Of a stretch of DNA of 64,000 nt, positions 1 to 64,000 are shown piece after piece (the first letter of the stretch is position 1; every line of letters starts with the position of its first letter). Both the position numbers and the translations under genes were made by a program. Source of the stretch: Gemmatimonadota bacterium (GTDB taxonomy: Bacteria > JAAXHH01); the NCBI GenBank assembly GCA_026702745.1, contig JAPPBT010000065.1:186001-250000 (forward strand), in the 5' to 3' direction. Below the pieces are notes generated by a model. It was not told the origin of the DNA and searched no databases. It worked only from the letters and a program-made list of their open reading frames with translations.

Positions 1-721
1 CTCTGAGCTGTTTGACCCCAAGGTCGTAACGTTCGGAACGATGATTCACGTCGGCGAAACGCAGCAGCGATTCGTCGTGATCCGGATTGACGCGATATTG
101 ATACATAAACGCGGCGATCGCCTTTTCGTGTTCCGGCTCTGGCGGACTGTCGTAACAACGACCGAGCTGGAAGTAGGCGTCGGGGTGCGAGGGGTTCAGT
201 TCGATAGTTTTCTGGAAATGCCTCCTCCCGTCCTTTTCGCTGCCGATCAACCTGCTCGTCCGGACCTGGTCCATGTAGGTCATGCCCAGGTAGTAGTGGA
301 TATCCGCGTCATCGGGATCCGCCTCGATGGCGTTCCGCAGTGCCTTTCGGGCGTCGAGTCGCCGGTTGGGGAAGCGCATGTACACCATGGCCATGCCGAC
401 ATGGCCGGGCGCCCAGTGCTTGTCCAGCTGTGTGGTCCGTCTGAATGCCTTCAACGCTTCATCCTCGTTTCCGAGGGCCAACCAGGCCATACCGAGCCAG
501 TAACGGGCCGGCGCCGATCTTCCTTCGTCGCGCACCGCCTGTTGGAGGAGTGGCAGGGCTTCGTCGAATCGACCCTGTTGGTAAAGGGATTTGCCGGCTT
601 CGAGGGGGGTTTCCAGGGAGGAAGGACTTTCAACAGATTCCGGTTGGCCGGCAGCGGGCTGTGATGCCACTTCCAGCGTCATCGTGCACGCGGCAATCAT
701 CAGCAGGATACGAACGCACAT
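1..721 (-). CDS. Secreted TPR-repeat protein (C-terminus beyond window)
   Basis: The frame is open from an ATG at 721 to the left edge, so only about 240 N-terminal residues are visible. It begins with a signal peptide (MCVRILLMIAACTMTLEVAS) and then carries TPR-like units, for example around ALPLLQQAV, APARYWLGMAWLALGN, ADIHYYLGMTYMD and HPDAYFQLGRCYD. TPR proteins are protein-protein scaffolds; this one is probably periplasmic or outer-membrane associated. No enzymatic motif is visible. A weak AGGGCGG lies upstream of the start. The opposite-strand open frame here is a shadow. Confidence 0.75.
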   Translation of the reverse strand, partial: MCVRILLMIAACTMTLEVASQPAAGQPESVESPSSLETPLEAGKSLYQQGRFDEALPLLQQAVRDEGRSAPARYWLGMAWLALGNEDEALKAFRRTTQLDKHWAPGHVGMAMVYMRFPNRRLDARKALRNAIEADPDDADIHYYLGMTYMDQVRTSRLIGSEKDGRRHFQKTIELNPSHPDAYFQLGRCYDSPPEPEHEKAIAAFMYQYRVNPDHDESLLRFADVNHRSERYDLGVKQLR

Positions 722-831
722 GCCGGTACCGCCCTGAGTAGGAATGCTGTTCCGGGATGAAGGTGACGAACCAGTCTCCGGTGGCTGTATACTCAAATTA
801 ACCATATAGAACCGGCTCACCAAGCCATGTT

Positions 832-3615
832 TTACCGAACCTCGGCCTTTCGCCGAACCTCGGCCAGCAGGCCCGGCACCCCGAAGAACAGCAGGCTGAG
901 GGTCGAGGGGTTCATGTCGATGGATCCGCGCTTGCGGGGATCTTTGCTCCAGTCCTGCGCGTCGATGAGCATTTCCAGGATCTTCAGTCCGGTCTCCAGG
1001 TAGCGGTGGTCGCCCGTCAAACGATGGGCGTAGCCCAGGTGCCGGCAGAGGATCCCGCCGTAATGCTCCTTGAGTGGCCGGTCGGACGCGAAAGTGTCCG
1101 GAAAGCCGCAGAACCAGTCCACACCCCGTCGGTAGGTCTCGGCCACGTCCTCCCTGCCGGTCATCCGGTGCATCAACTCCAGGCCGATCATCAGGTAATG
1201 GGTCTGGTAACCCTTCTGTTCCTTGTAGGGCAGGTCGCGGATCATGCGGGAGAACGGGCCGCCGAGGCCCCTGAACTCGTCATCGGTGAAGGGTGCGGTC
1301 GTACCCGTTTCAACGGCCAGCGTCGTGCCTTCCGTGGCCATGCCGTAGGGTAGTTGTTTCGGCAGTCTGTCCGGTGTCGAGACCTGGAAGCGCTTGTACC
1401 AGCTCCCGTCTTCATTCTGTCCCCGGGCGACTACGGTATATACTTCCTCGGCTCGGCGCAGGTAGCGGTCCTCGCTCGTGGCCTCGTATACGTGAAGCAG
1501 TCCGCGCAACACATTGGCCATGGACCGCAGGCTGAAGCTGTAGGCCGGGTCTTCGGTCCACCGGTAACGCAGGAAGAACGCGCCGGCTTCACGCAGGACT
1601 TCGAGGGTCCTGCCGTCGCCGGTCAGATAGTAATGGTCGATCCAGTTGTCGATGAAGGTGTGGGAGGCGCAGGGCTCGTCGCTGAAGTGATCGACGCCGT
1701 GGCGGTAGCAGCCGCCGACCATGTACGGCCGGAAGGGGTGCCAGTGGCACGTGTCCACGTCCATTGAATGGCGGGTCATGGCCTCGGCCAGCGCGAAGTA
1801 ACGCGGATCAGCCGTGCGCTGGTACTGGATCCAGACCGCGTGGCGGGGGTCCCACTCGCTGTTGCACCAGCCCCAGCGGCCCTGGGACTTCCAGTCGTCC
1901 TCGGCCTCGTCCCACGTCGCCCGGACGTCGCCGTAGTCCAGGTAGCCGTACCAGCGTCCGAGCCGGATGTTGCGCGCCAGCCAGTCCGCGAAACCTGTCA
2001 GCATGCGCTCCGCGGCGGGGATCATCTCTGGCGAGATCATCGGCGTCACATCGGATTTCGGTCGACGCTTCCACTCCGGGCTTGAAACCGCTCGCCGCTC
2101 CTGCTCCGGACTCGACTCCGGTAGACCTTCTCGCTCCCGTTCCGACTCCGCCGGAATCCCCTGTTTATCGGCGTCAACCGAGGTGGAAACCGCAAAGCCT
2201 CCTGCGGCCCCGCATCGGTCCATCCACTCGGGCGAGACCGATACGTGAGGCTGCGACAGGGCGCATCGAAGCGTTTCGACCGCCTCTTCGCGGCGATCGG
2301 CCTCGAAGTACAGGACGTAGCACTCGGTTGTTTTCGCTATTCCGGTCCCGTCGGCATACACCCCCTCTCCCTCGTGCCAGGCGACCTCTTCGGCATACCG
2401 TGCCAGTGAGAGACGGCCACCGTCCGGGTCGTGGCGCGCGTACACAGTCATACGGCCGTCACCGGTCAATTCGACGGCTCGCGGGTATTCCTCGGCCATG
2501 TTCCGGCATGCGACGCCCACGCCGGACGTCCCGTCACTGAGGGTCGCCCAACCTTCGCACGCTTCATCTTCGTCGATGGTGCTTTCCGTCCCAGGCCGCC
2601 CGTGCATCACCTGCACCTGGTTATCCTTCTTCTGCGCGACGCGCAGCCGCTCGCCGTGATCGAGCGTGCCTGTTACGATGCCGTTCAGTCCGTAGGCGTA
2701 GTCCAGACCGGATCCGTTGAAGGGGGCGGGAACATCCAGGGCGAGGTCTTCTATTTCCACTTCCCGTGGATTGCAGGTGAAGACGTGGGTCTGAAGGATC
2801 CGCAGAAACGCCTGTCCGGCATAGGCGTGGATCCGGGTGATACACCGAACCGGCCGGTAGCCGCCGTAGTGATGCATGGGGAGGTCGGCCTCCAGCGCGC
2901 TCTCAAGGCGGATCACTGTGCGCAGCGGACCCCGTTCCTCGACGGCTACTGAATAGGAGTCACCGGCCAGCGATGCCCTGCACAGGCCGCCCGGACCGTA
3001 CAACCGGCGTGCCAGCCGCCCGTCTGAAGCGCTTTCACTGATCCGGGCCCAGGCATCGCCGGCCTTGTCCCGGCCGCATTCCGCGTGGGCCGGATCGCCG
3101 TGAGCCGGCTCGCTGTGCCGCGCATCGCCATGCTGTGCATTGCCATGCCGCGCATCGTCATGCTGCACATCACCGAGCGAGACGAAATGGAAGAGGCGGT
3201 ATCGATGGCGGTCGATACTGAATCGCAGGACGCCCGTGTCCACGTGGAGGTCGTTTTCGGTTTCTTCGACCCGTACGGAAGGGTTGGTGGTGGAATTGCA
3301 GGTGGTGGGCTGCCTGGGTGCCGGCGCTTCTTCGACCATCCCATCCGTTAGGTGGTAGGTCGTTCTCCCGGCTGAGCCGGTATTCGCCTGAAAATCAACG
3401 AGCACCCACTTCACCGATCCGTCCACCCAGCGGCCGAGTACCCGGAACTGGGCCGGGACGCGATCGCCATTGGGATCCAAGACGGCCAGACCTTCCGTTC
3501 CGCGCAGCATGCCCCCAGGCATGGGTATGCCTCGCGTAACCGGCCAGAGCGCCGGTTGCCGTTCCAGGTCATGGGAATACGTAAGGGGGATCGATATCAT
3601 GCCGTTTGTGGGCAT
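832..3615 (-). CDS. RIFT-barrel polysaccharide-lyase-like protein (exo-rhamnogalacturonan lyase/YetA-like)
   Basis: A protein of about 927 residues if started at ATG 3615 (MPTNGMISIPLTY); ATG 3600 is an alternative. The frame extends to 3696, but that stretch is encoded by a 10-bp tandem repeat and is unlikely to be translated. The N-terminus (VTRGIPMPGG, WVDGSVKWVLVDFQ) matches my memory of the RIFT barrel at the front of PcRGLX/YetA-like proteins. The C-terminal third (GWCNSEWDPRHAVWIQY, HTFIDNWIDHYYLTGD) looks like an alpha/alpha toroid. The likely role is polysaccharide or glycoside breakdown, substrate unknown. No clear signal peptide is seen, so location is uncertain. Confidence 0.6.
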   Translation of the reverse strand: MPTNGMISIPLTYSHDLERQPALWPVTRGIPMPGGMLRGTEGLAVLDPNGDRVPAQFRVLGRWVDGSVKWVLVDFQANTGSAGRTTYHLTDGMVEEAPAPRQPTTCNSTTNPSVRVEETENDLHVDTGVLRFSIDRHRYRLFHFVSLGDVQHDDARHGNAQHGDARHSEPAHGDPAHAECGRDKAGDAWARISESASDGRLARRLYGPGGLCRASLAGDSYSVAVEERGPLRTVIRLESALEADLPMHHYGGYRPVRCITRIHAYAGQAFLRILQTHVFTCNPREVEIEDLALDVPAPFNGSGLDYAYGLNGIVTGTLDHGERLRVAQKKDNQVQVMHGRPGTESTIDEDEACEGWATLSDGTSGVGVACRNMAEEYPRAVELTGDGRMTVYARHDPDGGRLSLARYAEEVAWHEGEGVYADGTGIAKTTECYVLYFEADRREEAVETLRCALSQPHVSVSPEWMDRCGAAGGFAVSTSVDADKQGIPAESEREREGLPESSPEQERRAVSSPEWKRRPKSDVTPMISPEMIPAAERMLTGFADWLARNIRLGRWYGYLDYGDVRATWDEAEDDWKSQGRWGWCNSEWDPRHAVWIQYQRTADPRYFALAEAMTRHSMDVDTCHWHPFRPYMVGGCYRHGVDHFSDEPCASHTFIDNWIDHYYLTGDGRTLEVLREAGAFFLRYRWTEDPAYSFSLRSMANVLRGLLHVYEATSEDRYLRRAEEVYTVVARGQNEDGSWYKRFQVSTPDRLPKQLPYGMATEGTTLAVETGTTAPFTDDEFRGLGGPFSRMIRDLPYKEQKGYQTHYLMIGLELMHRMTGREDVAETYRRGVDWFCGFPDTFASDRPLKEHYGGILCRHLGYAHRLTGDHRYLETGLKILEMLIDAQDWSKDPRKRGSIDMNPSTLSLLFFGVPGLLAEVRRKAEVR

Positions 3616-3650
3616 CGCTTGATCAGGACCTGCCTCGTCCCTATATTCTG

Positions 3651-3710
3651 GCGCACCGAGACGCACCGAGACGCACCGAGACGCACCGAGACGCACCGAG
3701 ACGCACTGAA
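3651..3710. repeat. 10-bp tandem repeat, six units
   Basis: Six consecutive 10-mers: gcgcaccgag, four perfect acgcaccgag and a diverged acgcactgaa. The array lies between divergent genes, just upstream of the RIFT-barrel gene. Its period matches one helical turn and is not a multiple of three, which argues against coding. Confidence 0.95.
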
Positions 3711-3772
3711 TATGGGAAGCCGTCGCGGTCAGTAAACCGGGTTACACTCAAATATAATCCAAGGAGAACGCC

Positions 3773-4672
3773 ATGTCAGGCCCCGTCAAGTTGAAGTCCG
3801 TTGCCATAACCGGGAAGGCGCCCGGCCCGAAACTGCTCATACTCGGGGGCATACACGGCGACGAGTTCGAATCCATGTGGGCCATACGGCGGCTGAAGGA
3901 GGCCCTGGATCCCGATGAACTCCGCGGCACGGTCACCCTGGTCCCCGTCGTCAACGAGGCGGCCTACTGGCGCGGCCAGCGTACCGCGGAGGACGGCCTT
4001 GACTTGGCCCGGACCTGTCCCGGACGGGCAGACGGCACCATCACCGAACGGATCGCACACGCGGTCAGCGCGATGATCCGCGAGGCCGACTACCTCATCG
4101 ACCTGCACAGCGGCGGACTGATCTCGAGGTTTTACCCAACGGTGGGTTACATGCTGCACGCCGACGCCGACGTCCTGGTGCGGCAGCGGGAGATGGCCCG
4201 GGCTTTCAACATGCCGGTCGTCTGGGGCACCTACGCGGGACACGATGGCCGCACGCTCTCCATCGCCCGGGACGCCGGCATTCCCGCGATTTATTCGGAA
4301 TGGATGGGTGCGGGCGACTGCGACCCCGAGGGCGTCGAAGGCTATTACGAAGGGTGCTTGAACGTCATGGGCGTGCTGGGCATGATCGAACGCGACCAGC
4401 CGCCGTCGAACATAAAGCACACGGTGGAGGACGACCGGGAAGGCGCGGGACACATCCAGCTGAACTATCCGGCGCCCTTTTCCGGCTTCTTCGAACCCTG
4501 GGTAGAACTGATGGACCGCGTCGAGCCCGGTGATGGATTCGGGGTGGTTACCGACCTGCTGGGTGACCGGAGGGAAGAGATCGTTTCCACCCAGTCCGGC
4601 CACGTGCTGGTGCTGCGAACCTTCAACCGCGTCCACGAGGGTGAGACGATCGCGGCGGTGCTGGAGGTCTGA
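3773..4672 (+). CDS. Succinylglutamate desuccinylase/aspartoacylase-family (M14-like) deacylase
   Basis: A 299-residue protein with an AAGGAG ribosome site 6-7 nt before the ATG. The zinc-binding pattern of the AstE/aspartoacylase family is visible: GGIHGDE near residue 27 gives His and Glu ligands, and LIDLHSGG near residue 110 gives the second His. These enzymes remove acyl groups from amino acids or related amides. The C-terminal part (YPAPFSGFFEPWVELMDRV) resembles the usual beta-domain of the family. The substrate cannot be told from sequence. It stands alone, divergent from the RIFT-barrel gene and convergent with the HicB-like gene. Confidence 0.8.
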   Translation: MSGPVKLKSVAITGKAPGPKLLILGGIHGDEFESMWAIRRLKEALDPDELRGTVTLVPVVNEAAYWRGQRTAEDGLDLARTCPGRADGTITERIAHAVSAMIREADYLIDLHSGGLISRFYPTVGYMLHADADVLVRQREMARAFNMPVVWGTYAGHDGRTLSIARDAGIPAIYSEWMGAGDCDPEGVEGYYEGCLNVMGVLGMIERDQPPSNIKHTVEDDREGAGHIQLNYPAPFSGFFEPWVELMDRVEPGDGFGVVTDLLGDRREEIVSTQSGHVLVLRTFNRVHEGETIAAVLEV

Positions 4673-4699
4673 GCGATTCAGATTAGAGGAGAGATTGAG

Positions 4700-4936
4700 T
4701 CATACAGCCATCAATAGCTCAGTAAGGTTACGCCCTATAGTCGGGGGAGGCAGTTCCTTGTTTTCTTGCTGTGCGATCTCAAGCCATTCGTCGACGATTT
4801 GGCAAAGTTGGCGGTAAACTTCGATTTCCTCGTCACCGTGGCAGCAGGGACCGATAATTCCAGGGCAATAGCCGATGTAACACTCATCCTCATTCGACCA
4901 CTCGACGATTTTAATGTAGCGCGCGCTCTTTGTCAT
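4700..4936 (-). CDS. HicB-family antitoxin-like protein
   Basis: A 78-residue protein with the HicB-like pattern VEWSNEDECYIGYCPGI, followed by HGDEEIEVYRQLCQIVDEW. HicB proteins usually neutralise a HicA mRNA interferase. No HicA-like partner (about 60 residues, dsRNA-binding fold) is visible next to it. It lies downstream of higBA on the same strand with about 150 bp between, so it may be an orphan antitoxin or regulator, or part of a composite toxin-antitoxin islet. Confidence 0.6.
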   Translation of the reverse strand: MTKSARYIKIVEWSNEDECYIGYCPGIIGPCCHGDEEIEVYRQLCQIVDEWLEIAQQENKELPPPTIGRNLTELLMAV

Positions 4937-5083
4937 TTGAGCGACTCCCGGGTTGCGACAACTTCAAACCATCCCGAGCAATTGGAGGTCTTGTTTGATC
5001 TGAATAGCCAGAATGTCTCAGACTGCGGCAAAGAGTTCGTCCGCAAGAATCGGCCGTTTTTTACCAGGGATCTTGAGAAAATC

Positions 5084-5371
5084 CTACCGCGGCTTATAGC
5101 GTTCGACCCTGATCTGGTCTTCGTTCTTGCGTGCCTGCGCGAGGTTGAAGTTGGCCTGGCGACGAAGCCAGAATTCGGCATTCGACCATCCTGCCTTTTC
5201 CAGGCGAATGGCCATCTCGGCTGTTACAGCTGAATGGCCATTCAACAGCCGTGAAAGCGTGTGACGTGAGACATCGAGAATCCGTGCCGCTTCGGTGATG
5301 TTTAGGCCAAATGGGTCCAGGCAGTTCTGTCTGATGCTGTGACCGGGATGCGACGGGTTATTCATGGCCAT
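5084..5371 (-). CDS. higA: HigA-type antitoxin (HTH, addiction module)
   Basis: A 95-residue Xre/Cro-type helix-turn-helix protein. The stretch ITEAARILDVSRHTLSRLLNG is the recognition region, and the following EMAIRLEKAGWSNAEFWLRR is typical of the HigA/VapI family. It should bind and neutralise the HigB toxin encoded 15 bp upstream, and repress the shared promoter. Order toxin then antitoxin is characteristic of higBA. Confidence 0.85.
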   Translation of the reverse strand: MAMNNPSHPGHSIRQNCLDPFGLNITEAARILDVSRHTLSRLLNGHSAVTAEMAIRLEKAGWSNAEFWLRRQANFNLAQARKNEDQIRVERYKPR

Positions 5372-5386
5372 ATTGCCTGCCCCTTT

Positions 5387-5665
5387 CTAGTGGTAGTCGA
5401 CCAGATCAACATCGTGGACGTTTTCCTTTTCAAATCGGAAAATGATTCTCCAGTTTGCAGAAACAGATACACTCCAAAACTCCTTCAAACTGCCCTTCAG
5501 TGGATGTAGTCGATACCCTGGTAGATCGAGATCGGATGGTTTGGTGGCAGCATCAAGGTCTGAAAGAATGTGTGTAATCTTTCTCACAAGGTCGGTTCGG
5601 ATTCCTTTTGCAGAACCGTAATCATATAACCGTTTTAGACCACGATTTCGAAACGATATAATCAC
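5387..5665 (-). CDS. higB: HigB-type RelE-superfamily mRNA interferase toxin
   Basis: A 92-residue RelE-fold protein starting at GTG 5665. It has the family pattern MIISFRNRGLKRLYDYG, DLDLPGYRLHPLKG, and the C-terminal catalytic strand SVSANWRIIFRFE. HigB toxins cut mRNA on the ribosome. It is the first gene of the toxin-antitoxin pair, followed by higA. No strong Shine-Dalgarno is seen. The base composition is AT-richer than neighbouring genes, which fits horizontal acquisition. Confidence 0.85.
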   Translation of the reverse strand: MIISFRNRGLKRLYDYGSAKGIRTDLVRKITHILSDLDAATKPSDLDLPGYRLHPLKGSLKEFWSVSVSANWRIIFRFEKENVHDVDLVDYH

Positions 5666-5669
5666 TGGA

Positions 5670-5730
5670 AACGTAGTGGAGTTAGATGTACTGTGTCAAT
5701 GCCAATCCTATCAGAATGAATAGGCTATTC
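5670..5730 (-). promoter_or_regulatory. Candidate higBA control region
   Basis: A perfect TTGACA (plus-strand 5694-5699) lies 18 nt from a weak TACGTT minus-10. Upstream is a perfect inverted repeat gaatag-g-ctattc (5718-5730), which could be a HigA operator. The minus-10 is so close to the GTG that the transcript would be almost leaderless, so the promoter assignment is weak. Confidence 0.3.
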
Positions 5731-5867
5731 GATGTCCGAGTTACTTGACGCAGAAGTTTTCTACGCCTTATCCTGTAACGGTCGAAGTTCGCTCCTGAAA
5801 CCTCGTCTAATTTCTGGTGGAGTTTCCTCGCGGCTATCTTTAGTTATCTTTCCCTGAAGCGGTTGTC

Positions 5868-7238
5868 GTGACACAGAAACCTCCCATGATCCGTGACTCC
5901 TACTGGCTGGACATGCCCTACACGCCCTCCAATCCCCTGTCCGGGGACCTGGACGTGGACGTCGTCGTGATCGGCGGTGGCGTGACGGGAGTGACCGGCG
6001 CCCTGTTCCTGGCCGAGGGCGGCGCGCGCGTGGCGGTACTCGAGCGGCGGGAGATCGCCTCGGGCGCGACGGGCCGCAACGGGGGGTTCATGCTGGCCGG
6101 GACTCACGAGTACTACGCCGAGGCCGTGGAGGAACTGACGGACCTGTACGGCCCGGACGGCAGGAGGCTGGCGCGGGAGGCGTGGACGATCGCCCTCGAG
6201 AACCACGATCTCATGGCCGGTCTCATGAAAAAGTACGACATACAATGCGACTACTACCGGCACGGCAGCTACGTAATCGCGATGAAACGGCCGGACCGCG
6301 GTTCTCACCAGAATCCGCTGGAACGCATTGTTCAATCGTACAACCTACTCCAGGAGGATGGATTCGAGGTGGCCTACCTGGACGAGGAGGAACTCTACGA
6401 GATCAAGCGAAGTCCGCTCCTGGCGGGTGCCCTGCGGAACAAGTTCGACGGCGAACTCCACCCGGTCAAATACGTGCGTGGTCTCGCGGCCGCCGCGCGG
6501 GGGCTGGGCGTCCTGTGCTTCGAAAATACGCCGGTCACCGGGGTCGAACGGAAAGACCGCAGACTGCACGTGCATACGCCGGGTGGAAGGATCCGGACGC
6601 AACACGTGCTCCTCGGAATGAACGCCTACACCCCGCAACTCGATGCGCGGTACGAGCGGCGCATCATCCCCCACCGGGGGCAGGTCTTCACGACGGAACC
6701 AGTGTCCGAGCGGCTGTTCAACGGCGTCTTCTATGCCAACGATGGCTGGGAATTCTGGCGGCAGCTGCACGACGGGCCATGGGAGGGCGGCCGGCTGCTA
6801 TTCGGCGGGGGCAGGAATCACCACATCCGCGCCGAGCGGGGATTCCACTTCCTGCGGCGCCGAAGCCGGCCGGGCCAGCCGGTCCGGACGTACCGGGGGT
6901 ACAAGGAGCGCCCCACGCGGGCGGTGCAGCGGACGAACGACCGGGCGTTCAACGGCGCCTTCCCCCACCTGGCCGCCCTCGGCCGCTCCCACCGCTGGGG
7001 CGGCGTCATGGGCTTTTCCTACGACAGCAGCCCCTTCGTCGGCGAGACGGAAACGCCGGGCGTCCACATCGTCGCCGGATTCACGGGCCGGGGCAATGCC
7101 TACGCCACGGTGGCGGCGCGCATGCTCAGCGACCGGCTGCTGGGCAAGCCCGCAACCCTGGAGCGCCAGTTCGATACGGTGAAGCGGGTTTTCGATCCAT
7201 TGCGCGGCGGGATCGACGCGGAAAACCGGCGCCGGTAA
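5868..7238 (+). CDS. FAD-dependent amine/amino-acid oxidoreductase (DAO/PuuB-like)
   Basis: A 456-residue flavoprotein (GTG 5868; ATG 5886 is the alternative). The Rossmann FAD motif is VVVIGGGVTGVTGALFLAEGG near residue 29, and the DAO-family loop ASGATGRNGGF follows near residue 63. The C-terminus HIVAGFTGRGNAYATVAA closes the flavin site. The GATGRNGG loop is typical of gamma-glutamylputrescine oxidase and related amine oxidases. It would oxidise a primary or secondary amine with release of peroxide; the substrate is unknown. It converges on the amino acid transporter operon. Confidence 0.8.
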   Translation: MTQKPPMIRDSYWLDMPYTPSNPLSGDLDVDVVVIGGGVTGVTGALFLAEGGARVAVLERREIASGATGRNGGFMLAGTHEYYAEAVEELTDLYGPDGRRLAREAWTIALENHDLMAGLMKKYDIQCDYYRHGSYVIAMKRPDRGSHQNPLERIVQSYNLLQEDGFEVAYLDEEELYEIKRSPLLAGALRNKFDGELHPVKYVRGLAAAARGLGVLCFENTPVTGVERKDRRLHVHTPGGRIRTQHVLLGMNAYTPQLDARYERRIIPHRGQVFTTEPVSERLFNGVFYANDGWEFWRQLHDGPWEGGRLLFGGGRNHHIRAERGFHFLRRRSRPGQPVRTYRGYKERPTRAVQRTNDRAFNGAFPHLAALGRSHRWGGVMGFSYDSSPFVGETETPGVHIVAGFTGRGNAYATVAARMLSDRLLGKPATLERQFDTVKRVFDPLRGGIDAENRRR

Positions 7239-7319
7239 ACCCGCGGCCACCCATCGCCTCCTTCTAATCACTCGCAGTGGAAGTCGGCATTCATCGGCCG
7301 GGCACCGGCGTGTCCAGTG

Positions 7320-8222
7320 CTACGCGAACTGGTGAAAGTGCCGGGTCATGCGCCGTTCCACCTGCCTAAGCAGGATGGAAAGGGACAGGCAGAGCAGGAA
7401 GTACACGAAGGCCACCAGCAGCCACACCTCGAAGAGCAGCCCGCTCGAATTGGCGATTTCCGAGCCGACGAAGGTCAGTTCCTGGACGGAGATGAGGGAG
7501 ACGATGGACGAATCCTTCACCAGGGAGATGTACTGGCCCGTCAGCGGCGGTGCGATGCGGGCCAGCGCCTGGGGAAAGATGACGAACCGGTAGCGGTCCA
7601 GGACCGGTATGCCCAGGCTTTCCCCGGCCTCCCACTGGCCGCGGGGTATGGCGGCCAGGCCAGCCCGGACGACTTCGGCGATGTACGCGGCGCTGATGAA
7701 GGATATGCACAGCACGCCGGAGACCAGGTTCTCCCAGAGCGCCGGGGGGCCGAAGAGGAAGCGCTGCCATCCCGTAGCTTCCTCCGCGGGCCGGCTGAAC
7801 AGGGCGTCCAGGCCCAGCAGGGGCATCAACTGGCTGCTGATGAAGAAGTAGAAGATGAAGATGAACACCAGGGGCGGGATGTTGCGCAGGATCTGGATGT
7901 AGGTCCCGCAGAACATGCACAGCGTGCGCCCCCCGGCGTACCTGCCCACACCGATCAGCACGCCCAGTATGCTGGCCAATACCGCCCCCCAGAGACTGAG
8001 CCGCAGGGTCGCGTAGATCCCCGTCAGGAAAAAGGGCGTCTCGCCGGCGTCGCCGGTGGCAAAGACGGTCGAAAGCGCCTGGGGCCAGTCCCAGCGGTAC
8101 GCCACGCCGATGGCCGAACGGTACCACATCCAGCCGGCCGCCGCGATCAATCCCACCAGCAGGATCCCGTCCAGCCGATTGAGCCGGAACCGGCTTTTCC
8201 TTTGACCGATCGTCGACGTCAT
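7320..8222 (-). CDS. Polar amino acid ABC transporter permease (distal)
   Basis: A 300-residue inner-membrane permease of the His/Glu/Gln class. Hydrophobic segments occur near residues 20-37, 75-100, 115-135, 205-235 and 265-290. The EAA-type coupling loop is AAYIAEVVRAGLAAIPRGQ, followed by ESLGIPVLDRYRFVIFPQA. Its ATG overlaps the stop of the upstream permease (ATGA), showing translational coupling. It is the last gene of the operon. It should form a heterodimer with the 8219-9016 product. Confidence 0.9.
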   Translation of the reverse strand: MTSTIGQRKSRFRLNRLDGILLVGLIAAAGWMWYRSAIGVAYRWDWPQALSTVFATGDAGETPFFLTGIYATLRLSLWGAVLASILGVLIGVGRYAGGRTLCMFCGTYIQILRNIPPLVFIFIFYFFISSQLMPLLGLDALFSRPAEEATGWQRFLFGPPALWENLVSGVLCISFISAAYIAEVVRAGLAAIPRGQWEAGESLGIPVLDRYRFVIFPQALARIAPPLTGQYISLVKDSSIVSLISVQELTFVGSEIANSSGLLFEVWLLVAFVYFLLCLSLSILLRQVERRMTRHFHQFA

Positions 8223-9016
8223 GCGCCCGCCCTTCGCCGTTCGGCCATGGCCGCCGCGGTGGAAAGGGCCAGGGTCACGGCCAGGTAGATCGCGGCCACG
8301 GTCAGCCAGATCTCGAAGGTCAGGAAGGTGTCCGCGATGAGGTTCCGGCCCTGCGTGGTGAGATCGAAGATGGCGATGACGCTGACGATCGAGGAGTTCT
8401 TCACGAGCGATACCGCCTCGTTGGTGAGCGGCGGCAGCATGTTCCGGAGCACCTGTGGCAGGATGACATACCGGTAATTGTCGAGGCGCGTCAGTCCCAG
8501 GCTATCCCCCGCCTCGACCTGCCCCCGGGGGATGGCCCGCAGGCCGGCCCGGAAGATCTCGGACGTATAGGCGCCCTGGAACGCGGCGAGGCACGCGATC
8601 GCCGTCGTGGTCTGTCCCCATCCGAGGATCGGGCCGAGTACGAAGTACATTACGTAGAGCTGGATCAACAGGGGGGTATTGCGGATCAGTTCCAGGTACC
8701 CGCGGGCGAGTCCGCGCCCGACCACGGAGGAAGACAGCCGCAGGAGCGCGGTCGCGAGCCCGATGACGAGGGTCAGGATGAGGCTGAGGACGGATATTTC
8801 GAGGGTGACGAACAGGCCCTGGACCAGCGGACCGGCGGCCCAGGCGCCGTTTTCAGACGTGAACAGGAAGTCGTCGACCCGGTACCACTGCCAACGGTAG
8901 TTGATGTTCTCGGCGCCGCGCATGACCGCGAAGACGAGGATGCCGGCGATGGCTGCCGGCTGGATCCAGTTCGACAACGCATGCCTGACCCACGGCCTGC
9001 GGAATAGCCCGATCAC
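8219..9016 (-). CDS. Polar amino acid ABC transporter permease (proximal)
   Basis: The frame is open far upstream, but the GTG at 9016 overlaps the ATPase stop (GTGA) and starts a 265-residue protein (VIGLFRRPWVRHALSNW). The EAA loop is AYTSEIFRAGLRAIPRGQ, then DSLGLTRLDNYRYVILPQV. It has about five membrane segments. With the distal permease it forms the channel energised by the 9013-9774 ATPase. Confidence 0.9.
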   Translation of the reverse strand: MIGLFRRPWVRHALSNWIQPAAIAGILVFAVMRGAENINYRWQWYRVDDFLFTSENGAWAAGPLVQGLFVTLEISVLSLILTLVIGLATALLRLSSSVVGRGLARGYLELIRNTPLLIQLYVMYFVLGPILGWGQTTTAIACLAAFQGAYTSEIFRAGLRAIPRGQVEAGDSLGLTRLDNYRYVILPQVLRNMLPPLTNEAVSLVKNSSIVSVIAIFDLTTQGRNLIADTFLTFEIWLTVAAIYLAVTLALSTAAAMAERRRAGA

Positions 9017-9774
9017 GCCGAAGCCTCGTAGTGGAGGATCTGGTTGAGGAAGGCCCGGGTCCGTTCTTCCCTGGGCGCGTCGAAGAAGGCGTCCGGCGCG
9101 GCGCTTTCGACGATCTCGCCGTGGTCCATGAAGACGACCCGGTCGGAGACCTTGCGGGCGAAACCCATTTCGTGGGTCACGCAGACCATGGTGATGCCGC
9201 TGTCCGTAAGCTCGAAGATCACGTCGAGGACCTCCCGGATCATCTCCGGGTCGAGGGACGACGTGGGTTCGTCGAAAAGCAGGATATCGGGCTGCATGCA
9301 CAGCGCCCGGGCGATCGCCACGCGTTGCTGCTGCCCCCCGGAAAGCTGGTCGGGGTACTTTTCGGCCTGGTCCCCGATGTGCACGCGCTCGAGGTAGGAC
9401 AGGGCGGTTTCTTCCGCCTTCTCCTTATCCATCCCGAGATTGCGCATGGGGGCGAGGGCCAGGTTCCGCAGGACGGTCATGTGGGGGAACAGGTTGAAGC
9501 TCTGGAACACCATGCCGATCTTCCCGCGCAGTTCGCGGGGAAGCCGCTCGCCCGGTCCCAGCGGGACGCCGTGGACCCGGACCGTGCCCCGGTCGTGGGT
9601 TTCCAGCCGGTTGATGCAGCGGATCAGCGTGGACTTGCCCGATCCGGATGGTCCGCAGATGACGACGCACTCGCCTTCGCCGATGCTCAGATCCACGTCC
9701 CGGAGCACTTGGAAAGTCCCGAACCACTTGCTTACGTCTTCAAACGCGATAATGGATGGGGTATCGCCAGACAC
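9013..9774 (-). CDS. Polar amino acid ABC transporter ATP-binding protein
   Basis: A 253-residue GlnQ/HisP-type ATPase. Walker A is GPSGSGKST near residue 41, the signature is LSGGQQQRVAIARAL, Walker B is DILLFDEPTSSLDPE, and the switch His is in VCVTHEM. It starts 3 bp after the creatininase-family stop and overlaps the next permease. Together with two permeases it makes an import complex, but no periplasmic binding protein gene is present in this operon. Confidence 0.93.
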   Translation of the reverse strand: MSGDTPSIIAFEDVSKWFGTFQVLRDVDLSIGEGECVVICGPSGSGKSTLIRCINRLETHDRGTVRVHGVPLGPGERLPRELRGKIGMVFQSFNLFPHMTVLRNLALAPMRNLGMDKEKAEETALSYLERVHIGDQAEKYPDQLSGGQQQRVAIARALCMQPDILLFDEPTSSLDPEMIREVLDVIFELTDSGITMVCVTHEMGFARKVSDRVVFMDHGEIVESAAPDAFFDAPREERTRAFLNQILHYEASA

Positions 9775-9777
9775 GGA

Positions 9778-10527
9778 TCAGGTGCCCTCGATCATCGCTT
9801 TCATCCTGGCCGCGACCCAGTCTACCGCCACGTCGATCATGCCCTGTCCCTTCACGGCGTCGGCGAGCTTGGCCTCGTGGTGGAATTCCCGGTCCTGGGT
9901 CGCCCGGTCGGCCTGGGAAATGGTCAGCCTGGCCGAGTCGTAGTCGACGCCTTCCCAGTGGACGTGCCTGGGGAAGGCCGCGTAGGCGAAGGAGGTCTCG
10001 AACTCGCTGGCGTGGCCGGGACAGTTGTTCGACTCCATGTACTTTTGGACAATTTCCGGGGTATAGGCTTCCCAGTAGCTGCAGAAGGCGAAATCGACCC
10101 CCAGGCGGGACTTGATGTCCTCCAGCGCGGCGTTGACGGGACCGGCGTTCCCGGCGTGGCCGTTGACGGCCAGGATATGGCTGATCCCGCCCCGTTTCAT
10201 GCTGTCGGCCACGTCGTAGAGGAGTTCCGTGAAGATCTCGGGCCGGGTCGTCAGCGTTCCCTTGTGGTCCATCCAGTGCTCCGACACGCCGATGGCCAGC
10301 GGCGTGGTGACCACGACCTCGGGATAGAGCGCCTGCGCGGCGCGTTCGGACACGTGGACGGCGCTGGCGGTGTCGTGGGACATCTCCAGGTGCTCGTTGT
10401 GCTGTTCCGTACTGCCCGTGGGGATGAACGCTCCCTTGAGGTTGCCGTCGTAGATCCCCTCGCGGAACTGCCTGCGGGTCATTTTCCAGAGTTGTACGGG
10501 CCGGTCTTGGGGTAGGGCGTCGGACAT
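9778..10527 (-). CDS. Creatininase-family amidohydrolase
   Basis: A 249-residue protein with the metal-binding motifs of the creatininase family: GSTEQHNEHLEMSHDT near residue 38 (Glu, His, Asp ligands), NGHAGN near 120, and GHASEFETS near 173 (His and Glu). Members hydrolyse creatinine or cyclic amides, or process pyrroloquinoline/mycofactocin-type peptides. Here it is tightly linked to an amino acid transporter, a cupin and an aminotransferase, so hydrolysis of an imported nitrogenous compound is plausible. The true substrate is unknown. Confidence 0.85.
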   Translation of the reverse strand: MSDALPQDRPVQLWKMTRRQFREGIYDGNLKGAFIPTGSTEQHNEHLEMSHDTASAVHVSERAAQALYPEVVVTTPLAIGVSEHWMDHKGTLTTRPEIFTELLYDVADSMKRGGISHILAVNGHAGNAGPVNAALEDIKSRLGVDFAFCSYWEAYTPEIVQKYMESNNCPGHASEFETSFAYAAFPRHVHWEGVDYDSARLTISQADRATQDREFHHEAKLADAVKGQGMIDVAVDWVAARMKAMIEGT

Positions 10528-10627
10528 GGAAGTCTCCTGACTGGTTGGGTACTGACCGTGGCGGGTCTTGCTGTGAAAGCCGCGGCGGGCCTCGCCGGTT
10601 GATCGGCGCGGACACGGTTTTTCTCGG

Positions 10628-10951
10628 TTAAGCGTAATCCTCCCGGGGCGGGCTGAAGATGTCGAGGGCGACGGACTTGACCATGACTTCGGTCACGCCG
10701 TGTCGCACCCCGCCGGGTATCACGTACTTGTCGCCCGTTTTAATGGTCCGGCTTTCCTCCCCGATGACCATGACGAACTCACCTTCCAGCACCACGCCCA
10801 GCTGTTCGTGGGGATGGTCGTGCATGGGCACCTGCGATCCCGGTGTGAGCGTCACGAAGGACATCTGGGCCCGGTCGCCTCCGGCCACGGCGATGCTGAC
10901 GCCCGGGGCGATGGACTTATTGGACATGTTTTCTTCTTCGACGAAATACAT
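10628..10951 (-). CDS. Small cupin-domain protein
   Basis: A 107-residue single cupin. GSQVPMHDHPHEQLGVVLEGEF carries the first metal-binding motif (three His and a Glu); the second motif lies in KYVIPGGVRHGV. The ATG at 10951 is preceded by a good GGAGGAG. Such cupins act as small dioxygenases or isomerases, or bind a ligand. It sits between the aminotransferase and the creatininase on the same strand and is probably co-transcribed. Confidence 0.8.
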   Translation of the reverse strand: MYFVEEENMSNKSIAPGVSIAVAGGDRAQMSFVTLTPGSQVPMHDHPHEQLGVVLEGEFVMVIGEESRTIKTGDKYVIPGGVRHGVTEVMVKSVALDIFSPPREDYA

Positions 10952-11025
10952 ATGCTCCTCCGTCTATGGGCAGGATGCCCGGTTAAAACGATCGTGCGCA
11001 ATCCGGTCGGACCAGGTCGTTCCGG

Positions 11026-12222
11026 CTAGCCCGTCCCGGCGTCGGCGTATACGGCACTCGCCGCCGCCACGCCGCTCCCGGCGACTTCGTGACCTTCCGC
11101 GCGCAGGGCCTGTTCGAGGGCGCCCAGGCAAAGGATGACGTGATCGCGCTGCGAGGACTGGCCCATGAGCCCCACGCGCCAGGCCTTGCCCTTCAACGGG
11201 CCGAGGCCGCCGCCGAGTTCGAGGCCGTAATCCTTCAGCAGGCGGCTCCGCACACCGTCCTCGTCGATCCCTTCCGGGGCCAGGACGGGGTTGATGGTCG
11301 GGGCGCGGTGCGGCGGGTCGACGAAGAACGCGAGCCCCATGGCGTCGATCCCCGCCCTGAACGCTTCGTAGTTCGCGGCATGTCGCCGATGGCCGTTCTC
11401 CAGCCCTTCCTCGTGGATGAGCACGAGGGCTTCCCGCAAGGCGTAGAACAGGCTCACCGGGGCTGTATGGTGATAGGTCCGGTCGCCGTCCCAGTACGCG
11501 TTGATCAGGGAGAGGTCCATGTACCAGTTGTCGACCGGCGTCTTGCGGGCGGCAATGGCCTCGAGCGCGCGGTCGTTGAGCGTAAGAGGCGCCAGGCCCG
11601 GCGGCGCGCTCAGGCATTTCTGGCTGCCGGTATAGCAGACGTCGATGCCCCATGCGTCGACCTTGACCGGCGTACCGCCCAGGGAGGCCACGGTGTCGAC
11701 CAGGACGAGGGCGCCGTGCTCGTGGATGACGGGGATGATCTCTTCGAGGGGCTGCAGCACGCCCGTGGACGTCTCCGCGTGTACGAGGCCCACGACCCTG
11801 GGACGGCATCCCTCCAGCGCCTGCCGGACCTGTTCCGGCGTGAACGGCCGCCCCGGTTCGCCTTCGAGACGAATCAACCTGCCGCCGTGGCGCTCGGTCA
11901 TCTGGGCCATGCGGTCTCCGAAGACGCCGCCCACGCAGATGAGTACCTCGTCACCTGGCTCCACGAGATTGCAGATGCAGGTCTCCATGCCGGCGGATCC
12001 CGTGGCGGAGATGGCCAGCGTCATGGCGTTCTCGGTCTGGAACACGTACCGCAGCAGCGCCTTGGTATCGTCCATGACCCCGATGAAATAAGGGTCCAGG
12101 TGACCGGTCAGCGGAGCTCCCATGGCCTGGTAGACCCTGGGATGCATGTCGCTCGGCCCGGGCCCCATGAGGACGCGCCGGCCGGGGTCCAGGGGTGCGA
12201 ATGTATCATGATTCGAGGGCAT
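11026..12222 (-). CDS. Class V aminotransferase (alanine-glyoxylate/serine-pyruvate type)
   Basis: A 398-residue PLP enzyme of fold type I. The N-terminal MGPGPSDMHPRVYQAM is characteristic of the AGXT-like group. The PLP Asp lies in VLVDTVASLGG, and the Schiff-base Lys in CYTGSQKCLSAPPGL. A conserved GLMGQSS near the C-terminus also fits. It transfers amino groups to glyoxylate or pyruvate. As first gene of the cupin/creatininase/ABC operon it may process the amine or amino acid released downstream. Exact substrates are not visible. Confidence 0.88.
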   Translation of the reverse strand: MPSNHDTFAPLDPGRRVLMGPGPSDMHPRVYQAMGAPLTGHLDPYFIGVMDDTKALLRYVFQTENAMTLAISATGSAGMETCICNLVEPGDEVLICVGGVFGDRMAQMTERHGGRLIRLEGEPGRPFTPEQVRQALEGCRPRVVGLVHAETSTGVLQPLEEIIPVIHEHGALVLVDTVASLGGTPVKVDAWGIDVCYTGSQKCLSAPPGLAPLTLNDRALEAIAARKTPVDNWYMDLSLINAYWDGDRTYHHTAPVSLFYALREALVLIHEEGLENGHRRHAANYEAFRAGIDAMGLAFFVDPPHRAPTINPVLAPEGIDEDGVRSRLLKDYGLELGGGLGPLKGKAWRVGLMGQSSQRDHVILCLGALEQALRAEGHEVAGSGVAAASAVYADAGTG

Positions 12223-12233
12223 GCGGTGGTGTT

Positions 12234-12273
12234 CCCTTCGGTATTGAGGTGCGCCCTTCGGTATTGAGGTGCG
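12234..12273. repeat. 20-bp perfect tandem duplication
   Basis: Two adjacent copies of cccttcggtattgaggtgcg with a partial third copy (ccattcgg) following. It lies in the leader of the aminotransferase gene. Confidence 0.95.
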
Positions 12274-12306
12274 CCATTCGGAGCGCAGGTTGACCGGGTT
12301 TGTGTG

Positions 12307-12834
12307 TCAGCGCGTCTTAATCAGGGTCCTGGCCGTCCAGGCATCGACAAACCCCCTGGTTCTCAGCCAGTCACGCAGGATGTCGGCATCGGCCTTTTCC
12401 TTGAAGTCGCCCACGCGCACCTTGAAGCTGTTGGATTTCTCATCCACGTAGACGCCATACGACCATTCCGACAACGTTTGCTCCACCTGCTGTAGTGCGG
12501 CTTCGGCCGATTCGCGGCTCGTAAACGAATAAAGCTGGACTCTGTATCCCAGGATGGGTTCTGCTACCGTGGCGTTGACGGAGGTTTCGGAAGCCGCTTT
12601 GGCCTGATTACCCATCAACGCCCCATCAGGTCGTGACGCGTCGTCATCGGGCGCCTGCGCTTCGGGTTCCTGCGATTCGGGCTCCTGCGCTTCGGGTTGA
12701 GGCGCCGGAGGCGAAGTGGCGGGTGCCCGCTGCCCGAGCAGCCACGCGCAGCCCGCCAGATTCATGCCGAACAGAAGACACAATGCCAACAAAGCAACCT
12801 GGACTGGCGTTTTCAACGGAAAGTCATACCGCAT
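12307..12834 (-). CDS. SPOR-domain lipoprotein
   Basis: A 175-residue protein. It has a signal segment with lipobox (ALCLLFGMNLAGC) and so should be a lipoprotein. A Pro/Glu/Gln-rich linker with repeated EAQEPESQEPEAQ follows. The C-terminus (about residues 95-175) is a SPOR domain: YRVQLYSFTSRESAEAALQQ, then FKVRVGDFKEKADADILRDW. SPOR domains bind denuded peptidoglycan glycans at the septum. It probably acts at the cell envelope in division or wall maintenance. Confidence 0.85.
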   Translation of the reverse strand: MRYDFPLKTPVQVALLALCLLFGMNLAGCAWLLGQRAPATSPPAPQPEAQEPESQEPEAQAPDDDASRPDGALMGNQAKAASETSVNATVAEPILGYRVQLYSFTSRESAEAALQQVEQTLSEWSYGVYVDEKSNSFKVRVGDFKEKADADILRDWLRTRGFVDAWTARTLIKTR

Positions 12835-12895
12835 GATCAGCTCCCATGTTGGCGACGGCGCCTGGTGGGAAGGCGTGGATCAGGGCAACGGTAGC

Positions 12896-12929
12896 AAAAG
12901 AGGATTCCGGAGATCCCCGGAATCCTCTT
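12896..12929 (-). terminator. Rho-independent terminator of the TPR gene
   Basis: A perfect 13-bp inverted repeat (12898-12910 with 12917-12929) with a 6-nt loop. On the minus strand it is followed by a T-run (12896-12899). It lies about 55 bp after the stop of the TPR gene. Confidence 0.85.
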
Positions 12930-12984
12930 GAAAACCAGTTAATTTTACCTCAGACCGACCACCATCTGGAAACATCCCCGGAAC

Positions 12985-14184
12985 CTACATGCCTTCTCCC
13001 GAGGTGATCAGATCCATCTTCGTCTTCTGGTGTTCTTCGCCCTTGGTAAACAGCTCCATCTTCCTGGCCTCGTCCGTTTCAATACTGGCCAGTCCGGCGT
13101 AGGAATCGCCGAGAATATCGTGTGCTTCGATACTCTTCGGCTCCAACACCAGCAGCTTGTTCATGCTCTCGATAGCGCCATTGAACGCCGCCGAGGACGC
13201 TTCCACGTTTCCGCCATCCCGGTCGGACAATCCCTTGTTGTAGTAGTTGGTCCCCAGGTACCGCAGCAGATCCTGATCCTCGGGAATAGCGGCGGTTCCC
13301 TTCTCCAAAACTTCGATCGCCTTTTCCAGGTTATTCTTGGAGGAATGGATAGAACCGAGTTCCCGATACAGAGACTTTTCTTCCGGAAACGCTTCCATCG
13401 CCTGCTCATACGTGGTGATCACGTTGGCCGTGTCGGCGACATTGAAATAGGCGTCGCGCTTGATTAGGTAGGTGTTGAGATCGACCGCTTCCGACAGTTC
13501 GATGATCCTGTCGCAGGCAATGACCACCTTGTCCCAGACCTGGGTGTTGTAGTACACGTTGATCAGGCCGTCCCAGGCTTCGAATTTGTTCGGATCCGCT
13601 TCGGTAAGCTTCTCGAGGGCCATCCTGGAACCTTCATAATCTTTCGAGTTCAAGGCGGCGTAGCCCCAGTAAAGGTACCTCTGCTGTTTGGCGGGTTCCA
13701 ATCCGTCCGCCTCCTCGGCCTCTTTCTTCTTGCCAATGGAGCGCAGTATATCCTGGAGCATCGAGGTCGCATTGACGGAGCGGCCATAGAATTGGGCGGC
13801 GTCCGCGTACTCCTCTTTCTCAAAGCTTTGCTGGCCGGTCTGATAGTTCGTGCGGATCATGGAGCCCAGCGTGTTTCTGAACTGTTCCTTGTCCTTCTTG
13901 TCCAGATCATCGAAGGTAACCGTTTCCCAGTTCTGGAACATCGTATCGAAATTCCCGCGGTAGTAATGTATGAGGCCGAGGAGGTAGTGGGCGTCGTTGT
14001 TGCCCGGGTCCTTCTCCAGGGCGGTCTCGAGCAGTGCCATGGCCTTGTCCCACTGAGGGGGCGTTTCGCGGATGTAGATCTTCGCGGAACGAAGCTCGAT
14101 TTTCTGCGCGTCGGCGGCGACCGGTATCAACAGGGCGAAGCCGAGGGCAAACAATACGCAGATGGAAACCTTTCTTAAAAACAT
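12985..14184 (-). CDS. Secreted TPR-repeat protein
   Basis: A 399-residue protein starting at ATG 14184 (MFLRKVSICVLFALGFALL), supported by an AAAGGAG 6-8 nt upstream; the frame is open further but without a good start. A signal peptide ending near ADAQ is followed by TPR units through most of the length, e.g. NNDAHYLLGLIHYYRGNF, YLYWGYAALNSKDYEG, NKFEAWDGLINVYY, SLYRELGSIHSSKNNLEKA and SIEAHDILGDSYAGL. It is probably a periplasmic scaffold. It is its own transcription unit with promoter and terminator. Confidence 0.85.
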   Translation of the reverse strand: MFLRKVSICVLFALGFALLIPVAADAQKIELRSAKIYIRETPPQWDKAMALLETALEKDPGNNDAHYLLGLIHYYRGNFDTMFQNWETVTFDDLDKKDKEQFRNTLGSMIRTNYQTGQQSFEKEEYADAAQFYGRSVNATSMLQDILRSIGKKKEAEEADGLEPAKQQRYLYWGYAALNSKDYEGSRMALEKLTEADPNKFEAWDGLINVYYNTQVWDKVVIACDRIIELSEAVDLNTYLIKRDAYFNVADTANVITTYEQAMEAFPEEKSLYRELGSIHSSKNNLEKAIEVLEKGTAAIPEDQDLLRYLGTNYYNKGLSDRDGGNVEASSAAFNGAIESMNKLLVLEPKSIEAHDILGDSYAGLASIETDEARKMELFTKGEEHQKTKMDLITSGEGM

Positions 14185-14288
14185 TACAGACTCCTTTCGA
14201 CAGGTACGTCGATGACACCTATTCGCGGCCTGCCATGGGTTTGCATCTTCAAGATCATGTCCGATGGATCCGATGTAGACAGTCATCT

Positions 14289-14318
14289 AAAATAAAGTGA
14301 TTTGTACCTGTCCGTCAA
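14289..14318 (-). promoter_or_regulatory. Sigma70-like promoter of the TPR gene
   Basis: On the minus strand TTGACG (14313-14318) is separated by 18 nt from TATTTT (14289-14294). It predicts a leader of about 100 nt before the TPR start at 14184. The minus-35 lies inside the end of pyrC. Confidence 0.5.
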
Positions 14319-15658
14319 GGTGATTCAGGCGCGTCGCGCCGGTAACTTACCCGGTCGCCGACGATGGTCATGGTTATGCACCCTTCCAGCGTGCGGCCGG
14401 TGAAAGGCGAGTTTGAGGATCTTGATCTGAAGGACGCGGGATCCACGGTCCAGGTTCCATCCGGATCGAAGAGCAGGAGGTCGGCGGGACCGCCGGACGC
14501 CAGGCTGCCTCCTTCGACGCCGAGTATCCCCGCGGGGGATGCGGACAGGGCCTTTACCGCTTCGCCCAGGGTCAGCAGGCCCGGTCTGACCAGCTCCGTA
14601 AACACGACGGCCAGCATGGTTTCGAGACCCGTGGCGCCGGGCAGCGCTTCCTGAAACTCCGTGTACTTCTCGTCCACGGACCGCGGCGTGTGGCCCGAAG
14701 CGACGGCGTCGATCGTTCCGTCCGCCAGCCCATAGCGAAGTGCCTCCACGTCCGCTTTGCTCCGCAGAGGCGGATTCACTTTAAGATGGGTATCGTAGGC
14801 GTAGGTTGAAAGGGAGTCGTCGGTCAACACCAGGTGATGGGGACTGGCATCGGCGGTCACCCGTACGCCCCGCTGCTTCGCCGAACGAATGAGATCCACC
14901 GTCACGGCCGTACTGGCGTGGGTGACGTGGATCCGCCCGCCCGTCCATTCGGCCAGCATGAGGTCCCGGGCGACGACGGTTTCCTCCGCGATGGAGGGTA
15001 TGCCCTTAAGGCCCAGCCGGGTGGCGTGGCTTCCCTCGTGCATGTGCCCGCCGGCAGAGAGCGACGGGTCTTCGCAGTGCACGAGGATGGGCAGGTCGAA
15101 CATCCGGCTGTATTCGAGAGCCCGGCGCAGGATGGCCGGATTCCGGATGGACCGGCCGGCATCGGACAGCGCCACGGCGCCGGCCTCGGCCAGTTCGCCG
15201 GCTTCGGTCAGGCGTTCTCCCGCCCGTCCCGCGGTGACCGCGGCGATGGGATGGATCTTCGCCGCTGCGCCGGCCGCCCTTTCCCGCACAAATTCCACCA
15301 TGGGTGCGTCGTCGATGACCGGGTCGGTGTCCGGCATGCACGCCACGGCGGTGACACCGCCTGCTGCTGCGGCGAGCGCGCCGCTTTCCAGGGTCTCCCG
15401 GTACTCGAATCCGGGTTCGCAGAGATGGGCGTGTAGATCGACCAGGCCCGGAAGGACGAACAGGCCGTCCGCATCGATGACCGCGGCGCCTTTCGCCTCG
15501 TCGTCCGCCGGCCGGTCGACGATCCTGCCGTCGCGCATCCAGAGGTCAGCCTGCTCGTCGCAGCCGGAAGCGGGGTCGACGATGCGTCCGTTGCGGACCA
15601 CCGCAAGCCCGGCGACTCCGGCTGCGCCGCCGATGGTATCCGTTCGGTCAGGCCGCAT
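14315..15658 (-). CDS. pyrC: Dihydroorotase
   Basis: A 447-residue amidohydrolase of the type I class, third step of pyrimidine synthesis (carbamoyl aspartate to dihydroorotate). The metal site HAH is in GLVDLHAHLCEPG, with the substrate region GFEYRETLESG; further ligands are in ILVHCEDPS and RIHVTHAST. DHLVLTDD-like ASPHHLVLTDDSL and the Asp region DAVASGHTPRS also fit. ATG 15658 is chosen because GGAGGT lies 7 nt upstream; GTG 15667 is open too. It overlaps pyrB and ends the pyr cluster. Confidence 0.92.
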   Translation of the reverse strand: MRPDRTDTIGGAAGVAGLAVVRNGRIVDPASGCDEQADLWMRDGRIVDRPADDEAKGAAVIDADGLFVLPGLVDLHAHLCEPGFEYRETLESGALAAAAGGVTAVACMPDTDPVIDDAPMVEFVRERAAGAAAKIHPIAAVTAGRAGERLTEAGELAEAGAVALSDAGRSIRNPAILRRALEYSRMFDLPILVHCEDPSLSAGGHMHEGSHATRLGLKGIPSIAEETVVARDLMLAEWTGGRIHVTHASTAVTVDLIRSAKQRGVRVTADASPHHLVLTDDSLSTYAYDTHLKVNPPLRSKADVEALRYGLADGTIDAVASGHTPRSVDEKYTEFQEALPGATGLETMLAVVFTELVRPGLLTLGEAVKALSASPAGILGVEGGSLASGGPADLLLFDPDGTWTVDPASFRSRSSNSPFTGRTLEGCITMTIVGDRVSYRRDAPESP

Positions 15659-16604
15659 CGCGCTCACCTCCGCCGTTGAGGAGATAGAGGACCGCCATGC
15701 GCACCGCGACGCCGTTGGTCACCTGGTCCAGGATGACCGATCTCCCACTGTCCGCCACGCGGCTGTCGAGTTCCACGCCGCGGTTGATGGGGCCGGGATG
15801 CATGACGATGGCTTCGGGCTTGGCGAGATCCAGCCGTTCGGGATCGATGCCGAAGAGCCGCGTGTACTCGCGCTGGGACGGGAAGAAGGCTTCCTGTTGC
15901 CGTTCAAGCTGTATCCGCAGGGCGTAGACTACGTCGGCGCCGCGAAGGGCGTCCTCCAGGTGGTAGCATACCTCCACGCCCATCTCCTCGATGTCGACGG
16001 GAATCAGCGTGGGCGGCCCGCATACGACCACGTCGGCGCCCATTTTCCGGAGTCCCCAGATATTGGAGCGCGCCACCCGGCTGTGGGCGATGTCTCCGAT
16101 GAGCGCCACCTTCAGTCCTTCCAGCCGGCCCAGTGCGTCCCGCATGGTCAGGAGGTCCAGCAGGCCCTGCGTGGGATGTTCGTGTGCGCCGTCGCCCGCG
16201 TTGATGACGACCGCGCTCGACAGGCACTGCGACAGGAAGAGGGGCGCGCCGGCGCCGCCATGGCGGACCACCACGCAGTCCACCTGCATGGCTTCGATGT
16301 TCCGCGCCGTGTCGCTCAGGGATTCTCCCTTGGACACGCTGCTCCCGGTGGACGCGAAGTTAAGCGTATCTGCGGAAAGCTGCTTCTCTGCGAGTTCGAA
16401 GGACAGCCGCGTGCGGGTGCTCGATTCGAAGAAGAGGTTTACGACGTTCTTCCCACGGAGGGCAGGGACCTTGCGGATGGGCCGCCGGATCACTTCCTTG
16501 AAGGAATCCGCCGTATCCAGGATCAGTCCGATCTCCTCGCGGGAGTAGTCCTCGAGGCCGATCAGGTGTCGGTGACGCAGCGCGCGGAGCCGGTTCTTCG
16601 CCAT
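15648..16604 (-). CDS. pyrB: Aspartate carbamoyltransferase catalytic chain
   Basis: A 318-residue transferase that condenses carbamoyl phosphate with aspartate. The carbamoyl-phosphate site is FFESSTRTRLSFELA near residue 55. HPTQGLLD near 142, RVARSN near 180 and VMHPGPINRGVE near 265 are all characteristic. No pyrI follows, so it should be the PyrR/PyrC-associated unregulated form. Its start overlaps the pyrR stop (TGATG) and it overlaps pyrC, so the three are translationally coupled. Confidence 0.95.
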   Translation of the reverse strand: MAKNRLRALRHRHLIGLEDYSREEIGLILDTADSFKEVIRRPIRKVPALRGKNVVNLFFESSTRTRLSFELAEKQLSADTLNFASTGSSVSKGESLSDTARNIEAMQVDCVVVRHGGAGAPLFLSQCLSSAVVINAGDGAHEHPTQGLLDLLTMRDALGRLEGLKVALIGDIAHSRVARSNIWGLRKMGADVVVCGPPTLIPVDIEEMGVEVCYHLEDALRGADVVYALRIQLERQQEAFFPSQREYTRLFGIDPERLDLAKPEAIVMHPGPINRGVELDSRVADSGRSVILDQVTNGVAVRMAVLYLLNGGGERDAA

Positions 16605-17137
16605 CAGGCCACCTCCTCCACCGCGACGTTGTCGTCCCGATCCAGCTCATGGACGTGGACTACGACGGTCCGGCCGGGGCCCACTTCGATGGTCTCCCCG
16701 ATGTAATCCGCCTGGATGGGCAGTTCCCGTCCTTCCCGGTCGATCAGGACGGCGAGCTCGATCCGCCTCGCCCGGCCGAAATCCTTAAGCTCGTCCAGCG
16801 CCGCGCGGATCGTGCGTCCCGTGTACAGGACGTCGTCTACCAGGATGACGGTGCGCCCCTCGATATCGAAGGGGATGTCGGTCGTGCGGACGACGGGGTA
16901 GTCCGCGCGGACCTGGAGGTCGTCGCGGTACAGGTTGATGTCCAGCACGCCCACGGGAACGGCCGTGTCTTCCGCTTCCCGTATGGCTTCGGCCAGCCGC
17001 CGCGCCAGCCAGTCGCCCCGCCGCTGGATACCCACGATGGCGATACCGGAAGCGTCCTGGTTGCGTTCCAGGATCTGGCGGGCGATGCGGGACAGCGCCC
17101 GGGCGATGCCTTCCCTGTCGAGGATCTGCTCGCTCAT
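16604..17137 (-). CDS. pyrR: Bifunctional pyr operon regulator/uracil phosphoribosyltransferase
   Basis: The real start is ATG 17137 (MSEQILDREGIARALSR), giving 177 residues; the longer open frame upstream belongs to the other gene's overlap. The PRPP motif is VILVDDVLYTGRT near residue 98, and SGIAIVGIQRRGDWLARRL and INLYRDDL are diagnostic of PyrR. It binds pyr mRNA and has uracil phosphoribosyltransferase activity. No clear attenuator leader is seen before it because the gene starts within an ATGA overlap with the TIM-barrel gene. Confidence 0.95.
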   Translation of the reverse strand: MSEQILDREGIARALSRIARQILERNQDASGIAIVGIQRRGDWLARRLAEAIREAEDTAVPVGVLDINLYRDDLQVRADYPVVRTTDIPFDIEGRTVILVDDVLYTGRTIRAALDELKDFGRARRIELAVLIDREGRELPIQADYIGETIEVGPGRTVVVHVHELDRDDNVAVEEVA

Positions 17138-18069
17138 CCGGCCGCCCCCTCGCGCGGGCCTCTTGCCACGTCCTGTGCCGTTCCGGCCGCCCCCTCGCGC
17201 GGGGCGTCCGCCGCGTCCTGTGCCGTTCCGGCCGCCCCCTCGCGCGGCGTGCTCGACGCCGACCAGGCCGCCTTCAGCGTCTCCAGGCTCTTCCGGGCGA
17301 TGTGCTCCGCGCCGAACGAATAGTCGAACACTTCCACCGAACCGTATCCGTCGTAGCCGGTTTCCCGGAGCGCCTGCAGGATTGGGACGAAATCGGTATC
17401 TCCGAACCCCGGTCCGTTGCCGGTGGCGTCGTTGAAGTGGATGTAGGCCGTGATGTCGCGATGCTGGTGAATGGCCGCCGCCACGTCCAGCCCCTGGCAC
17501 AGGGTCGCCCGGACGTCGATGATCAGGCGGAATTGTGGATGGTCGATCTCGCGGACCATCCGCGCGGCTTCGTCCGGGGTGTTGATGAAATTGGTCTGGG
17601 CGCTGTCCAGCGGCTCGAGGCAGAGGGTGACCCCACACTCTTCCGCCGTGGGCAGGCATTCCAGGTACGCCTGGCGGGTCCGGTCCCAGGTCGCCTCGTA
17701 GGTCTGGTCCGGCAAGACATTGCGTTGCTTCGGCGAACCGGCCACCATGAACCGGCCGCCGATGTCTCCGCAGAACCGTATCAGGTCGCAGAGGTACAGA
17801 CGGGTGCAGTACCGGATGCCGTCGTCGGGGTGGTTTAGGTAGAGGCCTTCCGGGCTGAGCAGGAGCCAGTGCAGCCCGGTGATTTCGATGCCGGATTCCG
17901 CCGCGTCGTCGCGAATCGCCTTCCGGGCGTCGGGACCGACCTCGTTCACCGACCGCGCCACCGTGAAAGGCGCGATCTCCACGCCGTCATATCCGATTTC
18001 CGCGGCGGTCTGGAAGATCCGCCGGAGGGGGACGTCCTGGAACATCTCGTTGCAGAAGGCGAACTTCAT
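17134..18069 (-). CDS. Sugar phosphate isomerase/epimerase-like TIM barrel with repeat tail
   Basis: A 311-residue protein from ATG 18069 (MKFAFCNEMFQDVPLRRIF). It matches the xylose-isomerase-like AP2Ec family: EIGYDGVEIAPF, TLCLEPLDS (Glu ligand), RLIIDVRA, AYIHFNDATGNGPG (His ligand) and GYGSVEVFDYSF (Glu). The likely activity is isomerisation or epimerisation of a sugar or polyol. The last 37 residues are a 15-residue repeat (PREGAAGTAQDAADA and variants). It overlaps the upstream FtsX-like gene and pyrR by ATGA. Confidence 0.8.
   Translation of the reverse strand: MKFAFCNEMFQDVPLRRIFQTAAEIGYDGVEIAPFTVARSVNEVGPDARKAIRDDAAESGIEITGLHWLLLSPEGLYLNHPDDGIRYCTRLYLCDLIRFCGDIGGRFMVAGSPKQRNVLPDQTYEATWDRTRQAYLECLPTAEECGVTLCLEPLDSAQTNFINTPDEAARMVREIDHPQFRLIIDVRATLCQGLDVAAAIHQHRDITAYIHFNDATGNGPGFGDTDFVPILQALRETGYDGYGSVEVFDYSFGAEHIARKSLETLKAAWSASSTPREGAAGTAQDAADAPREGAAGTAQDVARGPREGAAG
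17138..17247. repeat. 45-bp in-frame tandem repeat
   Basis: Three copies, two full (17138-17182, 17183-17227) and one partial from 17228, each opening with ccggccgccccctcgcgcgg. The period is 15 codons, so it extends the C-terminus of the TIM-barrel protein as PREGAAG-type repeats. Confidence 0.95.
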
Positions 18070-21000
18070 ACGGGTTGTCCCGCCTCTTCCATCCTTTCCG
18101 TCATTTCCCGGCCGGTCGCGGCGTATTCGTTCTTGAGATCCTGCGGGAGGGTGCGCCAGACCAGGAAGCGCTTGCGCAGCACGCTCAGGAAGCGCCGGTT
18201 GATGCGCTGCCAGGACGCCACGTCGCCGCTCTCGCGGTGGATGTCCACCCATACGGCGTAGAGATCTCTTTCATTCTCCGCCGGCGCGGCGCTGAGCGAG
18301 ACCTTCTGGCTGATGCCCAGGTCGTAGGGGGCGAGCCAGGTCATCATCGAGATATGGTACATGGGCTGGTCCGTTGCGCCTTCCACGGCCGTCAGCTGGA
18401 CGTTCTCCGTAACGAAGGCGCCCAGGGAACCCTCCTCGTAGGATTCGAAGACCCGCGTGAGATAGGCGTACATGCCCAGCACCTCGACGCTGCCGATGGT
18501 GAAGGGGAAGTCGAAGCTCCAGTCGTCCCCGTCGGGCTCGGGGAACTTCCACTCCCGGCCCACGTCGGGCACGGCCATGTCCGCCGCCTTCTTGGCCGGA
18601 TAGGCTGTGGACAGGAACACCGTGGCCATGACCACGACCACCGACCAGACGGCCGACAGTGAGGAATAGTTCAGCGACAGGCCGGCGAGGATGTCGTAGT
18701 TCGCCAGCACAAGGGTGATGGTCTGTCCCCCCAGGTAGCCCAGCACGGCGCCCACCGTGGCGAAGACCGAGGACTCGGCCAGGAACAGCGCCGCGATGTG
18801 ACTCGGCGCCAGGCCTACCGAACTGTAGACGCCGATTTCACGGAAGCGCTCGTGGACCGCGCCCATCATGGTGTTCAGGACGATCATGGCGGCGACGAGG
18901 ATGGGGATGAGGAAGTTTCCGAGGCCCCCGATGGAGGTGGAACCGATGGAACTGTAGACGTTGACGGTGCCGTCCTTCCCCACGAACATGGTCATGGCGA
19001 CCCGGGACAGGAAGTCCTCGATATCGCGGTCGAAATCGGGGTTCAGCTGTCCGCTCTCGTCCAGGAAGTCCGTGATGGCGACCGAATACATCTTGCCGTC
19101 GAGATCCATGACGGTCTCGAACGGCAGGATCATGACGTTGTTGGATTCGAGATGGATGAAGGCCTCCGGCGGCGACTCGGCCTGCAGCCGGGGGTCCTCG
19201 CCGATACGCTGCGCGATCTTGCCCTTTTCCTGGACCAGGTCGACCGGCGTGAGCTTCTCGTCGTCCAGGTCCTTGAGCTGGTTGAACCGCCGGGAATCGA
19301 TCACGCCGACGACCTGCAGCTTCATGCCGAACATGTCGATGTAGGCGGAACCGGCGTCCTCCGGTCTGATGCCCACCACCGCGGCCACGTCGTCGGGCAG
19401 GATGGCCGCGTCCCGTTCCCCGGGCTCGAACCACCTGCCGCCGAGGAGGTATTCGTCGAGGCGGGTCGCCCTCGGCTCGTCCGGGGTCAGGCCCAGTATG
19501 CTGTTCACGTAACTTTCATGGGACGACTGGGGCGACGAGAAGGAGAAGAACCCCTTTTCGCCCTTGACCTGGGACATGTACCAGGCCCGCGGGATCAGCG
19601 TGGCCTTGTCTTCGAACGTGCTCTTGAGATAGTCGTAGACGGAGGGCTGCAGTCCCTTCCAGTTGCGGTCCCGGACCAGCGTCCCCTCGTAGGTCGGTTC
19701 GTTGTACCGCTCCAGCTTGTAGTACCTTAAGGACGTGGTGATGGACGTGAAGGACAGCACGGTGAAGGTCAAAAGCGTAATGGTCGCCGCCGTTAAGGCC
19801 GTGCGGATCTTCCGCTTGCGCAGGTTGGATACCCCCAGCGACAGGGCGACGGCCGTTGCGCTCAACCGGCCGATGTCGGCCTCGTGCATGCCGGTCTGCG
19901 CCCGCTTGATCTTCTGGACTTCCTGGTTGAACTTGGACAGGACGATGATCAGCACGGTCGTCCCCAGCGCGAAGATGACGAAGGCCAGGAAGATCACGTA
20001 GGGCGACGTGCTGAGCTTGAAGGCGGGATGCACCTGCTGCAGCACGAGGAAGACCGCGATGAAAAAGGCGGCGAACCCGAAGATCCGCTTGTTGATCGTC
20101 GGAAAACCGAAGACCAGGCGCTCCATGAAGAAGGAAAAGGGGATGAGCAGGATGAAATAGAAGATCACGCCTTTGACCGTGTCGTCCGCCGTGGACTTGA
20201 CTTCCGGGTAGCCACGCGCTTCGAGCCCCCACGCTTCCCGCGATTTCGAGATGAAGGCGTCGTATTCCCGGTTCGCCAGGTGCTCCTCCGCCTCCAGGAG
20301 GGTGACGCGCGCCTGTTCGTGCAGCTGCTCGATGCGCTGGTTCTCCACGCCGAAGCGCGCGAGTTGCTTTAGCCTTACGTCATCCACGACCCACATGTCC
20401 CGCGTGCCCTGGTAGGACGGGTTCACGATAAGGCCCATATCGACCGGGTAACCCTGGCCCTGGGCCTCTTCCAGCATTTCCAGGGTCACTTCCTGAGGTT
20501 CGACGGGGTCCTTCAGGAAGGTATCGGGCGCGTTGGTCAGCAGGTACTTGACGCCGAAGAGGCTGGTGCTCATGAGCAGCTTGACGTGCTGACCCGGCTT
20601 GGCGAAGACGACGGCCGCGGGCACAGTGCGACCCTCCGTGCCGCTTTGCTTTTCAATGTAGCTGTGGCCGTACCACTGAGGTTCGGCATCGTTCTGCGCC
20701 AGGACGGTCAACTGGTCCAGCGCCGTGAGGTAACGGGAGTCGATGATCTCGTACACGTCCAGGGCCTGGGCACGGAACACGATCTGCAGGGTGGTGTTTT
20801 CATTCGCGCCGCTGGCCGCGTCCAGGGGGAAGGTCTTGTCGCCTTCCTGGCCCAGGTCGGGCGCGTAGACGATCTCGCCGTCCTCGTCCAGTGCGTACGT
20901 CCGCAGCTTGATCGGACCCTTCTGCTGCTTCAGCGGACGGAATTCGAAGCGTCCCAGGGAATCGGCCTTGGTGATGAGGATACCGCGCACGCCCGTATTG

Positions 21001-22694
21001 GTCAGTCCCTTGTAATAGGTGACCAGCGCGCCGGGGATGGGCTTCTTGGGCACGAAGAAGTTGACGTCCCGGTCGAACTCGTAGACCGTGCCCGCCATGT
21101 CGTGGGCCGTATCCTGGATCTTGAGCTTGGTCTCTTCGAAGAGTTCGCCGTCGGTGGTTGCCCGGGCGAGCATGACCGCGAGCGACCGTGCCTGCTCGGT
21201 GATATTGGCGATATTGACCGATTCGAAGCGGTCGTGGGGCGTATCCACCAGGCCCCGCGTCCCGTTCGGCGTGACGAAGGACATGCCCTTCTTGCCCATG
21301 TAGGTGACGGCTTCGCTGTCCAGGCCGAGCTTGACGGGCATGAAGTCCTTCCAGGTCCGCTGCGGCGGCACGATGGCGTTGACGTACCGGGCCGAATCGG
21401 CGCCGGCGCCGAAGGCTTCCTGGATATAGCTCGCGAATTTCCGCGAATAGGGGGCGAAGATGTTCTTTATGTAGTGATTGGTCGCCCAGGCGCCGTTGTC
21501 GAAGGTGCCGAAGGCAAACGCTCCGACGCGGGAGTCGTGGCTGGAAAGATCGATGCCGAAGAACATGTCGAAATCGATCTGGTCCGCCTCGGGGATCCTC
21601 GACATGAAGTAACCGCTCGCCCGGCCGTGCCGGTACAGCCAGTTGTGCGCGCCTTCCAGGCCTATGAAGTGGGCGGAAGTGGCCAGGATGACCACGGAGT
21701 ACTTCGGGTTGTAGCTTTTGACCGCCCGGGCGACCTCGAGCAGCGCGGCGACACCCGTGGCGCTTTCGGCACCGGGCGCGACGCCCGGGACCACCGACAT
21801 GGCGTCGTAGAAGGACGAGATGACGATCGTGTAGTCTTTCCATTTCGTTCGGGTCTCGTCCCTGGCGTTCGGCATTTCCTCGTCGAGACCGGGAATCCAC
21901 CCGAAGATGTTCTTCCCTTCCACTACCTCCCAGTCCATGCGAGCCTGGACGTTCACCTGGTTGGTACCCGATTCGGCCAGGGCCAGCAGGCCGGGCACGT
22001 GCGCCTCATCGACCCAGTAACGGGGCACGTTGAGCGGAAGCCCCATGAACTTGAGCTCCGCCTCGCTCCGGGTCACCCGCCCGTTGTCGAAGAAGATGAT
22101 AGCGCTGGCGCCGAGCATCCGGGCATTGATGAAGCGGTCCTGTGAATCGAAGTCCATGAGCACGACGCTGCCCTGCATCTCATACCCGTTGAAGTCGCCG
22201 AATTCCCCCTTGCCGCCATAGACGATCGGACCGGAAAGGCCCTCGCCGGGTGTGGTGGGCGTCCGCACGTGATTGGGCCAGAGGGCATGGAGAGGGATCT
22301 CCTCACCCGTCTCCAGCACCGTCAGCTTCGAACCCTTGTCGATGGGCACCGTGACCGGGAACGTCTCGGTCCGGATGTTTTCCAGTCCGATTTCTTCGAA
22401 CTGGGTCCTGACGTACTGGTAGGCCGAATCGGCGCCGGCGTAACCCACCACCCGGGAGAGATAGGAGGAAAGGGTACGCACCGTGTTTTCGACCGATTCC
22501 GTGCTGACCGACTCCAGGGCCTCCTCGAGGTCGCGGTCGTGGCCCAGGAAAGGCTGAACTTCCTGAGGTTCCGGCAGGGAGATCAGCTTCATCAGGATGT
22601 TTTCGGTGATATCCTCGGGATGGAAGATGGTGACCGAGGACAGCATCAGCACCGCGATGGTGATGCCTATGCCCGTTTTTACCTTCGACCACAT
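18066..22694 (-). CDS. FtsX-like permease fused to degenerate M28 peptidase
   Basis: A 1542-residue multidomain membrane protein. Order: N-terminal membrane anchor (residues 8-24); a PA-like insert (about 120-255); an M28-type alpha/beta domain (about 285-510); a carboxypeptidase-regulatory-like beta domain (about 555-595); a membrane block near 845-940 (GVIFYFILLIPFSFFMERL and following); then an FtsX/MacB permease with LTFTVLSFTSI, an extracytoplasmic loop and MIVLNTMMGAVHERFREIG near 1275. Zinc ligands of M28 are mostly lost (F295, A341-H342, D484), so hydrolysis is doubtful. No partner ATPase gene is adjacent. It may act as an envelope transport or signalling permease. Confidence 0.75.
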   Translation of the reverse strand: MWSKVKTGIGITIAVLMLSSVTIFHPEDITENILMKLISLPEPQEVQPFLGHDRDLEEALESVSTESVENTVRTLSSYLSRVVGYAGADSAYQYVRTQFEEIGLENIRTETFPVTVPIDKGSKLTVLETGEEIPLHALWPNHVRTPTTPGEGLSGPIVYGGKGEFGDFNGYEMQGSVVLMDFDSQDRFINARMLGASAIIFFDNGRVTRSEAELKFMGLPLNVPRYWVDEAHVPGLLALAESGTNQVNVQARMDWEVVEGKNIFGWIPGLDEEMPNARDETRTKWKDYTIVISSFYDAMSVVPGVAPGAESATGVAALLEVARAVKSYNPKYSVVILATSAHFIGLEGAHNWLYRHGRASGYFMSRIPEADQIDFDMFFGIDLSSHDSRVGAFAFGTFDNGAWATNHYIKNIFAPYSRKFASYIQEAFGAGADSARYVNAIVPPQRTWKDFMPVKLGLDSEAVTYMGKKGMSFVTPNGTRGLVDTPHDRFESVNIANITEQARSLAVMLARATTDGELFEETKLKIQDTAHDMAGTVYEFDRDVNFFVPKKPIPGALVTYYKGLTNTGVRGILITKADSLGRFEFRPLKQQKGPIKLRTYALDEDGEIVYAPDLGQEGDKTFPLDAASGANENTTLQIVFRAQALDVYEIIDSRYLTALDQLTVLAQNDAEPQWYGHSYIEKQSGTEGRTVPAAVVFAKPGQHVKLLMSTSLFGVKYLLTNAPDTFLKDPVEPQEVTLEMLEEAQGQGYPVDMGLIVNPSYQGTRDMWVVDDVRLKQLARFGVENQRIEQLHEQARVTLLEAEEHLANREYDAFISKSREAWGLEARGYPEVKSTADDTVKGVIFYFILLIPFSFFMERLVFGFPTINKRIFGFAAFFIAVFLVLQQVHPAFKLSTSPYVIFLAFVIFALGTTVLIIVLSKFNQEVQKIKRAQTGMHEADIGRLSATAVALSLGVSNLRKRKIRTALTAATITLLTFTVLSFTSITTSLRYYKLERYNEPTYEGTLVRDRNWKGLQPSVYDYLKSTFEDKATLIPRAWYMSQVKGEKGFFSFSSPQSSHESYVNSILGLTPDEPRATRLDEYLLGGRWFEPGERDAAILPDDVAAVVGIRPEDAGSAYIDMFGMKLQVVGVIDSRRFNQLKDLDDEKLTPVDLVQEKGKIAQRIGEDPRLQAESPPEAFIHLESNNVMILPFETVMDLDGKMYSVAITDFLDESGQLNPDFDRDIEDFLSRVAMTMFVGKDGTVNVYSSIGSTSIGGLGNFLIPILVAAMIVLNTMMGAVHERFREIGVYSSVGLAPSHIAALFLAESSVFATVGAVLGYLGGQTITLVLANYDILAGLSLNYSSLSAVWSVVVVMATVFLSTAYPAKKAADMAVPDVGREWKFPEPDGDDWSFDFPFTIGSVEVLGMYAYLTRVFESYEEGSLGAFVTENVQLTAVEGATDQPMYHISMMTWLAPYDLGISQKVSLSAAPAENERDLYAVWVDIHRESGDVASWQRINRRFLSVLRKRFLVWRTLPQDLKNEYAATGREMTERMEEAGQPV

Positions 22695-23097
22695 GTGCGT
22701 TTATCCCTGATTAGCGGCCGCGCGTGCCTGCCACCGCGTTGGCCGGTCATCGCATGGGCCAGCCGCGCCACAGTCCTGGTGCCGCTGCCGCTGTCCGAAT
22801 GCGGAACTGGTGGTTTCGTACGCTGGAAGCCGCGCTGAACCGCCGCCTCGGCGTCAATTGTTGCCGGGGAACTTGGGAGTGCCCGGAACTGCCGCGAGGC
22901 CCATCCTGTCGCATTTATTCCGAGCGTAGTGAGTTGCAGCATACTTGAACATAGCAATATAAAAAAGATGAAAGGCCGGTTCAAGCAAAAACCTGACGGC
23001 CCCCGGGGCCGCGCGCAACGTACGCATCACGGTACGGATCACGCGCGCACGTGTGACGCGCGCACGAACCGGCCACAAGGTTACTCAATGGTACGCG

Positions 23098-23147
23098 ATG
23101 GTTACACGCTCATGGTTACACGCTCATGGTTACACGATGGTTATGCG
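23098..23147. repeat. 14-bp tandem repeat
   Basis: Two perfect copies of atggttacacgctc (23098-23111, 23112-23125) followed by two shortened copies (atggttacacg, atggttatgcg). Confidence 0.9.
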
Positions 23148-23163
23148 CCGGATAAAACTAGGG

Positions 23164-23193
23164 TTGTGCCGTCTGACGGAGACCGGGTATATT
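23164..23193 (+). promoter_or_regulatory. Candidate promoter of the DUF6785-like gene
   Basis: TTGTGC (23164-23169) with an 18-nt spacer to TATATT (23188-23193). The minus-35 is poor, the minus-10 good. It predicts a leader of about 60 nt before ATG 23261. Confidence 0.35.
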
Positions 23194-23260
23194 GATTTGC
23201 GTACATATCCGGATCCTATTCCCCCTTCAAAACCTGTATCCTGTTTCGGCGCACCGAATC

Positions 23261-25246
23261 ATGACATCCATTACGCGAATCGGTATACCGCGGTCCGGCA
23301 TACTGCGATCGGCCGGCATATCCCGCCGCGCCGTCGTCCTGGGCCTGGCACTCGCCGTCCTGATCAACATCTGGGTGCCCTTCGGCTCCTTCATCCTGCA
23401 GTCCTCCCGCATGACGGTAGGGCACCTGCCGATCTCGGTCCTCATACCTTTCTTCTTCCTGCTCTTCATCGTCAACCCCGCCCTGCGTACGTGGCGGCCG
23501 ACCTGGGTGCTGACCGGAAACGAACTGGCCCTGGTCTTCGTGATGATGTTCGTTTCCTCCCTCGTGCCGGGCAAGGTACTGGTCGCCTATCTGATGGGGG
23601 TCATCGCGACGCCGTACTATTTCGCGCGGCCCGAGAACCAGTGGGCGGTCACCTTTTTCGAGTACCTGCCCGACTGGCTGCTGGTGAGCGGCCAGGGCAA
23701 TACGCTGGTGTGGTTCTACGAAGGGATCCCGGAGGGGGCAGGCGACGTCATCTGGGGACCCTGGTTACCGCCCCTCTTCTGGTGGCTGACCTTCTTCGTG
23801 ATGCTCTTCTTCATGGGCGCCTGCATGTCCACCATCATGCGAAGGACGTGGGTAGCCCACGAGCGGCTGTCCTTTCCACTCGTCCGCATGGCCATCGACC
23901 TGATCCGCCACGACGACCGGACGGAACGGACTTTTCCGGGTTTCGCCTACGACCGCCTGTTCCAGGTGGGCTTCGGACTCACGCTGGCCCTGATGATCTG
24001 GAACATCGCCGCGTTCTGGGGGGCCATCTCGCCCATTCCCATCGGGGCGCTTTACCGAACCACGATGATACTGGTGGAAGGCACCGATGCCATCCGGGTC
24101 AGCGTCAACATATATGCCCTGTGCTTCGCCTTCCTGGCGCCGCTCGAGATTACCTTCAGCCTGTGGTTCTTCGCCCTGTGCGGCGTGCTGGAAGGCGGCC
24201 TGCTCGACCGCGTCGGACTCCAGTTTTCCGACAGCCCGGTAGGGGTGAACGCCGTGGTGAAGGCCCAGTTCTTCGGCGGGTTCATCGTCTTCGTATGCTG
24301 GCACCTGTGGACGGCCCGCGCGCAGATCGCCGACGTCTTTCGGCGGGCCCTGCGTGGCGGCGGGCAACCGCCCACGGAGTTGATGTCCTATCGCGTCGCC
24401 GTGCTCGGCCTGGCGGGCAGCGTAGTGTACCTGGTGGCCTGGCTGGTGGGTTCGGGGCTGTCCTGGCAGGTGGTGCCCGTGTTCCTGTTTTTCCTCTTCG
24501 TGCTGTACCTGGGCACGGCGCGGATCATCGCCCAGACGGGCCTGGCCTTCCTGGATCTTCCGGTCAACGCCCACCATTTCACCATCCTGACCATGGGATC
24601 GGGGAACATCGACCACCAGAGTCTCACCACCCTCGGCCTGGGATCCGCCTATGCCCGAAACTGGCGGGGCATGGGCATCGGTACCATCGCCCAGTCGGAC
24701 AAGGTGATGTCCGACCTGCGGCAGGACAAGCGGGGGGTCCTCGCCCTCATGATCGCCACCTTCGTGATCAGCCTGCTTACCTCCGTGCTGTACACGGTCT
24801 ACATCGGGAATACGACCGTAGGCGCGTACAACTTCGGTGAGCGCGACGCTTTCGGAGGCATCAACGAGTCTTACTACGACGACATCGTGCGCTGGATCCG
24901 GAACGCCAACCAGCTGCAGCCGCCCGAGTTCCTGTTCATGGCCCTCGGCGGCGTCATCATGCTCGTTATGACGGCCCTGACCTACCGGTTTCCCGGCTGG
25001 CCCCTGGCGCCGGTGGGTTTCACCGTGGCCTTTGCCGACGTGACCCGGCTCCTCATGTTCTCGCTGTTCCTGGCCTGGCTGATCAAGATGCTGCTGCTGC
25101 GGATCGGCGGGGTGACGTTCTACCGCCGGGCCCAGCCCTTTGCCTGGGGCGTGCTCGTGGGGTACACTACGGGGGTTTTTCTCGGGTTTATCGTGGACTG
25201 GATCTGGTTCCCGGGTCAGGGTCACGCCCTGCACGAATGGACGTAG
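23261..25246 (+). CDS. Polytopic membrane protein, DUF6785/DUF6784-like
   Basis: A 661-residue protein from ATG 23261 (MTSITRIGIPRSGILR). It has about 12-14 hydrophobic segments, e.g. AVVLGLALAVLINIWVPFG, VLIPFFFLLFIVNPAL, ELALVFVMMFVSSL and LYLGTARIIAQTGLAFLD. I recall the arrangement WRPTWVLTGNELALVFVMM and the later SAYARNWRGMG from the DUF6785/DUF6784 pair, distantly related to oligopeptide-type transporters. Function is unknown. It lies alone, divergent from the FtsX-like gene. Confidence 0.65.
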   Translation: MTSITRIGIPRSGILRSAGISRRAVVLGLALAVLINIWVPFGSFILQSSRMTVGHLPISVLIPFFFLLFIVNPALRTWRPTWVLTGNELALVFVMMFVSSLVPGKVLVAYLMGVIATPYYFARPENQWAVTFFEYLPDWLLVSGQGNTLVWFYEGIPEGAGDVIWGPWLPPLFWWLTFFVMLFFMGACMSTIMRRTWVAHERLSFPLVRMAIDLIRHDDRTERTFPGFAYDRLFQVGFGLTLALMIWNIAAFWGAISPIPIGALYRTTMILVEGTDAIRVSVNIYALCFAFLAPLEITFSLWFFALCGVLEGGLLDRVGLQFSDSPVGVNAVVKAQFFGGFIVFVCWHLWTARAQIADVFRRALRGGGQPPTELMSYRVAVLGLAGSVVYLVAWLVGSGLSWQVVPVFLFFLFVLYLGTARIIAQTGLAFLDLPVNAHHFTILTMGSGNIDHQSLTTLGLGSAYARNWRGMGIGTIAQSDKVMSDLRQDKRGVLALMIATFVISLLTSVLYTVYIGNTTVGAYNFGERDAFGGINESYYDDIVRWIRNANQLQPPEFLFMALGGVIMLVMTALTYRFPGWPLAPVGFTVAFADVTRLLMFSLFLAWLIKMLLLRIGGVTFYRRAQPFAWGVLVGYTTGVFLGFIVDWIWFPGQGHALHEWT

Positions 25247-25275
25247 TCCGGCGGGATCGTCACGGGGAAAGTCTC

Positions 25276-25355
25276 TGGGCGCGTGGCCCATGGGCGCGTG
25301 GCACCATGGGCGCGTAGCCGAACCGCGCAGGGCGAGTCGCGTAGGGCGAGTCGCG
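25276..25355. repeat. Short tandem repeats downstream of the membrane protein
   Basis: Three copies of tgggcgcgtggc-type 15-16-mers (25276, 25291, 25307) followed by two copies of a gcgcagggcgagtc/gcgtagggcgagtc 14-mer. Confidence 0.85.
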
Positions 25356-25426
25356 AGCGACGACGCGACCGCGACTACCATCTGCGTATACATTCAGCGT
25401 ATTTACAATGGATCTACCGGCGTATA

Positions 25427-26338
25427 TTACCGGTGTATAAACAATGGCTCTATGTCCCGCAAGAGCCGGTCGATTTCGGCGAGGTCGTGCCGGTCCAGCC
25501 TGCCCGGCGCCCGCGTGTAGGTCGACGCGATCAGGCCCCGGCGTTTCAGGATCTCCTTGCAGAAGATCACGCCTTGCAGGCTTTCGATGTTGATGAGCGG
25601 TAATAGCCGGGTGTGGATCTCACGCGCGCCTTCCACGTCGCCGGCCCGGTAGCGCTCGTAGAGGCGGACCAGCACATCGGTGAATTCGCAGGCCGGCATG
25701 GTCCCGCTCGCGCCGCGGTTCAGCTCGTCGATGAACCAGCGTCCGCCGAACCCGGTGAAGACGCCGTGCAGCTCATCCCCGCAGGTCTCCAGCAGCGCCG
25801 TTACCGAATGGCCCGGAGGCATCATCTCTTCCTTGATGTACTTCACGTGCGGAATGTCCAGCAGCAACTCACGGATGACGGTCGGTGGGAGGCTGGAACC
25901 CAGCGGCGGATCGAAGTTCTGGATGAAAACGGGTCTCCCCATGGCTTCCGCGACCCGGCGGTAGTAGTCGACCAGACCGTCCAGCCCGGGCTTGAGCACG
26001 TAGGGCGGCAGGGCGATGGCGCCGTCGGCGCCGGCCTCGCGCGCGTGGCGGCTGAACATCACGGCGACCTCGGTACTCACCCCGGCCACGCCCGCGATCA
26101 TGGGGATGCGCCCGTCCACCTGTTCCACGGCCACGTCCACGACCCGTTTTCGCTCGTCGTCCGAAAGCAGCCAGAACTCGCTCACCATGACGGGATAGAC
26201 AATGCCGTGGGTACCCGTATCCACGCAGAAATCGATCTGCCTCCGCAGTCCCTCCTCGTCCAGCGCGCCGTCGTCGGTAAAGGGCGTCTGCGGTATGGTG
26301 AATATGCCGTGCCAGTCCTGCCGGCCGTCGCTTGTCAT
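25427..26338 (-). CDS. DapA/NanA-family class I aldolase
   Basis: A 303-residue TIM-barrel of the dihydrodipicolinate synthase family. The Schiff-base Lys is K169 in HVKYIKEEMM. The GTTGE loop of true DapA is replaced by GTHGIVYPVMVSEF, and the catalytic Tyr region reads VFIQNFDPPLG, so it is probably not a lysine-pathway enzyme. Related members are aldolases or dehydratases acting on keto-sugar acids. It is transcribed divergently from aceE. Confidence 0.8.
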   Translation of the reverse strand: MTSDGRQDWHGIFTIPQTPFTDDGALDEEGLRRQIDFCVDTGTHGIVYPVMVSEFWLLSDDERKRVVDVAVEQVDGRIPMIAGVAGVSTEVAVMFSRHAREAGADGAIALPPYVLKPGLDGLVDYYRRVAEAMGRPVFIQNFDPPLGSSLPPTVIRELLLDIPHVKYIKEEMMPPGHSVTALLETCGDELHGVFTGFGGRWFIDELNRGASGTMPACEFTDVLVRLYERYRAGDVEGAREIHTRLLPLINIESLQGVIFCKEILKRRGLIASTYTRAPGRLDRHDLAEIDRLLRDIEPLFIHR

Positions 26339-26419
26339 GCCAACCTCCCTTGATCGGAACTAAGGTTTCATCCGTGATTGTGTGACGCTTCCAGGGGCAT
26401 CCCGGACGCCTTTGCGGCA

Positions 26420-26484
26420 GGGGTCCGGGACGCGCCTGCAAAATCAGACCGAGACGCGCTCCCCGATGGGGTCCGGGACGCGCC
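26420..26484. repeat. 17-bp direct repeat pair upstream of the aceE promoter
   Basis: Two perfect copies of ggggtccgggacgcgcc (26420-26436 and 26468-26484), 48 bp apart, directly upstream of the candidate aceE minus-35. They could be operator sites or a duplication relic. Confidence 0.85.
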
Positions 26485-26502
26485 CGTAAACCAATATAAT
26501 GA

Positions 26503-26532
26503 TTGACAGAAGGGGTGCCACGCCCCTATTTT
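26503..26532 (+). promoter_or_regulatory. Sigma70-like promoter of aceE-aceF
   Basis: Consensus TTGACA (26503-26508), an 18-nt spacer and TATTTT (26527-26532). It predicts a leader of about 60 nt before ATG 26598. Confidence 0.55.
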
Positions 26533-26597
26533 GTGACGTTGTTTTTGAATGGATAAAGGGCTTGCAGCCGACGCGCGGAATACCCCGGGGAAGCTTG

Positions 26598-29270
26598 ATG
26601 ACGACGGACGTGGAACCCGATGTAGCATCGCTGGAACTTCACGAATGGCTCGAATCGATTGAGTACGTCATATCGCAGGGCGACCAGGAGCGGACCCGCC
26701 GCATCCTCGCGGCGCTGGAGTCCCGGGCCGCCGAGTCCGGCGTACGCCTGCCCTTCTCCGCCAACACGCCCTACGTCAACACCTTTCCCGTCGAACTGCA
26801 GGAACCCTATCCCGGCGACCGCGACCTGGAACGGCGCATCAAGAACATCGTGCGCTGGAACGCGCTCGCCATGGTGGTTCGGGCCAACCGGGCCGACGCC
26901 TCCATAGGCGGGCACATCTCCACCTACGCGTCGTCCGCGACGCTCTACGAGGTGGGGTTCAACCACTTCTTCCGCAACCGGAACGGAAGCCACGAGGGCG
27001 ACCTCCTCTTCGTCCAGGGCCACGCCGCGCCCGGTATCTACGCGCGGGCCTATCTCGAAGGCCGTATCTCCGAAGAGCAGCTCAAGCACTTCCGCCACGA
27101 GGTGAATACGCCCGGCCTGTCGTCCTATCCCCATCCCTGGCTGATGCCGGACTTCTGGGAATTCCCCACGGTGTCCATGGGTCTCGGCGCCATCACCGGT
27201 ATCTACCAGGCCCGTTTCATGAAATACCTGGAGAACCGGGGGATCAAGAAGCCGAGCGATTCCAAGGTGTGGGTCATGATGGGCGACGGGGAGATGGACG
27301 AGCCCGAGTCCCTCGGCGCCATCACCGTGCCGGTCGTCGAAAACCTCGACAACCTCATCTTCGTAATCAACTGCAACCTGCAGCGACTCGACGGCCCCGT
27401 CCGGGGCAACCACAAGATCATACAGGAGCTCGAGGCCATCTTCCGGGGCGCGGGATGGAACGTGATCAAGTGCATCTGGGGTAGCGACTGGGACCCCCTC
27501 CTGGAAAAGGACGGCGACGGTCTCCTCGTAAACCGCATGCACGAGACGGTGGACGGCCAGTACCAGAAGTACAGCATGGCGTCCGGCGAATACATCCGGA
27601 ACAAGTTCTTCGGCGTCCATCCGGATTTGAAGAAGATGGTGGAACACCTGTCCGATGCACAGCTGCAGCACCTGCGGCGGGGCGGCCACGATCCGCTCAA
27701 GGTCTACCACGCCTACAAGGCCGCCGTGGAGAACGAGGGTTCGCCGACGGTCATCCTGATGAAGACGATCAAGGGATACGGCCTGGGCGACAGCGGGCAG
27801 GGCGCCAACAGCACCCACCAGATCAAGAAGATGGAGGACAGCGACCTGCTGGCCTTCCGGGACCGGTTCCGGATCCCTATTTCCGATGAAGACGTGGCCG
27901 AAGTGCCCTTCTACAAGCCGCCCGAGGACAGCGAGGAAATCCAGTATCTGCACGAGCGGCGCAGGGCCCTCGGCGGCTACGTGCCCTCCAGGCGAACGAC
28001 CTTCACGCCGCTCCACGCGCCGGAGCAGGACAAGTACCACAAGTACTACGAGGGGACGGACCGGCAGGTGTCGACGACCATGGCCTTCGTCAACATCCTG
28101 TCGGACCTGATGCGCGACAAGGAAATCGGCAACCTGATCGTGCCCATCGTACCCGACGAGGCCCGGACCTTCGGCATGGAGGCCCTGTTCCGACAGTCCG
28201 GCATCTACTCCCCGGTGGGGCAGCTCTACGACCCGGTGGACAGCGAAACGCTCCTCTATTACCGCGAATCGAAAGACGGCCAGCTGCTGGAAGAGGGCAT
28301 TTCGGAAGCGGGCGCCATGTCGTCCTTCATCGCCGCCGGTACGGCCTACGCCACCTACGACATCAATACCATCCCTTTCTTCATCTACTATTCCATGTTC
28401 GGCCTGCAGCGCGTCGGCGACCTGGTCTGGTCCGCGGGCGACATGAAATGCAAGGGCTTCCTGGTCGGCGCCACGTCGGGGCGGACCACGCTGGCGGGCG
28501 AAGGACTCCAGCACCAGGACGGTAACAGCCACCTGCTGGCCTACCCCGTGCCGAACCTGCTGGCCTACGACCCGGCCTACGGCTACGAACTGGCGGTGAT
28601 CATCGAAGAAGGCATCCGGCGCATGTACGAGGAGCAGGAGGACGTGTTCTACTACCTGACCGTGCACAACGAGAACTACGCCATGCCGCCCATGCCCGGC
28701 GACCCCGAGGCGACCCGGGAGGGCATCCTCAAGGGGATGTACCTGTTCCGCAAGTCGGAGAAAAAAGACGGCGACCTGCGCGTCCAGCTCTTCGGAAGCG
28801 GCGCCATCCTGAACGAGGTGCTCAAGGCGGGACGGATCCTGGAGGAACAGTACGGCGTGGCCGCGGACGTCTGGAGCATCACCAGCTACAAGGCGCTGCA
28901 CAACGAAGCGGTGGACGTGGAGCGGTGGAACATCATGCATCCCGAGGAAACGCCGCGCGTACCCTACGTGACTTCCTGTGTGGCCGACGTCCCGGGGCCC
29001 TACGTGGCGGCCTGCGACTACGTGAAAGCGCTGCCGGACACGGTATCCGCCTGGTTCCCGGGCCACCTGATCACGCTCGGGGCCGATGGATTCGGACGCA
29101 GCGACAGCCGCGCCGCCCTGCGGGATTTTTTCGAAGTGGACGCCCGCTATATCGCGCTGTCCGCGCTCTACGGCCTGATGCGCGACGGCAAACTGCCGGC
29201 TTCCACGCTGAAGCAGGCGATGGCCGACCTGGAGATCGACGCCGACAAGCCGAATCCGCTCATGCTGTGA
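26598..29270 (+). CDS. aceE: Pyruvate dehydrogenase E1 component, homodimeric
   Basis: The start is taken as ATG 26598 (MTTDVEPDVASLELHEW) with GGGGAAG upstream, giving 890 residues, the usual AceE length. The TPP motif is VMMGDGEMDEPES, followed by NCNLQRLDGPVRGN, which is diagnostic of homodimeric E1. The YFIYYSMFGLQRVGDLVWSA-like region and TAGRTTL-type loop (SGRTTLAGEGLQHQDG) also match. It decarboxylates pyruvate and acetylates the E2 lipoyl group. It is followed at 86 bp by aceF; E3 is not in the window. Confidence 0.96.
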   Translation: MTTDVEPDVASLELHEWLESIEYVISQGDQERTRRILAALESRAAESGVRLPFSANTPYVNTFPVELQEPYPGDRDLERRIKNIVRWNALAMVVRANRADASIGGHISTYASSATLYEVGFNHFFRNRNGSHEGDLLFVQGHAAPGIYARAYLEGRISEEQLKHFRHEVNTPGLSSYPHPWLMPDFWEFPTVSMGLGAITGIYQARFMKYLENRGIKKPSDSKVWVMMGDGEMDEPESLGAITVPVVENLDNLIFVINCNLQRLDGPVRGNHKIIQELEAIFRGAGWNVIKCIWGSDWDPLLEKDGDGLLVNRMHETVDGQYQKYSMASGEYIRNKFFGVHPDLKKMVEHLSDAQLQHLRRGGHDPLKVYHAYKAAVENEGSPTVILMKTIKGYGLGDSGQGANSTHQIKKMEDSDLLAFRDRFRIPISDEDVAEVPFYKPPEDSEEIQYLHERRRALGGYVPSRRTTFTPLHAPEQDKYHKYYEGTDRQVSTTMAFVNILSDLMRDKEIGNLIVPIVPDEARTFGMEALFRQSGIYSPVGQLYDPVDSETLLYYRESKDGQLLEEGISEAGAMSSFIAAGTAYATYDINTIPFFIYYSMFGLQRVGDLVWSAGDMKCKGFLVGATSGRTTLAGEGLQHQDGNSHLLAYPVPNLLAYDPAYGYELAVIIEEGIRRMYEEQEDVFYYLTVHNENYAMPPMPGDPEATREGILKGMYLFRKSEKKDGDLRVQLFGSGAILNEVLKAGRILEEQYGVAADVWSITSYKALHNEAVDVERWNIMHPEETPRVPYVTSCVADVPGPYVAACDYVKALPDTVSAWFPGHLITLGADGFGRSDSRAALRDFFEVDARYIALSALYGLMRDGKLPASTLKQAMADLEIDADKPNPLML

Positions 29271-29324
29271 CGGGCCGAAGCAGGCGATGGCCGTTCCGGA
29301 GATCGACGCCGACAAGCCGACTCC
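29211..29324. repeat. 66-bp-offset partial duplication of the aceE 3' end
   Basis: The aceE-terminal segment 29211-29258 recurs at 29277-29324 with a few substitutions. The second copy lies after the stop codon, in the aceE-aceF gap. Confidence 0.9.
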
Positions 29325-29356
29325 ACACAAACTAATGGCAGAGGGACGCAAGACCT

Positions 29357-30769
29357 ATGGCAACGCCATTCAATCTTCCGGCGCTGGGTGAGAACGTCGA
29401 CGCGGGCACCGTGGTAGGTATCCTGGTGGCCGTCGGGGATCAAGTCGAAGAAAACCAGCCCGTCCTGGAGATCGAGACCGACAAGGCCAACCTCGAGGTG
29501 CCGTCGGGATTCAGCGGAGTGGTGACTGAAATCCTCGTGGAGAACGGCGCGGCGGCCGAGGTAGGCGCGCCCGTGCTCATGTATGAAGAAGGGGCGGGAG
29601 AGGGTGCGACTGGCGGCGAGGCCGCCAGCGAGGCCCCCGCAGCGGAAGCGGACGGAAAGGCGGAGGCTGAAGCGCCTGGTGCCGACGGGCCTGCCGATGA
29701 TGGTTCGGCGTCCACTATCGAAGTGCCTGCCGAGGAAACCACGGTTGCCGATGCTCCGGAGTCCGGTGTCAGCGAGCCACCCGCCGTGGAAACTGGGTCC
29801 TCAGAGAATACCACACCGCCTACACCGCCGGCCCCGGTCGTTCCTGCAGCCGCTTCCACTTCAGGCGCGCCGGTACCGGCGGCACCTTCCGTACGACGCT
29901 TCGCCCGGGAGATCGGGCTCGACATCGGCCAGGTACCGGGAACCGGTCCCGACGGCCGCATATCCGTCGAGGACGTCAAGTCTCATTCCAGGCAGTTGAG
30001 CGCCGGCCAAGGGGCTGCCGGTCCCTGGCCATCCGCTCCGGCTTCGCTGCCGGACTTCGCGAAATGGGGTCCGGTGGAGACTGAGCCCATGAGCAACCTG
30101 CGCCGCGCCGCCGCGGAACACCTGTCCGCAGCGTGGTCGAACATCCCCCACGTCACCTATGCCGACAAGGCCGACGTCACCGACATGGAAGCCCTGCGCA
30201 AGCAGTTCGGCCCAGCGGCCGAAGCCGCCGGCGGCAAGCTGACCATGACGGCCATCGCACTGAAGATCGTGGCCGCGGCGCTCAAGCGATTTCCTCTCTT
30301 CAACGCCAGCGTCGACATGGCCGGGCAGGAGATCATCCACAAGAAGTACTACCACGTGGGCGTGGCGGTCGACACGGACCGGGGCCTGGTCGTGCCGGTC
30401 ATCCGGGACGTGGACCGGAAGAACATGGTCGAGTTGTCTGTCGAACTATCCGAGGTCGCCGCCCGGGCGCGGGACAGGAAGCTCTCGCCGGACGATATGC
30501 AGGGGAACACCTTCACGATCTCAAATCTGGGCGGGTTCGGCGGGACCTTCTTCGCGCCGATCATCAATGCGCCCGACGTGGCCATCCTGGGGCTGGCGCG
30601 AAGCCGCATGGAACAGATATACGTGGATGGCGCGTTCCAGCCGCGTCTCATGCTGCCGCTGATGATCTCCTACGACCACCGGCTCATCGACGGCGCGGAC
30701 GGCGCCCGCTTCATGCAGTGGCTGGTCCAGGCCTTCGAGGAACCCTTCCTGCTCAGCCTGGAGGGTTGA
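29357..30769 (+). CDS. aceF: Dihydrolipoamide acetyltransferase (E2 of pyruvate dehydrogenase)
   Basis: A 470-residue protein. One lipoyl domain at residues 1-78 holds the lipoyl-Lys in EIETDKANLEVPSG. A long Ala/Glu/Pro-rich linker (about 80-175) follows. The E3/E1-binding domain is near 178-215 (SVRRFAREIGLDI, VPGTGPDGRIS). The catalytic domain (about 235-470) ends with the active-site SYDHRLIDGADGA. It transfers the acetyl group to CoA. It forms an operon with aceE. Confidence 0.95.
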   Translation: MATPFNLPALGENVDAGTVVGILVAVGDQVEENQPVLEIETDKANLEVPSGFSGVVTEILVENGAAAEVGAPVLMYEEGAGEGATGGEAASEAPAAEADGKAEAEAPGADGPADDGSASTIEVPAEETTVADAPESGVSEPPAVETGSSENTTPPTPPAPVVPAAASTSGAPVPAAPSVRRFAREIGLDIGQVPGTGPDGRISVEDVKSHSRQLSAGQGAAGPWPSAPASLPDFAKWGPVETEPMSNLRRAAAEHLSAAWSNIPHVTYADKADVTDMEALRKQFGPAAEAAGGKLTMTAIALKIVAAALKRFPLFNASVDMAGQEIIHKKYYHVGVAVDTDRGLVVPVIRDVDRKNMVELSVELSEVAARARDRKLSPDDMQGNTFTISNLGGFGGTFFAPIINAPDVAILGLARSRMEQIYVDGAFQPRLMLPLMISYDHRLIDGADGARFMQWLVQAFEEPFLLSLEG

Positions 30770-30856
30770 CCGGCCGGACCAGACTTGCCGGATCGTACCT
30801 GCCGAATCCCCCAGTCCGGACTGAACCCTGACGTGCCAGCCAGACCACATCCCAAT

Positions 30857-30890
30857 AAAAAAACGAGGCGGTCCTTGTCGAACCGCCCCG
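30857..30890 (-). terminator. Rho-independent terminator of the selenoprotein unit
   Basis: On the minus strand a 9-bp stem with one mismatch (30864-30872 with 30882-30890) is followed by seven Ts (30857-30863). It ends the transcript of the gene at 30955-31536. Confidence 0.8.
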
Positions 30891-30954
30891 TCCAATTGAT
30901 CTTCGTCGTACTGTAGTTGAACCCTGAATTCCAGGGTGCCCCGCTACCGGGAGA

Positions 30955-31536
30955 TCAGTCCACGGTCTCCATCGTCGTTGCCACCGATTTCAAGAGCCTG
31001 TCTTTCATATTCCACACCGTGTAACCGGTGTCGATCAGCCCGGTAGGCGCGTCCTTCCACTCGGCATCCTTGCCGTAGAGGAAATAGGCGTCCCAGACCA
31101 TGGGGTCCTTGTGTTCCAGTTCCCCCGACTTCTTGTACCAGAATCCCAGTGCGTTCGCGGGGTCCCACATCTGGCTGACCCGTTTGTCGCTGAACACCTG
31201 CTCCGCCGCGATCTTGGCCGTATTGACCGCGTCGTTTCGGAGTATACGCTGCCAGACCACGTAGACCCGGAGGTCATCGGAGGGAAACTTATTCAATATC
31301 TCTTGCTGCACCGCCCCGGCGCCGCTTATGCAGTGGCCTCAGGTAGGCGAGAACATCACGACGAGGCGGACTTTTCCGGTATCGCCGTTGAACGCCTTCT
31401 TGAAATCCACGAGGCTGAGCGGTTCCGGGTTAAAGCTGGTGTTGGTGTTGAGTTGAGCGCCGGCCTGCGAAGCCCACGACAGGGCTCCGGCCAGGATCAG
31501 CGCGGTGACCAAGCGAATTCGGTTTGTCATTTGCAT
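30955..31536 (-). CDS. Putative secreted thioredoxin-like selenoprotein (in-frame UGA = Sec66)
   Basis: The 193-codon frame runs from ATG 31536 to 30955 with one internal TGA at 31339-31341. N-terminal signal peptide: RIRLVTALILAGALSWASQA. A strand (VRLVVMFSPT) runs into the UGA, which reads as UGHCISGAGAVQQEIL. The UGA therefore sits at the first Cys position of a redox CxxC motif, as in known Sec-containing thiol oxidoreductases. The second half (VYVVWQRILRNDAVNTA, WDPANALGFWYKKSG) has normal codon use and no plausible start of its own. A hairpin can be drawn 3' of the UGA (31306-31333: CUGCA/UGCAG, G-rich loop). Alternatives are a nonsense mutation or sequencing error. Confidence 0.75.
31306..31333 (-). 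promoter_or_regulatory. Possible bacterial SECIS hairpin
   Basis: Just 3' of the UGA at 31339-31341, the RNA can pair CUGCA (31329-31333) with UGCAG (31306-31310), with inner CC/GG pairs and a loop starting with G about 21 nt after the UGA. That matches the loose bacterial SECIS description. Hand-folded only. Confidence 0.4.
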
Positions 31537-31595
31537 CGATCCATTTTCAGGTGGTGGACTAAAACCCCGGTCGTCCCGGGCCGGTCGGGTTAACT

Positions 31596-31625
31596 ATGAT
31601 ATCGACTATGCGTATAGATTGACAA
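31596..31625 (-). promoter_or_regulatory. Sigma70-like promoter of the selenoprotein gene
   Basis: On the minus strand TTGTCA (31620-31625), an 18-nt spacer and TATCAT (31596-31601), each 5/6 to consensus. It predicts a leader of about 50 nt before ATG 31536. Confidence 0.5.
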
Positions 31626-31712
31626 GTGAAATCTTAAGCCTTTTGGACGGCGCAACTAGACCGGGACGATGCGACTAGACCGGGACGGCGTGGTCAGATC
31701 AGGTCCGCGCTG

Positions 31713-31752
31713 TCAGACGTTGAAGCGTGCTTTCAGACGCTGAACCGCACGT
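31713..31752. repeat. Imperfect 20-bp duplication at the ychF stop
   Basis: The segment holding the ychF stop (from 31733) is preceded by a diverged copy at 31713-31732 (about 15 of 20 identical), also containing a TCA/TGA triplet. Confidence 0.7.
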
Positions 31753-32806
31753 TGATCACGTCCCCGTCCGCGACGACGTACTGCTTGCCTTCCACGCGCA
31801 GCGTGCCTTTCTCCTTCGCGGCCTGCCATCCACCGAGATCGAGCATCGCCTGCCAGTCCAGCGTTTCCGCCCGGATGAATCCCCGTTCCATGTCCGAGTG
31901 CACCGTCCCGGCCGCTTCGGGCGCCGTAACGCCCCTTGTGACGGTCCAGGCCCTGACTTCGTTTTCGCCCACGGTGAAGAACGAGATCAGGTTAAGGAGC
32001 CGGTACGATGCGGTGATCATGCGGTTCAGGGCCGATTCCTCGATGCCCAGATCGTCCAAGAAAGCGCCAGCGTCGTCCTCGTCGAGCTGGGCGATCTCCA
32101 TTTCGACCTTCGCACAGAACGCCAGCGAATCCAGCCCTTCGGTAATTTCATCCAACTCTTCCAGTTTGCTCGCTTCCTTGCCCAGATCTTCTTCGGGGAT
32201 ATTCAGCGCAAGTAGCACCGGCTTCTGCGAGAGGAACCGGTAGCCTCGAAGTCTCTTCTCGTCCTCCGGCGAAAACTGGAGATTCCGGATCAACCCACCG
32301 ACCTCGATCTCCTGCTTGCACTGTTCGAGCAACTCCCATTCCCGCACCAGGTCGGGCTGTTTCGTGGACCGGGCCTCTTTGGAGAGGCGGGTCAGCCGGC
32401 GCTCGATGATCTCGAGGTCGGCGATGGCGAGTTCCAACTCCACCGTCTCGAAATCCGCGCCCGGTGTAACGGACGTACCGGCCAGATCCGGGAAGCCACG
32501 GAGGACGTGCACGAGTACGTCCATAGTGCGCAGGTCGGCGAGTCCACCGGCACCCTGCTGTTCCTCCTGCCTTCCCGAACCGGACGTGATGCCGCCTATA
32601 TCGAGGTATTCAACGGTGGCGAAAGTGGTCTTGCGTGGATTGAACAGACTGGAAAGGCGTTCCAAACGCGGGTCGGGGACCCGGATCGTCCCCCGGTTGG
32701 CCGTGTTCTGCCCCGCGTAACCGCCGGTATCCGCGTTGGCCCTGACCAGCGCGTTGAACAACGTGGTCTTCCCGGAACCGGGCAGCCCGACTAGGCCGAT
32801 CTGCAA
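31733..32806 (-). CDS. ychF: YchF/OLA1-family ATPase
   Basis: A 357-residue TRAFAC-class P-loop protein. Walker A is GLVGLPGSGKTTLFN at the N-terminus; the YchF-type NxxE motif that gives ATP preference lies in VLLALNIPEED. The TGS domain is C-terminal and ends in DGDVINVRFSV. The start is TTG 32806 with GGGAGGA about 9 nt upstream. YchF binds ribosomes and is linked to stress and redox responses. It follows the M20 deacetylase closely (16 bp). Confidence 0.92.
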   Translation of the reverse strand: MQIGLVGLPGSGKTTLFNALVRANADTGGYAGQNTANRGTIRVPDPRLERLSSLFNPRKTTFATVEYLDIGGITSGSGRQEEQQGAGGLADLRTMDVLVHVLRGFPDLAGTSVTPGADFETVELELAIADLEIIERRLTRLSKEARSTKQPDLVREWELLEQCKQEIEVGGLIRNLQFSPEDEKRLRGYRFLSQKPVLLALNIPEEDLGKEASKLEELDEITEGLDSLAFCAKVEMEIAQLDEDDAGAFLDDLGIEESALNRMITASYRLLNLISFFTVGENEVRAWTVTRGVTAPEAAGTVHSDMERGFIRAETLDWQAMLDLGGWQAAKEKGTLRVEGKQYVVADGDVINVRFSV

Positions 32807-32821
32807 TTCGGTGTCCTCCCA

Positions 32822-33937
32822 TCAAACACAAAACGTGCGGATCATCGCCTTGTACGCGTCGATCGCCAGGTCGAACTGGTCCAGGTCCATCCATTCGTCC
32901 ACCGTGTGGGCCTGGCGGATGTCCCCGGGACCGAGCAGGATCAGCTCCATCGTCCTGCCGAAGACCAGGCCGTCGGTGCCGTAGGGAACCGTGTGGGCCT
33001 TCTCCGTGCCGGTGATCCCCAGGGCCGTCCGGACAAGCTCCGAGTCCGCGGGCGTACTGAAGGGGTCCCCGATCTTCTGGATCGTCAGTTCAACGCCGTT
33101 CCGTTCGGCCGCCTGCCGGGTGCGGTCCAGGAGGGCTTCCTGGTCCTGCCCGGGCATCGGCCGGTAGTAGACCGTGCATGTGCTTTTGGGCGCCGTCATG
33201 TTGAGGGCGACGCCGCCGTCGTTGACCCCGATGTTCCAGTCGGAAAAGGGCGGATCGAACTCGTCATTCAGATGTCGGGGTTCCGACCTGAGCTCGTCGT
33301 GGATGGCCTTCATCTCCACGAGAAAGGGGATCATGGCGTGATGGGCGTTGACGCCTCTGCCGGTGCTGCTGTGGGCCGCCCGACCCTCCGTCTCGCCCCG
33401 CATGAAAACCGCGCCCTTGTGCGCTCGTACGACCTCCATGCGCGTCGGCTCGCAGATGATCCCGTAGCGCAGCCCGCTGCCGTTCAGGAGTTCGGACCGC
33501 TCGCTGACTTCGGCCGCGCCCCAGCACCCGACTTCCTCGTCGGCGGTGAACACGAGATAGATCGGCGCGGAGAGTTCCGACGCCTCGAAGGCCGCCCCCG
33601 CCGCCAGCATGGTGGACAGGGCGCCTTTCATGTCGCAGCTCCCGCGGCCATAAATCCGGTTGTCCCGGATCTCCGCCGTAAACGGGTCCGTTTCCCATCC
33701 GTCTACCGGGACGGTGTCCGAATGGCCCAGCAGCGCGAGGCCGCCCTGCCCCTCGCCCTTGCGGCCGACGAGGTTGACCTTTTCCACGCCGTTGTCGTCC
33801 TGATAGGTGATGCGTTCGACCTCGAATCCGACGCGGCCGAGCTGGTCCTGGAGGTAATCGGATACGGCGGCGTTGCTGTTGGCGCTGATCGAATTGAACG
33901 CGATCAACTCCCTGGTGACCTGGAGGGGATCGAACAT
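32822..33937 (-). CDS. argE: M20-family deacetylase/desuccinylase (ArgE/DapE type)
   Basis: A 371-residue zinc peptidase-fold enzyme. The metal motif is LALLGHSDTVPVDGW (His and Asp), with YGRGSCDMKGALS following and the catalytic Glu-Glu in FTADEEVGCWGA. The C-terminal His is in RQAHTVDEWM. It most resembles acetylornithine deacetylase or succinyl-diaminopimelate desuccinylase; which one cannot be told by eye. It sits upstream of ychF, not in an arg cluster. Confidence 0.8.
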   Translation of the reverse strand: MFDPLQVTRELIAFNSISANSNAAVSDYLQDQLGRVGFEVERITYQDDNGVEKVNLVGRKGEGQGGLALLGHSDTVPVDGWETDPFTAEIRDNRIYGRGSCDMKGALSTMLAAGAAFEASELSAPIYLVFTADEEVGCWGAAEVSERSELLNGSGLRYGIICEPTRMEVVRAHKGAVFMRGETEGRAAHSSTGRGVNAHHAMIPFLVEMKAIHDELRSEPRHLNDEFDPPFSDWNIGVNDGGVALNMTAPKSTCTVYYRPMPGQDQEALLDRTRQAAERNGVELTIQKIGDPFSTPADSELVRTALGITGTEKAHTVPYGTDGLVFGRTMELILLGPGDIRQAHTVDEWMDLDQFDLAIDAYKAMIRTFCV

Positions 33938-33982
33938 CGCTTAAAGCCTGCTTTCTTTGGTTGGAGGATGCCAATGGGAGGA

Positions 33983-34066
33983 TGCCGGAGGTCGGACTCG
34001 AACCGACACGACCTTGCGGTCAAGGGATTTTGAGTCCCTCGCGTCTACCAATTCCACCACTCCGGC
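33983..34066 (-). tRNA. tRNA-Leu(CAA)
   Basis: A class II tRNA of 84 nt with a long variable arm. The acceptor stem GCCGGAG/CTCCGGC and a T-loop GTTCGAGTC are clear; the anticodon loop CTCAAAA gives CAA. CCA is not encoded. Confidence 0.93.
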
Positions 34067-34074
34067 ACAATCAA

Positions 34075-34112
34075 GATAGCCCGCCGGAGACATGCTCGTT
34101 CGGCGGGCTATC
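34075..34112. repeat. 12-bp perfect inverted repeat between tRNA-Asp and tRNA-Leu
   Basis: gatagcccgccg (34075-34086) pairs with cggcgggctatc (34101-34112) around a 14-nt loop. No T-run follows on either strand, so it may be an RNA-processing hairpin rather than a terminator. Confidence 0.85.
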
Positions 34113-34125
34113 GGTCAATATAAAA

Positions 34126-34200
34126 CGGGGACGACGGGACTCGAACCCGCAACTTCTGCCGTGACAGGGCAGTGCTCTAACCAGATTGAACTACGCCCCC
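34126..34200 (-). tRNA. tRNA-Asp(GTC)
   Basis: 75 nt, acceptor GGGGGCG/CGTCCCC, T-loop GGTTCGAGTCC, anticodon loop CTGTCAC giving GTC, discriminator G. Confidence 0.93.
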
Positions 34201-34211
34201 GATTTGATGCA

Positions 34212-34286
34212 TGGGCGATACTGGATTCGAACCAGTGACCTCATGCTTGTAAGGCATGCGCTCTGAACCAACTGAGCTAATCGCCC
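34212..34286 (-). tRNA. tRNA-Val(TAC)
   Basis: 75 nt, acceptor GGGCGAT/ATCGCCC, T-loop GGTTCGAATCC, anticodon loop CTTACAA giving TAC, discriminator A. Confidence 0.93.
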
Positions 34287-34301
34287 GCAGGTGTATCCAC
34301 G

Positions 34302-34592
34302 CTACGGTCGACGCGATTCCCGGTCGCTGGCCGAACCGGTCCGCGGGAACTTCCCTCTCCAGATCAGGATCACGGGAATGCCCACGCAGTAACCGGATAC
34401 CATCAACAGCGGCGCCAGGGTAATCGATTCGTAAGCCAGCGCGATGAAACCCGCCAGTATGACGCCGAGTACGATGGCGAGGAGACGAAGGTGACTTCCA
34501 CGGAACGGCAGGCCATAGGCCTGGGCCGTCGTGGCGCGCCGCCGTCCGGAAGACCGGTTTGAACCGGACGCTGACTGCGATCTTCTCGCCAT
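34302..34592 (-). CDS. Small two-helix membrane protein
   Basis: A 96-residue protein with a basic, Ser/Arg-rich N-terminus and two membrane helices (LRLLAIVLGVILAGFIALAY and APLLMVSGYCVGIPVILIW). The ITLAPLLMVSGYC segment recalls DUF3098-like small proteins, but I cannot confirm it. It is transcribed ahead of the tRNA-Val gene on the same strand. Confidence 0.55.
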   Translation of the reverse strand: MARRSQSASGSNRSSGRRRATTAQAYGLPFRGSHLRLLAIVLGVILAGFIALAYESITLAPLLMVSGYCVGIPVILIWRGKFPRTGSASDRESRRP

Positions 34593-34670
34593 TTCTCATC
34601 CACCTCCACGACCGGCCAATATAGGTAAAATGGCGCTTCGCGTCAAGTCCAAATCAAGGCGGGAAGGCCG

Positions 34671-35114
34671 TTATTCCTTGACCACCCAGAGCTTCACGCC
34701 GGCCTCTACCTGGGCGTGCAGCGCGATGGGAATCGTGTATATGCCCAGCGCCTTGATGGGCTCGTCGAGATGGATCTTGCGCCGGTCGATATCGTAGCCC
34801 TTCTCCTTCAGCAGATCGGCGACGTGCTGATGGGTGACGGAACCGAACATGCGGTCTTCTTCGCCGACCTGGACGACGGCGGTGAGGGAGACCTCTTCCA
34901 GGACGCCTGCGAGTTCTTCGGCCTGTTCCCGCGTCCTGGCTTCCAGGGCCAGTTGCCGTTTCAATTTGCCCTGGAGCATCTTCAGGTTTCCGGGCGTTGC
35001 CGGAATGGCCTTCTTCGTCAGCATCAGGTAGTTCCTGCCGAACCCGTTGGAAACGTCCACGATTTCACCGACGCTTCCCACGTTCCGCACCGACTCGGTC
35101 AAAATGAGCTTCAC
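34671..35114 (-). CDS. rplI: 50S ribosomal protein L9
   Basis: Real start GTG 35114 (VKLILTESVRNVGSVGEIV), giving 147 residues, the normal L9 length. The N-terminal domain carries GFGRNYLMLTKKAIPAT (the 23S-binding signature), then a long helix (LQGKLKRQLALEARTREQAE) and a C-terminal domain. Last gene of the rpsF-rpsR-rplI set. Confidence 0.95.
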   Translation of the reverse strand: MKLILTESVRNVGSVGEIVDVSNGFGRNYLMLTKKAIPATPGNLKMLQGKLKRQLALEARTREQAEELAGVLEEVSLTAVVQVGEEDRMFGSVTHQHVADLLKEKGYDIDRRKIHLDEPIKALGIYTIPIALHAQVEAGVKLWVVKE

Positions 35115-35126
35115 GTCCGACTCCTC

Positions 35127-35162
35127 GGCTACTTGTAGGTTTCTGGCTACTTGTAGGTTTCT
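35127..35162. repeat. 18-bp tandem duplication across the rpsR stop
   Basis: Two perfect copies of ggctacttgtaggtttct (35127-35144, 35145-35162). The second holds the rpsR stop (35147-35149); the first is a noncoding echo of the end of S18 (ETYK-stop). Confidence 0.95.
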
Positions 35163-35380
35163 TCGATAAAGGGGAGCAGGCCGATGGCCCGGGCCCGCTT
35201 GATGGCCTTTGCCAGGCGCCGCTGGCAAAGCGCGCTCGCGCCGGAAATCCGGCTCGGAACGATTTTGCCCCGTTCGGTGACGAAGCGCCGGAGTGCCTTC
35301 GGGTCCTTGTAATCGATGTTCTTGATGCGGCCCGGTATGCGCTTCTGCTTTCTCCCCCTGGTCAACCTTGATTGGTTCAT
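35147..35380 (-). CDS. rpsR: 30S ribosomal protein S18
   Basis: A 77-residue basic protein with the S18 core [39 protein letters not shown] and [10 protein letters not shown]. It overlaps rpsF by ATGA. No ssb lies between rpsF and rpsR as in many bacteria. Confidence 0.95.
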
Positions 35381-35766
35381 GCTTCCGCTCCCGTTTTCTT
35401 GTCGGCCTGTTCCGCCTTCTCGGCCTGCTCGATTTTTTCGGCCTGTTCCGCCTTCTCGTACACATGGGCCGGATGCCTCCTGACCCGCTTCGTCAAGTGC
35501 CTGAGCACGCGATCATTCAATTTGAACGACCGGTCCAGCACGTCCACCAGGGCCGGCTCTCCATCGAAACGGATCAGCGTGAAATTGCCCTGGTGGGCGT
35601 CGTTGATCTCGTAGCTGAGCTTCCGGCTTCCCCAGCGTTCCGTGTCGATGACTTCTCCCTGGTTCGACGCGATGAGCCCCTCGATGGCGGAGATTTCTTC
35701 CTCGAGCGGCTCTTCTTCAAGCTTGGAATCGATAATCACCACTGTTTCATAGGACCGCACGTGCAT
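35377..35766 (-). CDS. rpsF: 30S ribosomal protein S6
   Basis: A 129-residue protein with the S6 fold: [53 protein letters not shown]. The C-terminus is extended by a charged repeat ([19 protein letters not shown]), longer than average. First of the rpsF-rpsR-rplI cluster; a four-copy repeat lies just upstream. Confidence 0.95.
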
Positions 35767-35800
35767 GCTCCTTAAGTTGTTTGCGGGTTCGCTCCGGCCC

Positions 35801-35864
35801 GGTCGGCCTTCAGTCCGGTCGGCCTTCAGTCCGGTCGGCCTTCAGTCCGGTCGGCCTTCAGTCC
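35801..35864. repeat. 16-bp tandem repeat, four perfect copies
   Basis: ggtcggccttcagtcc repeated at 35801, 35817, 35833 and 35849. The last copy contains the pth stop (35858-35860), so each downstream copy repeats the pth GAC-TGA end. Confidence 0.97.
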
Positions 35865-36433
35865 GTGAACGACGGGCCGTTATACCTGTTCGCCGCCTCG
35901 CCGCAACCTTCGCTTACGAACACCTCCAGCTGGTCACAGGCCCGGTCGAGGACGATGGGCAGATCCGTTGCTTCCTTTTTGGTAAACTCCTCCAGCACGT
36001 AATCGACCAGCGTATCGGCATCCCGGGGTTGATCTACGCCAATGCGCTGGCGGGCGAATGCTTCCGTGCCCAGCGTATCGATAATGGATTCCAGGCCCCG
36101 GTGGCCGCCATGACTGCCCTTCGACCTGAGACGCAACGTACCGAAGGGTAAATTGACGTCGTCGCAGACGACCACGATGCGATCGACGTCGAGTTCGTAA
36201 TGTCCCACCGCCTCCCGGACCGCGTAACCGCTGCGGTTCATGAAGGTCACCGGCTTGACCAGCGCCACGGGCAGTCCGCCGATCTTCGCGATGGTACCGT
36301 GAAACCGCTCGCTGATCGGGGCGAGCTCAAGACCGAGGCGCCGAAGCCAAGTGTCGATCACGTCGAAACCGGCGTTGTGGCGCGTGTCCGCATACCGGAC
36401 ACCGGGATTGCCAAGGCCGATGAAGGCATGCAT
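35858..36433 (-). CDS. pth: Peptidyl-tRNA hydrolase
   Basis: ATG 36433 gives 191 residues (MHAFIGLGNPGVRYADTRHN), normal for Pth; the frame extends upstream without support. The catalytic His is in ADTRHNAGF; PVTFMNRSGYAV, VCDDVNLPFGTLRLRSKGS and GGHRGLESI are all diagnostic. It recycles tRNA from drop-off peptidyl-tRNA. It sits between rplY and rpsF as in many genomes. Confidence 0.95.
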   Translation of the reverse strand: MHAFIGLGNPGVRYADTRHNAGFDVIDTWLRRLGLELAPISERFHGTIAKIGGLPVALVKPVTFMNRSGYAVREAVGHYELDVDRIVVVCDDVNLPFGTLRLRSKGSHGGHRGLESIIDTLGTEAFARQRIGVDQPRDADTLVDYVLEEFTKKEATDLPIVLDRACDQLEVFVSEGCGEAANRYNGPSFTD

Positions 36434-36505
36434 GGACGGATCGTCAGGCCGCTCTGCGGGCCGCAAGGAACCGGAATCGGCATGCTGACACATATCCGGA
36501 CTGCC

Positions 36506-37177
36506 TTAGTCTTCTTGCTCGTCCTCGGTCCCGTCTTCTTCCTCGCCGTCTTCCCGGGCCTGGCCGATGATCTCCGGCTCTTCCTGCTCCAGGTCGACTT
36601 CCTCTTCCTCCGGCTCCTCCGCCATTGGCGTCAGTACGGATACCACGGCGACCTCTCCGTCGGTTACGATCTCGACGTTCTCGAAGGTAAGATCGCTGAT
36701 GTGGATCGTATCGCCCATGCTCAATTCGCTGATATCCACTTCCAGGTGCTCGGGAATCTCGGAAGCCACGCAACTGATTTCGACCACCCGCAGGGACTGG
36801 TCGAGCACGCCGCCGTCTCTTGTCACGCCGATGGGCTCACCGATCATCACGAGCGAAACCTCCGTGGTGATCCGGTCGCTCATCCTGATCTGCTGGAAGT
36901 CGGCGTGGAGCAACTGGTTTCTCAGGTAGTCACGCTGGATATCCCGCAACAGGGCTTTCTTGTCCTCCATGCCCTCGATTTCCAGGTTGATGACAACGCT
37001 TTCGCCCCGGGTCTTTCTGAGGAAGCCCTCGAACTCGCGATAGTCGAGGGTCAGCGGCGTGGAGGATTCCCCGCTGCCGTAGACCACGGCGGGCAGCGCG
37101 CCGTCCCGCCGAAGCGCCTTGGCGACCTGCTTGCCGGTGTCCGTCCGCTGACGGGCCTTTAACGATACCTGGTTCAT
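36506..37177 (-). CDS. rplY: 50S ribosomal protein L25/Ctc
   Basis: A 223-residue long-form L25 (TL5/Ctc). The N-terminal 5S-binding part has ALRRDGALPAVVYGSGES, the C-terminal beta domain LRVVEISCVASEIPEHLEV and VDISELSMGDTIHI. An acidic tail (EEEEVDLEQEEPE) ends the protein. It lies between prs and pth, the common order. Confidence 0.93.
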   Translation of the reverse strand: MNQVSLKARQRTDTGKQVAKALRRDGALPAVVYGSGESSTPLTLDYREFEGFLRKTRGESVVINLEIEGMEDKKALLRDIQRDYLRNQLLHADFQQIRMSDRITTEVSLVMIGEPIGVTRDGGVLDQSLRVVEISCVASEIPEHLEVDISELSMGDTIHISDLTFENVEIVTDGEVAVVSVLTPMAEEPEEEEVDLEQEEPEIIGQAREDGEEEDGTEDEQED

Positions 37178-37191
37178 CTACTTCTCCTGTT

Positions 37192-38145
37192 TCAAGTCTG
37201 ATCCGACGATTCGAAGAGCGAGCTGACGGATTTTTCTTCGTGTATGCGCTTGATCGCCTCGCCGAACAGGGACGCCACGGACAACTGTTCCAGCTTGCCC
37301 CGACACATGTCCTCGTTCAGGCGTATCGAGTCCGAGACGATCAGGCAGTCCAGTACGGAATCCTCCACCTTCTGCATGGCGTTTCCGGAGAGCAGGGCGT
37401 GGGTACACGCCGCGTAGATCGTCTCCGCGCCGTTCTTCTTCAGGGCCTCGGCCGCGCCGGTCAGGCTCCCCCCGGTGTCGATCATGTCGTCTCGGATGAT
37501 CACGTTCTTGCCTTCCACTTCGCCGATCACGTTGACGACCTCGGACACGTTGGGTCTCGGCCGACGCTTGTCCACCAGGGCCAGCGGGCAGTTCAGCCGC
37601 CTGCCGTAGGACCGGGCCATGGCCATGCCCCCGGCGTCCGGGGACGCGATCACCAGGTCATCCGAAGTCCCCAGCTCCCTGAGCCGGCGGGTAAATACCG
37701 GCGCCGAATACAGGTGGTCCAGGGGGATGTCGAAGAACCCCTGGATCTGGGGCGCGTGCAGGTCCATGGTGAGCACGCGGTCCGCTCCGGCCGCGGCGAT
37801 CAGGTTCGCCATGACCTTGGCCGAAATGGGTACCCGGGGCCCCGCCTTGCGGTCCTGGCGGGCGTAGCCGTAGTAGGGGATCACCGCGGTGGCCCTTCGC
37901 GCCGATGCCCGTTTGGCCGCGTCCAGCAAAAGCAGCAGTTCGACGAGGTTCTCCGCCGGCGAGTTGGTCGACTGGACCACGAACACGTCGGTGCCGCGGA
38001 TGTCCTCGTTGATGTGGATCCGGATCTCGTCGTCGCTGAAACGGGAAACGGCGGCGTTGCCCAGGGGTACGCCGAGATATTCGCAAATGTCTTTCGCAAG
38101 CGGTGCGTTTGAATTTCCACTCAGAATCTTCAAACCGACCGCCAC
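37192..38145 (-). CDS. prs: Ribose-phosphate pyrophosphokinase
   Basis: A 317-residue enzyme that makes PRPP from ribose 5-phosphate and ATP. Visible motifs are RFSDDEIRIHINEDIRGTD, YYGYARQDRK, the metal region TMDLHAPQIQGFFDIPLDH, and VIIRDDMIDTGGSLTGAA (PRPP loop). Start GTG 38145 with GGAGGAGG upstream. It lies between ispE and rplY in the usual ispE-prs-rplY-pth order. Confidence 0.96.
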   Translation of the reverse strand: MAVGLKILSGNSNAPLAKDICEYLGVPLGNAAVSRFSDDEIRIHINEDIRGTDVFVVQSTNSPAENLVELLLLLDAAKRASARRATAVIPYYGYARQDRKAGPRVPISAKVMANLIAAAGADRVLTMDLHAPQIQGFFDIPLDHLYSAPVFTRRLRELGTSDDLVIASPDAGGMAMARSYGRRLNCPLALVDKRRPRPNVSEVVNVIGEVEGKNVIIRDDMIDTGGSLTGAAEALKKNGAETIYAACTHALLSGNAMQKVEDSVLDCLIVSDSIRLNEDMCRGKLEQLSVASLFGEAIKRIHEEKSVSSLFESSDQT

Positions 38146-38170
38146 GTGCCGCCCTCCTCCGGTACCTCGA

Positions 38171-39046
38171 TTAAACCGCGGCGTCCCGCCGGGATGACGA
38201 GGAGACCGCGAAGACCCGCCAGGACGGTTCGAACCGTCCCCGCAAGTCCTGTGCTATCCGTTCCGCCTCCGCCCGCCCGGGCGCCAGTCCGAAGACCGAC
38301 GGGCCGCTGCCGGACATCAGCATACCCTTCAGTCCGGCGTCCGCAAGCAGGTCTCTCGCCCCGTCGATTTCGGGGTGGGCTGCCCGGACCGCCGGTTCCA
38401 GATCGTTATGCAGACAGGAGGCCAGTCTATCGGCATCCCCGTCCTGCATGACAGAAGAGATTAAGTTAATACAGGACGCGTCCTTTGTCAATTCCATTTT
38501 CCATTGGCTGTAGGCCCATCCGCTCGCGACTTCGAGGGGTGGGCAGACCAGGACGTAGTGGCGCGGTCCGGGCGCATCCAGCCAGGCGACCTTTTCCCCC
38601 CGTCCGGAAGCTACGGCCACACCGCCATGGAGACAGAAGGGCACGTCGGATCCGAGCTCCGCGGCTAAGTCCGCCAGGTCTGCTTCTCCCAACCCCAGCG
38701 ACCAGAGCGCATTGAGTCCGTGCAGCGTCATGGCCGCGTTGCCGCTCCCGCCGGCGAGTCCCGCGGCCACGGGGATGCGCTTCTCGATGTGGATCCGCGC
38801 GCCCCGGTCCCCGATTCCGCAGCGTGCCCGTACGAGTCCGGCCGCCCTGTGGACCAGGTTGCGCCCGTCCGTCGGCACGGCCGGGTCGGAGCAGGTGACG
38901 GTCGTTCCCTGCTCCTGTGCGGACACTTCCAGTTCATCGGCCAGGTCCACGGTCTCCATCAGCGTGACGATCTCGTGGTAGCCGTCGGCCCGCTTGCCGA
39001 GCAGGTGAATGGCGAGATTGATCTTGGCAAAGGAACGAAGGGTCAT
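38171..39046 (-). CDS. ispE: 4-diphosphocytidyl-2-C-methyl-D-erythritol kinase
   Basis: Start at ATG 39046 (MTLRSFAKINLAIHLLGKR) gives 291 residues, normal for IspE. GHMP motifs: AKINLAIHLLGKRADGYHEI at the N-terminus, the ATP loop PVAAGLAGGSGNAA, and MLMSGSGPSVFGL near the end. It works in the non-mevalonate isoprenoid pathway. The open frame continues upstream into gmhA, but its ATG overlaps the gmhA stop. Confidence 0.92.
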   Translation of the reverse strand: MTLRSFAKINLAIHLLGKRADGYHEIVTLMETVDLADELEVSAQEQGTTVTCSDPAVPTDGRNLVHRAAGLVRARCGIGDRGARIHIEKRIPVAAGLAGGSGNAAMTLHGLNALWSLGLGEADLADLAAELGSDVPFCLHGGVAVASGRGEKVAWLDAPGPRHYVLVCPPLEVASGWAYSQWKMELTKDASCINLISSVMQDGDADRLASCLHNDLEPAVRAAHPEIDGARDLLADAGLKGMLMSGSGPSVFGLAPGRAEAERIAQDLRGRFEPSWRVFAVSSSSRRDAAV

Positions 39047-39609
39047 TCGCCGTCCGCAACGCGGGATGTGGTCTGCGTGATGATGATGTGGACGATGATC
39101 ATGTGCATGTTTTCCGCCATGCCGTAGTCGTCCACGGGGACGTGGACCGAGTGCTTCGCCGATGCCTTCAGGGCGCCGCCGGAGAACCCCGTCACCGCGA
39201 CCGTCACCATCCCGGCGGAACGGGCGAACTCCATGGCGCGGATCACGTTGGGGCTGTTCCCCGAAGCGCTGATGCCGATGACCACGTCGCCCGGCGCACC
39301 GAGATTGCGCAGCTGCTGCTCGAAGACCAGGTCGTAGTCGAAGTCGTTGGCCCAGGCCGTGACGTAGGGCAGGTTGTCTGTGAGGCTGTTGACCCGGAAG
39401 CGGGGCGCGTCCTCCGTGCCGCGGAGCGTGCCCTTGCCCAGGTCCACGGCGAAGTGGGAAGCCGTGGCCGCGCTGCCGCCGTTGCCGATGACGAAGATCC
39501 CCCGCCCGTTCTTCCGCGCGTCCATCAGGAGGTCGATGAGCGCCTGCACTTCGCCGGGTTCGATCCGGCCGAGGACCTCCTTCGTCCATTCGAGGTATTC
39601 GCGGATCAT
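39043..39609 (-). CDS. gmhA: SIS-domain phosphoheptose isomerase-like protein
   Basis: A 188-residue SIS protein: IFVIGNGGSAATASHFAVDL, TAWANDFDYDLVF, and GDVVIGISASGNSPNVI are the sugar-phosphate-binding motifs of GmhA. It converts sedoheptulose 7-phosphate to glycero-manno-heptose 7-phosphate for cell-surface heptose. Adjacent hddA supports this. Its ATG is preceded by a 38-bp duplicate of its own 5' end. Confidence 0.85.
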   Translation of the reverse strand: MIREYLEWTKEVLGRIEPGEVQALIDLLMDARKNGRGIFVIGNGGSAATASHFAVDLGKGTLRGTEDAPRFRVNSLTDNLPYVTAWANDFDYDLVFEQQLRNLGAPGDVVIGISASGNSPNVIRAMEFARSAGMVTVAVTGFSGGALKASAKHSVHVPVDDYGMAENMHMIIVHIIITQTTSRVADGE

Positions 39610-39648
39610 CGGACCACCCCCGTCCAGTCGAGGTATTCGCGGATCATT
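39591..39648. repeat. 38-bp-offset duplication at the hddA/gmhA junction
   Basis: The first 20 or so bases of gmhA recur 38 bp upstream, next to the hddA stop, with an ATG at 39647 (overlapping the hddA TGA) and an internal 13-codon frame ending at 39606. Confidence 0.9.
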
Positions 39649-40630
39649 TCGATACCTGCCTTCGCATGTTGAAGATCACCTTGGTGCCGTCGCGTTCCAG
39701 GTTGAAGGGCAGTTCCCGGTAGTCGGACAGCGCGTCGCGCACCCGGGGCCGGGAGGACTCCGGGCAGCACAGGAGCAGGAAGCCGCCGCCGCCCGCGCCG
39801 CACACCTTGCCGCCCGTGGCGCCGGCGTCCCTGGCCTTCCGGTACATGGCGTCGATCTCGTCGTTGCTCACGAGTCCGGACATCTTGTACTTCCAGGTCC
39901 AGCCCCGGTCCAGCAGCTCGCCCATGCGGTCGATCTCTCCCGCCGCGAGGGCTGACCGCGCGCTTTGCGCCACGGACTTGATCTCTTTCACCAGGGCGAA
40001 CTTGCCGGTCATGTTCGCTTTCTGCTCGCGCAGGATGGTCTCTGCCTTGCGGGTCTTGTTGGTGTAGAACAGCATCAGGCTTTCGCCCAGCCGTTCCGCG
40101 TGACCGTCGGCGAGACCGAGGCGTTCCACCTCCACGCCGCCGGGCCGGAACGTGAACCCGCACAGTCCGCCGTAGGCCGCGATGTACTGGTCCTGCTTCC
40201 CGATGGGCTGGCCGCACCGTTCGATCTCGATCTCGCATGCGTCCCGAGCCAGTTTCTCGGTAGGCTGCGGGTTGCCGCAATAGGTATACAGGGCATTCAG
40301 CAGGCCGACCGTGATGCTGCTCGAGGACCCCAGGCCCGATCCCTCGGAAGGGATGTCCGTCAGCGTCGTGATCTCCACGCCCCGGGTCACGCCGGTGAGC
40401 CGCAGCGCCTCCCGGATCAGGTCGTGCTCGATCTCATCGGGATGATCGACGGCCTCCCGCTTCGAGTAGTTGACGTAGATACGGTCGTCGAACCGTTCGT
40501 TGATGATGACGAAGATGTACTTGTCGATGGCCGCGCTGACGACCAGGCCGTCCTCCCGTTCGTAGAAATCGGCGAAATCCGTGAGGCCGCCGGCGAAGCT
40601 GATGCGCAGGGGCGTCTGAGTGATGATCAT
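39644..40630 (-). CDS. hddA: Heptose-7-phosphate kinase (GHMP, HddA-like)
   Basis: A 328-residue GHMP kinase: TPLRISFAGGLTDFADFYE, then the ATP loop IPSEGSGLGSSSSITVGLL and KVCGAGGGGFLLLC. This matches D-glycero-alpha-D-manno-heptose 7-phosphate kinase, acting after GmhA toward GDP-heptose. HddC and GmhB are not in the window. It is coupled to gmhA and to rfbD upstream (ATGA overlap). Confidence 0.85.
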   Translation of the reverse strand: MIITQTPLRISFAGGLTDFADFYEREDGLVVSAAIDKYIFVIINERFDDRIYVNYSKREAVDHPDEIEHDLIREALRLTGVTRGVEITTLTDIPSEGSGLGSSSSITVGLLNALYTYCGNPQPTEKLARDACEIEIERCGQPIGKQDQYIAAYGGLCGFTFRPGGVEVERLGLADGHAERLGESLMLFYTNKTRKAETILREQKANMTGKFALVKEIKSVAQSARSALAAGEIDRMGELLDRGWTWKYKMSGLVSNDEIDAMYRKARDAGATGGKVCGAGGGGFLLLCCPESSRPRVRDALSDYRELPFNLERDGTKVIFNMRRQVSK

Positions 40631-41565
40631 GGATTCCCGCCGTTTGTTTCGTTGGTGGGGCCAGCCTTCGGCGGGTCGATGGCGTCCGGGTGCGCCCCCC
40701 GCGCGTCGCCGCGGTTTGCCCGCCGCGCCAGGTAACCGTCCAGGGCGTCCTCCCAGGAGGGCATTTCCGCGATGCCCAGGGACCGGATCCGGCCGTTGTC
40801 CAGTACCGTGTACAGGGGCCGGGCGGCGGGCGCGCCGTACGCTTCGGTGGTCGTGGGCTTCACGGCCGCTTCGATGCCTGTCTTTCGAAATATAGTCCGT
40901 GCAAAGTCATAGTAGGAACACGCGCCTGCGCTGGTCACATGGTACGTGCCGAAGGCGTCGGTGGTCACCAGTTCCGCAAGGGCGCTGGCCAGGTCGTCCG
41001 TCCCCGTGGGCGACATCACCTGGTCGCTGACCACGACCACTTCCCGTCTTTCCGTGCCGGCACGAATCATGGCCTCGACGAAATTGTATCCTTTCCCGCC
41101 CCCGCCGGAGTGGCCGAACAGGCCGGTGGTGCGGATGATGAAATGACGGTCCCAGGTCGAACGCACCAGGTGTTCGCCGGAGAGCTTGGCCGTGCCGTAG
41201 ACGTTCAGGGGAAGGGGCAGGTCATCCTCCCGGTAAGGCCGGTCCGCCGTGCCGTCGAAGACGAAATTCGTGCTGACGTGCACCAGTTTCGCCCCGTACA
41301 TGCGGCAGGCCATGGCCAGGTGCCAGGGGCCGAAGGCATTGACGGCGAAGGTCTTGTCGGGATGGGACTCGCACTCGTCGACCCGGTGGTACGCCGCGGT
41401 ATTGATCACCGCATCGGGCCGGTGGTCCTTCATCAGAGCGTAAACGCGATGTTTCTCGGTGACATCGAGTTCACCGTGCGTGCACGGAATCAGTTCGTGA
41501 TCCGCCAGCGAACGCTGCAGGTCCGTACCCAGTTGTCCCCGGGCCCCGGTTATGAGGATGCGCAT
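40627..41565 (-). CDS. rfbD: dTDP-4-dehydrorhamnose reductase-like protein
   Basis: A 312-residue extended SDR. NADP-binding GARGQLGTDL lies at residue 7, the catalytic YxxxK in VYGTAKLSGEH, and VHVSTNFVFDGT, NTAAYHRVDECE and TGLFGHSG match RfbD/RmlD. It likely completes dTDP-rhamnose or a related surface sugar. It is upstream of hddA-gmhA. RfbA, B and C are not here. The last 40 residues are Gly/Asn/Pro-rich. Confidence 0.8.
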   Translation of the reverse strand: MRILITGARGQLGTDLQRSLADHELIPCTHGELDVTEKHRVYALMKDHRPDAVINTAAYHRVDECESHPDKTFAVNAFGPWHLAMACRMYGAKLVHVSTNFVFDGTADRPYREDDLPLPLNVYGTAKLSGEHLVRSTWDRHFIIRTTGLFGHSGGGGKGYNFVEAMIRAGTERREVVVVSDQVMSPTGTDDLASALAELVTTDAFGTYHVTSAGACSYYDFARTIFRKTGIEAAVKPTTTEAYGAPAARPLYTVLDNGRIRSLGIAEMPSWEDALDGYLARRANRGDARGAHPDAIDPPKAGPTNETNGGNP

Positions 41566-41585
41566 TTGCTCCTGTCACCCGCCGG

Positions 41586-44246
41586 TCAGGCGTCCCGCAG
41601 GTGTTTTTCGACGACACCCGGCGCCTGGTCCACGGCTTCGTCGATCCGGGACGCGTCCTTCCCCCCGGCCTGTGCCATATGCGCCTTGCCCCCGCCGCCT
41701 CCGCCGATGAAGGCGGCCACATCCCGCGCCAGTTTGCCCGCGTGGAGCCCGCGCCCGGAAATCGCGCCATCGGTCGCCACGACGATACAGACGGGGCGTT
41801 CCTCGAAGCTGGCGAACAGCACGCCGACCGCTGCGCCGGAAAGTCGCTCGCGCAGCGAGTCTCCCATGGCGCGGAGGGTGTCCATGTCCGGGCAATCCAC
41901 CCGGCCCGCGGCGACGGCGACGCCGTCCGCGTCCACGGCGCCGTCTGCGAGTTCATCGACCCAGTTCTGCGACGAGGACCGGCCCATTTCCCGGATGTGC
42001 CGTTCCAGCTCGCGGACCCGTGCAGTCAGGTCCCCGGCCCTTTTCGCCAGGTCCTCCGGCTCGCTCTTGAGGGCCTCCGCGGCCCCCGCGACGAGTCCTT
42101 CGTCCCGTTTGACGGATTCGTACGCGCCGGCGCCGGTCAGGGCCTCCACCCGCCGCACGCCGGCGGCGATGCCCGATTCCCGGACCAGCCGGAACAACCC
42201 GATCTCGCCCGTGGCGCCGAGGTGGGTGCCGCCGCACAGCTCCAGGCTCACCTCGCCGATGCGCACCACGCGCACCCGGTCCTCGTACTTTTCGGTGAAA
42301 AGCGCCATGGCGCCCTGATGCTTCGCTTCTTCAAGGTCGGTTTCGAACGGCTCGACGCGGATGTTCTCCCATACGAGCTCGTTGACCCGGCGTTCGATCG
42401 CGTTCTGTTCTTCGGGCGTGACGGCGCTGAAATGCGCGAAATCGAAACGCAGGCGGTCGGGCGCGACTACGGAGCCCCGCTGTTCCACGTGGGCGCCCAG
42501 GGTCTCCCGAAGCACGGCGTGCAGGAGATGAGTCGCCGTATGGTTCCGCATGATGGACTGCCTGCGGTCCGAGTCGACCCGCGCGGTGACGGTCATGCCG
42601 GGTTTGAGATCAGCGGCGCTGCCCGGGTCGCATTGGTGGATGATCGTGTCGCCGTCCCGCGTGGTGTCCAGCACGGCGATCCGCCCGCCCGATTCCGTCT
42701 CAAGCCAGCCGGTGTCGCCCACCTGTCCGCCCGATTCGGCGTAGAAGGGGGTTTCGGTGAGGAGGACGGAGCCGTTTTCACGGGCGGCGATGGTCGTCCT
42801 TTCCACTAAATGGGTGTCGTAACCGACGAACTTGGTATTAGTGACGACTTTGACTTCTGCAGAACCAGTCACATTGGGTAAGGTACCCTGTGCCGATACG
42901 TACACCGTTTTACCGCCGGACCTCGACCTCTCCCGCTGCTGTCCCATCTCCGCCTCGAAGCCGGCCATATCCACCGTCATGTCCTTCTCATCGGCCATCA
43001 GTTGCGTCAAATCCACAGGGAAACCGTAGGTATCGTAAAGTTTGAAGGCCTCTACGCCCCGGATTTCATTTCGTCCCTCGGCGCCCGCCCGTTCGACGAT
43101 ATCCTCGAAGAGTTCGATGCCGTGATCGAGCGTGCGCCCGAAGCTCTCCTCTTCGGACCGGATCACCTGCTCCACCTTTTCCTGCGCGGCGGAGAGTTCC
43201 GGGTAGGCCGCGCCCATCTCTTCGGTGAGCGTCGGCACGAGCCGGTAGAGGAACGGATCGGCCAGGCCGAGATTGCGGCCATACCGCGCCGCGCGGCGGA
43301 GGATGCGCCTGAGGACATAGCCCCGTCCTTCGTTGGAAGGCAGGGCGCCGTCGGCTATGGCGAAGGCCAGGGCCCGGATGTGGTCGGCGACCACGCGGTA
43401 GGCCACATCCGTATCCCCTTTCGCGTAGGGATGTTGCGACAGTTCGCCGATGTGGTCCATCAGCGGGCGGAACACGTCGGTATCGTAGTTCGAATCCACG
43501 CCCTGCAGGATGCTGAGCATCCGTTCGAACCCCATGCCCGTGTCGACGTGGCGGGACGGCAGGGGTGTCAACGCGCCATCGGCGCCCCGGTCGTACTGGA
43601 TGAAGACCAGGTTCCAGATCTCCACCAGGCGTGTAGGGTCTTCAAGTGCCTGGTCTCCGTTGGCCCCGCCGACATGGCCGGGATCTTCATTTCGACCTGT
43701 CCGCTCCGGCCCCAGGTCGTAGTGGATTTCCGAGTTGGGACCGCAGGGCCCGGTCTCGCCCATTTCCCAGAAATTGTCCTTCTCGTCGAATCGGAGTATG
43801 CGGTCGGCGGGCACGCCGGTGTGGCGCTGCCAGAGCAGCTCGGCCTCGTCATCCTCGCGGAACACGGAAACCCACAAACGTTCAGCGGGGAGATCCAACC
43901 TCTCTGTGAGCAGTTCCCAGGCCCAGGTTATGGCTTCTTCCTTGTAGTAGTCGCCGAAGGACCAGTTCCCCAGCATTTCGAAGAAGGTCTGGTGAATGGG
44001 CGATCGGCCCACGTCTTCGAGGTCGTTGTGTTTTCCACCGGCCCGAATGCATTTCTGGAAATCCACGGCGCGCACGTATTCGCGTGTGCTCTTCCCAAGA
44101 AAAACGTCCTTGAACTGGTTCATCCCCGCGTTGGTGAAGAGCAACGTGGGATCGTCCCAGGGCACCACGCTGGCGCTCGGCACGATCGTGTGGCCGCGGT
44201 CGGCGAAAAACTCGGTAAAGGACTTGCGCAGTTCGGCTCCGGTCAA
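41586..44246 (-). CDS. alaS: Alanyl-tRNA synthetase
   Basis: An 886-residue class II synthetase. The catalytic core has TNAGMNQFKDVFLGKSTR and GRGYVLRRILRRAAR; the editing domain has HTATHLLHAVLRETLG and CGGTHLGATGEIG; the C-Ala domain ends with GGGGGGKAHMAQAGG. Start TTG 44246 overlaps the recX stop (TTGA) with GAGGAG about 8 nt upstream. It charges tRNA-Ala, including the tRNA-Ala(CGC) at 51413. Confidence 0.96.
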   Translation of the reverse strand: MTGAELRKSFTEFFADRGHTIVPSASVVPWDDPTLLFTNAGMNQFKDVFLGKSTREYVRAVDFQKCIRAGGKHNDLEDVGRSPIHQTFFEMLGNWSFGDYYKEEAITWAWELLTERLDLPAERLWVSVFREDDEAELLWQRHTGVPADRILRFDEKDNFWEMGETGPCGPNSEIHYDLGPERTGRNEDPGHVGGANGDQALEDPTRLVEIWNLVFIQYDRGADGALTPLPSRHVDTGMGFERMLSILQGVDSNYDTDVFRPLMDHIGELSQHPYAKGDTDVAYRVVADHIRALAFAIADGALPSNEGRGYVLRRILRRAARYGRNLGLADPFLYRLVPTLTEEMGAAYPELSAAQEKVEQVIRSEEESFGRTLDHGIELFEDIVERAGAEGRNEIRGVEAFKLYDTYGFPVDLTQLMADEKDMTVDMAGFEAEMGQQRERSRSGGKTVYVSAQGTLPNVTGSAEVKVVTNTKFVGYDTHLVERTTIAARENGSVLLTETPFYAESGGQVGDTGWLETESGGRIAVLDTTRDGDTIIHQCDPGSAADLKPGMTVTARVDSDRRQSIMRNHTATHLLHAVLRETLGAHVEQRGSVVAPDRLRFDFAHFSAVTPEEQNAIERRVNELVWENIRVEPFETDLEEAKHQGAMALFTEKYEDRVRVVRIGEVSLELCGGTHLGATGEIGLFRLVRESGIAAGVRRVEALTGAGAYESVKRDEGLVAGAAEALKSEPEDLAKRAGDLTARVRELERHIREMGRSSSQNWVDELADGAVDADGVAVAAGRVDCPDMDTLRAMGDSLRERLSGAAVGVLFASFEERPVCIVVATDGAISGRGLHAGKLARDVAAFIGGGGGGKAHMAQAGGKDASRIDEAVDQAPGVVEKHLRDA

Positions 44247-44899
44247 TTTCGGGACTCCTCTATCTCGTCCAGCACGCGATGGACGACCTGGTAGATGACG
44301 GCCTGCCCGAACCCGCGCCTGCCCAGGAAGGCGACCATGCGGCGGTGTGCCGCGTCGCGGTCGAGCCGTGCATATCGATAAGACTGGCGGTGCAGCGCTT
44401 CGTAGGCCCGTTCGGTTTCCCCTTCGCGGGATGCACTATCCTCGAGGGCGGTATCGACGATTTCGGCATCAATCCCCTTCTGGCGCAACTCGCGGCGCAA
44501 CAGGGACAGGCCGGCCGGCCTTCTCCGTAGCCGTTCGTCGATCCACAGCCGGGCGAAGCGCCCGTCGTCGATCAGTCCCGCGTGCTCAAGCCGGTCAAGC
44601 ACCTGGTCGATCACCTCGTCCGGCCGCCCCCTGGACTTGAGTCTCACCTCCAGCTCGCGTCGCGTACGCATGCGGTGGTCGATGAGCCGGTGGGCTTCGG
44701 TCATGGCCCGGGAGACGCCGTCGGCCAGTTCCACTTCCCGCAGCCGTTCCGGGTCCATCGCCTGGCCGTCGAAAAGTCCGAACCGGAGGAAGGTCTCTTC
44801 CGTGATCGTCAGGATGCGTTCCCCGTCGATCGTGACCTTGCGTTCCCGTCGACCTCCGCTCCCCCGCGGGGTGATATCCGTTATGGTCGGCATGGTCAT
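44243..44899 (-). CDS. recX: Regulatory protein RecX
   Basis: A 218-residue helical protein. RTRRELEVRLKSRGRPDEVI, HAGLIDDGRFARLWIDERL, GLSLLRRELRQKGI and YRYARLDRDAAHRRMVAFLGRRGF match RecX repeats. RecX limits RecA filaments. Start ATG 44899, which lies in the distal copy of the 13-bp repeat. It is followed by alaS, but recA, normally beside it, is absent. Confidence 0.9.
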   Translation of the reverse strand: MTMPTITDITPRGSGGRRERKVTIDGERILTITEETFLRFGLFDGQAMDPERLREVELADGVSRAMTEAHRLIDHRMRTRRELEVRLKSRGRPDEVIDQVLDRLEHAGLIDDGRFARLWIDERLRRRPAGLSLLRRELRQKGIDAEIVDTALEDSASREGETERAYEALHRQSYRYARLDRDAAHRRMVAFLGRRGFGQAVIYQVVHRVLDEIEESRN

Positions 44900-44932
44900 T
44901 CCAGTTGGTCATTCCAGTTGGTCATTCCAGTT
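44894..44932. repeat. 13-bp tandem repeat of the thpR/recX ATGA junction
   Basis: Three perfect copies of ggtcattccagtt (44894, 44907, 44920). On the minus strand each copy presents an ATGA. The gene-proximal copy carries the thpR stop, the distal one the recX start. Confidence 0.97.
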
Positions 44933-45476
44933 CGATATGATCGATGACCGTGTACAACGGCCCGTCCGGTTTCAGGTCGCTCTTCACCACGGCTGCGCGC
45001 TTCACCGTGAACGGTTCGGTCTCGAACGCCATGTCCCGGACCAGATCCGTCAGCTTGGCCAGGCCCCGCGGCGATCGTACCCGACCGATGGTCAGGTGCG
45101 GCGAAAAGGGCCTTTCCTCCCGAACGAAGCCGCGGGCGTGCAGTTCGGCCTCGATGCGCTGCTGCATGGCGACCAGTTCGTCCCGTCCTTCCATGACCGA
45201 AACCCAGAAGACGCGCGGGCGGTTCATATCCGGGAAAGCGCCGATGCGTCCCAGCTTCAGGTCGAAGGCATTCACCGAATCGAGCGCCGCGCCCAGACCG
45301 TCGCGAATGACCGCCGGCTGGTCCGTCTCGATATTGCCGAGGAACTTCAGCGTAACGTGGATGTTGTCCGGTTCCACCCACTTGATGTCGGTCCCCGTCG
45401 ACTTAAGGTGATTGATCAGTTGTGCGATCCGGTCCTTGGCGGAATCCGGGACTTCCACGGCGATGAACGTACGCAT
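44922..45476 (-). CDS. thpR: RNA 2',3'-cyclic phosphodiesterase (2H family)
   Basis: A 184-residue protein with two HxT catalytic motifs, HVTLKFLGN and HLTIGRVRSP, of the LigT/ThpR family. FVREERPFSPHLTIG-type spacing is right for the family. It opens cyclic phosphates and may act in RNA repair. It sits between cinA and recX, where recA is usually flanked. Confidence 0.9.
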   Translation of the reverse strand: MRTFIAVEVPDSAKDRIAQLINHLKSTGTDIKWVEPDNIHVTLKFLGNIETDQPAVIRDGLGAALDSVNAFDLKLGRIGAFPDMNRPRVFWVSVMEGRDELVAMQQRIEAELHARGFVREERPFSPHLTIGRVRSPRGLAKLTDLVRDMAFETEPFTVKRAAVVKSDLKPDGPLYTVIDHIELE

Positions 45477-45487
45477 CGAATACCTTT

Positions 45488-45527
45488 CTACGTGGCCTGG
45501 GGGTTGTCTACGTGACCTGCGGGTTGC
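45488..45527. repeat. 20-bp duplication across the cinA stop
   Basis: Copies at 45488-45507 and 45508-45527 (17 of 20 identical). The second holds the cinA stop (45508-45510); the first is a noncoding copy also showing a TAG triplet. Confidence 0.92.
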
Positions 45528-46794
45528 GGTTCCCTGTAATCCGGTTCGTGCCGGACGCGTGGGTGAGTGCTTGCCGCAGCAGGTTCAGGGCGGCCAGCGC
45601 GGCACGGGTCTTGTTGACCTGCCGGTCCGGCCCCAGCATGAGTTTTCGCGTCTCGACGCCGTCCGCCGAGGCGAGACCCAGGTAGACCAGTCCCACCGGT
45701 TTTTCGGGGGTCCCGCCTCCGGGCCCCGCGACGCCGGTAGTGGACAGTCCGTAGGTGGCGCCGCTGGTATGCCGGATGCCCTGGGCCATGGCTGCCGCGG
45801 TTTCCTCGCTCACCGCGCCGTGACGATCGATCGTGCTCACCGGCACCTCCAGGCGCGCCATTTTCGCGGCATTGCTGTAGGACACGACCCCTTCCAGCAG
45901 GTAGTCGGAACTGCCCGGAACGTCGGTCATGCGGGAGGCCACGAGGCCGCCGGTGCAGGATTCGGCGATCGCCACGGTCGCGTCCGCCTCCCGGAGCAGG
46001 CGTCCCACCACCTCTTCGAGGGTATCGTCGTCCACGCCGTAGATATGCTCGCCGGCCCGGGCGATCATCCTTGTTTCGACGGCTTCGATGCGCCGCCGGG
46101 CTTCCTCCCCGGTGCGGCCCTCGGCCGTAAGCCGCAGGTTTACCCCGGTCTCCTGGGGCAGGGAGGCGATCTTGACGTCCTCGGCCGCTTCGATGACATC
46201 GCCGATGATCTGGGAGAGATTCGATTCGCCGATGCCCGTGGTGCGGATCCACCGGTGCAGGATGACTCTCCCCGCGCCCTGGTCCTTCAGCCGCGGCAGC
46301 ACCTGTTCGTTCAGCATCTTCTTCATCTCGCGGGGCACGCCCGGCATGACGAATACAGCGGCGTCGTGGTGGCGTACCAGGAAGCCGGGCGCCGTCCCCA
46401 CGGGATTGTCGAGCACCTCGGCGTGCCGGGGCATATAGGCCTGGATGCGGTTCGATTCCGGCATGACCATGCCCCGCTGGGTGAACATCCGCTCCACGGT
46501 CTCCATGATTGCGGAATGAAAGACCAGGTCTTGTCCGATCGCCTCTGCGATGACGGTCTTGGTCACGTCGTCGTGTGTAGGCCCGAGTCCCCCCGTGACG
46601 AGCACCACGTCCGCCTGACGGCACACGGTTTCCAGGGCCTGGCCGATGCGCCGCCCCTCGTCGCCCACGGTCATGGAACAGACCGGCTCGATGCCCGTCT
46701 CTGTCAGGCGCTGGCCGATATAGGCGGCGTTAGTATCGACCACGGAACCGTAGAGCAGTTCGTCGCCGATCGTGATGATCGCGGCGGACTTCAT
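45508..46794 (-). CDS. cinA: CinA family protein
   Basis: Start ATG 46794 (MKSAAIITIGDELLYGSVVD) gives 428 residues. N-terminal COG1058/MoCF domain: VVLVTGGLGPTHDDVT and PGVPREMKKM. C-terminal nicotinamide-nucleotide amidase domain: IAESCTGGLVASRMTDVPGS, GLSTTGVAGPGGGTPEKPVG. It probably clears ADP-ribose-type metabolites and deamidates NMN. It overlaps pgpA by ATGA. Confidence 0.93.
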   Translation of the reverse strand: MKSAAIITIGDELLYGSVVDTNAAYIGQRLTETGIEPVCSMTVGDEGRRIGQALETVCRQADVVLVTGGLGPTHDDVTKTVIAEAIGQDLVFHSAIMETVERMFTQRGMVMPESNRIQAYMPRHAEVLDNPVGTAPGFLVRHHDAAVFVMPGVPREMKKMLNEQVLPRLKDQGAGRVILHRWIRTTGIGESNLSQIIGDVIEAAEDVKIASLPQETGVNLRLTAEGRTGEEARRRIEAVETRMIARAGEHIYGVDDDTLEEVVGRLLREADATVAIAESCTGGLVASRMTDVPGSSDYLLEGVVSYSNAAKMARLEVPVSTIDRHGAVSEETAAAMAQGIRHTSGATYGLSTTGVAGPGGGTPEKPVGLVYLGLASADGVETRKLMLGPDRQVNKTRAALAALNLLRQALTHASGTNRITGNRNPQVT

Positions 46795-47246
46795 GACAGG
46801 AACCCCGTTAGGATCCGCAGGAGGAGATGGGCGTAGACCGCGGCCACGACATCGTCCATCATGACCCCCAACCCACCGGGAAGGCGCTGCACCCGGTCGC
46901 AGGGATAAGGTTTCCAGATATCCAGCACGCGAAACAGGACGAACCCCGCGACCACGGTCAACAGATCGAACGGCATGCCGGCGAATACGATCAGGACGCC
47001 GGCGATTTCGTCGATGACGATCCTGGGCCCGTCGTGGCCGAAGAGGGGTTCCGCCCGGCTCGACACCCAGACGCCCAGGAAGAAAAGGATCGCGGTGGCC
47101 ACCAGGTAATAGGGCAGGGTCAGCCCGAGTGGACCGGTCAGCGCCCAGACCAGCCCGAGTCCCAGCATGCTGCCCGCCGTGCCGGGCGCGTGGGGCGTGT
47201 AGCCGACATAACATCCGGTCGACAGCAAGGTGATCAGGGCGCGCAT
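46791..47246 (-). CDS. pgpA: Phosphatidylglycerophosphatase A
   Basis: ATG 47246 gives 151 residues (MRALITLLSTGCYVGYTPHAPGT). GYTPHAPGTAGSMLG, RIVIDEIAGVLIV and DIWKPYPCDRVQRLPGGLGVMMDD are the PgpA signature. It dephosphorylates PGP to phosphatidylglycerol at the membrane. Immediately follows pgsA (2 bp), the enzyme for the preceding step. Confidence 0.95.
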   Translation of the reverse strand: MRALITLLSTGCYVGYTPHAPGTAGSMLGLGLVWALTGPLGLTLPYYLVATAILFFLGVWVSSRAEPLFGHDGPRIVIDEIAGVLIVFAGMPFDLLTVVAGFVLFRVLDIWKPYPCDRVQRLPGGLGVMMDDVVAAVYAHLLLRILTGFLS

Positions 47247-47248
47247 GC

Positions 47249-47833
47249 CTACCTCAGCAGACTGGTGATGATGGACCGGTTCTTGACCACGTAGTCCAGG
47301 CCGGAACTGACCGTGAGCACCATGGAGACGAAGACCATGCCGTTGAGGACCCACCATGCGATATCGTCGAATTCCCCGTTCCACTGGCCGAAGGCGATCA
47401 TGGTCGTCTGGACGTTGATATAGAGCAGGATGATCACGATGACCACCATCTGCGAGGCGGTCTTCCACTTGGCCACCTGGGTCGGCAGGATGAGCAGGCC
47501 ACGGTACGCCGCGATACACCGCAGGCCGGTCACGATGAAGTCCCTTCCGATGATGACCAGGACCATCCACGTATAGATGTAACCGAGGGACGCGAAGCAG
47601 ATCAGCGCGGTGGACGTGAGGATCTTGTCCGCGAGAGGGTCCATGAACTTGCCGAAACTGGTGATCACCCCGGTCTTGCGTGCCAGGTAGCCGTCGTAGA
47701 GGTCCGTCAGCGCCGCGATCATGAAGATGACCAGCGCGATATATCGTGTATACAATGTATCTACCAAGAAGAAGACCATGAAGATGGGACTCAGGATGAT
47801 ACGGAATATGGTCAGCTTGTTGGGCAGGTTCAT
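47249..47833 (-). CDS. pgsA: CDP-diacylglycerol-glycerol-3-phosphate 3-phosphatidyltransferase
   Basis: A 194-residue polytopic membrane enzyme with the CDP-alcohol phosphotransferase motif DLYDGYLARKTG, then FGKFMDPLADKIL (DG-AR-G-D-D pattern). The N-terminus NLPNKLTIFRIILSPIF is typical. It makes phosphatidylglycerol phosphate, used by PgpA downstream. Confidence 0.95.
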   Translation of the reverse strand: MNLPNKLTIFRIILSPIFMVFFLVDTLYTRYIALVIFMIAALTDLYDGYLARKTGVITSFGKFMDPLADKILTSTALICFASLGYIYTWMVLVIIGRDFIVTGLRCIAAYRGLLILPTQVAKWKTASQMVVIVIILLYINVQTTMIAFGQWNGEFDDIAWWVLNGMVFVSMVLTVSSGLDYVVKNRSIITSLLR

Positions 47834-47884
47834 GGCGGCATGGGGATCGCCGGATCGGTCCGGCGGTCTTGATTCAGTTCCTTG

Positions 47885-48487
47885 TTACAACTCAGTGCGG
47901 CCTTCCAGGGCGCGGGCGAGGGTCACTTCGTCGGCGTACTCCAGGTCGCCGCCCATGGGAAGACCCCTGGCGAGACGGGTAACCCGCACGCCCAGGGGCT
48001 TGATCAGGCGGCTGAGGTAGAGCGCGGTGGCTTCTCCCTCGATATTGGGATTGGTCGCGATGATGACCTCTTCCACCGAATCGCCCATCCGGTCCACGAG
48101 CTCCCGGGCGCGTATGTCGTCCGGAGTGATGTTGTCGAGGGGCGAAAGCGCGCCGTGGAGCACGTGGTACAGGCCGCGGTATTCTCCCGTGCTTTCGAGC
48201 GTGATCACATCGCGGGGCTCTTCCACCACGCAGATGGTCTCCGGTTTACGCCGGGCGTCGTGACAGATCTCACACGTTGCGGACTCGGTGATGTTCCAGC
48301 ACACGCTGCAGTACCGGACCTTCTCCTTCACCGCGCGGATGGCGTCGGACAACGAAAAGGCGCGTTCGGCGGGCCCCTTCAGTATATGGAAGGCCAGCCG
48401 CTGGGCCGTCACCCTGCCGATGTTGGGCAGGCGGCTCAACTCGTCCACCAGGATGGCCAGGGCCTCGGAACTGTATTTGCGCACCAT
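47885..48487 (-). CDS. recR: Recombination protein RecR
   Basis: A 200-residue protein from ATG 48487 (MVRKYSSEALAILVDELSR). HhH region LPNIGRVTAQRLAFHIL, zinc finger CSVCWNITESATCEIC, and Toprim region ICVVEEPRDVITLESTGEY with TNPNIEGEATALYL are all present. Loads RecA with RecFO. Lies in dnaX-ybaB-recR. Confidence 0.95.
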   Translation of the reverse strand: MVRKYSSEALAILVDELSRLPNIGRVTAQRLAFHILKGPAERAFSLSDAIRAVKEKVRYCSVCWNITESATCEICHDARRKPETICVVEEPRDVITLESTGEYRGLYHVLHGALSPLDNITPDDIRARELVDRMGDSVEEVIIATNPNIEGEATALYLSRLIKPLGVRVTRLARGLPMGGDLEYADEVTLARALEGRTEL

Positions 48488-48569
48488 GGGTTTACATCCA
48501 GTACGACCGGGCAGCAAGACCGGACGGTAAGACCGGACCGGGACCTGCGAAACGTCTCGCGACGGAGTG

Positions 48570-48887
48570 TTACGGACCCAGGCCGGGGATGTTCAGTCCG
48601 CCGGTGATCTGGCCCATTTCCTGGTTCACCAGTTCCTGCGCCTTCTGCTGGCCCTGGTTGACGGCGGCCAGTATGAGATCTTCGAGCATTTCCACGTCAT
48701 CGGCGTCCACCACGGCCGGATCGATCCTGATCTCCACGACGCTCAGCCTGCCGTCGACCACCGCGGTAACCATCCCGCCGCCCGCAGTGCCTTCGACCCG
48801 CTTCCCGGCCATTTCTTCCTGTATCTGCATCATCTTCTTCTGCATCCGCTGGACGCGCTTCATCATGCCCGACATGCCCTTGGCCAT
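48570..48887 (-). CDS. YbaB/EbfC nucleoid-associated protein
   Basis: A 105-residue protein with [20 protein letters not shown] (N-terminal helix), the [20 protein letters not shown] strand and [18 protein letters not shown]. It forms a DNA-binding dimer. AAGGAAAAT precedes the start. Lies between dnaX and recR. Confidence 0.93.
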
Positions 48888-48936
48888 GTTATTTTCCTTT
48901 TTTTTACTGCCCGCCTTCGCCAGCCGCGACCCGGAC

Positions 48937-51006
48937 TCAGTCCGTCACGATCCGGCCGTCGAAGGCCTCCACGATTTTCCGGACGGCCGGATCTTTCGCG
49001 GCGCCCGCGCGGGTGTTTGCCGTCTGACCGCCTGTATTCCCGGCCGTAGTGGTGTCCTGTGCTTCGCTGACGATTTCTTCGGCCGAGCCGGGGTATTCGT
49101 CCAGACCGGCTCCGGCGTCATCGGCCCCGGCGTCATCGGCCCCGGCGTCATCGGCCGGGTCGTCGTCACCGGATATACTCGCTGCTGCGTCATCGGTTTT
49201 CTGTGTGGTGATTTCCGCCGCCGTGCTTCCGCCTCCACCTGTCATTTCCGCACCGGCGTCTTCGGTTTTCGGTTTGGTGACATCCGCCGCGGCGCTTTTG
49301 TCGATCTCGCATTCGATCCGGACCGGTATGCCCAGTACCCTGGTGCTTTCCGACTGTATCAGCGATTTGTTTTCACGTTTCTCCATCTGCTGCATATGAA
49401 ACACATGGCTGGACTCGAACCTCAGGGTAAGCCTGTAGGTAGCTTCCGGACCGGCGTTATCGGGAAGCGAGCAGTCCGAAAGCACGGCTTCTGCCAACAG
49501 AATGCCCAGGCCGTTTCTTTGCCGGGTGATCTCATCCACGATGGCGGGCCAACGGTTGCGGGCTTCCCGGAGATCCAGTTTCGGTGAAGTCGGCGTGGCC
49601 GCCGATGATTCGGTGGCTGTCGTCGATGACTCGGTGGATGCCGCGGGTAACTCGGTGACCGTCGAGGGCTCGGTGGATGTCGCGGAGCTTTGGCTCGCAT
49701 TAGCGTCTGGTGCGGGTGATGGGGCAGGCGCGGCGCCAGCCGTTGGACCGACAGTCTGAGAGGACGGGGTTTCGGAAGCCTCTGTCCCGGAAGCCTCTCC
49801 ACCGTCTCCCGCTCCTTCGGCTACCGCTCCTCCCTCTCCCGATTCCGCGCGCCGGGCCATTTCGGACAGGCGGGCCATGACGTCGGTCAACTGCACCGAT
49901 CGGGCCATGCGTATCATGCGCACGACACCGGTCTCGAGCTGCACCCGGGGAAGCGCGCTGGTCTTTACCGACTGTTCCATCTGCGTGGCCAGCTGGGAGA
50001 GCCTGAGCAGGTCTTCCGTCTCGAATCGTCCGGCCTGTTCCCGGAAGCGGTCCAACGCGAGGGCGGCGTCTCCGATCAGCACTTCCGCTTCGGGCGCCGC
50101 CTTGACGACGAGCAGGTTGCGCAGGTGTTCCAGGATGCCCAGGACGATCTCCTCGAGATCGTGTCCCTGGCCGAAGATCCGGTCGACCAGTTCCAGCCCT
50201 TTGGGCACGTCCTGTTCCGCCACGATGTCCAGCAACTCGAAGTAGACGTCCTGGTCCACGATGCCCAGGACCTCCGCCGCCTCGCCGGCGGTCAGCGCCT
50301 CGCCGCCGAAGGCGACGACCTGGTCCAGCAGGCTTTCGGCGTCCCGCATGCTGCCGTCCACCCGGCGCGCGATGAGGGCGAGGGCCTCGCGCTGGACGCC
50401 GTACCCGCTTTTCTCGCTGATCATGGCCAGGTGATCCACGATGGTGGGCCCCGATATGCGCCTGAAGTCGAAGCGCTGGCACCGGGAGAGCACGGTGGGG
50501 ATCACCTTCCGGGGGTCCGTCGTCGCGAAGATGAAGTACACGTGGGCAGGGGGCTCTTCAAGCGTCTTCAACAGGGCGTTGAAGGCCTCCTTGGTCAGCA
50601 TGTGCACTTCATCGATGATGTAGATCTTGTGCTTGCCCTGGCTGGGCGTGTACTTGACGCTCTCGAGCAGATGCGTCCGGACCTGTTCGACCCGGTTGTT
50701 GGACGCGCCGTCGATTTCCAGCACGTCGACGCTGCGTCCTTCCGAGATTTCCTGGCAGAACGTGCAGACGTTGCAGGGCGTCACCGTGGGACCGTCGATG
50801 CAGTTCAGGGCCTTGGCCAGGATGCGGGCCGTGGTCGTCTTGCCCACGCCGCGGGGTCCGGCGAAGAGGTAGGCATGGGCGATCTGGCCCGCCTGAATGG
50901 CGTTTTTCAGCGTAGTGGTGACGTGTTCCTGCCCGATCACGCCGTCAAATTCCTGGGGGCGCCATTTTCGGGCGGTGACTTCGTAGGCCAATGCCCAACC
51001 CTCCAT
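48937..51006 (-). CDS. dnaX: DNA polymerase III subunits gamma/tau
   Basis: ATG 51006 ([20 protein letters not shown]) is the likely start, giving 689 residues. Walker A is [15 protein letters not shown]; the zinc site is Cys-rich after [22 protein letters not shown] is the Walker B region; [12 protein letters not shown] follows. The second half is low-complexity, acidic and Pro/Ser/Thr-rich, with three copies of DDAGA (codons near 49118-49162). I see no poly-A slippery site. It loads the sliding clamp. Confidence 0.94.
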
Positions 51007-51114
51007 GCCTGGGTTACTCGGGACAAGAGGCAGGCGGAACGAAGGGGAAAAGATAAAGCGGTCGTGCACCCACCCTCGAATCTACTCGTATCGAGGCATC
51101 CGTGCCGCCGGCTC

Positions 51115-51212
51115 CGGTCAGGCGCTCCCGCGGCACACGCTTCATGCGCTTACCGCTGCTACCTTCCGGTCCTGACGGGGTTGGGCGTTGTCACGTTGCG
51201 CGGGACCTGACT
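51115..51212 (-). ncRNA. ffs: Small SRP RNA (4.5S)
   Basis: Minus-strand hairpin with the universal loop GTCAGGACCGGAAGGTAGCAG. Ends pair GTCAGG near 51211 with CCTGAC near 51117. The position next to dnaX matches the common gene order. Ends are approximate. Confidence 0.9.
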
Positions 51213-51412
51213 TTCAATACCGGATGCAGCGCATACCGGCGACGCAAGTGCGATCCTCGGGATGGGAATTCGATCCCGCTGTAGCGGGTTGCGGGTTACA
51301 GGGCACCGCTAACTCCCCATCTAGCACGACCGTAATCGATCCAAGCCTGTAATGCGGATGGCGGGACACCGGCTGCCTTGAACACCGGCTGCCTGGCGCC
51401 CGGCCTTCCGAG

Positions 51413-51485
51413 TGGAGCAGAGCGGAATCGAACCGCCGACCTCCAGATTGCGATTCTGGCGCTCTCCCAACTGAGCTACTGCCCC
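51413..51485 (-). tRNA. tRNA-Ala(CGC)
   Basis: 73 nt, acceptor GGGGCAG/CTGCTCC with the alanine G3-U70 wobble, anticodon loop ATCGCAA giving CGC. T-loop GGTTCGATTCC. Confidence 0.93.
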
Positions 51486-51495
51486 AAAACAATTA

Positions 51496-51581
51496 CGGAG
51501 AGGGTGGGATTCGAACCCACGGTCCACATGGTGAACACACGCTCTCCAGGCGTGCCGATTCAACCGCTCTCGCACCTCTCC
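51496..51581 (-). tRNA. tRNA-Ser(GGA)
   Basis: Class II tRNA of 86 nt with a long variable arm; acceptor GGAGAGG with 3' CCTCTCC; anticodon loop CTGGAGA gives GGA; T-loop GGTTCGAATCC. Confidence 0.93.
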
Positions 51582-51909
51582 CAGGTCCAAGTGTTAAGTA
51601 ATGCTGTCCGTACACCCGCCTTTGCAGGAAATGTAAACGCCGAGTCGGATCGGACAATTTAACGAAAACCCCTTCCGGAAACAACAGTAAATTCACCTGC
51701 CTGATCACTCTGGAATACCACGCTCTCACCACTTCCAGGACACTTACGATTGGTTATTTACCATCTCTGCGTTATTTCCAATTTGTGAGTAATTTCCGGT
51801 TGGTTGTGTAGTAACGAACTGTTAGATTTACCGAAAGGCCAGATTAAAAGTCACGGTTTAGAGCTATCAGATCCACTGGGTGGCCACTTTTCATTGGTCA
51901 GGAAACCAG
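51582..51909. other. AT-richer intergenic leader of the LRR gene
   Basis: About 330 bp between tRNA-Ser(GGA) and the LRR protein. It is clearly less GC-rich than the flanks. I see no gene and no convincing promoter hexamers; a GTG at 51880 extends the LRR frame but lacks support. Confidence 0.5.
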
Positions 51910-54900
51910 ATGCACCGGATTGTATTGCATGTTCTGTTGCTAGGCGTGATACTTGCATCCACCTCCTGTGGTAAAGACAGCCCATCAAAACCGGCTCCTC
52001 CGGTACCCCCGCCTTCATCACCTCCATCGCCTCCATCACCTCCACCGACGCCGGCATCAGTACCCTCCATAGTCCGTATTTCTCCGGCCATGTCAGAGTT
52101 CCCATTGTATGCGATTGGCCAGACCGTTCAACTCACCTCTCAGGTCTGGGATCAGAACAACAGACCGATAAACGATGCGCAAGTGGCCTGGTCGAGCAGC
52201 GATGCACGTATAGCGACGGTCACAGCCCAGGGTCTGGTAACCGCGGTCATGAACGGACATGTCAAGGTCACGGCAAGATCGGGGAATGCCACGGCCAGCG
52301 TCGATGTATGGGTGTCACAGGTGATGGCCAGGTTTGTCGTCGAACCCTCGCCGGTGACATTATCGGCTGTCGGTGAGACGGTTCAGTTGAAAGCGGTTAT
52401 TGAGGATTCGAATGGACATGCGTTACGAGATGCCAGCGTGTCGTGGACGAGCTATGAGACAGATATCGTAACAGTAGACGAGAATGGCCTGGTAACTGCC
52501 GTTGGGAACGGCGAAACCAAGATCGTCGCGAGATACTTGAGGGTTGATGTTGAAACCCAGGTTACTGTCTCGGTGCGAAGTCCGGACCGGGATGTTTTAG
52601 TATTACTGTACAACCAGACCAATGGGGAGAACTGGAACCGTTCCGAAAACTGGTTGAGCGAGAAACCTGTGCGTGAGTGGTCCGACGTTACCCTGGATGG
52701 TCGGGGAAATGTGAAGGCACTATGGCTTCGTTCGAACAATCTCAAGGGTCAGATCCCGGCGGAACTCGGTCAGTTGTCCCAACTTGAGGAACTGAATCTG
52801 TCAGATAATGAGTTAGAGGGCCCCATCCCGCCTGAGTTGGGTAACCTTTCGAAAATCGAGCATCTTGCACTGCATGAAAACCAGTTGACGGGAAATATAC
52901 CACAAGAGATCGGGGAACTGAGCGAACTAAGGGCACTGTTTCTTGGCGACAACAGATTGACCGGGGCGATTCCCAAGGAACTGGGTCTTCTTGCAAAAGT
53001 GGAGGAAGTGTTTTTGGACAATAACCGGTTGACCGGATCAATACCCGCTGAACTGGGCCGGTTAAACAACCTCATAAAGCTGGTGCTGTCGTTTAATCAG
53101 CTATCGGGTTCCCTACCGCCGGAGTTGGGAGAACTCCGCCAACTGGAAGGCCTCTTCCTCGAAGACAACCCCGAACTTTCCGGACCGATACCCAGATCGT
53201 TTCTCAACCTCCGGAACGTCAGACTCTATGCACGGAACACAGCACTGTGCGCTCCACAGGATCCGGAGTTCTATGACTGGTTGCTGGAAATTCAGTCTCT
53301 GGACCGAGTTGCCACGTGTGAGTATACCGATACGGACCGCGAAATACTGGTCACTTTGTACAATGAAATGGACGGCGAAAACTGGACAGAAAGTCAGCAC
53401 TGGCTCTCGGACCGGCCTATCGGGGAATGGTTCGGCATCGAGACCGATTCGAATGGGCAAGTGCGATCGATATCCCTCCCCGGCAACATGATTTCGGGCG
53501 AATTGCCTTACGAATTGGGGGAATTTACCGAACTGGAGATGCTGGATCTCTCCAGTAATCTCTTAACCGGTCCGCTTCCACCCACGCTGGGCCAGTTGGA
53601 GAACCTCGTCAGTCTGCAACTTCAGGACAATATCGGTCTGACCGGCTATCTGCCTGAATCAATTACGGCACTCGACAACCTCGAGCGACTGTTGATGCAC
53701 AGAACGCAGGTATGTGCACAACGTTCGAGCGACATTCAGGCATGGCTCGGGGGGATACCGGAAAGACGTATTACCGACTGCGATGATCTCAGGTTCGAAA
53801 GAATTGCACTGGATGCCCTGTACAAACGCACGCTAGGTAGCAACTGGACAGTCAACGAGGGCTGGGGAAGCAGCGAATACGCGGGCAGTTGGTTTGGAAT
53901 AACCACGAATGAAGATGGATTCGTGACCGTCCTGAACCTTGCGGAGAACAACCTGCAGGGTCGGTTGCCGCAGGAGATACACCTGTTGGGACACCTCACG
54001 CATCTTGATCTCACCGACAATCCTGATCTCGGCGGACCGCTGCCGATGGAACTTACCCGCTTGAGTCTCGATACGCTCCTGTTGGCCGGTACGCAACTGT
54101 GTTTCTCGGAAGACGATGAATTTCAGCACTGGCTCAGCACCATCGAAAACGCCAGTTACGAAACCTGTGGGGTAGTCAACCCTCACCCCGATCTGGATGC
54201 GCTAACAGCGTTTTACAACGCTACAAACGGGCCTCATTGGGATAACAAAAACAACTGGTTGAGCCACAGTCCCGTGGAGACATGGTTTGGGTTAGTGACC
54301 AATGAAGAGGGCAGAGTGACTGAGATAAACATGTTCGCGAACGATCTGGAAGGCGAGATCCCTCCGGAGATCGGTGAACTCTCCCAACTGAAGAGAATCT
54401 ACCTGGAGAGGAACAGTCTGACCGGGAGCATACCGCCCCAGATCGGGAAACTAAAAAACCTCGAGACGCTGATCCTGATGTACAACGACATTTCCGGAAC
54501 CTTGCCGCCGGAAATCGGACAACTTGGAAGCCTCAAGACGCTGTTATTGCAGGATAACGAGTTGACAGGTACGATCCCACCGGAGATTGGAAGGTTATCT
54601 AACCTGAATACATTGATGCTGAATGATAACGACCTGGAAGGCAATATCCCCGACGAAATCGGTCAGCTTAAGAATCTGAACGTGCTGTTTCTGGGAACCA
54701 ACGGCTTGTCAGGGCCTATTCCGGAAGAGATTGGTCAACTTGAGAACCTGACCCTGCTTGATCTTTCGGAGGGTTTGCTGACGGGCAGCATTCCGGTGGA
54801 ACTCTATCGACTCCGCAAACTGGAAACACTTCGTCTTGCGCTCAATCGTTTGTCGGGATCCGTTTCGTCGGAAATAGCACGACTTGCGAGCCTTGAAGAG

Positions 54901-55077
54901 TTCGACGTCAGATTAAATACGGAAATGTCCGGTCGTTTACCACAGGAGATTAAATCGCTCAACCTCACCCATCTGCTTACACGGGGAACTTCGATCTGCA
55001 CACCGGTCGACGCTGAATTCCAGGTTTGGTTACAGGGAATCTCCCTCAAGGAACTGGCGGAACCATGCGATATCTAG
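51910..55077 (+). CDS. Ig-like/plant-type leucine-rich repeat surface lipoprotein
   Basis: A 1055-residue protein from ATG 51910 (MHRIVLHVLLLGVILASTSC); a signal and lipobox-like STSC suggest an exported lipoprotein. A Pro/Ser-rich spacer, then two BIG2-type Ig domains (about residues 60-130 and 140-220), then four blocks opening with a LYNQTNGENWNRSENWL-type cap followed by plant-type LRRs (LTGSIPAELGRLNNLI, LSGPIPEEIGQL). LRRs of this kind bind proteins or glycans. Base composition is lower-GC than neighbours, and it breaks the tadA-tRNA-SRP-dnaX neighbourhood, suggesting insertion. Confidence 0.8.
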   Translation: MHRIVLHVLLLGVILASTSCGKDSPSKPAPPVPPPSSPPSPPSPPPTPASVPSIVRISPAMSEFPLYAIGQTVQLTSQVWDQNNRPINDAQVAWSSSDARIATVTAQGLVTAVMNGHVKVTARSGNATASVDVWVSQVMARFVVEPSPVTLSAVGETVQLKAVIEDSNGHALRDASVSWTSYETDIVTVDENGLVTAVGNGETKIVARYLRVDVETQVTVSVRSPDRDVLVLLYNQTNGENWNRSENWLSEKPVREWSDVTLDGRGNVKALWLRSNNLKGQIPAELGQLSQLEELNLSDNELEGPIPPELGNLSKIEHLALHENQLTGNIPQEIGELSELRALFLGDNRLTGAIPKELGLLAKVEEVFLDNNRLTGSIPAELGRLNNLIKLVLSFNQLSGSLPPELGELRQLEGLFLEDNPELSGPIPRSFLNLRNVRLYARNTALCAPQDPEFYDWLLEIQSLDRVATCEYTDTDREILVTLYNEMDGENWTESQHWLSDRPIGEWFGIETDSNGQVRSISLPGNMISGELPYELGEFTELEMLDLSSNLLTGPLPPTLGQLENLVSLQLQDNIGLTGYLPESITALDNLERLLMHRTQVCAQRSSDIQAWLGGIPERRITDCDDLRFERIALDALYKRTLGSNWTVNEGWGSSEYAGSWFGITTNEDGFVTVLNLAENNLQGRLPQEIHLLGHLTHLDLTDNPDLGGPLPMELTRLSLDTLLLAGTQLCFSEDDEFQHWLSTIENASYETCGVVNPHPDLDALTAFYNATNGPHWDNKNNWLSHSPVETWFGLVTNEEGRVTEINMFANDLEGEIPPEIGELSQLKRIYLERNSLTGSIPPQIGKLKNLETLILMYNDISGTLPPEIGQLGSLKTLLLQDNELTGTIPPEIGRLSNLNTLMLNDNDLEGNIPDEIGQLKNLNVLFLGTNGLSGPIPEEIGQLENLTLLDLSEGLLTGSIPVELYRLRKLETLRLALNRLSGSVSSEIARLASLEEFDVRLNTEMSGRLPQEIKSLNLTHLLTRGTSICTPVDAEFQVWLQGISLKELAEPCDI

Positions 55078-55192
55078 TCAGATGCTGTGGAGATGGATCG
55101 AGGTGGCTAAAGGAAGCTGTTAAGCAGAGGGATGGGACGTGGACGCCGGAAGCATCAGGCCAGTAAGGAGAGAACACATTGAAAAACTTTAA

Positions 55193-55277
55193 CGGAGAGG
55201 GTGGGATTCGAACCCACGGTGCCCGAAGGCACAACGGTTTTCGAGACCGTCCGATTCAACCACTCTCGCACCTCTCC
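55193..55277 (-). tRNA. tRNA-Ser(CGA)
   Basis: Class II, 85 nt, with long variable arm; anticodon loop CTCGAAA gives CGA. Its 3' 27 bases are identical to those of tRNA-Ser(GGA). The 5' end overlaps the 3' end of tadA by 22 bp. Confidence 0.93.
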
Positions 55278-55771
55278 GGCAACCTCGGTTCGTCAGCTGT
55301 ACCGCCCGCTCCCCTTTTTGCCCTGAAGAAGTCCTTCAGCAGCCTTGAACAGGATTCCGCCAGCACACCTCGCGTTACAGCCACCTGGTGATTCAACCGG
55401 GTGTCCCGCACGATATCGCGCAGGGACCCACAGGCCCCGGTCTTGGGATCGTCTGCCCCGTACACGAGTTCGTCCAGACGAGCCAGCACGATCGCCCCCG
55501 CGCACATGGCGCAGGGTTCCAGCGTAACGTAAATCGTGGCCCCGGCCAGCCGTTCATAACCCAGCGACGCACTGGCTTCGCGGATCGCGAGCATCTCGGC
55601 ATGGGCGGTGGGATCGCGCAAACGCTCCACGCGATTCTGGCCCCGGCCGATGACCACGCCATCGCGCACGATCACGGCCCCGACGGGCACATCACCGGCG
55701 GCTTCCGCCAACCGGGCTTCTTCCAGCGCCAGCCTGAGCCATTCTTCGTGTTCGCCCTCGTTCGTTCTCAT
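55256..55771 (-). CDS. tadA: tRNA-specific adenosine deaminase
   Basis: ATG 55771 (MRTNEGEHEEWLRLALEEA) gives 171 residues. HAE zinc/catalytic motif in PTAHAEMLAIREA and PCAMC in TLEPCAMCAGAI are clear. It makes inosine 34 in tRNA-Arg(ACG), encoded just upstream at 55793. Its stop codon lies inside the tRNA-Ser(CGA) gene. Confidence 0.93.
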   Translation of the reverse strand: MRTNEGEHEEWLRLALEEARLAEAAGDVPVGAVIVRDGVVIGRGQNRVERLRDPTAHAEMLAIREASASLGYERLAGATIYVTLEPCAMCAGAIVLARLDELVYGADDPKTGACGSLRDIVRDTRLNHQVAVTRGVLAESCSRLLKDFFRAKRGAGGTADEPRLPERCESG

Positions 55772-55792
55772 GCTCCCGCGTCCCACGGAAAA

Positions 55793-55866
55793 TACGCCCG
55801 GAGGGAGTCGAACCCCCAACCTCCTGATCCGTAGTCAGGTGCTCTATCCAATTGAGCTACAGGCGC
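55793..55866 (-). tRNA. tRNA-Arg(ACG)
   Basis: 74 nt; acceptor GCGCCTG/CGGGCGT with wobbles; anticodon loop CTACGGA gives ACG, the TadA substrate. T-loop GGTTCGACTCC. Confidence 0.9.
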
Positions 55867-55970
55867 TCAGGACCAGCATAACAGAGCACCGCAAACTACA
55901 GAACAGACCCGTCAAAGTCAAGTGGATTCTGACGCCTGATCCGTAGTCCGGAGCGCCACGAATCAGGCTG

Positions 55971-56498
55971 TCAGAAAGCGTCGTGAACCCGCCGTTCCAG
56001 ATAGATTCTTCCCCGTTCGACGTATCCTTCCGCGGTCCGGTGTATGCGTTCGATCTGCTCGTCCGTGACGGAACGTACCACCCGTCCGGGAACGCCTACG
56101 ACCAGGGAGCCCGGAGGTACTTCCGTGTTTTCGAGCACCAGTGCGCCGGCGCCGATGATGCTGTGCCTGCCGATCCGCGCGCCGCTGAGGATCACGGCGC
56201 CCATGGAAATCAGCACGTGGTCCTCCACCACCGCGCCGTGGACGATGGCGCGGTGCCCCACGGTTACGCCCTTGCCCAGTTCGGTGGGCATGCCGGCGTC
56301 GATGTGGAGGACGCTGCCGTCCTGCACGTTGGTTCCCTCGCCGATGGTTACGGGCTCGTCGTCCGCCCGGATCACCACCTGGAACCAGATGCTCGCGTCC
56401 TTGCCGATGTCGACGGCGCCGATCAGGTCGGCGCTTTCTGCCACGAAGGCGGACGGATGGATGCGGGGAGCGTGGTGGACGTACTGGTTGGAAGTCAT
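55971..56498 (-). CDS. Gamma-carbonic anhydrase family protein
   Basis: A 175-residue left-handed beta-helix with hexapeptide repeats. ADDEPVTIGEGTNVQDGSVLH, TVGHRAIVHGAVVEDHVLIS (zinc His) and SIIGAGALVLENTEVPPGS match the YrdA/PaaY type. It may hydrate CO2 or be a metal-bound scaffold. Confidence 0.85.
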   Translation of the reverse strand: MTSNQYVHHAPRIHPSAFVAESADLIGAVDIGKDASIWFQVVIRADDEPVTIGEGTNVQDGSVLHIDAGMPTELGKGVTVGHRAIVHGAVVEDHVLISMGAVILSGARIGRHSIIGAGALVLENTEVPPGSLVVGVPGRVVRSVTDEQIERIHRTAEGYVERGRIYLERRVHDAF

Positions 56499-56567
56499 GT
56501 GAGGCTCGTTTTCAGGCGGCGGCGGCGGCGAATCCGGCTGGGGGGCTTCCGCCTCGCCCGCATTGCG

Positions 56568-57860
56568 CTAACCGGCTGCGTCCTGTCCGGGCACTACCCT
56601 GGGGATCACATAAGGCCCTCTTGGAACGACCGCGATGGTGGCGCCGGCGCCGTGACGCTTCAGTGCCCGTGTGATGCCGGCCTCGACGGACGGAATGGGC
56701 TCGACCAGGCAGTCCCGGACGTCGTCGTCACTCAGCCCGTCCGTGTAAAGATACACCCGGCCCTTCTTCAGCGCCTTGACCAGTTCCTCGATCTCCCACT
56801 GGTCGATGGTGAACACGCCCGGTTGCTGAATCCAGTGGATGAAGGCGTCGATGTCCGTCGTCTTCCGAAGCAGTTCTTCGAACTCCGCGCTGCCGATCCC
56901 GTCTGCGCATCCCGCGGCGATGACGATGGATCCGCCTTCTTTCAGGATGTCCAGCACGCCGACCATGCCCTTCACGGCCTGGTAGAAGGTGGTGTCCAGG
57001 GGATAGCCGGCCGACGAGGTCACGACGATGTCCACCGGTTCTTCGACGGAGGCCACGACCATGCCGTCCACGTGGCGGACGCCGTGCCGATGCGCCCGGT
57101 CGAGCTCGCCGGCAAACACCCCGGTGATCTGGCGGTCCTCATCCATGGCCACGTTGAGGATGAAATCCACCCCGGCCCGCCGGGCGATTTCCAGCGCGGC
57201 CTCGTGAAGGGGGTTGCCGTCGAGCACACCCGTCGTGGCGTTGGGATGCTCCAGGATACCGGGTCCGTGAAGATGCTCGATCGTCTCCACGCCCACGAGT
57301 CCGGGCGCGACCAGCTTGCGTCCGCCCGAGTACCCGGCCATGAAGTGCGCCTCGATCAGCCCGGTCAGCACCTTGAGGTCGCTTTCCACGTATCTGCGGT
57401 CCACGCGGATAGGGATCCCTGTGCTGGTGGCGCCCAGGTCGGCCTGTTCGTTCCCACTGCGGGCGACGTGGTTGACGACGGGATACCGGTCCACCACGTC
57501 GCCGGTCAGGGTCTCGCGAAGCTGTTCCTCGTCCATGGGGGCGTGCAGCCCCGTGGCGACCAGGAGGGTGATGTCCTCCGGTCTGATCCCGCTTTGCTCC
57601 AGGCATTCAAGGAGCGGCGGCAGGATAATGTCGTGGGGGACGGGTCGGGTGATGTCGGAAACGACCACGCACGCGTTGCGGCGGCCCCGGGCGATTTCCG
57701 CAAGGGGCGGACCGGCCACAGGTCGCTGCAGGGCCTCCCGGGTCGAGGTCACCGGATCATCGAGCGGAGGCGTTTCCCGCATCTTGAGGACAACGGCCAG
57801 ATTTTCGTCCGGGACGCTTACCTCGAGGCCGGATTTATGGTAGTCGAGGGTGATGTTCAC
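56568..57860 (-). CDS. LarA/DUF2088-family racemase-like protein
   Basis: A 430-residue protein. VVSDITRPVPHDII (catalytic Asp-Arg), a GLHAPM region, EAHFMAGYSGGRKLVAPG (Lys that carries the nickel-pincer cofactor in LarA) and HGPGILEHPNA match the lactate racemase family. It probably racemises or epimerises a hydroxy acid. No larBCE maturation genes are in the window, so cofactor supply is elsewhere or it uses another chemistry. Confidence 0.8.
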   Translation of the reverse strand: MNITLDYHKSGLEVSVPDENLAVVLKMRETPPLDDPVTSTREALQRPVAGPPLAEIARGRRNACVVVSDITRPVPHDIILPPLLECLEQSGIRPEDITLLVATGLHAPMDEEQLRETLTGDVVDRYPVVNHVARSGNEQADLGATSTGIPIRVDRRYVESDLKVLTGLIEAHFMAGYSGGRKLVAPGLVGVETIEHLHGPGILEHPNATTGVLDGNPLHEAALEIARRAGVDFILNVAMDEDRQITGVFAGELDRAHRHGVRHVDGMVVASVEEPVDIVVTSSAGYPLDTTFYQAVKGMVGVLDILKEGGSIVIAAGCADGIGSAEFEELLRKTTDIDAFIHWIQQPGVFTIDQWEIEELVKALKKGRVYLYTDGLSDDDVRDCLVEPIPSVEAGITRALKRHGAGATIAVVPRGPYVIPRVVPGQDAAG

Positions 57861-57881
57861 GGCGGCTCCCTAAAGGACTTC

Positions 57882-58865
57882 CTACAGGTCTTCCGGCTCG
57901 ATATCGAGTCCGGGTCCCGGCGAAGGTTCGAGTATGCCCGCGGCGCCGGCATCCATCATGACCCGAGCCAGTTCACCGGGGTTGTTGTGGAGCGCCACGA
58001 TGGCCCCGCTGCTGCCCGCCAGCTTGGCACCGGACGCGCCTGCACGCCGGGCGAGTTCGATGAACCGGTCGTCCTCGGGATTGGATCCGCCGAGTGACTG
58101 CGTCAGCGCCTGGTTCTCGTTCATCAATGCTCCCAGCGCGTCGATCCGGTTATCGAGGATCACTTTCTTGCCTTCCCGGGCCAGGGCCGCGATGGCGCTA
58201 TATGCTTCGACCACTTCGGTTTCCCCGGCGAGCCAGCGTTCCCGCAAGGGGGTGTGCACGCCTCCGGAGACGCGCTGGCCTCCCGTGATGACTACGACAA
58301 GCGGCAGGGCCGGATCGGGAGCCATCGGTTCCATGGTGGCGAAGGGATCGGTCCCGTATTCCAGGTGGAATTCCTTTCCCCTGAAATCCATGTAATGAAG
58401 CCCGCCGAAGGTGCACATGTAGGCGTCCTGGTACCCGCAGAAGGTCAGGTTCTGGTACTCGATCCCGCGGACGAGCTCCGCTTGGTGGTACGGATTGTGG
58501 CGGATACCGCGATAGGCGAGCAGGCCGGCGACCATGGATACGAGTAGCGCGGTCGATCCCGACAGGCCGGCGCGGAAGGGGATACCGGTCGACCACGAGA
58601 TCCTGGCGAGCAGATCCGTAGATTCGGTTCCGGTCAACGCGACCCGGGCGATATCGAAAATGTCCTCACGTAGGGCCAGGTCGTCGGACGACGCAATGAC
58701 GCGCTGCTCGGTGCCGGCGTCCAGGACCAGGCGGTCCGCCGGCTGGATCCTGACCCGCGCCCGCTCCTTGGTCGAGCACGAAATCACGCTGCCGCCGTAC
58801 ATGTCCGTAGGATTTCCCACTATGCCGACACGGCCGGGTGCGGATGCGGTTAGGGTCCCGTTCAA
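57882..58865 (-). CDS. GHMP sugar kinase (glucuronokinase-like)
   Basis: TTG 58865 is preferred (MNGTLTASAPGRVGIVGNPT) because GGTGGAG lies 4 nt upstream; the frame extends to an ATG at 58982, but that part is an 18-bp repeat giving SARAAW repeats. 327 residues. SAPGRVGIVGNPTDMYGGSV is the substrate loop, IPFRAGLSGSTALLVSMVAG the ATP loop, and GASGAKLAGSSGAI the third motif. It probably phosphorylates a sugar or sugar acid at C1. It precedes larA-like and follows galU. Confidence 0.72.
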   Translation of the reverse strand: MNGTLTASAPGRVGIVGNPTDMYGGSVISCSTKERARVRIQPADRLVLDAGTEQRVIASSDDLALREDIFDIARVALTGTESTDLLARISWSTGIPFRAGLSGSTALLVSMVAGLLAYRGIRHNPYHQAELVRGIEYQNLTFCGYQDAYMCTFGGLHYMDFRGKEFHLEYGTDPFATMEPMAPDPALPLVVVITGGQRVSGGVHTPLRERWLAGETEVVEAYSAIAALAREGKKVILDNRIDALGALMNENQALTQSLGGSNPEDDRFIELARRAGASGAKLAGSSGAIVALHNNPGELARVMMDAGAAGILEPSPGPGLDIEPEDL

Positions 58866-58893
58866 TTGGACTCCACCCGGCGCGTATCTAGCA

Positions 58894-58944
58894 GACCATG
58901 CAGCCCGTGCGGACCATGCAGCCCGTGCGGACCATGCGGACCAC
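58894..58944. repeat. 18-bp tandem repeat
   Basis: Two perfect copies of gaccatgcagcccgtgcg (58894-58911, 58912-58929) and a partial third. It lies in the leader of the GHMP kinase. Confidence 0.95.
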
Positions 58945-58989
58945 CTGATCGACAATCGCGCCGAAACGCACGCAGTATGCACTCGGTAA

Positions 58990-59988
58990 TCATGATTCGT
59001 TCATCCGCCCTCGGAGAAGATCGCGGAAAGCAGGTCCGTCGACCTCGTCCTCCACGGCGTAATCGGCAAAGGCTTCCCAGTAGGTCAAAGGCGTACCGAT
59101 GTCGTAGCGCCGGTCGGCGGACCCCAGGGGTACGCACCAGACATTTCCACCGGGGCCGGCCGGTCCGCGCGCGCCGACGTCGCCCCCCGGACCGCCCAAG
59201 CCACCTGGGTTGCCCGCCCTTAGCAGGCCGCGGATGGCGTCGGCGAGCCAGAGTTCGCCGTTTGTTCCACGCGGCGTCGCCTCGAGCGCGGGGAAGATGC
59301 CGGGACCACAGATGTATCGGGCCGACACGGCGTAACGGCTGGGTGCGCTTTCCGCAGGCGGTTTCTCCACGATATCGTCGATGGGGAAGGCCGCGTCCGA
59401 TACGTACCTGGGCTTTACGATACCGTACCGCGACACCTTGTCATCGGGCACGTGTTCCACCGCGATGGTGCACGCGGCGTCTTCCTTCCCGTGGGTCGCC
59501 ATCATGCGACGCAGGACGCTGTCTTTCCCCGTCGACCGGATGACAGCGTCGCCCCAGGCCACGACGAAGGCGTCCGATCCCGCAAAGGCCTCACCCAGGC
59601 GCACGGCGTCGCCGTTTCCGGCCGGAACCTCCTGGCGGACGAACGAGTAGTCCAGTGCGGGCGGGCCGTGCCCATCTTCGTTGCCCGGTTCCCGCTGTGC
59701 ATCGGCTGGTCCACCGGTTGGCCCACCGGTGCGTCCATCTGACGGACCGACGGGGATTTTTGCCGCCCCGTCGGAAGTTCCACCATGCACGAAGTACTCC
59801 TCGATCGCCTTTTTGCGGCTGGAGGTCACGAAGAGGATGCGCTCGATCCCCGCGGCCGCCAGTTCATCCACAACGTGGTGAATGGCCGGTTTGCGCCCGA
59901 GGGGCAGCATTTCCTTGGGGACAGATCGCGTAAGCGGCAGCATCCGCGTGCCCAGGCCCGCGACGGGCACGACGGCCTTGCGGATCAT
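58990..59988 (-). CDS. galU: UTP-glucose-1-phosphate uridylyltransferase with Gly-rich inserts
   Basis: ATG 59988 (MIRKAVVPVAGLGTRMLPLT) gives 332 residues. AGLGTRMLPLTRSVPKEMLP (UTP loop), VVAWGDAV and IVEKPPAESAPS are typical. Two unusual Gly/Pro-rich inserts are seen (GGPTGGPADA and GNPGGLGGPGGDVGARGPAG). It would make UDP-glucose or a related nucleotide sugar for the neighbouring kinase product. It overlaps eda by ATGA. Confidence 0.85.
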   Translation of the reverse strand: MIRKAVVPVAGLGTRMLPLTRSVPKEMLPLGRKPAIHHVVDELAAAGIERILFVTSSRKKAIEEYFVHGGTSDGAAKIPVGPSDGRTGGPTGGPADAQREPGNEDGHGPPALDYSFVRQEVPAGNGDAVRLGEAFAGSDAFVVAWGDAVIRSTGKDSVLRRMMATHGKEDAACTIAVEHVPDDKVSRYGIVKPRYVSDAAFPIDDIVEKPPAESAPSRYAVSARYICGPGIFPALEATPRGTNGELWLADAIRGLLRAGNPGGLGGPGGDVGARGPAGPGGNVWCVPLGSADRRYDIGTPLTYWEAFADYAVEDEVDGPAFRDLLRGRMNES

Positions 59989-60644
59989 CCCCCACCTTCC
60001 TGTCGCGCGTTCCGAACCGCCTCGACGTATTTCCGGGCCGTATCGGTGAGCACATGCCATTCGCCCGCCGCCACGGCGGCCTTGTCGACCAGGTTACCGC
60101 CCACGGCGACAGCGCAGGCGCCCGCCCGGATGAAGTCACCCGCGTTCTCCAGGTCCACTCCGCCCGTGGGTATGAGATCGATCTGGGGGAGCGGCGCCTT
60201 GACGTCCTTGAAATAGCGGGGTCCCACCGCCGTTGCGGGAAACACCTTCACGATGTCTGCGCCACATTCCCAGGCCGTCAGGATCTCGGTAGGCGTTAAC
60301 GCACCGGGAATGACGACCTTGTCGTACCGCCGGCAGAGGGTGATGACGTCCGGGTTCAGTGTCGGCGTCACGATGTATTCGGCGCCGGCCAGGATCGCCG
60401 CACGGGCCGTTTCGGGGTCCAGCACGGTGCCCGCGCCGAGGAGGATCTCGTCCCCCAGCCGGTTCGCGCATTCGCCGATGGCGTCCAGGGCCCCGGGCGT
60501 CGTCAAGGTGATCTCGACGGCCCCGATGCCGCCTCTGCCGATGGCCTGGGCGACCTGGACCAGCGCGTCGGGCCGGTCCGCCCTGAGCACTGCAACCACG
60601 CCGCAGGCCTTGATGGAAGCGAGGTTCTCAGATCTCGAAGACAT
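59985..60644 (-). CDS. eda: KDPG/KHG aldolase
   Basis: A 219-residue class I aldolase. CGVVAVLRADRPDALVQVA, GAVEITLTTPGAL (catalytic Glu), TPTLNPDVI and ADIVKVFPA (Schiff-base Lys) are diagnostic of KDPG/4-hydroxy-2-oxoglutarate aldolase. It cleaves a keto-deoxy sugar acid phosphate, fitting the dehydratase two genes upstream. Confidence 0.92.
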   Translation of the reverse strand: MSSRSENLASIKACGVVAVLRADRPDALVQVAQAIGRGGIGAVEITLTTPGALDAIGECANRLGDEILLGAGTVLDPETARAAILAGAEYIVTPTLNPDVITLCRRYDKVVIPGALTPTEILTAWECGADIVKVFPATAVGPRYFKDVKAPLPQIDLIPTGGVDLENAGDFIRAGACAVAVGGNLVDKAAVAAGEWHVLTDTARKYVEAVRNARQEGGG

Positions 60645-60663
60645 GGATTTACTCCAACGGATG

Positions 60664-61065
60664 TTACTCCAGGGTGACCTTCACCTTGCGCTCCGGCCGC
60701 TCGTGCAGATGCCCGTGTCCCGTCAGCGCCACGCCGAGACGGATGGACGGCTTGCCGCCCACGGGGAAAATGTGATGGAACGTCAGGGCTGGTACGAAAA
60801 TGAAATCTCCCGCCTTCGCATGAACAGTCTCGTCACGGCCCTCGATCACCCAGTCGATCTCGCCCTCCAGCACCAGCCACCACTCGTCGTAATCGTGGCA
60901 GTGATTGTCGTTGACCGTGCCCGACTCCTGCCAGATGAACGCCGCGGTCACGTGGTCCGCGGCAACGACGGCGCAGGAGGCGGGCGGCGGGCCGATCCGT
61001 TCCTTGATCTCCTCGATATTGATGCGGTTGAGCGCGGCGTGCATGATCGGGTTCGGCGGGGCCAT
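60664..61065 (-). CDS. Cupin-domain protein
   Basis: About 133 residues (ATG 61065; TTG 61068 is open too, AAAGGAG upstream). One cupin barrel: NDNHCHDYDEWWLVLEGEI (metal His-His-Glu) and GDFIFVPALTFHHIFPVGG. A sugar-related isomerase or binding protein is possible. It lies between eda and the dehydratase. Confidence 0.78.
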   Translation of the reverse strand: MAPPNPIMHAALNRINIEEIKERIGPPPASCAVVAADHVTAAFIWQESGTVNDNHCHDYDEWWLVLEGEIDWVIEGRDETVHAKAGDFIFVPALTFHHIFPVGGKPSIRLGVALTGHGHLHERPERKVKVTLE

Positions 61066-61091
61066 CAAGATGCTCCTTTGGTGAACCGGGG

Positions 61092-62207
61092 CTACGCGAC
61101 CCGGTACTTCGATACGGTTTCCTCGTCTACCGTGACGCCCAGCCCGGGTCCGTCGGGCACCGCCACGAATCCTTCGTCATCGATATTGAACCTTTCATGG
61201 GTCAGTTCGTGTCGCAGCGGCGAATCGGACATGCAAAACTCGAAGACGGACGCGTTGGGCAGGGCAGCCAGGGCGTGCAGCGACGCCGCCATGGTAATGC
61301 CGCTCTTGTAACTGTGGTTGACGACCTTGCGGCCGTGCCGGTGGGCGGTCCGGCCGGCTTCGGCCATGGTCGTAATTCCGCAGCGTCCCGGGTCCGGCTG
61401 GATCCAGTCGAGCCCGCCCTCGGTGACGAGCCGTTCGAAGTCCTCGAGCCGGGACTCCGCTTCCCCGGTGGCGATGGGCACCGGACTCTCCGCGGTCAGC
61501 GCGGCATATCCTTTGATGTCGTCCGGATGCAGCGGCTCTTCGATCCAGAAGGGCCGGTACTCGGCGAACTGCCGGGACCGGGTGAGCGCGGTCTTCCAGT
61601 CCCATACCTGGCCGGCGTCGATGAGCACGTCCACCTCGTCACCCGTGCCTCGCCGGGCCTCCCGCACCAGGGCGACGTCCTGCCTTTCGTCCTTCCCCAT
61701 GGGGCCCCAGCCGAACTTCACAGCCGTGAATCCCTGGTCGGCGAATTTCCGGCCGATCGCCCGGGTCTGCTTCGGCGTGTCTCCGAACAGTACGGAGGCA
61801 TAGGCCCGGAACCTGAGCCGGTGCGCGCCGCCCAGGAGTTCGTAGACGGGCTGTCCGCTCGCTTTCCCCGCGATGTCCCAGAGCGCCAGGTTGATCCCAG
61901 CCATGGCGTGTCGCCCCACGCCGACCCGGCCATAGTAGTTTGCCGACGCCATCATCCGATCCGTGCAGGCGTCGATGTCCAGGGGATCGGCGCCGGCCAG
62001 CGCGTTGGCCAGGCCGTTGCAGATCTGGTGCGACAGCGGCGCGTCGATGACGGCCTTGACCACGGTGGGACACGAGTCGACTTCGCCCCAGCCCTTGATG
62101 CCTTCGTCGGTTTCGATGCTGATCAGGCAGGTATCCTGCGTCCCGTCACAGGCTTCCGTCACCCGGGGCAGCCGCAGGACCAAGGCGGAAACCTCGACGA
62201 TCCGCAC
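61092..62207 (-). CDS. Mandelate racemase/enolase-superfamily protein
   Basis: GTG 62207 (MRIVEVSALVLRLPRVTEA) is chosen because AGAGGAGGT sits 7-8 nt upstream; ATG 62231 is open too. 371 residues. GFTAVKFGWGP, then metal ligands DVLIDAGQVWD, FWIEEPLHPDD and PIATGEAES, and a catalytic His in VVNHSYKSG. Likely an acid-sugar dehydratase acting ahead of eda. Exact substrate unknown. Confidence 0.85.
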   Translation of the reverse strand: MRIVEVSALVLRLPRVTEACDGTQDTCLISIETDEGIKGWGEVDSCPTVVKAVIDAPLSHQICNGLANALAGADPLDIDACTDRMMASANYYGRVGVGRHAMAGINLALWDIAGKASGQPVYELLGGAHRLRFRAYASVLFGDTPKQTRAIGRKFADQGFTAVKFGWGPMGKDERQDVALVREARRGTGDEVDVLIDAGQVWDWKTALTRSRQFAEYRPFWIEEPLHPDDIKGYAALTAESPVPIATGEAESRLEDFERLVTEGGLDWIQPDPGRCGITTMAEAGRTAHRHGRKVVNHSYKSGITMAASLHALAALPNASVFEFCMSDSPLRHELTHERFNIDDEGFVAVPDGPGLGVTVDEETVSKYRVA

Positions 62208-62396
62208 GTAAACGACCTCCTCTACCCTCATCCCGGCGATGTGGAATCACGTCGGTAATGTGTGGAACGGCACGGGGGGTGTCAAGGGGAGATGGCCCTG
62301 GATCGGGGGTGGGACGCTGGCCCTCGGGCAACCGGCCCGATCACAGGTTTCATGCGGTCTGAATCCGCTTCCGGAACCGCCCCGGAACCGCCCCGG

Positions 62397-62464
62397 AAGC
62401 GCCTCCGGAACCGTGCCGGTGACGCCCCGGAAGCGCCTCCGGAACCGTGCCGGTGACGCCCCGG
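62397..62464. repeat. 34-bp perfect tandem duplication
   Basis: Two identical 34-bp copies (62397-62430 and 62431-62464) in a CCGGAA-rich stretch, which itself has shorter ccggaaccgcc repeats just upstream. Confidence 0.95.
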
Positions 62465-62550
62465 AACCGGGAAATAAACCTTGACACCTCCGCGCGGCCG
62501 CTTGCACTTTGGAGGCTGGATTAACGGCATTCCCGCTCACTTTGCGAACC

Positions 62551-62700
62551 GGCGGCCTTGCTCGGCCTCGCCTGGCCTTATCGGGTCTCAACCGGCCTTG
62601 CCTGGACCAGTCTGGCTTTGTCTGGCTTTGCCCGGATTCGCCAAGGCTACATCCGACCTCGTCCGGACTCGTCCTGACTAGCCCGGATCGGCCCGAATTC
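62551..62700. repeat. Degenerate 10-bp-periodic array, 15 units
   Basis: Fifteen consecutive 10-mers without any indel, consensus near NYCGGNYTYG, e.g. ctcggcctcg, accggccttg, two adjacent tctggctttg, cccggattcg and gtccggactc. A 10-nt period is not coding. It ends about 40 bp before the permease start. Confidence 0.85.
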
Positions 62701-62741
62701 GCTCTGCATAGCCGTCGCGGCGCATCAGAAAACCCGATCCT

Positions 62742-63674
62742 ATGTTCCGATACATCGTATACCGCATCGTAGGCCTGGTCGGCGTGCTGTTCCTGGTCAC
62801 GGTCATCACCTTCAGCCTGATGCACGCGGTACCGGGCGGCCCCTTCGACGAAGAGAAGATGCCCCTGTCGGCCGAGGCCAAGGCGAATATCCTGCGCAAG
62901 TACGGACTGGACCGCCCCCTCTACGAGCAGTACGGGCGGTATATGTGGAACGCGCTGCAATTCGATTTCGGCATCCCCTTCCAGAGTCCCGGCGAGACGG
63001 TGACGGACCTGATCGCGCGGACCTGGCCCATCAGCATGCAACTGGGCGGCATGGGCCTGGCTGTGGCCTTTTCCTTCGGCATCCTCCTGGGCATCCTGTC
63101 CGCCATACGCCAGAACACCTGGGTGGACTACGGGACCACGGTCATCGCCACCCTGGGGATCACTGTGCCCAGTTTTGCCATATCCATACTGTTCATCGTC
63201 CTCTTCGCGACCATCTGGAGGGTCCTGCCCACGGGCGGATGGGGCGGGCCGGAGACCTGGATCATGCCGGTGATCGTATACGCGCTGGGTCCCATGGCCA
63301 TCGTCGCACGGTACACCCGTTCGAGCATCCTCGAGAACCTCCGCATGGACTACGTGCGCACGGCGCGGGCAAAGGGACTGAAGGAGCGCAGCGTCCTGTT
63401 CATCCACGTGCTGAAGAACTCCCTGATCCCGCTGCTCACCATCATGGGACCCATGCTGCCCGGAGTGATGACCGGATCGCTCTTCGTCGAAGGCATCTTC
63501 CGCATCCCGGGCCTGGGGCAGTTCTTCGTCACGAGCATCTTCGAGCGGGACTACCCCATGATCATGGCCCTGACCCTGCTGGTCGCGGTGCTGATCGGAA
63601 TCGTCTACCTGATTACGGACATCCTGTACGCGCTCGTGGATCCCCGGGTCAGATACGTTCGCGGGAGCAAGTAA
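62742..63674 (+). CDS. Dpp/Opp-type ABC transporter permease
   Basis: A 310-residue permease of the DppB/OppB family: N-terminal [20 protein letters not shown] and AVPGGPFD, later [19 protein letters not shown] (EAA loop), and [11 protein letters not shown]. Six membrane segments are expected. It would import peptides or similar solutes, but the partner permease, ATPases and binding protein are not visible; the DUF368 gene follows directly instead. Confidence 0.9.
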
Positions 63675-64000
63675 TGGACAACGGTTCCCCGCGCTCGAAA
63701 CGGACGTTCCGGGACTACCTGGGCATCTCGGCCCGCGGTTTCTGCATGGGGGTGGCCGATGTCGTACCCGGCGTGTCCGGGGGTACGATGGCCTTCATAC
63801 TGGGCGTATACGAAGAGTTGCTCGACGCCGTGCACGCCGTCAACGCCAGGTTTCTGCGTTCGCTGGTGACCTTCCGGTTCGGCGATGCCTTCGACGGTTT
63901 CCCCCACCGGTTCCTGATCGCACTCGTCACCGGCATCTTCGTGGCCATTTTCAGCCTGGCCCAGTTTTTTGCCTGGGCGCTCGACCACCATCCCGTCCAT
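63674..64000 (+). CDS. DUF368 membrane protein (3' end beyond window)
   Basis: Begins at ATG 63674, sharing an A with the permease stop (TAATG), and is open to the right edge. The visible 109 residues carry GVADVVPGVSGGTMAFILG, the DUF368 hallmark, then a hydrophobic segment FLIALVTGIFVAIFSLAQFF. DUF368 proteins are polytopic and linked to undecaprenyl-phosphate translocation; the full protein is not seen. Confidence 0.85.
   Translation, partial: MDNGSPRSKRTFRDYLGISARGFCMGVADVVPGVSGGTMAFILGVYEELLDAVHAVNARFLRSLVTFRFGDAFDGFPHRFLIALVTGIFVAIFSLAQFFAWALDHHPVH

Follow-up and report, generated by a model that had tools for sequence, protein, structure and literature searches.

The gene at positions 30,955 to 31,536 of the window, the whole stretch of 64,000 nucleotides analysed from a Gemmatimonadota bacterium, can with little doubt be assigned to an exported selenoprotein of thioredoxin fold, with a redox site made of Sec66 and Cys69. 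It represents one branch of a family here designated SPTUxxC. The selenoprotein identity is confirmed as very probable by comparative sequence data, and SPTUxxC is apparently an undescribed thioredoxin-like family occurring in at least three phyla. Judged from the active-site motif and the modelled structure, the favoured role would be that of an exported selenol/thiol oxidoreductase.

Translated with TGA as selenocysteine (U), the product reads MQMTNRIRLVTALILAGALSWASQAGAQLN...VVMFSPT-U-GHCISGAGAVQQEIL...METVD. The features of the gene are collected in Table 1. As proposed by the first-pass annotation of the window, translation yields a single frame of 193 codons broken solely by the TGA at 31339–31341 (codon 66), and this codon occupies the first residue of an SPT-U-GHC redox motif, where four homologues have TGC or TGT at the same column. 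The proposed signal peptide was retained as probable after inspection of the sequence by eye; its hydrophobic core is preserved in the aligned relatives. The promoter TTGTCA-18-TATCAT was recovered at 31596–31625, and the terminator, initially placed at 30857–30890, was found as a hairpin and T tract at 30893–30861. Most congeners display a hairpin and T tract resembling it. The leader also contains a conserved GC-rich hairpin (CCCGGGACGACCGGG) at 31566–31580, between the promoter and the start codon. The statement that the second half of the frame has no start of its own did not hold, as a possible GTG start is present at 31311–31309 (open reading frame of 118 residues). This GTG is not a conserved start, since it reads GCG in the relative L016. 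The chance of encountering an open stretch of 127 codons is about 0.012 at this base composition, so that the openness of the second half is by itself weak evidence. That the frame is more than a chance occurrence follows from the conservation of the TGA in 13 genomes and from purifying selection on both halves. The upstream neighbour is ychF (357 residues, same strand) and the downstream neighbour is a convergent pyruvate dehydrogenase E2 gene. The order ychF, selenoprotein gene, pyruvate dehydrogenase E2 is kept in the eight named relatives (8/8), the records of which are metagenome genomes labelled Candidatus Latescibacterota or Gemmatimonadetes.

Table 1 Features of the predicted selenoprotein gene, in window coordinates
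Feature	Position	Strand	Basis or remark
Selenoprotein coding sequence	30955–31536	minus	193 codons and stop TGA (30957–30955); translated with TGA = U; full frame kept in 13 genomes
Sec codon UGA, codon 66, leading residue of U-G-H-C	31339–31341	minus	TGA shared by the 12 genomes of the genus, G013 and 15 genes from other phyla
Partner cysteine codon, Cys69 of UxxC	31330–31332	minus	Invariant in 26/26 rows of alignment A6
Probable signal peptide, residues 1–27 (MQMTNRIRLVTALILAGALSWASQAGA-/-Q)	31456–31536	minus	Read from sequence: basic n-region, hydrophobic core, AGA-/-Q
Thioredoxin-like domain, residues 41–193	30958–31416	minus	AlphaFold2 on 26-sequence alignment; Foldseek matches
Predicted bacterial SECIS hairpin GC-G-GCGCCG-GGG-CGGUGC-A-GC	31305–31325	minus	Predicted fold, conserved pairing, frozen codons
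Promoter-like site TTGTCA-18-TATCAT	31596–31625	minus	Hexamers and 18-nt spacing identical in 9/9 congeneric sequences aligned
Intrinsic terminator	30861–30893	minus	14-pair stem followed by T tract

The conservation of the gene was examined in a phylum sample of 16 genomes, 12 of which belong to the genus of the window, its own genome included. The gene, with a single in-frame TGA in the identical position, was found in the 12 genomes of the genus and in G013, which belongs to another genus (43% identity to the window protein). The TGA is kept in every intact relative within the taxonomic family, and nowhere in this clade has it been replaced by a sense codon or a different stop. Both halves had been described as clean. 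Indeed, purifying selection acts on each, with dN/dS values of 0.06–0.32 where estimable. Between the window and five congeners, the values were 0.06–0.27 before the TGA, leaving out one comparison without amino-acid change in that part, and 0.10–0.32 after the hairpin, which indicates that the part after the TGA is maintained as protein. The decay expected elsewhere in a pseudogene was not found in the relatives that keep the gene, as the full frame and the TGA persist in 13 genomes. The codons just downstream of the TGA are frozen beyond the need of the protein. At codons +5 to +12, five of the six invariant residues are encoded by a single codon in ten genes, versus 9 of 57 elsewhere (Fisher p = 0.0015), and these codons are identical between the window and G013. 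Among the 16 phylum genomes, the gene is absent from G014 and G015. The gene is dispensable in G001, where all that is left is a remnant of the C-terminal part, with 31 identical residues out of 69; this genome still has selA, tRNA-Sec and pieces of selB. Between ychF and the remnant, G001 contains an inserted, broken frame (L054, G001:C102:1367–2500) that looks RepA-like by eye.

The folding of positions 31300–31341 that had been suggested as a check produced a hairpin core at 31305–31325. The upper stem of 6 bp pairs 31317–31322 with 31308–31313 around a 3-nt GGG loop (31314–31316), with a folding energy of −12.0 kcal/mol; the apical loop is reached 22 nt past the UGA. The hairpin agrees in every respect with the bacterial SECIS model of PMC13188914 (Fig. 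2 legend), which asks for a loop of 3–9 nt with a G in the first two positions, a stem of 4–16 bp, a distance of 16–37 nt from the UGA, and a minimum free energy of at most −7.5. In the tree set, five or six of the six stem positions are paired at the same register in 14 of 20 Sec genes, and four other Sec genes have a second type of hairpin (GCGGGG-GGC-CUCCGC). The hairpin is absent from the Cys homologues (n = 4), where two to four of the six positions are paired. In L016, the residues AV are replaced by VA and the stem is still paired through changes from G-U to G-C and from G-C to G-U. The folding energy after the UGA is not below that of synonymous shuffles (z = −0.08 for the window), and each type I stem by itself has a P of about 0.17–0.21. 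A covariation count over nine sequences agrees with the stem, but the controls were not significant. As the folding energy is ordinary, the case for a SECIS element rests on codon freezing and conservation.

The genome of the window (G000, 96% complete) was searched for selA, selB, selC and selD, as had been recommended, and all were found. The tRNA-Sec (selC; 70.6 bits) has a UCA anticodon and lies 40 nt after selB (349.6 bits joined). The selA gene scored 496 bits, and selD (263 bits) is fused to a pyridine-nucleotide oxidoreductase. The catalytic SelA is without the N-terminal domain of its E. coli counterpart, which counts against the reading of the TGA as selenocysteine. A second TGA-bearing gene in the same genome (L081, G000:C18:33754–34152), of the AhpC/TSA family with the motif YW-U-PLC, was counted in favour of it. 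The draft genome G013 yielded neither tRNA-Sec nor a catalytic selA; its selB stops 18 nt short of a contig edge, a possible reason for the absence of the tRNA.

Two SelA-like proteins are encoded in the genome of the window (L017 and L018, G000:C66:87060–88241 and G000:C79:57347–58714). The catalytic one retains SGDKLLGGPQAG though its N-terminal domain is absent. The other covers the full model, but has AGGGLIGGPPCG and no PLP lysine. Most genomes of the phylum show this combination of match types, and G015 has one full-length SelA. On contig C185 of G013 (L049), the second SelA-like gene is represented by its C-terminal end, which accompanies a HypE-like gene in an apparent bacterial microcompartment sugar locus, with a class II aldolase, an acetate kinase, an aldehyde dehydrogenase and shell proteins as read from the sequence.

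The family was traced further by profile searching, first in 384 genomes and afterwards in the G187 phylum (80 genomes) and in relatives of G340. Outside the phylum of the window, 15 further genes have TGA at the site. The search for homologues with cysteine at position 66, also advised by the first-pass annotation, gave four with TGC or TGT at exactly that column, in other phyla, so that the aligned column totals TGA in 28 genes and a cysteine codon in 4 homologues. G187 carries a pair of paralogues, one with Sec and one with Cys. The taxonomic family of G340 is absent from the list of 80 genomes of the G187 phylum. At least three phyla are thus represented, as G187 and G340 belong to different phyla that are both distinct from that of the window. 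In the tree, the Sec rows are grouped on one side of a branch with weak support (61/82). Three weak Cys matches (L078–L080) look like ordinary thioredoxin or TlpA domains and were excluded from the family. A search of plasmids with tblastn gave a single unconvincing match (E = 0.2), no member was found in viral contigs, and the neighbours of the homologues in other genomes have no common theme. Five proteins (L074, L084, L094, L095 and L096) share a domain of about 110 residues (GxW...DLG...RWxGxFDLP...DYPV), without Pfam match, upstream of the SPTUxxC domain.

The structure of the domain was modelled by AlphaFold2 with 26 sequences (pLDDT 94.9, pTM 0.91). It superseded an earlier model from ten close sequences, which had a pLDDT of 61 and meaningless Foldseek matches. 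The modelled order is helix, strand, long helix starting with the U, strand, helix, strand, helix, two strands and helix. The U is residue 26 of the domain and is followed by the active-site helix (27–41), as in the thioredoxin fold. Foldseek matched the model to CcmG, ResA/TlpA-like proteins, GPX and Sco with E values of 1e-5 to 4e-4 and TM scores of about 0.5–0.65. Alignment and DSSP assignment reveal no conserved cis-proline before the following strand. Strand 110–114 is preceded by W108-D109, a W/Y-D pair in the family, with the Asp in nearly all aligned rows. The site of the thioredoxin cis-proline would thus carry an Asp after Trp or Tyr, as placed by alignment and strand position. The cis-proline was proposed to prevent metal binding, in the passage of PMC2757866 that cites Su et al. 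2007, and peroxiredoxins have an Arg at this position (PMC2757866).

The ribosome would read UGA 66 as selenocysteine, directed by the SECIS hairpin, which starts 13–16 nt past the codon, and by SelB together with tRNA-Sec. Once beyond the cytoplasmic membrane, the protein would attack an oxidised substrate with the selenolate of Sec66, which stands at the N-terminal end of the active-site helix. Cys69 would then resolve the intermediate as a Se-S bond, to be re-reduced by a donor. The two latter steps are deduced from the UxxC site and the fold.

TGA is a stop codon by default, and together with the loss of the gene in G001 this would suit a pseudogene or a truncated product of 65 residues. 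The comparative data refute such a reading in practice, as 13 genomes share the TGA with purifying selection persisting on the downstream half, and its substitution by a sense codon or a different stop never occurs in the clade; we consider a genuine stop highly improbable. A single-base error of sequencing or assembly could be suspected since all sources are metagenome assemblies, but genomes assembled independently, with differing codons around the site, show the same TGA, which makes this explanation exceedingly improbable. Reading of TGA as Trp throughout the genome (code 4) is just as hard to conceive, since the gene itself ends in TGA, the standard code gives complete genes on either side, and homologues have Cys rather than Trp at the corresponding residue. 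No evidence for code 4 was found in the data.

The function of the selenoprotein is more debatable. Selenols are very strong ligands of mercury, and the protein could, in the envelope, mainly bind or relay mercury or similar soft metals instead of performing disulfide chemistry. Three relatives (L084, L096 and L097) are single reading frames composed of MerT (PF02411, the match of L097 being slightly under the cut-off), a MerP-like HMA domain (PF00403) and SPTUxxC, and a fourth (L104) is preceded by a frame bearing a MerC-like domain (PF03203). These fusions suggest that the window protein may deal with soft metals. In the fused branches, this active site probably acts on mercury or some other soft metal, as it is joined to MerT and MerP-like modules. 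The almost invariant Asp at the site of the cis-proline, the proposed barrier to metal binding (PMC2757866 citing Su et al. 2007), goes in the same direction, but its position is deduced from alignment and strand position only. The fusions are in a sister branch (support 90/93), not in that of the window (85/90), and the window gene stands alone between the ychF and pyruvate dehydrogenase genes. A mainly metal-binding role for the window protein is rather unlikely. Somewhat less likely still is a peroxidase of GPX or peroxiredoxin type, in which the Sec would reduce peroxides and Cys69 resolve the intermediate. The best Foldseek matches include structures of GPX and Prx/Bcp, and in the alignment the W-D pair lies near the location of the W-N motif of GPX. 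Nevertheless, TlpA, ResA and CcmG match equally well, the Gln of GPX was not identified, and there is no Pfam match to PF00578, PF08534 or PF00255. The selenol/thiol oxidoreductase remains the favoured role.

Automated pipelines are expected to split or truncate at the UGA genes such as those of this apparently uncatalogued selenoprotein family. The Sec/Cys paralogue pair of G187 lets the value of selenium be compared side by side. The MerT-HMA fusions pose the question whether bacteria use a genetically encoded selenol for mercury. The bond between Se and Hg is familiar from toxicology; a protein dedicated to it, if true, would surprise specialists. A wide-ranging proposal, which we regard as doubtful, is that the SPTUxxC proteins are envelope selenoproteins for soft metals, in which the selenol of a thioredoxin-like domain devoid of cis-proline would capture or relay Hg(II), and which in some phyla would be wired into a MerT-MerP transporter as one polypeptide.

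The window protein gave nothing above threshold with Pfam, NCBIfam 20.0 and PHROGs, and searching the PDB by sequence returned weak matches around the CxxC alone. Because every Pfam and NCBIfam 20.0 model stays under its cut-off on the domain, the family appears to be new, and the novelty claimed at first reading is right as far as these libraries go. Among the entries as listed in the 119-family selenoprotein catalogue of 2026 (PMC13188914), none could be identified with it. Text searches of the literature on the motif retrieved no relevant paper.

The closest comparisons are with other exported or thioredoxin-like proteins. The Rcas_1661 family thioredoxin-like (seleno)lipoprotein (NF041057), listed as DsbG-like with UxxC (PMC13188914), is like the window protein an exported thioredoxin-like UxxC selenoprotein. 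It is the only NCBIfam model touching any relative at E < 0.01, namely the Cys homologue L075 over its full length (E = 1.5e-4), but with 21.4 bits for a cut-off of 190, and the window protein and 26 domain rows are unmatched at E = 0.01. The hypothetical protein GOS_C (NF045500) and the HUIPC thioredoxin-like selenoprotein (NF047660) are likewise uncharacterised thioredoxin-like UxxC selenoproteins; with these models, NF040730 and NF041046, the window protein is unmatched at E up to 10 and the 26 rows at 0.01. The Redoxin family protein (UxxC, HEU0032618.1) was compared by its listed domain PF08534 alone, which does not match the window protein. TlpA, ResA and CcmG are exported, have a CxxC site and provide the best fold matches (CcmG 1kng, E = 1.2e-5; ResA 2f9s), whereas SPTUxxC has about 9–15% identity to them, no Pfam match, a replaced cis-proline position and Sec as the first residue. 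GPX, peroxiredoxins and Sco match the fold at similar E values (poplar GPX5, Bcp1, BsSco), but there is no sequence-family match (the window protein is unmatched by the AhpC/TSA, Redoxin and GPX Pfam models), and SPTUxxC has UxxC instead of the GPX or Prx sites. Finally, the selenocysteine MerT, a putative mercuric transport protein (PF02411, C/SxxU; PMC13188914 Table 1), also associates selenium with mercury transport, and some SPTUxxC relatives bear a MerT module. It has the Sec in MerT itself, whereas the SPTUxxC fusions keep the CC of MerT and have the Sec in the C-terminal thioredoxin-like domain.
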